Below, piece after piece: positions 1 to 35,671 of a stretch of 35,671 bases of DNA; positions within the stretch are counted from its first letter, which is position 1, and every line of letters begins with the position of its first letter. Both the position numbers and the translations under genes were made by a program. The DNA comes from Clostridia bacterium (GTDB lineage: Bacteria; Bacillota; Clostridia; Oscillospirales; CAG-272): positions 1 to 35,671 of the forward strand of contig JAFXAC010000025.1 in NCBI GenBank assembly GCA_017522125.1, read 5' to 3'. Under the pieces are notes generated by a model, which searched no databases, was not told where the DNA came from, and was given only the letters and a program-made list of their open reading frames with translations.

Positions 1-744
1 ATCCGTGACCTCCTCTCCGAGTATGAGTTCCCGGGCGATGACATTCCGATCGTTCGCGGCTCTGCTCGTACCGCTCTTGAGTCTGCAAGCACCGACGTAA
101 GCTCCCCTGAGTACGCTCCCATCAAGGAGCTCATGGATGCAGTTGACAGCTACATTCCTACTCCTGAGCGCAAGGCTGACCTTGACTTCCTTATGCCCGT
201 AGAGGACGTATTCTCCATCTCCGGACGTGGTACCGTTGCTACCGGTCGTGTAGAGCGTGGTACCGTTAAGGTTGGTGACAACGTTCAGATCGTTGGTCTT
301 ACCGACGAGATGAGAAACGTTGTTGTTACCGGTGTTGAGATGTTCCACAAGCTCCTTCCCCAGGCAGAGGCCGGCGATAACATCGGTTGCCTCCTCCGTG
401 GCGTAGCTAAGGACGAGATCGAGCGCGGACAGGTTCTCTGCAAGCCCGGCTCTGTAAAGCCCCACACCAAGTTCGCAGGTCAGGTTTACGTTCTTACCGA
501 GAAGGAAGGCGGCCGTAAGAAGCCCTTCGTAACCGGTTACAGACCTCAGTTCTACTTCAGAACCACCGACGTTACCGGTAGCATCGAGCTTCCTGCTGAC
601 GTTGAGATGTGCCGTCCCGGCGACAACGTAACCTTCAACGTAGAGCTCATCACCCCCATCGCTTGCGAGAAGGGTCTCCGTTTTGCTATCCGTGAGGGTG
701 GTAGAACCGTTGGTTCCGGCGTTGTTTCCGAGATCGTTGAGTAA
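1..744 (+). CDS. tuf: Elongation factor Tu, 3' part (5' end outside window)
   Basis: The frame is open from base 1 and stops at TAA 742-744, giving 247 C-terminal residues. EF-Tu is the GTPase that brings aminoacyl-tRNA to the ribosome. The G-domain with its P-loop lies upstream of the window. What is present is the end of the G-domain ([11 protein letters not shown], then YIPTPERK), domain 2 ([22 protein letters not shown]) read in pieces, and domain 3 ([15 protein letters not shown]; ending [16 protein letters not shown]). An internal ATG at 133 is not the start because homology continues upstream of it. Codon use is strongly biased to C-ending and GTT/GCT codons, as expected of a very highly expressed gene, and gives a useful reference for the rest of the window. 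A strong terminator follows directly. Confidence 0.98.
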
Positions 745-765
745 TTAATATTACTTTTACACCAT

Positions 766-800
766 AAATCGGACGCGCTTCGGCGCGTCCGATTTTAATT
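766..800 (+). terminator. Intrinsic terminator of tuf
   Basis: A perfect 13-bp stem (766-778 with 783-795) is closed by a TTCG tetraloop and followed by TTTTAATTTT. It lies 21 bases after the tuf stop codon. The FMN riboswitch starts only about 11 bases later, leaving almost no room for a separate promoter. Confidence 0.93.
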
Positions 801-805
801 TTAAT

Positions 806-952
806 ATCTTTGGGGATCGGTGAAATTCCGTACCGGCGGTATTGCCAAGAGCTGAGTCCGCGAGCTGACAATAGGTCAGCCGAGCAGGTGAGAATCCTGC
901 ACCGACCGTGAAAAATAGCATATCTTGCTATAAAGTCGGGATGGGAGAAGAT
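806..952 (+). promoter_or_regulatory. FMN riboswitch (RFN element)
   Basis: The conserved RFN blocks are present in order: GGTGAAATTCC near 819, CCGGCGGT at 833, GAGTCCGCGAGC near 854, GGTGAGAATCC at 886, ACCGAC at 901, AAAGTCGGGATGGGAGAAG at 932. The closing P1 helix is ATCTT 806-810 with AAGAT 948-952. FMN-bound RFN elements turn down riboflavin synthesis or uptake genes. Downstream, CTCCCC around 956-962 can pair with the GGGGA ribosome-binding site at 972-976, which suggests control of translation; no strong terminator is seen. No recognisable promoter lies between the tuf terminator and the aptamer. Confidence 0.95.
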
Positions 953-981
953 GTTTCTCCCCCGTAGAAATGGGGAAAATT

Positions 982-1665
982 ATGACTAAAAATAACAGAA
1001 ATCACCTGCGGCAGCTTGCCGCGCTCGCGCTTTTTTGCGCTTTGGCTTATGCCGTTACCTTAGTTTTTCATATCAAGGTGTCCTTTTTGACCTTTGACGC
1101 CAAGGATGCCGTCGTTTGCATTGCGGCGATGATATTTGGCGTTTTGCCCTCAACTGCTATCGCGCTTGTCGTGTCCACTATCGAGGCGATCTCGATAAGC
1201 GATACTGCCTTTTGGGGCTGGCTTATGAATTTTATATCCACGGCGGTCTTTGCCGCGGTGGCGGGCGGTATTTACCGCAGAGTTAAAAAAATGTGGGGCG
1301 CGATACTCGGTCTTGGACTTGCGGTCGTGATCTTCACGGGAGTTATGATGGCGATGAACCTTATCATAACGCCTATTTATATGAAAACAACGGTCGACGT
1401 GGTGATGGGACTTATTCCCACACTGCTTTTGCCCTTCAATCTGATAAAAGCGTTGCTCAACGCGGCGCTCGTGCTGGCTTTTTATAAGCCGATAGTTACC
1501 GCGCTTCGTAAGGCGAGGGTGCTTCCTGCGCGTGAGCTTGCCGAGGACGCGGGCTACCGAATGAACGCCAAGAGCGTTGCGGTGCTGTGTGTTGCCGCCG
1601 CCGTTGCCGCAGGCTGCGTGCTGGCTATGATCTACTTTATGAACGGTAGCTTTAGCTTTGCTTGA
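982..1665 (+). CDS. ribU: Riboflavin ECF transporter S component (RibU)
   Basis: A 227-residue membrane protein with about six hydrophobic segments. It is the substrate-binding S subunit that docks on a shared EcfT/EcfA module, encoded elsewhere. The N-terminal part (ALFCALAYAVTLVFH, then FLTFDAKDAVVCIAAMIFG) follows the RibU pattern, including the FDAKD stretch in front of a FG-P turn. The FMN riboswitch directly upstream makes riboflavin the likely substrate. I chose ATG 982 rather than ATG 970: GGGGA at 972-976 is a proper Shine-Dalgarno for 982, whereas 970 has no such site and would overlap it. The next gene follows after 60 bases containing a hairpin. Confidence 0.9.
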   Translation: MTKNNRNHLRQLAALALFCALAYAVTLVFHIKVSFLTFDAKDAVVCIAAMIFGVLPSTAIALVVSTIEAISISDTAFWGWLMNFISTAVFAAVAGGIYRRVKKMWGAILGLGLAVVIFTGVMMAMNLIITPIYMKTTVDVVMGLIPTLLLPFNLIKALLNAALVLAFYKPIVTALRKARVLPARELAEDAGYRMNAKSVAVLCVAAAVAAGCVLAMIYFMNGSFSFA

Positions 1666-1690
1666 TCTAAAAGCATTGATTTTTAATAAA

Positions 1691-1712
1691 TATTGACGTA
1701 TAAGCGTCAATA
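1691..1712. promoter_or_regulatory. 8-bp perfect inverted repeat between ribU and the DUF368 gene
   Basis: TATTGACG at 1691-1698 and CGTCAATA at 1705-1712 flank TATAAG. The repeat ends directly before the AAAGGA ribosome-binding site of the next gene. There is no T-run, so it is not a normal terminator. It could be an mRNA hairpin or a protein operator. Confidence 0.4.
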
Positions 1713-1725
1713 AAAGGAATTTTAA

Positions 1726-2568
1726 ATGAAAAAGAATTTTTTAGTAAAGGCGATACTGTGGGTAGTTCAGGGCTTCATCGTGGGGCTTGGCGCGATATTA
1801 CCCGGAGTAAGCGGCGGAACGCTTTGCTATGCCTTCGGTATTTACGACCAAATAATCGAGGTGCTGTCAAATCCCTTTAAGGGTGTCAAAAAGCATTGGA
1901 AAATGCTCATCTTTATAGGAATCGGCGGAGTGCTTGGCTTTGTCGGCTTCGCGGGAATAACAGAGCAGCTGCTTAAATGGAACGAGGCTGTCGTCCTTTG
2001 CGTGTTCGTAGGACTTATAGCGGGAACCGTTCCCGAGCTTTGGCGTGAGGCTGGCAAGGAAAAGAGGGGAAAGCTTTCCATTGTTGCCTTGGTAGTGAGC
2101 TTCATTGCTATCTCGGTAGTCTTTTATCTTTTCAAGAGCGTCCTTCAGCTCACGCTCGCGCCCAACCTTGTCGGCTGGCTCGTCTGCGGCTTGCTTTGGG
2201 GACTTAGCTTTATAATCCCGGGCTTTAGCTCGTCAACGCTTCTGCTTTTCTTTGGAATATACGAGCAGATGTCGCACGGTATATCGCACCTTGATTTCGG
2301 CGTTCTGATACCCCTTGGCATAGCCATGCTTGCGACGCTTTTGCTGTTCTCAAAAGTTATGAAATTGCTTTTCGACAAATATCACTCGATAGCGTCCCAC
2401 GCAGTAATGGGATTTGTGCTTGCCACAACTCTTATGATACTTCCGCCGTTCAATACGGGTGTTTGGGATATCGCCGTATACGTTATTTGCATCGTGTGCG
2501 GTGCTGTAGCCTCGTTTGGCTTCAACGCTCTTTGCAACAAGATCAAATCGAGCGCGGACGAGGACTAA
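1726..2568 (+). CDS. DUF368 family membrane protein (PopT-like undecaprenyl-phosphate translocase)
   Basis: A 280-residue polytopic membrane protein of the DUF368 family. The two signature halves are visible: GAILPGVSGGTLCYAFGIY near residues 22-40 and SFIIPGFSSSTLLLFFGIY near 160-178, an internal duplication with P-G-(V/F)-S motifs typical of the family. Members of this family (PopT) have been reported to return undecaprenyl phosphate across the membrane for reuse in wall synthesis; that role here is by family only. It follows ribU on the same strand after 60 bases and has a ribosome-binding site AAAAGGA. No terminator is visible before the metK promoter. Confidence 0.85.
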   Translation: MKKNFLVKAILWVVQGFIVGLGAILPGVSGGTLCYAFGIYDQIIEVLSNPFKGVKKHWKMLIFIGIGGVLGFVGFAGITEQLLKWNEAVVLCVFVGLIAGTVPELWREAGKEKRGKLSIVALVVSFIAISVVFYLFKSVLQLTLAPNLVGWLVCGLLWGLSFIIPGFSSSTLLLFFGIYEQMSHGISHLDFGVLIPLGIAMLATLLLFSKVMKLLFDKYHSIASHAVMGFVLATTLMILPPFNTGVWDIAVYVICIVCGAVASFGFNALCNKIKSSADED

Positions 2569-2582
2569 ATTCCAAAAAGGTA

Positions 2583-2612
2583 TTGACAAGCATTGTTCAA
2601 ATATGATATAAT
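2583..2612 (+). promoter_or_regulatory. Promoter of the SAM riboswitch-metK unit
   Basis: TTGACA at 2583-2588 and TATAAT at 2607-2612 are separated by 18 bases. A TG at 2604-2605 makes it an extended -10. Transcription would start near 2619, just ahead of the riboswitch. Confidence 0.85.
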
Positions 2613-2637
2613 GCATTGCTAAATAACTGAAATAAAT

Positions 2638-2730
2638 ATTTCTTATCAAGAGCAACGGAGGGACAGGCCCTATGATGTTGCAGCAACCTGCCGCGCGGCA
2701 AGGTGCTAAATCCCGACAGATGAGAGAAAA
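2638..2730 (+). promoter_or_regulatory. SAM-I (S-box) riboswitch
   Basis: S-box blocks are seen in order: TTTCTTATCAAGAG (P1 5' arm), GGAGGGACAGGCCCTATGA (kink-turn and P2), GCAGCAACCTG, the P3 hairpin CCGCGCGG, GGTGCTAAATCCC, and CAGATGAGAGAAA (P1 3' arm). SAM binding stabilises P1 and lets the downstream terminator form. It sits directly upstream of SAM synthetase, so it should give feedback control of SAM production. Confidence 0.97.
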
Positions 2731-2731
2731 G

Positions 2732-2760
2732 AGCCTCGTCGGGAAGACGAGGCTTTTGCT
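2732..2760 (+). terminator. SAM riboswitch attenuator terminator
   Basis: AGCCTCGTC 2732-2740 pairs with GACGAGGCT 2746-2754 (9 bp, 5-base loop) and is followed by TTTGCTTT. It is placed between the S-box and the metK start codon, as in transcription-terminating S-box switches. Confidence 0.9.
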
Positions 2761-2776
2761 TTGAAAGGAAAGAAAA

Positions 2777-3970
2777 ATGGAAAACAAAAAAATGCGTACT
2801 CTTTTTACCTCCGAGTCGGTAACGGAGGGACATCCCGATAAGATCTGCGACAAGATCTCCGACGCCGTGCTTGACAATCTGCTTGCGCAGGACCCCGAGT
2901 CCCGCGTTGCCTGCGAGGTCTGCTGTACCACGGGACTTATTCAGATAATGGGCGAGATCACGACCAAGGGCTATGCTGATTTTCAGACCATCGCCCGTGA
3001 GACCGTCCGTGAGATCGGATACGACAGGGCGAAATTCGGCTTTGACTGTGATAGCTGTGCGGTCATTTCCACTGTTCACGAGCAGTCGCCCGATATAGCT
3101 CTCGGCGTTGACCGTTCCCTTGAAGCCAAGGCGGGCGACATTACCGACGAGTACGATACGGGCGCGGGCGATCAGGGCATTATGTTCGGCTACGCTTGTA
3201 ACGAAACGCCCGAGCTTATGCCTCTGCCCATTTCTCTTGCTCACAAGCTGGCAAAAAGACTTACCGAGGTGCGCAAAAACGGTACTCTCGCATACCTTCG
3301 TCCCGACGGCAAAACGCAGGTCACGGTTGAGTACGAGGGCGATGCTCCCGTGCGCGTTGACACGGTGGTCGTGTCATCTCAGCATAGCGAAAGCGTAAGC
3401 CTTGAGCAGATACGCGAGGATATCATTCGCGAGGTAGTGCTTCCTATAATTCCCGCAGAGCTTATTGATGCGGATACCAAATATTACGTCAACCCCACGG
3501 GCAGATTCGTTATCGGCGGTCCTATGGGTGATAGCGGACTTACGGGTAGAAAGATAATCGTAGATACATACGGCGGATACGCACGCCACGGCGGCGGCGC
3601 TTTCTCGGGCAAGGACCCGACGAAGGTCGACCGTTCTGCCGCTTACGCCGCAAGATATCTTGCAAAGAACGTCGTAGCCGCAGGACTTGCCGCAAAGTGC
3701 GAGATACAGCTTGCCTACGCCATCGGCGTTGCACGCCCCGTGTCCGTGCTTGTTGACACGTTCGGTACTGCCAAGGTTTCCGAGGACGCTATCGCAAGCG
3801 CTCTTGACGAGCTGTTCGATCTGCGCCCCGCGGCGATCATTGCCCGCTTCGCGCTTCGCCGCCCGATCTATTGCGACCTTGCCGCTTACGGTCACATGGG
3901 TAGGGAGGACCTGGATATTCCGTGGGAAAAGACCGATCTCGTTGACGCTCTGCGTGCAAAGCTACTCTGA
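2777..3970 (+). CDS. metK: S-adenosylmethionine synthetase
   Basis: A 397-residue cytosolic enzyme making SAM from methionine and ATP with release of phosphate and diphosphate; the length is normal for the family. Visible signatures are [19 protein letters not shown] near the N-terminus (ATP and Mg-binding histidine and aspartate), [12 protein letters not shown] near residue 129 (methionine and ATP loop), and [19 protein letters not shown] near residue 270 (phosphate-binding loop). The start ATG has GAAAGGAAAG upstream. Expression is under the SAM-I riboswitch. No terminator follows, so the switch probably also affects the next three genes (small unknown, recD2, comFC). Confidence 0.99.
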
Positions 3971-3988
3971 TCTTTGACCTATCTATCT

Positions 3989-4014
3989 CTCCCGTGCATA
4001 TACTGTAACGGGAG
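3989..4014 (+). promoter_or_regulatory. Hairpin covering the ribosome-binding site of the next gene
   Basis: CTCCCGT 3989-3995 pairs perfectly with ACGGGAG 4008-4014 across a 12-base loop. The 3' arm overlaps the GGGAGGGAA Shine-Dalgarno (4010-4018) of the gene starting at 4023. There is no T-run. It would dampen translation of that gene unless opened, for example by ribosomes arriving from metK. Confidence 0.5.
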
Positions 4015-4022
4015 GGAACGGT

Positions 4023-4355
4023 ATGGTTTTTGTTGAAATATTGGTTTCGGTGCTTGCCGCGTTTGGCGTATTTTGCCTTTTTAAGCTGATAGCCGAGGAA
4101 TGGCTTATTCCCGACAGCCAGCTTCCGCCGCAATGCATTCGCCTCAACGGGGACGAGAGCGACGAGGAGATAGAGGCGCTTTTTGATGCAGCCCGCGCGT
4201 CGTGGACTCGCCGCGAGGATGGCGAGGTCATCGTGTATTGCGAGCGCGACGGAGCTATCGAAAAAGAAAGAATTGAAGCTATCCTGCAAGGTCGGGCGTT
4301 GCTCGTCTGCCGCAGGGAAAATACCGCGCGAGAGGAGGGACGCGAGGATGAATAA
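4023..4355 (+). CDS. Small membrane-anchored protein of unknown function
   Basis: A 110-residue protein that I do not recognise. Residues 3-22 (VEILVSVLAAFGVFCLFKLI) form one hydrophobic segment. The rest is an acidic soluble part with alternating strand-like and helix-like stretches (DESDEEIEALFDAARAS; GEVIVYCERDG; IEAILQGRALLVCRRE) and a charged tail. It has two cysteines in the soluble part but no metal motif. It lies 52 bases after metK and overlaps the start of recD2 by 8 bases, so the genes are co-transcribed and probably translationally coupled. The Shine-Dalgarno GGGAGG is partly covered by the hairpin at 3989-4014. The real-gene call rests on position, ribosome-binding site and codon use like its neighbours. 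Confidence 0.75.
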   Translation: MVFVEILVSVLAAFGVFCLFKLIAEEWLIPDSQLPPQCIRLNGDESDEEIEALFDAARASWTRREDGEVIVYCERDGAIEKERIEAILQGRALLVCRRENTAREEGREDE

Positions 4356-6663
4356 TGATAAAATTTTTACAGATAAAACGGCTTCGCGCCCCGCTTCAAG
4401 CGGGGCTCGACCTCTATCGGAGCAAAACAGCTCCGAGCGCGAGCTGCGAGGTCAGGTGGAAACGGTGCTTTACCGCAACGAGGATAACGGCTACGTGGTT
4501 TGTATAGTCGTTACGGAGGACGGAAGCCTTGTGAATACCGTGGGAATAATGCCCGACGTTGAGGACGGGGACAAGCTCTCCGCCTTCGGAAAATGGGAAA
4601 ATAACGCACGCTACGGAAAGCAGTTCCGCGTGCTTGAATATACCGTGGAGCTTCTTACGGAAAACGGCGATATCGAAAGATATCTTTCGTCGGGGGCGAT
4701 AAAGGGCGTGGGCGTAAAGACCGCGCGAAAGATAGTTGCGGAGTTTGGCGACGACACGGTCGACGTTATCGAAAATCACCCCGATTGGCTTGCGCAGATA
4801 CCCGGAATAACACACAAAAGAGCGCTCGAAATATCCGAGGAGTTCAAGTCAAAGTCCGATCTTCGCGCGACTGTCACCTTCTTTAGGGAATATTTCGGCC
4901 CTGCGCTCACAATGAAGATATATAAGGAATTCGGCAAGCGCTCAATACAGGTCGCAAGGGATAACCCGTACAGGCTTTGCGAGGACGTTGAGGGCATCGG
5001 CTTTGAAAAGGCGGACAGCATGGCGCAAAAGCTGGGGCTTCCGCACGATAGCGAGGAAAGGATCGAGGCAGGCGTTTTGCACGTGCTTTCGTCTGACGCG
5101 GCACAAAACGGTCACACCTGCTTTCCAGAGGAAATGCTTATAGGCTCGGCGGCGGAGGCTCTCGGTGTGGAGAGGGAAGCCGTCAGAGAGGCGATAAAGG
5201 ATATGATCTCGCGCCACAGGCTTGTGGCTGAAAAGACCGATGATGCAAGGCTTATATATAATAAGGAAAGCTATGACGACGAAAAATACGTTGCCGAAAA
5301 GCTTGCGCTTTTGCGCCGAGGCAGTATACAGCTTTCCTTTTCAGATATAGAGGCGTTTATCCGCAAGGAGGAGGCGTCAAACGGAATAAAATACGCCGAC
5401 GAGCAGAAAAAGGCTATTTTCGAGGCACTCAGCGGCGGCGTGCTTTTGCTGACGGGCGGTCCCGGTACGGGTAAGACCACGGTAGTCACCGCGCTGATAG
5501 CGATATTTGAAAGTATGGACCTCAAGGTCGCGCTTGCCGCGCCTACGGGACGCGCCGCCAAGCGAATGACCGAGGCAACGGGACGCGAGGCAAAGACCGT
5601 GCATAGACTCCTTGAGGTGGATTTTGGCGGCGAGGACGGTGAGATACGCGATAGGTGTGGCTCATCGCGCATTAAATTTCGCAGGTGCGCAGAGTATCTG
5701 CTCGACGAGCACGTTATCATAGTCGACGAGGCTTCAATGCTCGACCTTTCGCTTACCGCGTCGCTCTTGCGTGCCGTAAAGCCCGGGGCGCGCCTTATAT
5801 TTATCGGAGATTCCGATCAGCTCCCGTCCGTGGGCGCGGGCAACGTGCTTCACGATATGCTCGCATCGGGCAGGCTCCCGACCGTGCGCCTTGACAGGAT
5901 ATTCCGTCAGGCGGAGATGTCGCTGATAGTCACCAACGCTCACGCCATCAACCGCGGCGAGATGCCCGTGCTTGACGTAAAGGACAGAGATTTCTTCTTT
6001 ATGCCGCGTCAGCTTGACGATGACGTGGCTTATACGGTGGGCGAGCTTTGCGCCGCAAGGCTTCCGCGCGCATACGGCGAGGACGAGGTTATACAGGTCA
6101 TCTCGCCTACCAAAAGGGGTATTTCGGGCACGGAGGCGCTCAACGCAAGGCTTCAAGCGCTTATAAATCCCCCCGCGCGCGAGAAAAAGGAGTACCGCCA
6201 CCACGACCGACTTTTCCGCGTGGGAGATAAGGTTATGCAGATACGCAATAATTACGAGCTTGAATGGATAAGAGGCTCAAAAAGCGGGCTTGGCGTATTC
6301 AACGGCGATATCGGACGGATACTTGAGATAAATACCGCCGAAAAATATATGGAAGTCGATTTTGACGGCAGAGAGGTAATATACGAGTTTTCGATACTTG
6401 ACGATCTTGACCTCTCCTACGCCATAACGGTTCACAAATCGCAGGGAAGCGAGTATTCTACCGTCGTTATTCCGCTTGGCGGAGTAAGCCCTGCGCTTTG
6501 CACGCGAAATCTGCTTTATACCGCGGTAACTCGCGCGAAAAACAGAGTTATTATCGTCGGACGGGCGGATACCGTGGCGGCGATGGTCGCAAACCGCAAG
6601 CCGACGGTTCGATATACGGGACTTGAGCGCAGAATACGCGAAAGACTTGGCGACGCGCGATGA
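4348..6663 (+). CDS. recD2: RecD2-type ATP-dependent DNA helicase
   Basis: A 771-residue SF1B 5'-3' helicase, RecBCD-independent, used in DNA repair and replication-fork handling. After a non-conserved, Ser/Ala-rich first 30 residues comes the OB-like N-terminal part, then tandem helix-hairpin-helix segments (GAIKGVGVKTARKI, AQIPGITHKRALEI). The motor begins with Walker A GGPGTGKTTVV near residue 370, then VIIVDEASML (Walker B) near 457, IFIGDSDQLPSVGAGN (motif III), VISPTKRGISG, and SYAITVHKSQGSEYSTVV (motif V/VI region). ATG 4348 was chosen because AGAGGAGGGA lies at the right distance; the frame is open further upstream but only as an overlap with the previous gene. It overlaps comFC by ATGA. 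Confidence 0.95.
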   Translation: MNNDKIFTDKTASRPASSGARPLSEQNSSERELRGQVETVLYRNEDNGYVVCIVVTEDGSLVNTVGIMPDVEDGDKLSAFGKWENNARYGKQFRVLEYTVELLTENGDIERYLSSGAIKGVGVKTARKIVAEFGDDTVDVIENHPDWLAQIPGITHKRALEISEEFKSKSDLRATVTFFREYFGPALTMKIYKEFGKRSIQVARDNPYRLCEDVEGIGFEKADSMAQKLGLPHDSEERIEAGVLHVLSSDAAQNGHTCFPEEMLIGSAAEALGVEREAVREAIKDMISRHRLVAEKTDDARLIYNKESYDDEKYVAEKLALLRRGSIQLSFSDIEAFIRKEEASNGIKYADEQKKAIFEALSGGVLLLTGGPGTGKTTVVTALIAIFESMDLKVALAAPTGRAAKRMTEATGREAKTVHRLLEVDFGGEDGEIRDRCGSSRIKFRRCAEYLLDEHVIIVDEASMLDLSLTASLLRAVKPGARLIFIGDSDQLPSVGAGNVLHDMLASGRLPTVRLDRIFRQAEMSLIVTNAHAINRGEMPVLDVKDRDFFFMPRQLDDDVAYTVGELCAARLPRAYGEDEVIQVISPTKRGISGTEALNARLQALINPPAREKKEYRHHDRLFRVGDKVMQIRNNYELEWIRGSKSGLGVFNGDIGRILEINTAEKYMEVDFDGREVIYEFSILDDLDLSYAITVHKSQGSEYSTVVIPLGGVSPALCTRNLLYTAVTRAKNRVIIVGRADTVAAMVANRKPTVRYTGLERRIRERLGDAR

Positions 6664-7490
6664 AGGAATTAAACAAAGAGCTTGCCGTGCGTTCGCTTAT
6701 AAGGGGCGAGTTTTGCCCCATTTGTAAGGAAAAACGCGGCGGGACACAGCTTTTGTGCGATGCCTGCGCCGACGCACTTGCCGCAGAGATGCGGCGCGGA
6801 TGCGCAGTCTGCGGCAAAAGCATGCAGGACTGCACCTGCTCCACGGCGGCACTGCGCCGCGCGGGATACGCGCATCTTTTTAAGCTTTGCGCGTATGACC
6901 CCAAGGACACGGGTGTTGCCAACAAAACTATATTCGTTCTTAAGAGCCACCGTGACCGCTTACTTTTTTGCCTGCTTGCACGCCTTATGGCGTATAGGCT
7001 CAAGGAGGCGCTTGCGGCGATAAACGCCGCCTCGGATACGGAGGCGAGAGCCGTTGTGACGTATATTCCGCGCTCGCGGCGACGCATCAGAAAAACGGGA
7101 GTCGATCAGGCAAGGCTTCTTGCTAAATATCTGGCGGCGGAGCTTTCGTTACCGCTTGTGCGCCTTCTCAAAAGGCGTATGCGCGCCAAGACGCAAAAGG
7201 AGCTGTCGGTGTTTGACAGAGAGCGCAACGCCACGAGCCTGTTCAGGCTTAAAAATGCAAAGAAACTGAACGGCGCGACCGTTATAATAGTGGACGACCT
7301 CGTTGCAAGCGGAAACACCATGGCGCAGGCGGGCGAGCTGCTTACGCACGGAGGCGCACGGCGCGTTATTTTGTCGTGTGTTGCCTCGCTTCTTCAAAAA
7401 TCGGAGGCGGAGCGCTTTGAGGAATACTCAAAGGACGTTCCAATGCCGCCCGACTCGCCCGACGAGGACATATTTGCGCGTGTCGAATAA
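6660..7490 (+). CDS. comFC: ComFC family phosphoribosyltransferase-like protein
   Basis: A 276-residue ComF-family protein, linked in naturally competent bacteria to handling of incoming single-stranded DNA. The N-terminal part has a zinc-ribbon pattern of cysteine pairs (FCPIC, LCDAC, GCAVC, CTC within residues 18-60). The C-terminal part carries the PRPP-loop signature IIVDDLVASGNTMAQAG near residue 207. TYIPRSRRRIRKTGVDQA is also typical of the family. It starts inside the recD2 stop codon (ATGA), so the two are coupled. The recD2-comFC pairing suggests a shared role in DNA processing, but competence itself cannot be concluded from this. Confidence 0.93.
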   Translation: MKELNKELAVRSLIRGEFCPICKEKRGGTQLLCDACADALAAEMRRGCAVCGKSMQDCTCSTAALRRAGYAHLFKLCAYDPKDTGVANKTIFVLKSHRDRLLFCLLARLMAYRLKEALAAINAASDTEARAVVTYIPRSRRRIRKTGVDQARLLAKYLAAELSLPLVRLLKRRMRAKTQKELSVFDRERNATSLFRLKNAKKLNGATVIIVDDLVASGNTMAQAGELLTHGGARRVILSCVASLLQKSEAERFEEYSKDVPMPPDSPDEDIFARVE

Positions 7491-7506
7491 ATATTTCACC
7501 AAGACC

Positions 7507-7535
7507 TTGCATTTTTGTTTTAAGTATAGTATAAT
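7507..7535 (+). promoter_or_regulatory. Promoter of mreB
   Basis: TTGCAT 7507-7512 and TATAAT 7530-7535 are separated by 17 bases. It lies in the 78-base gap between comFC and mreB. A ribosome-binding site GAGGAAAAG precedes the mreB ATG. Confidence 0.82.
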
Positions 7536-7568
7536 AAAATATATATCGTCAAAAAATGAGGAAAAGAA

Positions 7569-8606
7569 ATGCTTGATTCTCTGTTCAGAAGGGATATCGG
7601 AATAGACCTCGGTACTGCATCGAGCCTTGTCTACGTTAAGGGCAAGGGTATCGTGCTTGCCGAGCCTTCTGTCGTTGCGATCGACGCTGAAACGGGCGAT
7701 ATATTAAAGGTCGGCAGGGAGGCGCAGATGATGCTCGGACGCACGCCCGAGAACATTCTCGCCATAAGACCTCTGCGCGACGGCGTTATCAGCCAATACG
7801 ATATCACGCTTAAAATGCTACAGTATTTTCTGCGCGCGGCGTGCGGGCCTATGATACTTCAGCCCCGCGTTGTAATCTGTATCCCTTCGGGTGTTACCGA
7901 GGTCGAGGAGCGTGCTGTGGTAGACGCGGCAAAGAATGCGGGCGCACGCGCCGCGTATCTCATTGAAGAGCCCGTTGCGGCGGCTATCGGTGCGGGCATT
8001 GATATTTCTGCCCCCACGGGAAATATGATAGTCGATATCGGCGGCGGAACTACCGATATTGCGGTCATTTCCTACCGAGGAGTCGTCGTTTCCGAGTCCA
8101 TAAAGGTTGCGGGTGACAAATTCGACGAGTCCATCATACGCTATGTAAGGAACAAATACAACATACTCATCGGCGAGCGCACCGCCGAAAGCATTAAAAA
8201 GACTATAGGCAACGTTTACCGCCATTCCGAGATAAAGACCATGGACGTTAAGGGACGCTGTCTTGTTCAGGGGCTTCCGAAGTTCGTGACTCTCAGCTCC
8301 GCCGAGATGCTTGAGGCTCTGCTTTCTCCGATAATGGCGATAATCGACGGAATTTGTCAGGTCATCGAGCGCACTCCGCCCGAGCTTGTTGCGGACATAA
8401 TCAACAACGGCATCGTTATGACGGGCGGCGGAGCGAAGCTTTGCGGCTTTGCCGAGCTGATAACCGAGATGACGGGCATTCGTGCGCGCGTAGCGCAAAA
8501 CGCCATTTCCTGCGTTGCGATAGGCACGGGAAAATCGCTGGAGCATATCAATATGCTCACCGAGGGAACTATCAACCTTTCCCGCGCACGTCAGCAAAGA
8601 TATTGA
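7569..8606 (+). CDS. mreB: Rod shape-determining protein MreB/Mbl
   Basis: A 345-residue bacterial actin. It forms membrane-bound filaments that guide cell-elongation wall synthesis. Actin-fold nucleotide motifs are clear: DIGIDLGTASSLVYVKGKG (phosphate 1), IEEPVAAAIGAGIDI, MIVDIGGGTTDIAVIS (phosphate 2) and NGIVMTGGGAKLCGF (adenosine). The N-terminal LDSLFRRD resembles the amphipathic membrane helix of MreB. Whether it is MreB, Mbl or MreBH cannot be told without a tree; mreC and mreD do not follow, so it is an orphan paralog-type locus. It has its own promoter and ends at a short terminator. Confidence 0.95.
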   Translation: MLDSLFRRDIGIDLGTASSLVYVKGKGIVLAEPSVVAIDAETGDILKVGREAQMMLGRTPENILAIRPLRDGVISQYDITLKMLQYFLRAACGPMILQPRVVICIPSGVTEVEERAVVDAAKNAGARAAYLIEEPVAAAIGAGIDISAPTGNMIVDIGGGTTDIAVISYRGVVVSESIKVAGDKFDESIIRYVRNKYNILIGERTAESIKKTIGNVYRHSEIKTMDVKGRCLVQGLPKFVTLSSAEMLEALLSPIMAIIDGICQVIERTPPELVADIINNGIVMTGGGAKLCGFAELITEMTGIRARVAQNAISCVAIGTGKSLEHINMLTEGTINLSRARQQRY

Positions 8607-8612
8607 TAATAT

Positions 8613-8640
8613 TGCGGCTGTTGTATAACAGCCGCATTTT
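8613..8640 (+). terminator. Terminator between mreB and pepD
   Basis: TGCGGCTGTT 8613-8622 pairs with AACAGCCGCA 8627-8636 around GTAT, followed by TTTT. The T-run is short, so some read-through into pepD is likely, and no separate pepD promoter was found. Confidence 0.75.
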
Positions 8641-8653
8641 ACAAGGAGTTTTT

Positions 8654-10096
8654 ATGGAAAGAATTATTAAGAATTATTCACCCGACAGCCTTTTTGGAAA
8701 TTTCGAGGAAATATCCGCTATTCCCCGCGGCTCGGGAAACGAGGCGCAGATAGCGGCTTACATAGAGGAAAAGGCGCGCGCGCTTGGTCATTTTTGTGTT
8801 CGTGACGGCGCAAATAATGTTTTCGTCAGAATTGCCGCGACCAAGGGTAGGGAAAAGGAAAAGGCGGTGCTTTTGCAGGGGCATACCGATATGGTATGCG
8901 AAAAGAATTCCGATACCGAGCACGATTTTCTCCGTGACGGACTTAAGCTCTACGTTGAAAACGGTATTCTCCGCGCACGCGGAACTACGCTTGGAGCCGA
9001 CAACGGCATAGCCGTTGCGGTAATGCTTGCCCTTATGGAGGGCGAATGCGATTCTCACCCCACGCTTGAGTGCCTTTTTACCACCGACGAGGAGGTCGGA
9101 CTTCTCGGCGCGGGTAGCTTTGATTACTCGGTCGTTACGGCTACCAAGATGATAAATATGGATAGCGAGGAGGAGGGCGCGGTCGTCGTCGGATGTGCGG
9201 GCGGTGTGCGAAGCGATATGAGCATCAAATGCAAGACGCAGACGTTTCGCGGCGAAGCGCTTAATATTTCCCTTACGGGGCTTTTCGGCGGTCATTCGGG
9301 CGAGAATATCGGCTCGGGAAGGGCTAACGCGATAAAGCTTATGGGACGCATCCTTCTTGCGCTTTCCGCTAAAATGCGTGTCAATGTGCTTTCCGTTTCG
9401 GGCGGAAGCAAGGATAACGCCATTCCGCGCGAGGCAAGCGCTACCGTGTCGGTTGCGAATGCGGAGCGCGCCGCAAAAGCGGTGCTTGCCGAGGTCGAAA
9501 GGATTCGCGTCGAGCTTGTGTCGGAGGACGAGGGACTTGTCGTGAGCTGCTCTATTGCCGACGCGCCGGAGCATATGCTTGATGCGCAAACGAGCCGCCG
9601 CATTCTTGGTGTGCTTGGTTGCGTGCAAAACGGTGTTATAGAAATGAGCAACAGCGTTGCGGGGCTTGTGGGCTTTTCGAGAAACCTCGGAATAGTGAGG
9701 ACGGACAGCGAAAACGGCGAGGTGGTGTTTACCTTTTCGTCGCGCTCACCGCTCGACTCACAGCTTGACGCGTCCATCGCGTCGCTCGACGCTTTGGCGG
9801 CTCTGTGCGGCGGAAAAACGCGCCACCACAGCCGCTACCCCGGCTGGAGCTATGCAAAGCGCTCCCCTATGCGCGAAAAATATATTGCCGCCGCCCGTGA
9901 GATATTCGGTAAGGAGCCTACCGTCAGGGTGCTTCACGCAGGGCTTGAGTGCGGCATAATCAAGTCGCGCCTGCCCCGCCTTGATATCATTTCCGTGGGA
10001 CCCGATATGAAGGATATCCACTCCCCCGACGAGCAGCTTGACCTGCGCTCGTGCGAGCGATTCTGGACGCTTATCTGCCGTTTGCTTGCCAAATAA
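8654..10096 (+). CDS. pepD: Aminoacyl-histidine dipeptidase (peptidase M20, PepD)
   Basis: A 480-residue cytosolic metallopeptidase of the M20 family, cutting dipeptides such as Xaa-His. Metal and catalytic positions are visible: LLQGHTDMVCEKN (His near residue 77), GADNGIAVAV (bridging Asp near 116), TTDEEVGLLGAG (catalytic and metal Glu pair near 146), NMDSEEEG, and a late HAGLECGII and SVGPDMKDIHSPDE block with the last metal histidine. The GHSGENIGSGRANAIKL stretch is the lid-domain signature. ATG 8654 has AAGGAG upstream. The frame is open further 5' but only within mreB. Length is normal for PepD. Confidence 0.96.
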   Translation: MERIIKNYSPDSLFGNFEEISAIPRGSGNEAQIAAYIEEKARALGHFCVRDGANNVFVRIAATKGREKEKAVLLQGHTDMVCEKNSDTEHDFLRDGLKLYVENGILRARGTTLGADNGIAVAVMLALMEGECDSHPTLECLFTTDEEVGLLGAGSFDYSVVTATKMINMDSEEEGAVVVGCAGGVRSDMSIKCKTQTFRGEALNISLTGLFGGHSGENIGSGRANAIKLMGRILLALSAKMRVNVLSVSGGSKDNAIPREASATVSVANAERAAKAVLAEVERIRVELVSEDEGLVVSCSIADAPEHMLDAQTSRRILGVLGCVQNGVIEMSNSVAGLVGFSRNLGIVRTDSENGEVVFTFSSRSPLDSQLDASIASLDALAALCGGKTRHHSRYPGWSYAKRSPMREKYIAAAREIFGKEPTVRVLHAGLECGIIKSRLPRLDIISVGPDMKDIHSPDEQLDLRSCERFWTLICRLLAK

Positions 10097-10130
10097 GCGT
10101 GATTTATTTATAGATTGTTTACATTTTTAG

Positions 10131-10143
10131 AGCAACGGTTGCT
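10131..10143. promoter_or_regulatory. 13-base palindrome abutting the lipoprotein promoter
   Basis: AGCAAC-G-GTTGCT is a perfect 6-1-6 palindrome whose last base is the first base of the -35 hexamer at 10143. Its position fits a regulator site acting on the lipoprotein promoter; no regulator is identified. Confidence 0.45.
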
Positions 10144-10170
10144 TGACTTTAACGCATTAAGTGCTATAAT
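10143..10170 (+). promoter_or_regulatory. Promoter of the lipoprotein gene
   Basis: TTGACT 10143-10148 and TATAAT 10165-10170 with a 16-base spacer. It lies 35 bases upstream of the start codon; the ribosome-binding site is AAAGGA. Confidence 0.8.
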
Positions 10171-10204
10171 TAACTTAAAATTTTATTTTCAGAAAGGACA
10201 AAAA

Positions 10205-12160
10205 ATGAAAAACACTAAGTTTCTTCGTGTTGCCGCGCTTCTCATTGCGGTAATTATGATGATGAGCCTCTGCCTCGTTTCGTGTGATGACGGCGAGAAT
10301 GCAGAAACTACCCCCGCCGAAACTACTCCCTCGGCGACCACTCCCGCAGAAACCACTCCCGCAGAAACCACGTCCACGTCACCCGACGCCCCTCAAAATC
10401 CTACCGTTGACGTAACCACTGCGGCAGGTATTGCGGCGCTTCTTAACGCAAATCTTGCCGACCTTATCCCCACTATCCCCGAGGACGGCGAGCAGGGCGG
10501 CGAGCAGGGCGGAATCGGTAATATCGGAGATATCATGGGCGGTATCGATCTTTCCGCTATCGACGCAAAGGCCGCAGTCGCCGAGCTTATAAAGTCGATG
10601 GAGGGTATGAGCCTTACCGTTGATAATATTTCCGGTAGCCTTGTTGCAGACCAGAGCCTTCCCGAAAAATTCCAGCTTTCAAACAACTTCCTTTACATGA
10701 TAGGCAAGGACGCTAGCGGAAACGAAGCAAAGGTCATCGGCAAGCTTAGCGCAGACGGTATAGGCGTTATCGGAAGTAACGCAGGTATGGTTATGCCCAT
10801 GACCCCCTTCTCCTTTGCAGAGCTTTACGCTCAGATAGACGAGGCTCTTGCAGGACTTTCCGCTTCTCTTGAGTCTATGCCCAAGGTAGAGATTGATATA
10901 GACCTTGACGCTATCAAGGAGGCTCTCACCATCAAGGAGGACGACCTCGTTGATATGGGTAACGGCGTATGGCAGCTCAAGGCTACCTACGTTGTAGACG
11001 CTATCAAGACCGTTCTTACCGAGCTTGGTATGACCGACGCGGAGCTTACCGAGGCGAAGGATCTTTTTGATCTCGTTCTTATGACGAGCATGAGTGCTGA
11101 CCTCAGCAAGTACGCGCAGACGGGCGAGCTTACCCTTAAGCTTGAGATTCCTCAGGTATTTACCTTTACCGTATACAGCTCCGCTACCACCTACACCGTA
11201 GACGTTGTTGCAGGTGAGGTAAAGGCTTCCTTCCGCGCTGAGCAGACTACAAGCGGCGTGAACTTCACTGCCAAGATCACGGAGGGCGAGCTTACCCTTC
11301 TCGACGCAAGCTTTAACGCAAGCGCTACGGAGAACGGAATGACCGCGACCTTCGTTGCAAACGTACTTGAGATAAGCTACGCAACCGACGAAAACGGCAA
11401 TATCACAAATGCCGTTACCACTCCCTACAAGGCAGAGGGTACGTTTAGTATTCTCAATACGGGCGCAAGTCAGAGCCTTACCGTTTCCTGCGATGGCAAG
11501 TCCATTCTTGAGATGAGCTTTACCGCTACGGCAAGCGCAGAGGGTATGCAGATGACCTTTACCTTTGCCGACAAGCAAAACGCTCTTAACGCAAGCATTA
11601 CCGCAAGCATGGGTGCAAGCACGGAGCTTCACGTTCTTGTAAATGACGCGGGGGTTGAGACGAAGGCTGATTTCGTAATGAATATGGCTGACGCAAACGG
11701 CGAGATCGTTAAGATGAGCGTCACCGCAAGCGGCGTTACTACGTTTAGCTTTGACGTTAAGGTAGCAAGCGTTGATGCAAGCGGAACACCCAAGTTCAAT
11801 GTCGCGCTCGTTACTCCCGACGGTGATATCTCCTTTGATATTTCCACCGCCGCAGTAGCCGCTCCCGAGCTTAACGATGCGGAGAAGGCAGCATTGGCGC
11901 TTTGCGACAACTACCTTGCAAATTACACCACCTATATGGCACAGCTTGCTGATTACGATGCTAAAGTAGAGGCAGCCGTAGCCGCAGGAAAGACTCTCCC
12001 CATGGACTTCGCTCTTGTTGACAAGACCAATCCCAACGTAGTATATCACTACTACGTATTCGTATACAGCGCAGAGGAATATGAGATAGACGGCTTTATC
12101 GAGCTTGTTCCCGACACCACGGGATACAACGTAATTACCGAGGCTGACCTCGCAGTATAA
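10205..12160 (+). CDS. Surface lipoprotein of unknown function with Thr/Pro-rich linker
   Basis: A 651-residue protein I cannot assign to a family. It begins with a lipoprotein signal (basic KNTKFLR, hydrophobic core, lipobox LVSC with Cys27). Residues 28-65 are a low-complexity linker of repeated TTPAE units, of the type used to cross the cell wall. The long remainder is rich in Thr, Ala and Ser with many short alternating strand-like segments (for example LTLKLEIPQVFTFTVYS, AKITEGELTLLDASFNASA), suggesting repeated beta structure. Codon use is close to that of tuf, suggesting high expression. The gene has its own strong promoter with a palindrome at the -35 and a strong terminator, so it is a single-gene unit. 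ATG 10205 was chosen for the AAAGGA site and signal peptide. Confidence 0.85.
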   Translation: MKNTKFLRVAALLIAVIMMMSLCLVSCDDGENAETTPAETTPSATTPAETTPAETTSTSPDAPQNPTVDVTTAAGIAALLNANLADLIPTIPEDGEQGGEQGGIGNIGDIMGGIDLSAIDAKAAVAELIKSMEGMSLTVDNISGSLVADQSLPEKFQLSNNFLYMIGKDASGNEAKVIGKLSADGIGVIGSNAGMVMPMTPFSFAELYAQIDEALAGLSASLESMPKVEIDIDLDAIKEALTIKEDDLVDMGNGVWQLKATYVVDAIKTVLTELGMTDAELTEAKDLFDLVLMTSMSADLSKYAQTGELTLKLEIPQVFTFTVYSSATTYTVDVVAGEVKASFRAEQTTSGVNFTAKITEGELTLLDASFNASATENGMTATFVANVLEISYATDENGNITNAVTTPYKAEGTFSILNTGASQSLTVSCDGKSILEMSFTATASAEGMQMTFTFADKQNALNASITASMGASTELHVLVNDAGVETKADFVMNMADANGEIVKMSVTASGVTTFSFDVKVASVDASGTPKFNVALVTPDGDISFDISTAAVAAPELNDAEKAALALCDNYLANYTTYMAQLADYDAKVEAAVAAGKTLPMDFALVDKTNPNVVYHYYVFVYSAEEYEIDGFIELVPDTTGYNVITEADLAV

Positions 12161-12164
12161 AAGC

Positions 12165-12199
12165 AAAAAAATAAAGGGCGAAAGCCCTTTATTTTTTTT
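12165..12199. terminator. Bidirectional terminator between the lipoprotein gene and dinB
   Basis: A stem of up to 15 bp (12165-12179 with 12184-12198, GC core AAAGGGC/GCCCTTT) closes on a GAAA loop. Eight Ts follow on the + strand and seven Ts on the - strand, so it can serve both convergent genes. It overlaps the last codons of dinB. Confidence 0.92.
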
Positions 12200-13430
12200 C
12201 GTCAAGCTGTGCCTTGTGCTTTTTGCCCACGTTTAATTCACTTTTATACGACGAGCCGCGAACGATGGTGTCCGAGCCGTATTTTCCGCGTATCTTGTCT
12301 ACCGCCTTGTCCACCGCCCGCGCCTTTGAGCGTTTTTCGTTTCCGAAAATGGACAGTTGCTCGTTCCCCTCGCGCGAAACGTCGGTCAGCGAAACGCCGA
12401 TGAGGCGCAGTGGCGTGTGATAGTCCCAAAGCTCCGAAAGGAGCTTTTTTGAAAGCGCGTATATCTCGTCGGTTATGTCGGTATCCATATCAAAATGCCG
12501 CTGGTGCGAACGGTCGCGGAAGTCCGCGGTGCGTATCGTCACCGACATACAGGACGCTGTCGCGCCGTCGGCACGCATACGCGATGCCACGCTGTCGCAA
12601 AGTGCAAGAAGCACGCGGTGCGCACTTTCCTTGTCCGTCACGTCCTGCGAAAGCGTGGTGGAGTTTCCGTACCCCTTTGCCTCATCGTGGTGTTGAAGCA
12701 CGGGTGAGTCGTCAATGCCGTTTGCAAATCGGTGTATCTGCTCGCCAAGCTTTTTGCCCACGGTGTATTGCACGGAGCGCAGTTCGCGCCGCGCAAGGTC
12801 GCCTATCGTTTTTATCCCCGCCGCCTCAAGTCTGTCGGCGGTCGCCGCGCCTACGGTAAAAAGCTCGCGTATGGGGAGCTTCCACATCTTTTCCTCTATC
12901 TCGTGCGTAAAAAGTGTGTGCACCTTGTCGGGCTTTTCGAAATCACTCGCCATTTTGGCAAGTAGCTTGTTTGAGCCGATGCCGACGTTTACCGTAAAGC
13001 CGAGCGTGTCGCGTATCTTGTTTTTTATCTCGTGCGCTGTCGCTATGGGGTCGGGATATATCGTCGACGTGCCGCTCATATCAAGGAAGCATTCGTCAAT
13101 GGAGTATTTTTCGACCACGGGCGCGTATTCGCGGCAGATATCCATAAACGCCCTTGAATTTTTTTCGTAAAGGCGAAAATCGGGGCGCGCCAAAACAAGC
13201 TCGGGGCATTTGCGAAGAGCCATTCCTATAGGCTCGCCCGTCTTGACTCCCATCTTTTTTGCGGGAATGGATTTTGCAAGGATGATACCCGTGCGCCGCT
13301 CGGGGTCGCCGCCGATGGCGGACGGAATAAGGCGCAGGTCGCTCTCGCCGCGAGAAACGCGCCGCGCCGCTTCCCACGAAAGAAACGCGCTGTTGACGTC
13401 TATGTGAAAAATAAGTCTGCCCGATGCCAT
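12189..13430 (-). CDS. dinB: DNA polymerase IV (Y family)
   Basis: A 413-residue translesion DNA polymerase. N-terminal palm motif FHIDVNSAFLSWEAA supplies the first metal-binding Asp; YSIDECFLDMS supplies the catalytic Asp-Glu pair; NVGIGSNKLLAKMASDFEKP is the fingers/palm signature. The helix-hairpin-helix (GIKTIGDLARR) and little-finger domain follow. A start at 13430 (MASGRLIFH) was chosen over an upstream in-frame ATG at 13496, because the promoter -10 lies between them and a GGGGGTGG ribosome-binding site precedes 13430. The C-terminus is charged (KKHKAQLDEKK) and lacks an obvious clamp-binding QLSLF end, although EQLSIFGN near residue 365 fits an internal clamp-binding motif. It is the only - strand gene in the window. 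Confidence 0.96.
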   Translation of the reverse strand: MASGRLIFHIDVNSAFLSWEAARRVSRGESDLRLIPSAIGGDPERRTGIILAKSIPAKKMGVKTGEPIGMALRKCPELVLARPDFRLYEKNSRAFMDICREYAPVVEKYSIDECFLDMSGTSTIYPDPIATAHEIKNKIRDTLGFTVNVGIGSNKLLAKMASDFEKPDKVHTLFTHEIEEKMWKLPIRELFTVGAATADRLEAAGIKTIGDLARRELRSVQYTVGKKLGEQIHRFANGIDDSPVLQHHDEAKGYGNSTTLSQDVTDKESAHRVLLALCDSVASRMRADGATASCMSVTIRTADFRDRSHQRHFDMDTDITDEIYALSKKLLSELWDYHTPLRLIGVSLTDVSREGNEQLSIFGNEKRSKARAVDKAVDKIRGKYGSDTIVRGSSYKSELNVGKKHKAQLDEKK

Positions 13431-13454
13431 TTCTCGCCACCCCCTTTTTATTTC

Positions 13455-13483
13455 AGTATAACCTATTTTTTGTGAGAAATCAA
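13455..13483 (-). promoter_or_regulatory. Promoter of dinB
   Basis: On the - strand TTGATT (13483-13478) and TATACT (13460-13455) are separated by 17 bases, placing the start point about 18 bases ahead of the start codon at 13430. No Bacillus-type LexA box was seen nearby. Confidence 0.72.
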
Positions 13484-13533
13484 GAAAGTATTTCATTTTT
13501 ATCGAAAAACACTCTCCGATATCGCGGTTTTTA

Positions 13534-13562
13534 TTGCAATATCGACGGCTATGTGATATAAT
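13534..13562 (+). promoter_or_regulatory. Promoter of the prolyl-tRNA editing gene
   Basis: TTGCAA 13534-13539 and TATAAT 13557-13562 with 17-base spacing; TG at 13554-13555 gives an extended -10. It faces away from the dinB promoter. Confidence 0.83.
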
Positions 13563-13591
13563 AAAAAGATGAAAAAATAAAGGAGTTAACT

Positions 13592-14125
13592 ATGGAGCTT
13601 TACCACGGAAGACCTATTGATATATCGGGCAGAGAGGCAAAGGAGGTAAGAGTTTACGATCTTCTTGACTCGCTCGGAGTAGAATACGAAAGAGTAGACC
13701 ACGAGGCGGCTATGACTATGGAGATTTGCCGCGAGATAGATGCGAGCCTCGGTGCTGTGATATGCAAAAATCTCTTTCTTTGCAATAGACAGGCAACGGA
13801 TTTTTATCTGCTTATGATGCCCGACGATAAGCCCTTCAAGACCAAGGACATCTCGGCGCAGATAGGCTCGTCGCGCCTCTCGTTTGCAACGGCAGAGCAT
13901 ATGGAAAAATATCTTGATATCACCCCGGGCTCCGTCAGCGTTATGGGACTTATGAACGACAAGGAGGGCGCGGTGCGCCTTCTCATCGACGAGGACGTGC
14001 TGAACGCGGACTATTTCGGCTGTCACCCCTGTGTCAATACGTCGAGCCTGAAAATAAGCGTTTTTGACCTGAAGGATAAAATTATCCCCGCGCTTGCGCA
14101 CCCGTACACTGTAGTTAAGCTGTAA
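13592..14125 (+). CDS. Prolyl-tRNA editing protein, YbaK/ProX superfamily
   Basis: A 177-residue free-standing editing domain. Such proteins hydrolyse mischarged prolyl-tRNA (Ala- or Cys-tRNA-Pro). The hydrophobic strand core and lysine of the family are seen in CKNLFLCNRQATDFYLLMM, then SSRLSFATAEHMEKYLDI, PGSVSVMGLMND and the late FGCHPCVNTSSLKI block, which matches the PrdX/ProX type. The ATG has AAGGAG upstream. It is transcribed from its own promoter and followed by the his promoter with no strong terminator between, so read-through into the his operon is possible. The exact amino acid edited cannot be read from sequence. Confidence 0.87.
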   Translation: MELYHGRPIDISGREAKEVRVYDLLDSLGVEYERVDHEAAMTMEICREIDASLGAVICKNLFLCNRQATDFYLLMMPDDKPFKTKDISAQIGSSRLSFATAEHMEKYLDITPGSVSVMGLMNDKEGAVRLLIDEDVLNADYFGCHPCVNTSSLKISVFDLKDKIIPALAHPYTVVKL

Positions 14126-14141
14126 AATTTTATAAAAGGTA

Positions 14142-14170
14142 TTGACAAATTCGGTTTAATGTGCTATCAT
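14142..14170 (+). promoter_or_regulatory. Promoter of the histidine operon
   Basis: TTGACA 14142-14147 and TATCAT 14165-14170 are separated by 17 bases. The leader to yerC is only about 27 bases, too short for a T-box or peptide attenuator, so control is probably by a DNA-binding protein. Confidence 0.82.
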
Positions 14171-14184
14171 TTTAACATATTAAA
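14171..14184. promoter_or_regulatory. Candidate YerC operator
   Basis: TTTAACATATTAAA is a near-palindrome (five bases each side match, with TTTAA and TTAAA arms). It begins directly after the -10 and covers the expected transcription start. A TrpR-like regulator gene follows 20 bases later, so self-control of the operon is a reasonable inference. Confidence 0.45.
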
Positions 14185-14203
14185 GGATTAAAGAGGATTT
14201 GCT

Positions 14204-14500
14204 ATGAAAAATCATCATAAGGAACGCACCTCACAGCTTTGGAGGGCGATACTTTCGCTTAAAAACGAGGAGGAATGCGCAAGCTTTTTTAGCGACCTTT
14301 GCACGGTTGCCGAGCTTGAGGAAATGGCAAAGCGACTTGAGGTCGCAAAATGCATCGACGGCGGAATGTCGTATGGCGACGCCGCGGAGCGCACGGGCGC
14401 AAGCACCGCTACCATAAGCCGCGTGAAGCGCTCCCTGTATTACGGAAACGACGGCTATCGCACGGTGATAGACAGACTAAAGGACGAAGAGGAAGGCTGA
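14204..14500 (+). CDS. yerC: TrpR-like regulator YerC/YecD, probable histidine-operon repressor
   Basis: A 98-residue helical protein of the YerC/YecD branch of the Trp repressor superfamily. The central part LCTVAELEEMAKRLEVAKCI followed by SYGDAAERTGASTATISRVK gives the helix-turn-helix, with the last helix as the recognition helix. Comparative work on Firmicutes has linked this family to control of histidine genes; here it is the first gene of the his operon and its stop overlaps the hisZ start by one base (TGATG), which supports that role. The likely co-repressor is histidine, by analogy only. The ribosome-binding site is AAAGAGGA. Confidence 0.9.
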   Translation: MKNHHKERTSQLWRAILSLKNEEECASFFSDLCTVAELEEMAKRLEVAKCIDGGMSYGDAAERTGASTATISRVKRSLYYGNDGYRTVIDRLKDEEEG

Positions 14501-15594
14501 TGAAAACACTTAACGAGCGCGTGCTTGATACACTTAGCGAGCTTTACCGCGCCTACGGATATGCAAAATATAAAATGAGTGGCTTTGAGGAATATGACCT
14601 CTACGCCGCCAACCGCGATTTTCTTGTAAGCGGACAGATACTCACCTTTACGGGTGCCGACGGCAGACTTATGGCGCTCAAGCCCGATATTACGATGTCC
14701 ATTATCAAGGACGCGGAAAATGAAAATGGCAGGGTGGATAAATATTTTTACAGCGAGAACGTTTACCGCGTTCCGTCGGGCGCTCACGAATTCCGTGAGA
14801 TAATGCAGACGGGCATTGAGTGCGTTGGCGATATCGGCGACTACGACCGCGCGGAAGCCGTTTTCCTTGCTTGCCGTAGTCTTTCGGCAGTCAGCGAGGA
14901 TTTCGTGGTGGACATATCCCATATGGGACTCGTTTCGGGCGTGCTTGACGAGGCGGGACTTGACGAGGCGGAGCGTGCCGCCGCTATCGAAGCGTTAAAG
15001 AGCAAGAACCGCGGTGCGCTTGCCGCGGCTTGCGCGGAACTTGACAACGGTATGAAAAACGCCGTTATGGGGCTTGTAGAGGTCTGCGGCACGCTTTCCG
15101 ATGCTATTGAGGCGGTGGAGTCGCGCGGAATGAACGTCAACGAAAAGACCGCCGCGGCGCTCCTTACCCTGCGCCGCATTGCGGACGCGGCGGGCGAGAG
15201 TGCCGACAAGCTTCGTCTTGATTTTTCCGTCGTTCACGATATGAATTATTACGACGGCATAGTTTTTGCGGGGTACGTTCTCGGCATTCCCGAGAGCTTA
15301 CTGCGCGGCGGCGAATACGGTCGCCTTATCAGAAAGATGGGCAGAGAGGGAAGTGCCGTGGGCTTTGCCGTTTATACTGACCTTATCGACCTTATCGACA
15401 AGGGCGAGCGCGGTATTGACGCGGATATCCTTCTTGTTTGCGACAGCGATGCAGAGCCCTGCGCCGTTGCCGACGCGGTCGAAAGACTTCGTGCGCTCGG
15501 CAGAACGGTGCTGGTTCAGCGCTCCCTTGCAGGGCGCGAGCGTTGCCGCAAGGCTATGAGGCTTTCGGGTAGGAGGTTTGAGGAAATTGAGTAA
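14500..15594 (+). CDS. hisZ: ATP phosphoribosyltransferase regulatory subunit
   Basis: A 364-residue paralog of histidyl-tRNA synthetase that lacks tRNA charging and instead activates short-form HisG and makes it histidine-sensitive. HisRS-like blocks are seen: FTGADGRLMALKPDITMS near residue 50 (motif 2 region), YFYSENVYRV, EFREIMQTGIECVG, and a late YYDGIVFAGYVLG and LLRGGEYGRLI corresponding to the histidine-binding part. The 3' end overlaps hisG. ATG 14500 was chosen at the TGATG overlap with yerC; open frame continues upstream only in the shadow of yerC. A short HisG next door is consistent with the need for HisZ. Confidence 0.95.
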   Translation: MKTLNERVLDTLSELYRAYGYAKYKMSGFEEYDLYAANRDFLVSGQILTFTGADGRLMALKPDITMSIIKDAENENGRVDKYFYSENVYRVPSGAHEFREIMQTGIECVGDIGDYDRAEAVFLACRSLSAVSEDFVVDISHMGLVSGVLDEAGLDEAERAAAIEALKSKNRGALAAACAELDNGMKNAVMGLVEVCGTLSDAIEAVESRGMNVNEKTAAALLTLRRIADAAGESADKLRLDFSVVHDMNYYDGIVFAGYVLGIPESLLRGGEYGRLIRKMGREGSAVGFAVYTDLIDLIDKGERGIDADILLVCDSDAEPCAVADAVERLRALGRTVLVQRSLAGRERCRKAMRLSGRRFEEIE

Positions 15595-16222
15595 TAAATA
15601 TTGTCTTAACGTAGCTCTGCCAAAGGGCAGACTTGGCGAGAAGGTCTATTCTGTGTTCGAGCGTGCGGGCTTTTCCGCCGAGGGTATACACGACGGCGGA
15701 CGGAAGCTGATATTTGAAAATGCGGAAGGAACGCTCAGATTTTTCTGGGTAAAGCCCTCGGACGTTGCCGTGTACGTTGAGCGCGGCGCGGCTGATATCG
15801 GAGTTGCGGGCAAGGACATTCTCCTTGAGTACCGCCCCGACGTCTACGAGCTTCTCGACCTCGGCATCGGAAAATGCCGAATGGCTGTTGCCGCCAAAAA
15901 CGGCTTTTGCGACGATACCAGCCGCACTCTGCGCGTGGCAACGAAGTTCCCGAATATCGCGGGCGGCTACTATCGCAGTATGGGCAGAAAGATAGATATA
16001 ATCAAGCTTAACGGCTCTATCGAGCTTGCGCCCATTCTCGACCTTTCCGACGTTATCGTGGATATCGTCGAAACGGGAAGCACGCTTCGCGAAAACGACC
16101 TTAGCGAGTATGAAAAGATATGCGATATCAGCGCACGACTTGTGGCGAACAAGTCAAGCTGGAAATTCAAGCGCGAGATGATGGAAAAGATCTGCCGCGC
16201 ATTTGAAGAGGAAATGAAATGA
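15587..16222 (+). CDS. hisG: ATP phosphoribosyltransferase, short catalytic form
   Basis: The first histidine enzyme, joining ATP and PRPP to phosphoribosyl-ATP. At 211 residues it is the short type, without the C-terminal regulatory domain, so it depends on HisZ. Motifs: LNVALPKGRLGEKV at the N-terminus, DVAVYVERGAADIGVAGKD, and the PRPP site ELAPILDLSDVIVDIVETG with STLRENDL. No ATG is available at the right place. AGGAGG at 15571-15576 best serves TTG 15587 (10-base spacing); another TTG at 15578 is too close. The start lies inside the end of hisZ, so translation is coupled. It overlaps hisD by ATGA. Confidence 0.95.
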   Translation: MSNKYCLNVALPKGRLGEKVYSVFERAGFSAEGIHDGGRKLIFENAEGTLRFFWVKPSDVAVYVERGAADIGVAGKDILLEYRPDVYELLDLGIGKCRMAVAAKNGFCDDTSRTLRVATKFPNIAGGYYRSMGRKIDIIKLNGSIELAPILDLSDVIVDIVETGSTLRENDLSEYEKICDISARLVANKSSWKFKREMMEKICRAFEEEMK

Positions 16223-17499
16223 TACGGATCGTAAAAAAGAATGAAATAAGCGACGGCGAGATATTCGACAGAATGAGTGGGGGCGCGGACGTTTCCGCTA
16301 CCGTTTCTGCTATTATCGCCGACGTAAGGGCGCGCGGCGACGAGGCGCTCATAGAATACGCGGCGAAATTTGACCGCGCTAAGATAAGCGAGGTGGAGGT
16401 TTCCGCTGAGGAGATAGATGCCGCAGTAGATGCCGTTGGCGAGGAGTATATGAATATGCTTCGTCGCGCCGCGGCGAATATCGAGCGCTTCCACAAGGCA
16501 CAGCTGCGAGAGGGCTTCGTTATCAACGATAAGGACGGCATCGTGATGGGGCAAAAGGTTCTGCCGCTTGCAAAGGCGGGACTTTACGTTCCGGGCGGAA
16601 CTGCCGCCTACCCCTCGTCCGTGCTTATGAACGCGATCCCCGCACGCCTTGCGGGAGTTGGTGAGATAGTTATGGTCACTCCCCCAAGCGGCGGAGCTAT
16701 CCCCGCGCAGATACTTGCCGCCGCCAAGGTCGGCGGCGTTGACCGCGTTTTCCGTTGCGGCGGCGCACAGGCAGTTGCCGCGCTTGCGTACGGAACGTCG
16801 ACCATCCCCGCCGTTGATAAGATAGTAGGCCCCGGTAACGCATTCGTTGCCGAGGCAAAGCGTCAGGTCAGCGGCACCGTTGGAATCGATATGATAGCAG
16901 GTCCCAGCGAGATACTTGTAATTGCCGACGGTGCGTCCGACCCCGTCATAGTTGCCGCCGACCTGCTCTCGCAGGCGGAGCACGACAGACGCGCGTCTGC
17001 CGTTCTCGTTACGACGAGCGCGGAGCTTGCCGCCGCCGTCAGCGCACAGATAGAGCGTCAGCTTGCCGTTCTGCCGCGCGTAGAGATAGCCCGCGCCTCC
17101 ATTGACGACCACGGACTTATAATAATCGTTGACACCGTCAAGGAAGCTATCGAAATGTCAAATCGCATAGCGCCCGAGCATCTTGAAATATGCCTTGACA
17201 ATCCATTTGATTATCTCTCCGAGATAAAGAACGCGGGCTCGGTATTCCTCGGCAGAAATTGCCCCGAGGCTCTCGGCGACTATATGGCAGGCCCGAACCA
17301 CACCCTTCCCACCAGCGGAAGCGCAAGGTTCTCAAGCCCCTTGTCCGTTGACGATTTCGTTAAAAAGATGCAGTTTACATACTTTACCGCCGATGCTCTT
17401 GCAACTCTTGCCGACGACGTTGATGCGTTTGCGAGAAGCGAGGGACTTGACGCCCACGCAAGAAGCGTCACGCGCAGATTTGGGAGAAAATACGAATGA
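16219..17499 (+). CDS. hisD: Histidinol dehydrogenase
   Basis: A 426-residue zinc enzyme that oxidises L-histidinol twice with NAD to L-histidine. Signatures are GLYVPGGTAAYPSSVLMNA, VGPGNAFVAEAKRQVSG, DMIAGPSEILVIADG, DLLSQAEHD (Gln-His zinc ligands) near residue 255, and GPNHTLPTSGSARFSSPLS near the C-terminus (catalytic and zinc-binding His). The length is normal. The start codon overlaps the hisG stop (ATGA), and its own stop overlaps the hisC start the same way. Confidence 0.98.
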   Translation: MIRIVKKNEISDGEIFDRMSGGADVSATVSAIIADVRARGDEALIEYAAKFDRAKISEVEVSAEEIDAAVDAVGEEYMNMLRRAAANIERFHKAQLREGFVINDKDGIVMGQKVLPLAKAGLYVPGGTAAYPSSVLMNAIPARLAGVGEIVMVTPPSGGAIPAQILAAAKVGGVDRVFRCGGAQAVAALAYGTSTIPAVDKIVGPGNAFVAEAKRQVSGTVGIDMIAGPSEILVIADGASDPVIVAADLLSQAEHDRRASAVLVTTSAELAAAVSAQIERQLAVLPRVEIARASIDDHGLIIIVDTVKEAIEMSNRIAPEHLEICLDNPFDYLSEIKNAGSVFLGRNCPEALGDYMAGPNHTLPTSGSARFSSPLSVDDFVKKMQFTYFTADALATLADDVDAFARSEGLDAHARSVTRRFGRKYE

Positions 17500-18563
17500 G
17501 CAGATTTTTGAGCAAAAAGCTCTCCTCACTTGAGGCGTACACTCCGGGCGAGCAGCCGCGAGATAAAAAATACATCAAGCTCAACACCAACGAGTTTCCC
17601 TATCCCCCCGCGCCCGACGTCGTTGCGGCGGTAAATGCTGACGAGATGCGCGCGCTTCGCCTTTATCCGGACCCTACGGGAGCAGAGCTTAAGGCAAGGC
17701 TTGCCGAGGTCTACGGCGTTGGAAGTGAAAACGTGTTCATCTCCAACGGCTCGGACGATATACTTAATTTTTCGTTTATGGCGTTTTGCGAGAACGGCGC
17801 GGCTTACGCCGATATAACCTACGGCTTTTACCCCGTGTTTGCCGAGCTTTACGGCATAAACAGCAAGATAATCCCACTTAAATCCGACCTTACGCTCGAC
17901 GTTGACGAGTTTTGCCGCACGGATTCTACCTGCGTTATAGCAAACCCCAACGCTCCCACGGGACTTGCAATAAGCCTTGAAGACGTTGAAAGGATAGTCA
18001 GTGCCAACGAAAACAGAGTGGTAGTCGTTGACGAAGCATACGTTGATTTCGGCGGTGAGAGTGCTGTTTCGCTTACGAAGAAATATAAAAATCTTCTCGT
18101 TTGTCAGACGTACTCGAAGTCACGCGGAATGGCAGGTGCGCGCCTCGGCTTTGCCATAGGCGATGCCGCCCTTATTGCCGACCTTGAGCTTATAAAGTAT
18201 TCCACGAATCCCTATAATCTTGACCGCCTTACTTTGGCGGCGGGTGTGGCGGCTCTTAGTGATGGCTCGCGCCTCTATTACGCAGAAAAGCAATCAGAGC
18301 TTATGGCAACGCGCGAGCGCACGACTGCCGCGCTTACCGCAATCGGAGCAGAGGTCATTCCCTCGCTTGCGAATTTCATATTCGTCAAGATACCGTCCAT
18401 TGACGGTGCGGAGCTTAACGCAAAGCTTCGCGAGCGCGGAATACTCGTGCGCCATTTTAAGACCGAGCGCATCAAGGATTACAACAGAATATCCATAGGT
18501 ACACCCGAGGAAATGGCGACGCTCGTCTGCGAGATCGAAAAAATCATAGGAGAAAGAAAATGA
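17496..18563 (+). CDS. hisC: Histidinol-phosphate aminotransferase
   Basis: A 355-residue PLP enzyme of fold type I that turns imidazole-acetol phosphate into histidinol phosphate. Seen are KLNTNEFPYPP (substrate site), FISNGSDDILNF, VIANPNAPTGLAIS, VVVDEAYVDFGG (PLP Asp-Tyr) and the Schiff-base lysine in YSKSRGMAGARLGFAIG near residue 207. The C-terminal part ends with NRISIGTPEEM, typical of HisC. ATGA overlap with hisD and with hisB. Confidence 0.97.
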   Translation: MSRFLSKKLSSLEAYTPGEQPRDKKYIKLNTNEFPYPPAPDVVAAVNADEMRALRLYPDPTGAELKARLAEVYGVGSENVFISNGSDDILNFSFMAFCENGAAYADITYGFYPVFAELYGINSKIIPLKSDLTLDVDEFCRTDSTCVIANPNAPTGLAISLEDVERIVSANENRVVVVDEAYVDFGGESAVSLTKKYKNLLVCQTYSKSRGMAGARLGFAIGDAALIADLELIKYSTNPYNLDRLTLAAGVAALSDGSRLYYAEKQSELMATRERTTAALTAIGAEVIPSLANFIFVKIPSIDGAELNAKLRERGILVRHFKTERIKDYNRISIGTPEEMATLVCEIEKIIGERK

Positions 18564-19150
18564 TAAGATGTCATAAAATAGACCGCAAGACCGCCGAAAC
18601 GGATATTTCTCTTGCGCTGAGCCTTGACGGAAGCGGAAAAAGCGACGTAAGCACGGGCTGTGGCTTTTTTGACCATATGCTGACGCTTTTCGCACGCCAC
18701 GGCGGCTTTGACCTTACCGTTAAGTGCAACGGAGATATTGAGGTCGACGCGCACCACACCGTTGAGGACGTGGGAATATGTCTTGGCAAGGCGTTTCGCG
18801 CCGCACTCGGCGATATGCGCGGTATTTGCCGCTACGGAGATATCATTCTGCCCATGGACGAGGCTCTCATCCTTGCCGCCGTTGATATTTCGGGCAGGGC
18901 GTACCTCGGCTACCGAGTGAGCACCCCCGCCAAGAGAATAGGCAATTTTGAAACGGAGCTTTCCGAGGAATTTTTTGCCGCATTCGTGCGTGAGGCAGGT
19001 CTTACCTTGCATCTGCGCCGCCTTGCGGGCAGAAATTCGCACCATATAATCGAGGGCTGCTTCAAGGCAGCGGCACGCGCGCTTCGCGCCGCAGTTGCGA
19101 CGGATGCTCGCTTTGCCGCCGAGATACCCTCAACCAAAGGAGTTCTTTGA
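18560..19150 (+). CDS. hisB: Imidazoleglycerol-phosphate dehydratase
   Basis: A 196-residue manganese enzyme, the single-function form without a histidinol-phosphatase domain. The two metal-binding repeats are visible: STGCGFFDHMLTLFARHGG with DAHHTVEDVGICLG near residues 33-77, and the second half with GRNSHHIIEGCFKAAARALR. It dehydrates imidazoleglycerol phosphate to imidazole-acetol phosphate for HisC. It overlaps hisC by ATGA and hisH by one base (TGATG). Because it lacks the fused phosphatase, the histidinol-phosphatase step must be encoded elsewhere. Confidence 0.97.
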   Translation: MIRCHKIDRKTAETDISLALSLDGSGKSDVSTGCGFFDHMLTLFARHGGFDLTVKCNGDIEVDAHHTVEDVGICLGKAFRAALGDMRGICRYGDIILPMDEALILAAVDISGRAYLGYRVSTPAKRIGNFETELSEEFFAAFVREAGLTLHLRRLAGRNSHHIIEGCFKAAARALRAAVATDARFAAEIPSTKGVL

Positions 19151-19791
19151 TGCTTGTTGTTATTGACTACGGAGTGGGAAATCTTTTCTCGCTTTGCCGC
19201 TCGCTTGAGGCTATCGGTGAGTCGCCCGTCGTTACGGGAGATGCCGCCGAGATAGCAAGGGCGGACCGCATAATCCTCCCCGGCGTTGGCGCGTTTGGCG
19301 ATGCCGCCGCGATACTTCGCAATACGGGGCTTGATAAGGTAGTAAAGGAAAGAGCCGCCGCGGGCGTTCCCCTTATGGGAATTTGCCTCGGTATGCAGCT
19401 ACTCTTCGATAAGGGCTACGAGTTTGGCGAGCATGACGGACTCGGACTTATCCACGGTAAGGTCGTTACGCTTAACGGATATATTCCGAAGGAGCAAAAA
19501 ATACCGCAGATGGGCTGGAACGCGCTTCATTTTCCAAGCCCCGAAAAGAAGGCGGCTTGCCCCGTTTTCGCAGACACGCGCGAGGGCGAATACGTTTACT
19601 TCGTGCATTCCTACTACGCCTCCGAGTGCGAGGCTGATACCGTCGCCGTCTGTGATTGCGGCGGCGTACCCGTTACCGCCGCCGTGGCGCATAAAAACGT
19701 GGTGGGCTGTCAGTTCCACCCCGAAAAAAGCTCGGATGCGGGCCTTGCAATGCTCAAGGGCTTTTGCCGCGGCGAATTTAAAGGAGAATAA
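19150..19791 (+). CDS. hisH: Imidazole glycerol phosphate synthase, glutaminase subunit
   Basis: A 213-residue class I glutamine amidotransferase that passes ammonia to HisF. Motifs: VVIDYGVGNLFSL at the N-terminus, ILPGVGAFGDA, the nucleophile elbow GICLGMQLLFDKG (Cys near residue 79), YFVHSYYA, and GCQFHPEKSSDAGL with the catalytic His-Glu pair. ATG 19150 was chosen because AAAGGAG at 19137-19143 has correct spacing; a TTG one codon earlier is possible but weaker. It is separated from hisA by only three bases. Confidence 0.97.
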   Translation: MLVVIDYGVGNLFSLCRSLEAIGESPVVTGDAAEIARADRIILPGVGAFGDAAAILRNTGLDKVVKERAAAGVPLMGICLGMQLLFDKGYEFGEHDGLGLIHGKVVTLNGYIPKEQKIPQMGWNALHFPSPEKKAACPVFADTREGEYVYFVHSYYASECEADTVAVCDCGGVPVTAAVAHKNVVGCQFHPEKSSDAGLAMLKGFCRGEFKGE

Positions 19792-19794
19792 CTA

Positions 19795-20514
19795 ATGCTT
19801 ATCCTTCCCGCAACAGATATATACGGCGGACAGGTAGTACGCCTGCTCCGCGGAGATTACAATAAAATGACCGTCTATGACGCTGACCCCCTCGTACCCG
19901 CGCGCCGCTTTGAGGCGGCAGGGGCAGAGTGGCTTCACACCGTGGACCTTGAGGGCGCAAAGGAAGGCACTACGCCGAACCTTCACGTTATCGAGCGCCT
20001 CGCGCGTGAGACCTCGCTTAAGGTCGAGATAGGCGGCGGAATACGCGATATCGCCACCGTCGATAAATATATGGACGCAGGCGTTGCGCGAGTAATTCTC
20101 GGTACGGTAGCCGTCACCGAGCCACAGCTTGTAAGAGAAGCGGCGAAAAAATATCCCCATAAGGTCGCCGTCGGTGCTGACCTTCGCGGAAACGCCGTTG
20201 CAATAAAGGGCTGGCTTGAGGATGCTCCGCTTGACCGCGGCGCGTTCTTCGGCTCGATGCTCGATGCGGGCGTTGACACCTTCATCGTTACCGACATCAG
20301 CCGCGACGGTGCTATGCAGGGCGCAAATACCGCGCTTTACAAAGAGCTTACAGAGGAATTTCCCGAGGCGAATTTCATCGCGTCGGGCGGTGTTAGCAGT
20401 TATGACGACGTAAGAGCGCTTGCCGCCATAAAGGGTGTTTGGGGCGCGATAATCGGCAAGGCGTGCTACACGGGCGACATTGACGTTGCGCGTGCTGTCG
20501 AGCTTGCGCGTTAA
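19795..20514 (+). CDS. hisA: ProFAR isomerase
   Basis: A 239-residue (beta-alpha)8 barrel that isomerises ProFAR to PRFAR. The first-strand catalytic Asp is in LPATDIYGGQVVRLLRGDY, the EIGGGIRD phosphate loop follows near residue 80, the second catalytic Asp is in VGADLRGNAVAIKGW near 127, and TDISRDGAMQGAN and FIASGGVSSYDD finish the barrel. The first strand differs a little from the usual AIDLxxGKCVRL form (ATDIYGGQVVRL). AAAGGAG lies before the ATG. It sits between hisH and hisF as usual. Confidence 0.97.
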   Translation: MLILPATDIYGGQVVRLLRGDYNKMTVYDADPLVPARRFEAAGAEWLHTVDLEGAKEGTTPNLHVIERLARETSLKVEIGGGIRDIATVDKYMDAGVARVILGTVAVTEPQLVREAAKKYPHKVAVGADLRGNAVAIKGWLEDAPLDRGAFFGSMLDAGVDTFIVTDISRDGAMQGANTALYKELTEEFPEANFIASGGVSSYDDVRALAAIKGVWGAIIGKACYTGDIDVARAVELAR

Positions 20515-20523
20515 GGAGGAAAA

Positions 20524-21282
20524 ATGATTACGAAAAGAATAATCCCTTGCCTTGACGTGCGCGACGGCAGAGTGGTAAAGGGCGTGAATTTCGCATCTCT
20601 GCGCGACGTTTCATCTCCCGTCGAGCTTGCCGAGTTCTACAGCTCATCGGGAGCTGACGAGCTTGTTTTTTACGATATCACCGCGTCAAGCGACGGCAGA
20701 AGGCTTTTTGCCGACATACTTCGTGAGACCGCAAGCCGCGTTTTCATTCCGCTGACGGTTGGCGGCGGCATTCGCGAGGTCGAGGATTTTGACCGCGTGC
20801 TGAAATGCGGTGCGGACAAAGTCAGCGTAAATTCGGGTGCTATCACGAACCCCGATATCATACCGCGCGCCGCCGAAAAATACGGCAGTCAGTGCGTGGT
20901 TTTGAGCGTTGATATCAAGCGCGTCGACGGCTCGTTCCACGTTTTCAAAAACGGCGGAAGGATAGACACGGGGCTTGAGGCTATCGAGTGGATACGCCGC
21001 GGCGTTGAGAACGGCGCGGGCGAGATAGTCGTTAACTCCATTGACACCGACGGCGTTGGCGGCGGCTTTGACATTGAGATGCTTCGCGCCGTGTGCGACG
21101 CGGTAAAGGTTCCCGTTATCGCTTCGGGCGGCGCGGGCTGTACCGAAGACTTTATAAAGCTATTTAAGGAAGTGCCCGACGTCGACGCGGGACTTGCCGC
21201 TACGGTTTTCCATTTCGGACAAATAAAGATTCCCGAGCTGAAGCGAGTGCTTCGCGCCGAGGGAATAGATATGAGGTTGTAA
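20524..21282 (+). CDS. hisF: Imidazole glycerol phosphate synthase, cyclase subunit
   Basis: A 252-residue (beta-alpha)8 barrel paired with HisH. It makes imidazoleglycerol phosphate and AICAR from PRFAR and ammonia. Signatures are RIIPCLDVRDGRVVKGVNF (catalytic Asp), FYDITASSDGR, TVGGGIREVEDF, GADKVSVNSGA, VVLSVDIKRVDG (second Asp), INS-type NSIDTDGVGGGFDIEM and VIASGGAGCTEDF. The ribosome-binding site is AAGGAGG. hisIE begins one base after the stop codon. Confidence 0.98.
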   Translation: MITKRIIPCLDVRDGRVVKGVNFASLRDVSSPVELAEFYSSSGADELVFYDITASSDGRRLFADILRETASRVFIPLTVGGGIREVEDFDRVLKCGADKVSVNSGAITNPDIIPRAAEKYGSQCVVLSVDIKRVDGSFHVFKNGGRIDTGLEAIEWIRRGVENGAGEIVVNSIDTDGVGGGFDIEMLRAVCDAVKVPVIASGGAGCTEDFIKLFKEVPDVDAGLAATVFHFGQIKIPELKRVLRAEGIDMRL

Positions 21283-21283
21283 A

Positions 21284-21934
21284 ATGTTTAATAAGAATGA
21301 ACTTAAGTACAATAAGGACGGACTTATTCCCGCCATCGTTACCGACGTAAAGGACGGCGCGGTGCTTATGCTCGCGTATATGAGTCCCGAAAGCCTTGAT
21401 ATCACTCTTGAGGGTGGAAAGGCTTGCTTTTTCAGCCGTTCACGCGGCAAGCTTTGGCTCAAGGGCGAAACTTCGGGAAATTATCTCAACGTGGTCAGCA
21501 TAAAGACCGATTGCGACGCCGATACTCTGCTTATCACCGCACGCCCCGACGGTCCTTCCTGCCACACGGGCGAGCGCTCCTGCTTCTTTAACGACGTTTA
21601 CGAAAACGAGGACGAGGCAGAGGCTTTTTCGCTTGACGGACTTATGGAAATGCTCGTAGGCAGAAAGACCAACCCCAAGGAAGGCTCTTATACCACGTAT
21701 CTTTTTGAGAAGGGAATCGATAAGATACTCAAAAAGGTCGGTGAGGAATCCACCGAGGTAATCGTTGCGGGCAAGGGCGGCGAGCGCGCCGAAACTATCT
21801 ATGAGATAGCGGACCTTGCGTATCACGTAATGGTGCTGATGGTCGAAATGGGCATCTCGCTTGACGAGGTAAGGGACGAGCTTGCGTCGCGCCACGTCGT
21901 TGACAAAAAGGTCAAGCAGGAAAAAATGAAATAA
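21284..21934 (+). CDS. hisIE: Bifunctional phosphoribosyl-AMP cyclohydrolase / phosphoribosyl-ATP pyrophosphatase
   Basis: A 216-residue fusion of two steps. The HisI part (about residues 1-115) has LMLAYMSPESL, ACFFSRSRGKLWLKGETSG and the metal site DCDADTLLITARPDGPSCHTG with SCFF. The HisE part (about 120-216) has the all-alpha MazG-like helix pattern with KVGEESTEVIVAGKGG and EIADLAYHVMVLMVEMG. It is the last his gene; an A/T-only hairpin with six Ts overlaps the stop codon. The fusion order I then E is the usual one. Confidence 0.97.
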   Translation: MFNKNELKYNKDGLIPAIVTDVKDGAVLMLAYMSPESLDITLEGGKACFFSRSRGKLWLKGETSGNYLNVVSIKTDCDADTLLITARPDGPSCHTGERSCFFNDVYENEDEAEAFSLDGLMEMLVGRKTNPKEGSYTTYLFEKGIDKILKKVGEESTEVIVAGKGGERAETIYEIADLAYHVMVLMVEMGISLDEVRDELASRHVVDKKVKQEKMK

Positions 21935-21941
21935 TTTTTTC
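21920..21941 (+). terminator. Weak A/T hairpin at the end of hisIE
   Basis: GAAAAAAT 21920-21927 pairs with ATTTTTTC 21934-21941 around GAAATA, giving a T6 run. It has almost no GC pairs, so termination of the his operon is probably partial. Confidence 0.35.
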
Positions 21942-21970
21942 GTAGAGACTGAAAAAATAAATCGCAAATA

Positions 21971-21999
21971 TTGACAATTTAATATAAAAGTTATATAAT
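21971..21999 (+). promoter_or_regulatory. Promoter of the CofE-like gene
   Basis: TTGACA 21971-21976 and TATAAT 21994-21999 with exactly 17 bases between: a near-consensus sigma-A type promoter. It suggests that the downstream gene is well expressed and independent of the his operon. Confidence 0.9.
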
Positions 22000-22042
22000 G
22001 TATTGTAATTCTTTTTATCCGATATGAAAGGAAGATAAAAAT

Positions 22043-23233
22043 ATGGAAAGACTTATCGGAACAGTATCCCGCGGTGTTCGCGCACCCATTATCAGAAGCG
22101 GAGACGATATTGCCGCTATCGTTGCTGACAGCGTGCTTGCCGCCGCTAAAAGCGAGGATATAGCTATCCGCGACCGTGACGTTGTTGCCGTAACCGAGGC
22201 AGTTGTTGCCCGCGCACAGGGTAATTACGCGACCGTCGAGCAGATCGCCGCTGATATTCGTGCTAAATTCCCCTCGGGTGAAGCAGCCGTAATTTTCCCC
22301 ATACTCTCCCGCAACCGCTTCTCGGTCTGCCTCAAGGGTATTGCAACGGGACTCAAAAAGATGACTCTTATGCTCAGCTACCCCTCCGACGAGGTTGGAA
22401 ACCACCTTGTCAGCCTTGACGATCTTGACGCCGCAGGCATCAATCCTTGGACTGACGTTCTGACCGAGGCTGAATACCGCAAGCATTTCGGTATTCGCAA
22501 GCATACCTTTACGGGTGTTGATTATATCGAGTTTTACCGTGAGCTTATCACATCTTGCGGATGCGAGTGCGAGGTGATTCTCGCTAACGATTGCCGCGCA
22601 GCTCTTGCATATGCGAAGAACGTTCTTTGCTGTGATATCCACAGCCGTCAGAGAAGCAAGCGCCTTCTCACCGCCGCAGGCGCTGAGAACGTATACGGAC
22701 TTGACGACGTGCTGACCTCCTCCGTTGACGGAAGCGGCTTTAACTCAAAGTACGGACTTCTTGGCTCCAATAAGGCTACCGACGAAACCGTTAAGCTTTT
22801 CCCCGAGGGCGGCGAGAGCGTCGTTCTCGATATTCAGAAGCGCATCTACGACGCAACGGGCAAGCAGATCGACGTTATGATATACGGCGACGGCGCGTTC
22901 AAGGACCCCGTCGGAAAGATATGGGAGCTTGCCGATCCCGTAGTTGCACCCGCGTACACCGCAGGTCTTGACGGTCAGCCCAACGAGCTTAAGCTCAAAT
23001 ATCTTGCAGACAACGATTTTGCAGGACTTTCGGGCGATGAGCTGAAGAAGGCGATCTCCGATAGGATCAAGGCTAAGGACGGCAACCTCGTAGGAAAGAT
23101 GGATTCGCAGGGAACTACCCCCCGCCGTCTTACCGACCTTATCGGCTCGCTGTGCGACCTTACCTCCGGCAGCGGCGACAAGGGAACTCCTATAGTTTGG
23201 ATTCAGGGCTATTTCGATAACTATACCAACTGA
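22043..23233 (+). CDS. Coenzyme F420-0:L-glutamate ligase-like protein
   Basis: A 396-residue protein whose N-terminal part resembles the CofE/FbiB ligase fold: [20 protein letters not shown], then [18 protein letters not shown] near residue 50. It continues with a conserved C-terminal half ([39 protein letters not shown]). CofE adds glutamate to F420-0 using GTP. No other F420 gene is in the window and Clostridia usually lack F420, so this longer bacterial form probably acts on another substrate; its function is not known to me. Strong promoter, AAAGGAAG site and a strong terminator make it a single-gene unit. Codon use is towards the highly expressed type. Confidence 0.8.
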
Positions 23234-23253
23234 TAAATCAATCAACTAAAAAA

Positions 23254-23297
23254 GCAGAGAGCATTTCGGGCGCACCGAAATGCTCTCTGCTTTCGTT
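23254..23297. terminator. Strong intrinsic terminator after the CofE-like gene
   Basis: A perfect 16-bp stem (23254-23269 with 23275-23290) on a GCGCA loop is followed by TTTCGTTT. An A-run on the 5' side means that it could also work for the - strand. Confidence 0.93.
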
Positions 23298-23299
23298 TA

Positions 23300-23559
23300 T
23301 ATCACGTAGCTTGCGGGAGGCTTGCGCCCCGTCTTTTTACCGTCCGATATCCGTTTTTCCGACTTAATGCGTAAGAAATGCCCCGCCTTGCGCCGAATGC
23401 CGTCGGCGGCATTTTATCAACAAATGTAAAAAAATAACATTTAGAATAATATCAAGAAGTGTTAACACTAATATACAAGTAATGGGGAGTTATTTTGACA
23501 AAAAAGGCGAATTTTGCGACAAAAATCGAAAAAATTTTTAACTTTTTTCGCTTTACCTA
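23300..23559. other. Non-coding gap upstream of the mraZ promoter
   Basis: No credible gene is seen. It holds: a possible second terminator at about 23313-23337 (GGC-TTGC-GCC core with flanking GG/CC pairs, then TCTTTTT); a 7-bp hairpin AATGCCG-TCGG-CGGCATT near 23395-23413 followed by TTTAT; the perfect 12-base palindrome AGTGTTAACACT at 23458-23469; and a TTGACA at 23495-23500 without a matching -10. The last 120 bases are very A/T-rich with runs of A and T, like a bent upstream promoter region. Confidence 0.5.
23458..23469. promoter_or_regulatory. 12-base perfect palindrome upstream of the division-cluster promoter
   Basis: AGTGTTAACACT is fully self-complementary and lies about 90 bases ahead of the mraZ -35. 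It could be an operator for an unidentified regulator. There is no T-run and the length is too short for a useful RNA hairpin. Confidence 0.35.
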
Positions 23560-23588
23560 TTGCATTATTTTTCGCTTTGCTTTATAAT
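23560..23588 (+). promoter_or_regulatory. Promoter of the mraZ division cluster
   Basis: TTGCAT 23560-23565 and TATAAT 23583-23588 with 17-base spacing. The expected start point (about 23595) lies just before the MraZ boxes. The leader to mraZ is about 120 bases. Confidence 0.85.
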
Positions 23589-23600
23589 AAAAGCACCGAA

Positions 23601-23630
23601 GTGGTGGAAAATGGTTTAAGGTGGTGGAAA
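23601..23630 (+). promoter_or_regulatory. MraZ-binding direct repeats
   Basis: Three decamers in a row, GTGGTGGAAA, ATGGTTTAAG, GTGGTGGAAA, place TGGTN at 23602, 23612 and 23622, an exact 10-base period. MraZ of E. coli is known to bind TGGGN repeats with 5-base gaps, the same period. The array sits directly after the start point, fitting repression of the cluster by its first product. Confidence 0.82.
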
Positions 23631-23715
23631 AGTCACCGATATACCGTTCTCTGAAAGAGATATGGCGGAATTTTCCTTAACGCAACGGCGGAAAAAATGA
23701 GAAAGGAGAGACGCA

Positions 23716-24153
23716 ATGATCCCCAATATTCCCATTACGGGAACTTATCGACACAATCTCGATTCGAAAAACAGAATATTCATTCCCGCAAAGCACCGTG
23801 ATGCGCTCGGCTCTCCTTTGGTAGTTTTTCCGAGTATCAGAGATAGATCACTCAAGGTGTATTCGGTCGAGGAGTGGCGTGCCTTCACCGAGAAGATAGA
23901 AACTATGGTCGCCAAGGAGCGCGAGCAGGTGCTGCGTTATTATAATGAAAACAGCGACACCCTCACGCCCGACGCGCAGGGAAGAATAGTGCTTAACCAA
24001 AATCTCGTTGACTACGCGGGGCTTACGGGCGGCGCAGTGATCGTCGGCTGCGGCAAGTACGCGGAGATTTGGTCGGTTGAGGAGCATGAAAAGCTCAAGG
24101 CAAGCACTAACGTGGACGATATCCGCGCCGCACTTGAAAGGCTCGGACTCTGA
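23716..24153 (+). CDS. mraZ: Division/cell wall cluster transcriptional repressor MraZ
   Basis: A 145-residue protein with two SpoVT-AbrB-like swapped-hairpin domains, each with the DxxxR signature: DSKNRIFIPAKHRDALG near residue 12 and DAQGRIVLNQNLVDYAGL near 85. It forms a ring that binds repeated TGG-type boxes and represses the division cluster. Three such boxes precede it. The ribosome-binding site GAAAGGAGAG is strong. Its stop codon overlaps the rsmH start by one base (TGATG), the usual arrangement. Confidence 0.97.
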   Translation: MIPNIPITGTYRHNLDSKNRIFIPAKHRDALGSPLVVFPSIRDRSLKVYSVEEWRAFTEKIETMVAKEREQVLRYYNENSDTLTPDAQGRIVLNQNLVDYAGLTGGAVIVGCGKYAEIWSVEEHEKLKASTNVDDIRAALERLGL

Positions 24154-25097
24154 TGAGCGCACCGCTTGAATTTTCGCATTTTTCGGTCATGCTCCCCGAG
24201 GTCATCGAGGGGCTTGACATAAAGCCTGACGGAATATATCTCGACGGCACGGCTGGCGGAGCAGGACATTCGTCCGTTATTGCCTCAAAGCTCACGACGG
24301 GAACGCTTATCGCGCTCGACCGTGATGCCGATGCGATAGCCGTCGCAACGGAGCGTCTTTCACAGTACGGAGAGCGTGCAAGAGTCGTCAGGGCTAACTT
24401 TGCCGATATGAAAAACGTCTGCCGCGAGCTTGGCATTGAAGCACTTGACGGCGTGCTTCTTGACCTCGGCGTGTCATCGTATCAGCTCGATACCGCGGAG
24501 CGCGGCTTCTCCTACCTTGCCGACGCACCGCTTGATATGAGAATGGACAAGCGTCAGGAGCTTGACGCTTATAAGATAGTAAACGGTTACAGCGAAGCGG
24601 AGCTTTGCCGTATACTCAGAAATTGGGGCGAGGAGAAATTCGCCTCGCGCATAGCTCGCAAGATTTGCGAAAGGCGCGAAAAAGCACCCGTAAGCACTAC
24701 GGGGGAGCTTGTTGATATAGTAAAGGCGGCACTCCCCGACGGAGGTCGCTCGCAAAAGCACCACCCCGCAATGCGCACGTTTCAGGCGATACGCATTGAG
24801 GTGAACGGTGAGCTTGATATAATTCCGCAAACGATAAAGGACGCCATATCTCTCCTGAGAACGGGCGGACGCCTTGCCATCATCACCTTCCACTCGCTTG
24901 AGGATAGGGCGGTGAAGGAGGCGTATACAACGCTTGCAAGCGGCTGTTCCTGCCCGCGCAATTTCCCCGTTTGCGTGTGCGGAAACAAGCCGAAGATAAA
25001 ATTCATCGGCAAAAAGCCGATACTCCCCTCGGACGAGGAGCTTGCTCAAAACAGCCGCTCTCACAGCGCAAAGCTGAGAGTGTGCGAGAAGCTATAA
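24153..25097 (+). CDS. rsmH: 16S rRNA (cytosine-1402-N4)-methyltransferase
   Basis: A 314-residue SAM-dependent enzyme (formerly MraW) methylating C1402 in the ribosomal P site. Motifs: HFSVMLPEVIEGL at the N-terminus, the SAM loop YLDGTAGGAGHSSVIASK near residue 28, LIALDRDADAI, GVLLDLGVSSYQLDTAERGF near 105, and GGRLAIITFHSLEDRAVK near 237. A pair of cysteines in CSCPRNFPVCVCG precedes the C-terminus, as is usual. It is translationally coupled to mraZ and followed by the FtsL-like gene after 38 bases. Confidence 0.98.
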   Translation: MSAPLEFSHFSVMLPEVIEGLDIKPDGIYLDGTAGGAGHSSVIASKLTTGTLIALDRDADAIAVATERLSQYGERARVVRANFADMKNVCRELGIEALDGVLLDLGVSSYQLDTAERGFSYLADAPLDMRMDKRQELDAYKIVNGYSEAELCRILRNWGEEKFASRIARKICERREKAPVSTTGELVDIVKAALPDGGRSQKHHPAMRTFQAIRIEVNGELDIIPQTIKDAISLLRTGGRLAIITFHSLEDRAVKEAYTTLASGCSCPRNFPVCVCGNKPKIKFIGKKPILPSDEELAQNSRSHSAKLRVCEKL

Positions 25098-25135
25098 AAC
25101 GTGTAGCCGACACGGTCGGCGGAAAGGACGCAGAA

Positions 25136-26059
25136 ATGAACGCAACTTACGGGACTAACAGAGCTGTAAACGACTTTGAATCCTATGAATATGCGCTCGC
25201 CGCATTAAAGGCACGCTATGCCAAGCGCGGAGTTGCAGGTGAGGCGCAGAGCGCCGTAGCCGAGCAGAAAATAAGGGAAGCTGCGTCTGTCAGAGAAAAT
25301 CCCGAGGCTTACCGCTACGGTGAGATAATGGAGCATGACCGCTACAACAGATATCGCACGGGTAACGGTGGCAACGTAATGACCGTTGACGACGTTCAGC
25401 GCATATATAAGGATGAAACGGGCAAGAGCGTGACCGCAGAGGTCCGCCGCGCCGCGCTCGCCGCCGGAAACGACTCGGACGCAAGACCCGCATCCCCCTA
25501 CCGCGTGCTTGAAAGCCGTCAGCCCGATGCCGCTAATTCCTCGGAATTCGTAGGAAAGACAGCCCTTGTCCAGAATGGCGGGTCTGAAACCGTTGCAAAG
25601 GTTGAATGCTCCGACGTATCTGCTTACAGACGCGTCGACGGCATAATCCGCAAGTGGTTTCCCGATAATAAGATAATAAAGGCAAAGGGCAGAAAAAGCA
25701 TCAACCCTCTGTCCGCAATTGCAATGAGCCTTATCTTTTGCATAGTTCTCGTTCTGCCCATCACCCTCAGCGTGATGCTTCACGAAACCTCAAGCGAGAT
25801 CGCCGAGCTTGGCGATGAGCTTCGCGAGATCGAAACTATTGCAGACGACCTTCAGGTCAAGCTCGATGACAAGAACGATCTTGCTCTTATCGAGGAGCTT
25901 GCAATAAATAAGTACGGTATGATAAAGCTCGAGGAGGGCAACTCCAAGTATCTTCGCCTTAACGGAATGGATACGATAGAAATCTTTGACGTCAACGGCG
26001 ACAACGACGTTATGCTTGCTCTGCTCAGTGCGCTCGGCATTCGCGCCTCGGACGAATAA
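25136..26059 (+). CDS. ftsL: FtsL-like septum protein with a long cytoplasmic extension
   Basis: A 307-residue bitopic protein in the normal ftsL slot between rsmH and spoVD. One membrane segment lies at about residues 192-215 (SAIAMSLIFCIVLVLPITL). It is followed by a coiled coil (SSEIAELGDELREIETIADD) and an FtsL/DivIC-type end (LAINKYGMIKLEEGNSKYL). FtsL helps assemble the FtsQLB complex that activates FtsW-PBP2. Usual FtsL is near 100-130 residues; here about 190 residues sit on the cytoplasmic side. That extension is polar, rich in Ala, Arg, Tyr and Glu, and of no family I know. ATG 25136 is chosen for GGAAAGGA; open frame further upstream only shadows rsmH. Identity rests mainly on topology and position. 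Confidence 0.72.
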   Translation: MNATYGTNRAVNDFESYEYALAALKARYAKRGVAGEAQSAVAEQKIREAASVRENPEAYRYGEIMEHDRYNRYRTGNGGNVMTVDDVQRIYKDETGKSVTAEVRRAALAAGNDSDARPASPYRVLESRQPDAANSSEFVGKTALVQNGGSETVAKVECSDVSAYRRVDGIIRKWFPDNKIIKAKGRKSINPLSAIAMSLIFCIVLVLPITLSVMLHETSSEIAELGDELREIETIADDLQVKLDDKNDLALIEELAINKYGMIKLEEGNSKYLRLNGMDTIEIFDVNGDNDVMLALLSALGIRASDE

Positions 26060-26076
26060 AAAAACGAGTTAAATAA

Positions 26077-26082
26077 TATAAT
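26077..26082 (+). promoter_or_regulatory. Possible -10 element ahead of the spoVD leader
   Basis: TATAAT at 26077-26082 is a perfect -10 placed about 15 bases before the structured leader. No good -35 is found 16-18 bases upstream, so promoter activity is uncertain. Confidence 0.35.
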
Positions 26083-26090
26083 CAATATGA

Positions 26091-26192
26091 CCTGAAGCCG
26101 CAGGGCGGCGACGGGCTGACATCGTGAACCAATCTAAGCTACGGGGCAGCCCCTATAAACAGCTTTCTCGGCGCAAGCCGTTGCTAATCTGG
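26091..26192 (+). ncRNA. Candidate structured RNA leader upstream of spoVD (unclassified)
   Basis: The 184-base gap between ftsL and spoVD contains a chain of stems: GCCGC 26097-26101 with GCGGC 26105-26109; GGGCTG 26113-26118 with CAGCCC 26147-26152, enclosing a possible CGTG 26123-26126/TACG 26140-26143 stem; and CGGC-GCAA-GCCG 26169-26180 with a GNRA loop, extended by AGC 26161-26163/GCT 26183-26185. CCA 26129-26131 and AGC 26137-26139 could also pair with TGG 26190-26192 and GCT 26183-26185, making a pseudoknot. A strong terminator follows. This is the layout of an aptamer plus expression platform, or of a small RNA. I do not recognise the class. Confidence 0.55.
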
Positions 26193-26229
26193 ATGGGACG
26201 TTGCATTCGTGCAGCGTCCCGTGCTTTTT
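26193..26229 (+). terminator. Intrinsic terminator/attenuator directly before spoVD
   Basis: A 13-bp stem (26193-26205 with 26210-26222, two G-U pairs) closes on a TTCG loop and is followed by GC and five Ts (26225-26229). The spoVD start codon is only 15 bases further on. Inside an essential cluster, such a terminator must be partial or regulated. Confidence 0.85.
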
Positions 26230-26243
26230 GAAAAGAGAGGATT

Positions 26244-28490
26244 ATGCGCAGAATAAAGATAAACACAGGACTTACGTTGCGCTCATATCTTGTTTTTGCG
26301 GTAATAATCGTAGGATTTATTGCCCTTGCGATCAGAGTTTTCTGTTTGCAGACGATAAATTTTGATTATTATCAAAAAAAGGTAGTGGATCAGCTTACCA
26401 CCGAATCCACTATAAGCTCGGAGCGCGGCAGTATATACGATGCAAGCGGTGAGGTTCTTGCTACCAACGTTACCTCTTACCGCATTTTTATTTCCCCATC
26501 GAGTATACAAAAGGCTATGCAGGACGGCAGGGCAGGACTTGATGAGTTCATCAGCCGTGGGCTTTGTGAGATTCTGGATACCGATTACGATACGGTTTAC
26601 GCCCTTACGCAAAAAAAGGGCAGCCTTGATGCAACGGTAATGCGTAATGCAGATGATGAGAGCGCCGACAAGGTGCTTGCGTTCATTGCCGATAATTCAC
26701 TTTCGAACGTTTTATACGTCGAGGCACAAAGCAAGAGATATTACAAGCACGGCGACCTTGCGACGCACGTTCTCGGCTTCACGGGCGCGGACGGCGGCGG
26801 TCTTTACGGACTTGAATATTACTATAATAAGGAGCTTTCGGGAATTCCCGGAAAGTATATCACGGCGCGCGATTCCTACGGAAACGAGATGCCGTACGAG
26901 TATCAGAGCTATATCGAGGCGGTGGACGGATACGATCTCCACACCACCATCGACATAAAGATACAGGCAATACTCGAGGAGCAGCTAAAGGCGGCGTTTG
27001 AGGAAGCGGCAGTACAGGCGGGTGTTTGCGGAATAGTAATGAACGTAAAAACGGGCGCGGTGCTGGGAATGGCGACCTACCCCGATTTTAACAACAACAG
27101 CGCGTGGACGCTGTCGGACTTCTATCAGGCTAAGCTCGACGCCTCGGGCTTTGATGCAAGCAGTAAGGAATATTCGAGCCTTAAGGCTTCTCTGCTTCAA
27201 AAAATGTGGCAGAACAAATCCATAACCGATACCTACATTCCGGGCTCGACGTTTAAGATAATAACCTCGGCTATGGGACTTGAAACGGGAGTCGTTTCAA
27301 CGGGCGAAAGCTTCACCTGTAAGGGCTCATACAAGGTAGCGGGCGAGATAATTCACTGTAATAAAACGCGCGGACACGGCCTTTTGACCTTTGCACAGGG
27401 CTTACAGCAGTCCTGCAACCCCATACTTATGACGGTGGGCGCCAGAGTCGGCACGGACACCTTCTATCAATACGTCAAGAGCTTCGGTTATCTTGAGCGC
27501 ACGGGAATAGACCTTCCGGGCGAAGCGCGCGGAATATTCTATGACGAAAAAAGCTTTGGCATAGTCGACCTTGCCGTTTCTTCCTTCGGTCAGAACTTCA
27601 AGGTCAACGTTATTCAGCATCTTACCGCAATATCCGCTATAGCAAACGGCGGCAAGCTTGTCACTCCGTATCTTCTCGACTCGATGACGGATGCAGACGG
27701 AAAGACTGTTTGGGAGCACGGAGTCAGCGTGCGCCGTCAGGTAGTAAGCTCCTCGGTGTGCGAAACTCTTGCCTCCGTTCTTGAGGAAGGCGTTTCGGGC
27801 AACGGCGGCTCAAAAAATGCGTACGTTGCGGGTTATCGCGTAGCGGCAAAAACGGGAACGTCCGAGAAGATAGGTGACAACAAGGACATGAGAATATGCT
27901 CCTGCGTTGCATTTGCGCCTGCCGATGACCCCGAAATTGCTATGATAATCGTTGCCGACGAGCCTACGGCGGGAACTCTGTACGGCGGCGTTGTAGCCGC
28001 GCCTTACGTGGCAAATTGCCTTGAGCAGATGCTTCCTTACCTCGGAGTCGAGGCGGTGTATACCGATGAGGAAGCGGCAAAGTTTGAGGTGGAGATCCCC
28101 GATTTTGCGGGTGAGGTTTCGTATACCGCACAGTCAAAGCTCAGCAAGCTCGGACTTGATTGCGAGATAGTCGGCGTAGGAACGATAGTTACCGCGCAGG
28201 TTCCCGCGGCAGGCACGATGCTTGGCAAGGATACGGGAAAGGTCATTCTCTACGTAGGAGATACCGCGCCCGTGGAAAATATAAGAGTCCCCGACGTTGT
28301 CGGAATGTCGGCAAGTGCCGCCAACAAGGTGCTTATCAACGCGGGACTGAATATAAGCGTAAAGGGCTCGCAAAACCATGGAACAGGTGCAGGACCTGAG
28401 GTTATCGAGCAATTCCCCGCGGCGGGAACAGTCGTGGGCAAGGGAGACGTCGTAACGGTCACGTTCCGATATCTCGACATAACGGATTAA
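26244..28490 (+). CDS. spoVD: Class B penicillin-binding protein (SpoVD/PBP2B type) with two PASTA domains
   Basis: A 748-residue membrane-anchored transpeptidase that cross-links septal or spore peptidoglycan together with FtsW/SpoVE. There is one N-terminal membrane segment (SYLVFAVIIVGFIALAIRVF). The dimerisation domain begins with SERGSIYDASGEVLATN. The transpeptidase motifs are STFK (Ser335, Lys338), SCN (Ser390, Asn392) and KTGTSE (Lys536). Two PASTA domains follow, from about 615 (EIPDFAGEVSYTAQSKL) and 683 (RVPDVVGMSASAANKVL). The ribosome-binding site AGAGAGG lies right after the terminator. Division PBP2B and sporulation SpoVD cannot be separated by sequence here; its place in the dcw cluster and lack of a second copy nearby leave both open. 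Confidence 0.94.
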   Translation: MRRIKINTGLTLRSYLVFAVIIVGFIALAIRVFCLQTINFDYYQKKVVDQLTTESTISSERGSIYDASGEVLATNVTSYRIFISPSSIQKAMQDGRAGLDEFISRGLCEILDTDYDTVYALTQKKGSLDATVMRNADDESADKVLAFIADNSLSNVLYVEAQSKRYYKHGDLATHVLGFTGADGGGLYGLEYYYNKELSGIPGKYITARDSYGNEMPYEYQSYIEAVDGYDLHTTIDIKIQAILEEQLKAAFEEAAVQAGVCGIVMNVKTGAVLGMATYPDFNNNSAWTLSDFYQAKLDASGFDASSKEYSSLKASLLQKMWQNKSITDTYIPGSTFKIITSAMGLETGVVSTGESFTCKGSYKVAGEIIHCNKTRGHGLLTFAQGLQQSCNPILMTVGARVGTDTFYQYVKSFGYLERTGIDLPGEARGIFYDEKSFGIVDLAVSSFGQNFKVNVIQHLTAISAIANGGKLVTPYLLDSMTDADGKTVWEHGVSVRRQVVSSSVCETLASVLEEGVSGNGGSKNAYVAGYRVAAKTGTSEKIGDNKDMRICSCVAFAPADDPEIAMIIVADEPTAGTLYGGVVAAPYVANCLEQMLPYLGVEAVYTDEEAAKFEVEIPDFAGEVSYTAQSKLSKLGLDCEIVGVGTIVTAQVPAAGTMLGKDTGKVILYVGDTAPVENIRVPDVVGMSASAANKVLINAGLNISVKGSQNHGTGAGPEVIEQFPAAGTVVGKGDVVTVTFRYLDITD

Positions 28491-28501
28491 CGTTTATCCC
28501 T

Positions 28502-28579
28502 GACCTCGTCGGGTGCGCGTGAATTGTTGTTCGTGTGCATTCGAGGCCGTGTTATAATAAGCCGCCACCCGACGAGGTT
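28502..28579. repeat. 13-bp perfect inverted repeat flanking a 50-bp promoter-bearing segment
   Basis: ACCTCGTCGGGTG 28503-28515 and CACCCGACGAGGT 28566-28578 are exact inverse copies, with an added G-T pair at 28502/28579. The 50 bases between hold a possible wobble-rich stem (28516-28521 with 28532-28537) and an extended -10, TGTTATAAT 28550-28558. As RNA this is a closed multi-stem domain; as DNA it has the form of an invertible promoter. There is no T-run after the outer stem, so it is not a plain terminator. Confidence 0.7.
28550..28558 (+). promoter_or_regulatory. Extended -10 promoter element for murF
   Basis: TGTTATAAT contains TG-n-TATAAT. The -35 position (28530-28535, TTCGTG) is weak, which extended -10 promoters tolerate. 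It lies inside the inverted-repeat segment, about 90 bases ahead of murF. Confidence 0.5.
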
Positions 28580-28590
28580 CGTCCTTTTCA

Positions 28591-28613
28591 GCGCTTCACC
28601 CCCTTAGAAGCGT
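28591..28613 (+). promoter_or_regulatory. Second hairpin in the murF leader
   Basis: CGCTTC 28592-28597 pairs with GAAGCG 28607-28612 (plus a G-T pair at 28591/28613) around a 9-base pyrimidine-rich loop ACCCCCTTA. The C-rich loop could pair with G-rich sequence or bind a protein. It lies between the inverted repeat and the murF ribosome-binding site GAAAGGA. Confidence 0.45.
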
Positions 28614-28647
28614 GTGATGTTCGGAGATTTGAAAGGAAAAATATAAA

Positions 28648-30069
28648 ATGAAGGTCAGTTTCGGCAATAAGCCCTTGAAGATATCACAAATAGCCGAAAT
28701 GTGCGCGGGAAGTCTTTATAAGGACTTCGGCGGCGACAAAGAGATTGAGTATATTTGTACCGATTCACGGGAGGCAGAGAAGAGCTGCCTTTTCCTTGCT
28801 ATAAGAGGAGAAACGGTTGACGGACATAATTATATAAATAAGGCGGCAGAGCTTGGCGCGGCGTGTGCCATAGCGGAGCATACGGTCGATGGGGTGGAAA
28901 TCCCGCTTATAATCGTCGACGACACCCTTACGGCGCTTGCGGCGCTTTCCACAGCGTACGCCAAGGCGTATCAGGGCGGCATCAGAAAGGTTGCCGTTAC
29001 GGGAAGCGTGGGCAAGACCACGGCAAAGGAAATGATAGCGTCCGTGCTTGGCGCGGGACACAAGGTATACAAAAGCGGTGGAAATTATAACAGCACCATC
29101 GGTATGCCGCTGTCACAGCTTGAAATTGCGCCCGACACGGAGTTTGCCGTGCTTGAAATGGGTATGTCGCAGGCAGGCGAGATATCAATTATGTCGCGCT
29201 GTGCGCGCCCCGACGTTGCCGTTATAACGAACGTTGGAAATTCACATATTGAATTTTTTGATTCACGCGCAGGTATAGCCTCGGCAAAGCTTGAGGTTAT
29301 GGAGGGACTCTCCAAGGACGGTCTGCTGTTGCTTTGCGGCGGCGAGCCGCTTCTTTCCGAGGTCGGCTCGTGGAACAGCAGAGTTAAGTATTATTCCGTA
29401 TGCGGCGACGATGATATCCACGCCGAAAACGTTTTTACCGTGGGCGGCAAAACGGTGTTTGATGCCGTAGTGTGCGGCACGAGAATAAACGGACTTGAGC
29501 TTTTTGCCATAGGCAAGCACAACGTTCACGCGGCGCTTTCCGCCGTAGCCGTAGCGTTGCATTTTGGCATCTGCGAGGCTGATATTCGCAAGGGACTTCT
29601 TGATTACCGCACGGTCGGAATGCGCCAGCAGATACTTGAGGTCGGCGGCGTTACGCTGATAAATGATTGCTATAACGCAAGTCCCGAATCAATGCGTGCG
29701 GCGTCGGAGGTGCTTTCGACTCTTGCCGCCGAAAAGGGCGGAAGAAAGATAGCTCTTCTCGGTGATATGCTGGAGCTTGGCGATTTTTCCGATGAGCTGC
29801 ACTATTCACTCGGTGAACATTTCGGCGCGATGGGCGTGCGCTTGTTCACATTCGGCGAGAGCGCCGAGCGCATAGCCGACGGTGCGGCAAAGCATCTTAA
29901 TAGCGATATGATAACTCGCTCTCGTACCACCACCGACGAGGACGCGGCGAGGATAGCCGCGCTTATAGCAAAGGAAGCGTCGGCGGGCGACTGCGTGCTT
30001 ATAAAGGCGAGCAGAAGAATAGCGGCAGAGCGTGTAAGCGCCGCGCTGACGGATATTTTAGGCAAATAA
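28648..30069 (+). CDS. murF: UDP-MurNAc-tripeptide:D-Ala-D-Ala ligase
   Basis: A 473-residue Mur ligase that adds D-Ala-D-Ala to UDP-MurNAc-tripeptide in the cytosol. N-terminal substrate domain: CTDSREAEKSCLFLAIRGE followed by DGHNYINKAAELGA. The ATP loop is VAVTGSVGKTTAKEMIASVL near residue 115, then GNYNSTIGMPLSQL, EMGMSQAGEI, VITNVGNSHIEFF, and in the C-terminal domain INDCYNASPESMRAA and LGDMLELGD, both typical of MurF. In many Firmicutes murE lies between spoVD and murF; here there is no murE. RBS GAAAGGA. Confidence 0.97.
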   Translation: MKVSFGNKPLKISQIAEMCAGSLYKDFGGDKEIEYICTDSREAEKSCLFLAIRGETVDGHNYINKAAELGAACAIAEHTVDGVEIPLIIVDDTLTALAALSTAYAKAYQGGIRKVAVTGSVGKTTAKEMIASVLGAGHKVYKSGGNYNSTIGMPLSQLEIAPDTEFAVLEMGMSQAGEISIMSRCARPDVAVITNVGNSHIEFFDSRAGIASAKLEVMEGLSKDGLLLLCGGEPLLSEVGSWNSRVKYYSVCGDDDIHAENVFTVGGKTVFDAVVCGTRINGLELFAIGKHNVHAALSAVAVALHFGICEADIRKGLLDYRTVGMRQQILEVGGVTLINDCYNASPESMRAASEVLSTLAAEKGGRKIALLGDMLELGDFSDELHYSLGEHFGAMGVRLFTFGESAERIADGAAKHLNSDMITRSRTTTDEDAARIAALIAKEASAGDCVLIKASRRIAAERVSAALTDILGK

Positions 30070-30090
30070 AGCAAAGGAGAAGAAAAGACA

Positions 30091-31086
30091 ATGAAGACGC
30101 GTATGCTGATTGAGTTTTTTTCAGTTGTTCTGGGAGTTTTCTTCGCCACTTGGTTTATTTTACGAAAGCTTATTCCCGTGCTTAAGAGCCGCAAGATAGG
30201 ACAGAAGATATACGATATAGGTCCTCGCTGGCACAAGGGCAAGGAGGGCACGCCTATTATGGGCGGACTCGGCTTTATCATCTCGTCCGTAATTGCCTTT
30301 GCGGTGCTTTTTGCAGTTTACGTTTACTACGGCAGGGCAGAGGAGCTTTACTCCGCCGCGCTGACGCTTATAATGGCGTTGCTAAACGCCCTTATCGGCT
30401 TTTTCGACGATTATACTAAGCTCATCAAAAAGCAAAACCAAGGCTTCAAGGCTTGGCAGAAATTCCTTCTCCAGCTTATCGTAGCGGCGGCGTACATTTG
30501 GGCTATGAGTGCTTGCGGATTTATGAATACCGCACTTTATATCCCATATTTCGGGCTCACCCTTGAGCTTGGTGTGGCATACTACCTGCTTGCAGTATTT
30601 CTCCTTACGGGAATGGTCAACGCAGTAAACCTTACCGACGGCATCGACGGTCTTTCGAGCAGCGTTACCGCCGTCGTAGCGGTGTTCTTCTCCGTGTGTG
30701 CGTTTCATTTTGTCCGCCCCGAGCTTGCGGTCCTTCCCGCAACCGTCGTTGGCGGCACCGTAGGATTTCTTATGTATAATTTCTACCCCGCAAAGATATT
30801 TATGGGCGACACGGGCTCGCTCTATCTTGGCGGAATGGTAGTCGGAATGGCATTTATGCTTGGCAACCCTCTTATTATCGTGGTCGCAGGACTTATCTAC
30901 ATCGTCGAGGTAGCGTCTGACATTCTTCAGGTCGCCTATTTCAAGGTAAGCCACGGCAAGCGCATCTTCAAGATGGCACCCATTCATCACCACTTTGAAA
31001 AGTGCGGTTGGAGCGAGGTCAAGATAGTTTTAGTATTTACCGCAGTAACGATAGTTACTTGCATAGCGGCATTTTTCGGTATTTAA
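30091..31086 (+). CDS. mraY: Phospho-MurNAc-pentapeptide translocase
   Basis: A 331-residue integral membrane enzyme with about ten segments. It transfers phospho-MurNAc-pentapeptide from UDP to undecaprenyl phosphate, forming lipid I. Motifs: GTPIMGGLGF near residue 52, the Asp-Asp pair in IGFFDDYTKLIKKQNQG near 108, NAVNLTDGIDGLSSS near 178, FMGDTGSLYLGGM near 233, and the HHH loop MAPIHHHFEKCGWSEVKIV near the C-terminus. AAAGGAG precedes the ATG. It is 21 bases after murF and 33 before ftsW. Confidence 0.98.
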   Translation: MKTRMLIEFFSVVLGVFFATWFILRKLIPVLKSRKIGQKIYDIGPRWHKGKEGTPIMGGLGFIISSVIAFAVLFAVYVYYGRAEELYSAALTLIMALLNALIGFFDDYTKLIKKQNQGFKAWQKFLLQLIVAAAYIWAMSACGFMNTALYIPYFGLTLELGVAYYLLAVFLLTGMVNAVNLTDGIDGLSSSVTAVVAVFFSVCAFHFVRPELAVLPATVVGGTVGFLMYNFYPAKIFMGDTGSLYLGGMVVGMAFMLGNPLIIVVAGLIYIVEVASDILQVAYFKVSHGKRIFKMAPIHHHFEKCGWSEVKIVLVFTAVTIVTCIAAFFGI

Positions 31087-31119
31087 GCGTAACAAAACCC
31101 AAGGAGGCGTCGTGTAGGT

Positions 31120-32340
31120 ATGGCAAACAAGATAATAGAATTTATGCGACGCAAAAAGGGCGGCAACAAGCTGCTTAGCGACTACACGCATCAGGAAATA
31201 CCTACCGAAAGCGGAAGCGTGCTGATGGTGCGCACTCGTCCTGATACGGTATTTTTGGTTCTTACGCTGATACTTATTCTCATCGGAACGGTAATGTCCT
31301 TCAGCGCAAGTACTGCGTACGCGGAGCAAAAGTACGGAAATAGCTTTTTGTTCCTTACCGAGCATCTCGGTCATCTACTTATAGCGTTCGTTCCCGCAGT
31401 TCTCATAACGTTTATATTAACGCCACAGCTTGCAAGGCTTTTGGCAGTCGGCACATACGGTGTTTCAATACTACTGCTTATAGCGGTGCTTATTATCGGA
31501 ATCACGGGCGGCGGTGCGCGCCGTTGGATAGACCTCGGCTTTTTTACCTTCCAACCGTCCGAGCTTGCCAAAACGGGAATAATAATGCTGCTTGCGCTTT
31601 ATATGTCAAAGCACGAGGACGCGGTTATGAGTCGGGGCTTCAACCGACGCTCGATAGTACACGGCTTCATCGTACCCGCCCTTATAATCGGACTTGTTTG
31701 CGTGCTTGTTGGACTTGAAAAGCACTTTTCGGGAATCATCATCATCGGATGCATCGGCGTTGCGATGATGTTTATAGGCGGAACTAATATTCTTTATTTT
31801 CTATCGTGTCTTCCCGTAGCGGGCATACTTGGCTTTCTTATTATGCAAACGGGATATGCGCGTGCCAGAGTTGACAGCTGGCTCAACAGAGGTGCAGATG
31901 CACTCGGAAGCGACTGGCAGACCACCCAAGGTCTTTACGCCATCGGTACGGGCGGACTTTTCGGACTCGGGCTTGGGCAGTCAAGGCTTAAATACGGTTA
32001 CGTTTCACAGCCGCAAAACGACTTCGTTTTCACGGTAGTGTGCGAGGAACTGGGCTTTTTTGGAGCTGCGGCTATCCTCATTCTTTTCCTTGCACTTGTG
32101 TGGCGGGGCTTCATTCTCGCGGCGCACGCGGCGGATAAATTCTGCTCCCTCGTTATTTTTGGCTTGTCCTTCAAGCTTGCCATTCACGTTCTTCTTAACA
32201 TCGGCGTAGTAACGGGCGTGCTTCCCAACACGGGCGTTGCACTTCCTTTCTTCAGTAGCGGCGGAAGTGCTACCCTGATACAGCTTTTTGACGCAGGAAT
32301 CATACTTGGACTTTCTCGTTTCTGTACGCAGAAACGGTAA
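31120..32340 (+). CDS. ftsW: SEDS peptidoglycan polymerase FtsW/SpoVE
   Basis: A 406-residue SEDS-family glycosyltransferase that polymerises lipid II at the septum with a partner class B PBP, here probably SpoVD. After a 45-residue cytoplasmic start come about ten membrane segments. SEDS motifs: GARRWIDLGFFTFQPSELAK near residue 130, YALGTGG-like YAIGTGGLFGLGLGQS, then YVSQPQNDFVFTVVCEELGF (with the essential Glu/Asp loop), and GVLPNTGVALPFFSSGGSA near the C-terminus. AAGGAGG lies 11 bases before ATG, slightly far. FtsW and SpoVE cannot be separated by sequence alone. Confidence 0.95.
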   Translation: MANKIIEFMRRKKGGNKLLSDYTHQEIPTESGSVLMVRTRPDTVFLVLTLILILIGTVMSFSASTAYAEQKYGNSFLFLTEHLGHLLIAFVPAVLITFILTPQLARLLAVGTYGVSILLLIAVLIIGITGGGARRWIDLGFFTFQPSELAKTGIIMLLALYMSKHEDAVMSRGFNRRSIVHGFIVPALIIGLVCVLVGLEKHFSGIIIIGCIGVAMMFIGGTNILYFLSCLPVAGILGFLIMQTGYARARVDSWLNRGADALGSDWQTTQGLYAIGTGGLFGLGLGQSRLKYGYVSQPQNDFVFTVVCEELGFFGAAAILILFLALVWRGFILAAHAADKFCSLVIFGLSFKLAIHVLLNIGVVTGVLPNTGVALPFFSSGGSATLIQLFDAGIILGLSRFCTQKR

Positions 32341-32355
32341 ATCGGCGGAGAAATT

Positions 32356-33486
32356 ATGAGAATATTGATGACGGGCGGTGGCACGGGAGGTCACATTAAT
32401 CCTGCCCTTGCTATTGCAAACACGATAAAAGAGAATATACCCGATGCCGAGATAGCCTTCGCGGGAACGAAGCGCGGACTTGAAAACAGCCTCGTCCCCA
32501 AGGCGGGATATCCGCTGTATCATCTTAACGTGCGCGGCTTCTGGCGAAGGATCACTTGGAAAAATATAAAGGTAGCGTATCTTGCGCTCGTTTCACCGAT
32601 ATACGCGGGAAAGCTTATTCGCCGCTTCAAGCCCGACGCCGTTATAGGCACGGGCGGATATGCCTGCTGGCCCGTGCTGATAGCGGCGGCAAGGCGTGGA
32701 ATACCTACGGCGGTGCATGAGTCAAATGCAGTTCCGGGGCTTGCCGTGCGTAAGCTTGCACCCCACGTTGACAGAATATTCGTTAATTTTTCTGCCGTGG
32801 CAGACCACATAGACTATCCCGAAAAGATCATGCGCGTCGGTTGTCCGATGCTTAATATGAGTAAGCCCATAAGCCGCACTGAGGCTCGCACAAGGCTTGA
32901 TATCCCACAGGATTGCAAGCATTACGTCCTATCCTTTGGCGGCAGCCTTGGGGCGGCACGAATGAACGAGGCGGCGCTTGAGCTTACGCGCGACCTTATT
33001 TCGCGCCGTAAGGACGTTATGCTGATACACGCCTGCGGCTCGCTCGGCTATGAGAAAACTCGCGATGCGTTTGAACGGGCAGGGCTTCTTGACCTTCCGA
33101 ATCTTCGTCTTGTGGAGTATATATACGATATGCCAATTCAAATGGCGGCGGCGGACGTGGTTATATGCAGGGCGGGCGCGATGACGCTCTCCGAGCTTGC
33201 AAATCAAGGTAAGGCGGCAGTTCTTATCCCCTCGCCAAACGTTACGGACGATCAGCAGTATAAAAATGCCAAGGTCTTTTCCGACGCAGGCGCGGCAGTT
33301 CTCATACGGGAATCCGAGCTTGAGGAGGGCAGAATAGCCAAGGAGATAGAGCGCTTAATATGCGAGCCAAATCGGCTTGATGAAATGCGGCGTAATATAA
33401 AGGCGTTTGCCGCAAAGGATGCGAACGCTCTTATCTTCGACGAGATAATGCGACTTATCAATGAAAGAGAGGTTGCAAAAAAATAA
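32356..33486 (+). CDS. murG: UDP-GlcNAc:lipid I N-acetylglucosaminyltransferase
   Basis: A 376-residue GT-B enzyme that makes lipid II from lipid I on the inner face of the membrane. It starts with MTGGGTGGHINPALAIAN (first glycine loop). Further signatures are VIGTGGYACWPVLIAA, HESNAVPGLAVR, LSFGGSLGAARMNEAAL (second glycine loop), CRAGAMTLSELANQGKAAVL with the UDP-GlcNAc-binding Glu, and VTDDQQYKNAKVFSDAGAA near the C-terminus. RBS GGCGGAGA. The stop codon is directly followed by the ftsQ ATG. Confidence 0.98.
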   Translation: MRILMTGGGTGGHINPALAIANTIKENIPDAEIAFAGTKRGLENSLVPKAGYPLYHLNVRGFWRRITWKNIKVAYLALVSPIYAGKLIRRFKPDAVIGTGGYACWPVLIAAARRGIPTAVHESNAVPGLAVRKLAPHVDRIFVNFSAVADHIDYPEKIMRVGCPMLNMSKPISRTEARTRLDIPQDCKHYVLSFGGSLGAARMNEAALELTRDLISRRKDVMLIHACGSLGYEKTRDAFERAGLLDLPNLRLVEYIYDMPIQMAAADVVICRAGAMTLSELANQGKAAVLIPSPNVTDDQQYKNAKVFSDAGAAVLIRESELEEGRIAKEIERLICEPNRLDEMRRNIKAFAAKDANALIFDEIMRLINEREVAKK

Positions 33487-34470
33487 ATGTCTGAGGATAA
33501 TAAAAAAACAGGAATAGAAAACGCCCCACAGACCGAAGGCGAAAAGCCGAGGTACGTAAGGCAGTACGTTATGCGCAAGCGACACAAGCGGACGTATGAG
33601 GAATCAAGGCCCGAGCCCGTTTTTACTCAGCCCGAGGTCATTAAAAAAACGGCAAACAAGGAAGAGCAGATAGTCAAGGAGCTTGCAGAAAAGCAAAAAA
33701 AGCAGAAGGCAAAAAAACTGCTGTTCCTATGCATAATAGCCTTTATCCTCGTGCTGCTCTATCCGCTTTTCAGGCTCGTTACAAACGTTTTCGTTATAAA
33801 AGAGGTAGTTATCGAGGGCGAGAGCCGATACAGCGCAGAGGAGCTTTTAGCGGCTTCGGGGCTTGCTCTTGGCGATGACCTTTTTGGAACTGATTACGAC
33901 GAGGCGGCAAGGCTTGCTCTTGCAAAGCTTCCGTATCTCAGGACGTGTCGGGTGGAGTCGAAATTACCCAACAAAGTAGTTTTCACCGTTGTTTCGGGAG
34001 AGGCTGCTATTTATACCGAGGTAGCGGGTGAATATTACGCCCTTTCAGCCGCGTTGCGCGTGCTTGAAAGAAGCAGCGAGCCGTCAACGTTTATAGCAAG
34101 CGGTCTTGTATATGCGTCCCTGCCGCCTACCGCGGTAAGTCTGGTCGGTGAGCATATAAAGCTTTCGGGCGGAGTTGACAGCTCATATATAACCGAATTT
34201 CTTGACGTTCTCGCCGAGTCGCCTATGAACGGACGAGCCAGCAGGATGTTTTTTGAGGAAAAGTTCGACATGGTGATAAGCGTTGACGCGCGGTTCCGCA
34301 TAAAGCTCGGCTCTCCCGACTCGATGAAGCTAAAGCTTCACGCGGCGTCAAGAGTTATAGAGGAGTGCGGATTTACCCTTGAGGAAAAGGGAATTATCGA
34401 CGTAAGCGACCCCGAAAGACCTACGTCATTAAAAAAGAACGACGTCGATATAAACGCACGCCGTGACTAA
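33487..34470 (+). CDS. ftsQ: Cell division protein FtsQ/DivIB
   Basis: A 327-residue bitopic protein. The first 75 residues are highly charged and cytoplasmic (Lys, Glu and Gln rich). A membrane segment follows (LLFLCIIAFILVLLYPLF, about 77-95). The extracytoplasmic POTRA domain starts with FVIKEVVIEGESRYSAEELL and continues with YLRTCRVESKLPNKVVFTV, then the FtsQ domain. It works with FtsL and DivIC in controlling FtsW-PBP activity. The ATG follows the murG stop with no gap; GAGAGG about 12 bases upstream is the likely ribosome-binding site. No murA, murB or murC lies between murG and ftsQ. Confidence 0.92.
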   Translation: MSEDNKKTGIENAPQTEGEKPRYVRQYVMRKRHKRTYEESRPEPVFTQPEVIKKTANKEEQIVKELAEKQKKQKAKKLLFLCIIAFILVLLYPLFRLVTNVFVIKEVVIEGESRYSAEELLAASGLALGDDLFGTDYDEAARLALAKLPYLRTCRVESKLPNKVVFTVVSGEAAIYTEVAGEYYALSAALRVLERSSEPSTFIASGLVYASLPPTAVSLVGEHIKLSGGVDSSYITEFLDVLAESPMNGRASRMFFEEKFDMVISVDARFRIKLGSPDSMKLKLHAASRVIEECGFTLEEKGIIDVSDPERPTSLKKNDVDINARRD

Positions 34471-34504
34471 ATCGTTAAAAAAGATATAATTTTGTTAAAA
34501 CCAC

Positions 34505-34533
34505 TTGAAAATCAAAACAAAAAAAGGTATTAT
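34505..34533 (+). promoter_or_regulatory. Promoter of ftsZ
   Basis: TTGAAA 34505-34510 and TATTAT 34528-34533 with 17-base spacing in a very A/T-rich 137-base gap. Alternative TATA-like hexamers nearby (34480s and 34530-34550) mean that more than one start is possible. Confidence 0.65.
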
Positions 34534-34563
34534 ATATATAGTATATATCTTTTATAAATAATA

Positions 34564-34576
34564 GTCGCAAAGCGAC
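34564..34576 (+). promoter_or_regulatory. Small hairpin in the ftsZ leader
   Basis: GTCGC-AAA-GCGAC is a perfect 5-bp stem near the 5' end of the expected ftsZ transcript. It could stabilise the mRNA. No T-run follows. Confidence 0.4.
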
Positions 34577-34607
34577 GTCTTGATATTAAAAATGGAGGAA
34601 ATTAAAA

Positions 34608-35671
34608 ATGGCATTTGAGAGAGATGAATTACTTGAAAGCGGTGTAAATATAAAGGTCGTCGGTGTCGGCGGCGGTGGAAATAACGCCGTAAACAGAATG
34701 ATAAGCACCAATATCCGCGGTGTCGAGTTTATTGCGATCAACACCGATAGTATGGCACTTCGCGTGTCCAACGCACCCAACCAGATAGTTATCGGTGAAA
34801 AGATAACCAAGGGACACGGCGCAGGCGCAAACCCCGAGATCGGTCAGCGCGCCGCCGAGGAGAATGCAGATGAGATAAAGGCTGCTCTCGCAGGTGCTGA
34901 TATGGTATTTATCGCAACGGGAATGGGCGGCGGAACAGGCACAGGTGCTGCTCCCGTCGTTGCAAGAATAGCCCACGAGATGGATATTCTTACCGTTGCT
35001 ATCGTTACCAAGCCCTTCCTTTTCGAGGGACGCCGCCGTATGCTTCAGGCAGAAAAGGGAATTGAGGAGCTTAGCCAGTTCGTTGACTCCCTCGTTATAA
35101 TTCCCAACGAAAGACTCAAGCAGGTATCCGAAACAAGAATAACCCTTTATAACGCATTTGAGATTGCCGACGACGTTCTTCGTCGCGGCGTACAGAGCAT
35201 TTCCGAGCTTATCAACGTTCCCGGCTTTATCAACCTCGACTTTGCAGACGTTACGTCCGTAATGCACGACGCAGGCTACGCTCATATGGGCGTTGGCGGA
35301 GCTACGGGTAAGGACAAGGCAGAGATCGCCGCAAGAGCCGCAATCTCCAGCCCGCTGCTTGAAACCTCTATCAAGGGCGCTACGGGTATTCTCGTAAATA
35401 TCACTATGTCACCCGACGTAGGACTTGAGGATGCAGACCTTGCATCTACCATCATCGCCGCCGAGGCTCATCCCGATGCAAACGTTATCTGGGGTGTTGC
35501 GTTCGATCCTAACCTTGACGATGAGATGAAGATAACCATTATCGCTACGGGCTTTGAGAGCAATAATGCATCTGCAGCTAACGATCCTCGCGCAAAGGCG
35601 GCAAGAAATATTCCTATGCCCCCTGCACGCAACGCTGCTCCCGCACCCGCGCCTGCTCCCGCACCCGCACC
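34608..35671 (+). CDS. ftsZ: Cell division GTPase FtsZ (3' end outside window)
   Basis: The frame opens at ATG 34608 (GGAGGAAATT upstream) and is still open at the last base, giving 354 codons. FtsZ is the tubulin-like GTPase that forms the division ring. Seen are [19 protein letters not shown] near residue 14, [11 protein letters not shown], the tubulin signature [14 protein letters not shown] near 105, [13 protein letters not shown], and the T7 loop [14 protein letters not shown] near 205 with catalytic Asp. The globular part ends near residue 325 (IIATGFE), and the unstructured linker has begun with an Ala-Pro repeat (PAPAPAPAP) when the window ends; the FtsA/SepF-binding C-terminal peptide is not visible. 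ftsA is absent between ftsQ and ftsZ, usual for Clostridia. Confidence 0.99.

Follow-up and report, generated by a model that had tools for sequence, protein, structure and literature searches.

A putative sigma-E-type promoter and a leader terminator before spoVD, and a predicted small RNA target site behind it, in a Clostridia division and wall cluster

A separate FtsI is missing from many Clostridia, and the sharing of the SpoVD/FtsW-type enzymes encoded in the dcw cluster between growth and sporulation is an open question (PMC10693644). At the locus analyzed here, the gap that separates spoVD from an ftsL-like gene contains several GC-rich stems and a terminator hairpin, which the first-pass annotation had interpreted as a structured leader that might sense a ligand. 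On the comparisons described below, this gap most likely marks where a sporulation transcript begins and is not a riboswitch.

The window, that is the whole stretch of DNA analyzed, comprises 35,671 nucleotides (contig C14 of a host assembly of 1.82 Mb in 99 contigs, 92% complete and evidently obtained from metagenomic reads). The cluster, with the features that we describe in it, lies on the forward strand in the order mraZ, rsmH, ftsL-like gene, SpoVD-type penicillin-binding protein (PBP) gene, murF, mraY, ftsW/spoVE, murG and divIB-like gene. The first three genes (23716-26059) form the vegetative head of the cluster. MraZ and RsmH matched the NCBIfam models TIGR00242 (5e-23) and TIGR00006 (1.5e-112), and the third frame, which ends with a TAA codon at 26057-26059, carries a weak DivIC/FtsB-type domain (E 2.5e-4, under the Pfam cut-off). 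The spoVD gene (26244-28490) encodes a class B PBP of 748 amino acids with a PASTA region, which scored 558.5 bits against TIGR02214, below the model cut-off of 688; its ATG codon at 26244 is preceded by the ribosome-binding site AGAGAGG (26234-26240). The genes murF to divIB, assigned with NCBIfam, occupy 28648-34470. The ftsL-spoVD gap of 184 nt is the largest within the mraZ-divIB cluster and the spoVD-murF gap of 157 nt the second largest, the remaining gaps being of 33 nt or less. Upstream of mraZ, this gut Clostridia genome encodes an F420-0:gamma-glutamyl ligase-like protein (PF01996, 22043-23233), followed by a 19-bp hairpin (AAAGCAGAGAGCATTTCGG..., 23251-23293) that is likely a terminator ahead of the mraZ promoter region.

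The promoter before spoVD and its link with sporulation genes

The sigma-E consensus of B. subtilis is KMATATT for the -35 element and CATACANT for the -10 element. A promoter scan with this consensus found GAATAAA at 26054-26060, overlapping the ftsL stop codon, and AATATAAT at 26075-26082, 14 nt after the -35 heptamer (GAATAAA-N14-AATATAAT, 26054-26082; score 17.5). The -35 element carries the ATA core of the KMATATT type, and the -10 element is of the CATACANT type at the fixed spacing, its first base being an A, not a C. In five sister species (L062, L063, L064, L065 and L003), GAATAAW-N14-AATAAAAT stands at the equal position and spacing.

The consensus was fixed before the scan, which covered the 250 nt before spoVD at 98 related junctions and every spacer from 8 to 21; CATA-like motifs had already been seen by eye in some of the gaps, the spacing had not. 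At the strict threshold, a spacer of 14 peaked at 41 of the 98 junctions versus 1.4 ± 1.3 expected from dinucleotide shuffles, with a single instance in the upstream coding DNA used as control. The next-highest spacers, 11 to 13, gave 11 to 16 junctions. These statistics establish the promoter architecture in the family. Furthermore, spoIIIAA, which is a classic sigma-E gene, is preceded in the genus by an N13-14 plus AATAnnnT promoter like that before spoVD. In C. difficile, it is the -35 element that distinguishes sigma-E promoters (ATA) from sigma-K promoters (AC), the -10 elements being alike (PMC3789822). Because the -35 element of the window has ATA, sigma-E is favored over sigma-K. A sigma-A promoter was also sought, and a sigma-70 scan found none in the gap. 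Transcription is predicted to start at about 26089-26091, and from the position of the promoter the 155 nt at 26089-26243 are predicted to be the 5′ untranslated leader of a spoVD transcript made in the mother cell during sporulation.

The distribution of the promoter ties it statistically to the sporulation sigma factors. A score of at least 16 was reached in 72 of the 83 genomes with sigma-E/K-type factors versus 5 of the 15 without (Fisher 4e-5, which overstates the association because the genomes are related). Within the genus, the promoter is present in 6/6 genomes with sporulation sigma factors and in 0/7 without. In most of these seven, ftsL runs into spoVD almost without a gap; since they form one clade in the tree, they represent one co-loss and not seven. 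This non-sporulating sister clade keeps spoVD, without the promoter. Such a promoter, tracking the sporulation sigma factors, would offer a direct sequence handle on the sharing of SpoVD and FtsW. The host encodes SigK, SigG, SpoIVA and SpoIIIAA. The sigma-E gene was not found in its 92%-complete assembly, and five sister species gave strong matches; when sigE was sought beside rpoD, the gene order of the host contig was different and the contig ended in a frame resembling ribosomal protein L19.

In B. subtilis, pbpB (ftsI) lies between ftsL and spoVD; the cluster of the window differs in having no second division PBP and in carrying a terminator inside the spoVD leader. It resembles the B. 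subtilis locus, where spoVD belongs to the sigma-E genes and is under SpoIIID repression (PMC517825, citing Zhang et al. 1997), in the mother-cell sigma-E-type promoter placed directly before spoVD in the dcw cluster and in the equal consensus spacing. It also resembles C. difficile in its dcw-encoded SpoVD adjoining an ftsL-like gene (PMC8417463, PMC10693644); the C. difficile protein is sporulation-specific, and many Clostridia lack the canonical FtsW/FtsI pair (PMC10693644). However, in C. difficile the promoter considered to serve spoVD precedes the ftsL-like gene (PMC8417463), whereas the promoter of the window lies between ftsL and spoVD and is followed by the leader terminator.

The terminator hairpin in the spoVD leader

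The hairpin ATGGGACGTTGCA-TTCG-TGCAGCGTCCCGT at 26193-26222 has 13 pairs, 7 of them G-C, closed by a UUCG loop. It is followed by GC and then by T5 at 26225-26229, so that a stable GC-rich hairpin stands two bases before U5, and the terminator scan recognized the whole (26193-26229) as an intrinsic terminator. Its folding energy of -24.2 kcal/mol was equaled by 0/200 shuffles (z -6.0). A strong terminator stands before the open reading frame in 38 of the 77 promoter-bearing leaders versus 3.2 expected in shuffles. Since about half of these leaders are without a strong one, the terminator is not essential to the arrangement; in the family leader scan, no strong U-tailed hairpin was found in the promoter-bearing genus members L003, L063 and L064.

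A different hairpin, GAGRGU...RCUCUC, lies between promoter and spoVD at 19 of the 98 junctions, in several other genera. It occurs about once per genome, most of the genomes tested have it at spoVD, and its stem is near-invariant in L085, L094, L100, L015, L105, L098 and other family junctions. We considered it as a family-wide RNA element and rejected it as such: only two pairs covary, Rfam gave no match, and the hairpin of the window is different.

Taken together, promoter and hairpin make it probable that the gap is a developmental switch at the DNA level that gates spoVD. In growing cells, polymerase coming from the mraZ promoter would mostly stop at the terminator (26193-26229), and spoVD would be kept low. 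In the mother cell, the sigma-E-type promoter (26054-26082) would start the sporulation transcript at about 26089 and, being strong, would give enough initiations for read-through of the terminator into spoVD. Vegetative transcription of mraZ-rsmH-ftsL would thus be reduced at the gap and spoVD re-started in sporulation, and ligand sensing would not be required. We infer here sigma-E dependence in this species, the strength of the terminator, partial read-through and the direction of the regulation; a sigma-E promoter overriding the terminator would be the simplest use of the arrangement. Several points count against this model: beside the sigma-E gene missing from the host assembly, the leaders with no strong terminator, the single co-loss and the promoter position in C. 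difficile, these are the A at the start of the -10 element and the location of the terminator, which lies 3′ of the promoter and would act alike on vegetative read-through and on sporulation transcripts, cutting the latter as well.

Other roles of the hairpin leave the promoter unchanged or use it otherwise. The hairpin might mainly stabilize the 5′ end of the spoVD mRNA or serve its processing by RNase, as would suit its location close to the ribosome-binding site and the strong hairpins with poor U-tracts in several sister leaders (L062 CCCGTCTGATTC, L064 CCCCGATTTCC). However, the hairpin of the window does have U5, and U-rich-tailed terminators are about ten times as frequent in the family as expected, which makes this role unlikely. 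An RNA of roughly 140 nt, bracketed exactly by the promoter (26054-26082) and the terminator end (26229), would result from the two and could act in trans, with spoVD expressed from rare read-through. The sequence of this RNA is, however, unconserved even in the genus and its body folds no better than shuffled sequence, and we regard such an RNA as improbable. Finally, the terminator could be a second target of the lon/infC small RNA described below, so that spoVD and its downstream genes would share one controlling sRNA. Within the terminator stands TGCATTCG, which is 8 nt of the sRNA target sequence (p 0.03), the L064 leader contains CGTTGTGC (p 0.01), and six leaders jointly gave p 0.027. 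This is very unlikely, as the 8-mers differ between the two genomes, the other four leaders gave no significant match, and the result would fail correction for the ways in which it could have been looked for.

The leader stems

The features named by the first-pass annotation (stems, GNRA loop, terminator hairpin and T5) are all present in the sequence. The three short GC-rich stems at 26091-26190 comprise GCCGC-AGG-GCGGC at about 26097-26109, GGGGCAGCCCC at about 26143-26153 and CGGC-GCAA-GCCG, with the GNRA loop, at about 26169-26180. Of the structured leader with a terminator that had been proposed, the terminator exceeds chance and the other stems do not. The 102 nt before the terminator (26089-26190) fold at the level of shuffled sequence (z -0.45; 67/200 shuffles as good), as do their parts (z -1.3 for 26089-26130 and -0.5 for 26131-26190), and the z of -2.43 for the whole ftsL-spoVD gap is due to the terminator, which carries it. 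Searches of the gap against Rfam returned chance-level scores only, even at E 10. No homologue of the leader DNA was found among 146 family genomes, and the short matches that we inspected look like chance. The stems are absent from the closest members of the genus; in the closest species, whose SpoVD is 68% identical, the sequence of the gap is unrelated to that of the window. Because of the shuffle-level folding, the lack of an Rfam match and the lack of homologues, we see no sign of a conserved structured leader. Two further candidates were rejected: a mobile repeat, as the host genome has only one copy of the gap sequence, and a 46-codon open frame at 26092-26234, which gave no Pfam match and lacks DNA homologues in relatives.

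A ligand-sensing riboswitch or protein-binding attenuator made by these stems is hardly credible and already largely refuted by the folding, Rfam and homology results, even though stems ahead of a terminator fit such a layout and riboswitches are present elsewhere in the window, both ordinary ones (FMN, 802-956, preceding an ECF transporter component at 970-1665; SAM, 2640-2726, preceding S-adenosylmethionine synthetase at 2777-3970). The locus shares with intrinsic-terminator attenuators the order promoter, leader, terminator, gene, but its leader has no conserved aptamer, leader peptide or anti-terminator. The first-pass proposal that spoVD is gated apart from mraZ-rsmH-ftsL fared better: this is apparently so, with the terminator located in the spoVD leader. 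The conserved gating signal, as judged from the junction scan, is the putative sigma-E-type promoter, which would act at the DNA level and had been missed. The ftsL-spoVD finding appears to resolve to a sigma-E-type promoter with a terminator in its leader.

A predicted small RNA between lon and infC and its putative target site behind spoVD

The spoVD-murF gap holds a hairpin at 28502-28579, made of a 14-bp stem (28502-28515 with 28566-28579) and a 50-nt loop, then CGTCCTTTTC; 0/200 shuffles were as good. The loop contains TGTGCATTCGAGGCC at 28534-28548, the exact antisense of the seed of a predicted sRNA encoded between lon and infC. The sRNA locus lies outside the window, at G000:C36:14284-14376 of the host, on the minus strand (L196). 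Its promoter in the host is TTTACA-17-TATAAT, and in the predicted RNA a 5′ hairpin is followed by GGCCUCGAAUGCACA and by a long stem that ends in U's (U6 in the host). A covariance model search found the sRNA in 13/13 genus genomes; overall, 57 of the 80 genomes that were searched have it, nearly always once, and in most of the 30 loci fetched it adjoins lon and/or infC. Across these 30 loci, 25 of the 29 pairs change on both sides (0/500 shuffles), and the covariation score of 0.458 compares with 0.182 after shuffling and 0.06-0.10 when the partner is slid; having been fitted to the model, the alignment leans towards it. The locus has thus the sigma-A-type promoter, terminator and covarying structure of a base-pairing sRNA, and no Rfam family matches it.

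The 15-mer TGTGCATTCGAGGCC occurs in exactly two copies in each of nine genus genomes, behind spoVD and between lon and infC, and in all nine the sRNA promoter is a close match to that of the host. In five sister species murE follows spoVD, and the site lies in murE codons for FVCIRG (four exact, the fifth with one change). No murE frame was recognized behind spoVD in the window or in seven relatives without sporulation sigma factors; in these eight genomes the site, or a one-base variant, lies in non-coding DNA, and in the window and 5/7 of the relatives it is in a significant hairpin. The stem sequences are unrelated between lineages, those of L021 and L067 being near-identical. In 12 of the 13 genus genomes, seed and site are perfectly antisense over 12-17 nt (eleven from the pairing analysis, G154 from its exact 15-mer); the exception, G153, pairs over 10 nt with mismatches. 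The duplex energies are about 4-8 s.d. below those of shuffled targets. In G065 and G155 (loci L200/L021 and L197/L067), the seed GGTCTCGAATGCACA is matched by the target TGTGCATTCGAGACC, a compensatory change (GGUC/GACC) that represents one event. The seed is complementary to a conserved target that has changed with it, and on these alignments the sRNA and its site are a well-supported conserved RNA-RNA pair. In other genera the sRNA is present with a different seed, for which no convincing site was found in the dcw region.

Its own promoter, its intrinsic terminator, its unpaired seed and the one conserved complementary mRNA site resemble those of trans-encoded antisense sRNAs. It is unlike the known ones in belonging to no Rfam family and in having its target in a hairpin loop in genomes whose spoVD is no longer followed by murE. 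The promoter-terminator result is less surprising than this sRNA with its site: the RNA family is recognized by no Rfam model and shows a compensatory change with its target. In the literature searched, no sRNA of this group is described as acting on the division and wall cluster; if the site behind spoVD is functional, this one would be such an sRNA.

We give an even chance to a wider reading in which spoVD is an insulated unit, with the sigma-E-type promoter and leader terminator upstream and a terminator-like hairpin downstream whose loop is the target. The new, family-wide and sigma-A-driven sRNA, by pairing through the 15-nt target with the loop, or in the sister species with early murE codons, would set the output of murE/murF, mraY, ftsW, murG and divIB. 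If so, sRNA supply would be linked to septal and spore wall synthesis.

Several minor features accompany the site. In the window, a stretch like the start of murE (TTGTTCGTGTGCATTCGAGGCC) remains as a hairpin at 28491-28647 without a murE frame, and an extended -10-like TGTTATAAT inside the hairpin loop (28549-28557) might serve murF and its downstream genes as a vegetative promoter. The target of G147 (L192/L066) is longer (AAAAAAGGTGACGTTTTGTGCATTCGAGGCCG, antisense over about 27 nt, small bulge included), with a second partial site, GCATTCGAGGCC, just upstream. In L070 (G146), an irregular tandem repeat of GATAAAAAAGGACAC...GACC units lies immediately 3′ of spoVD.
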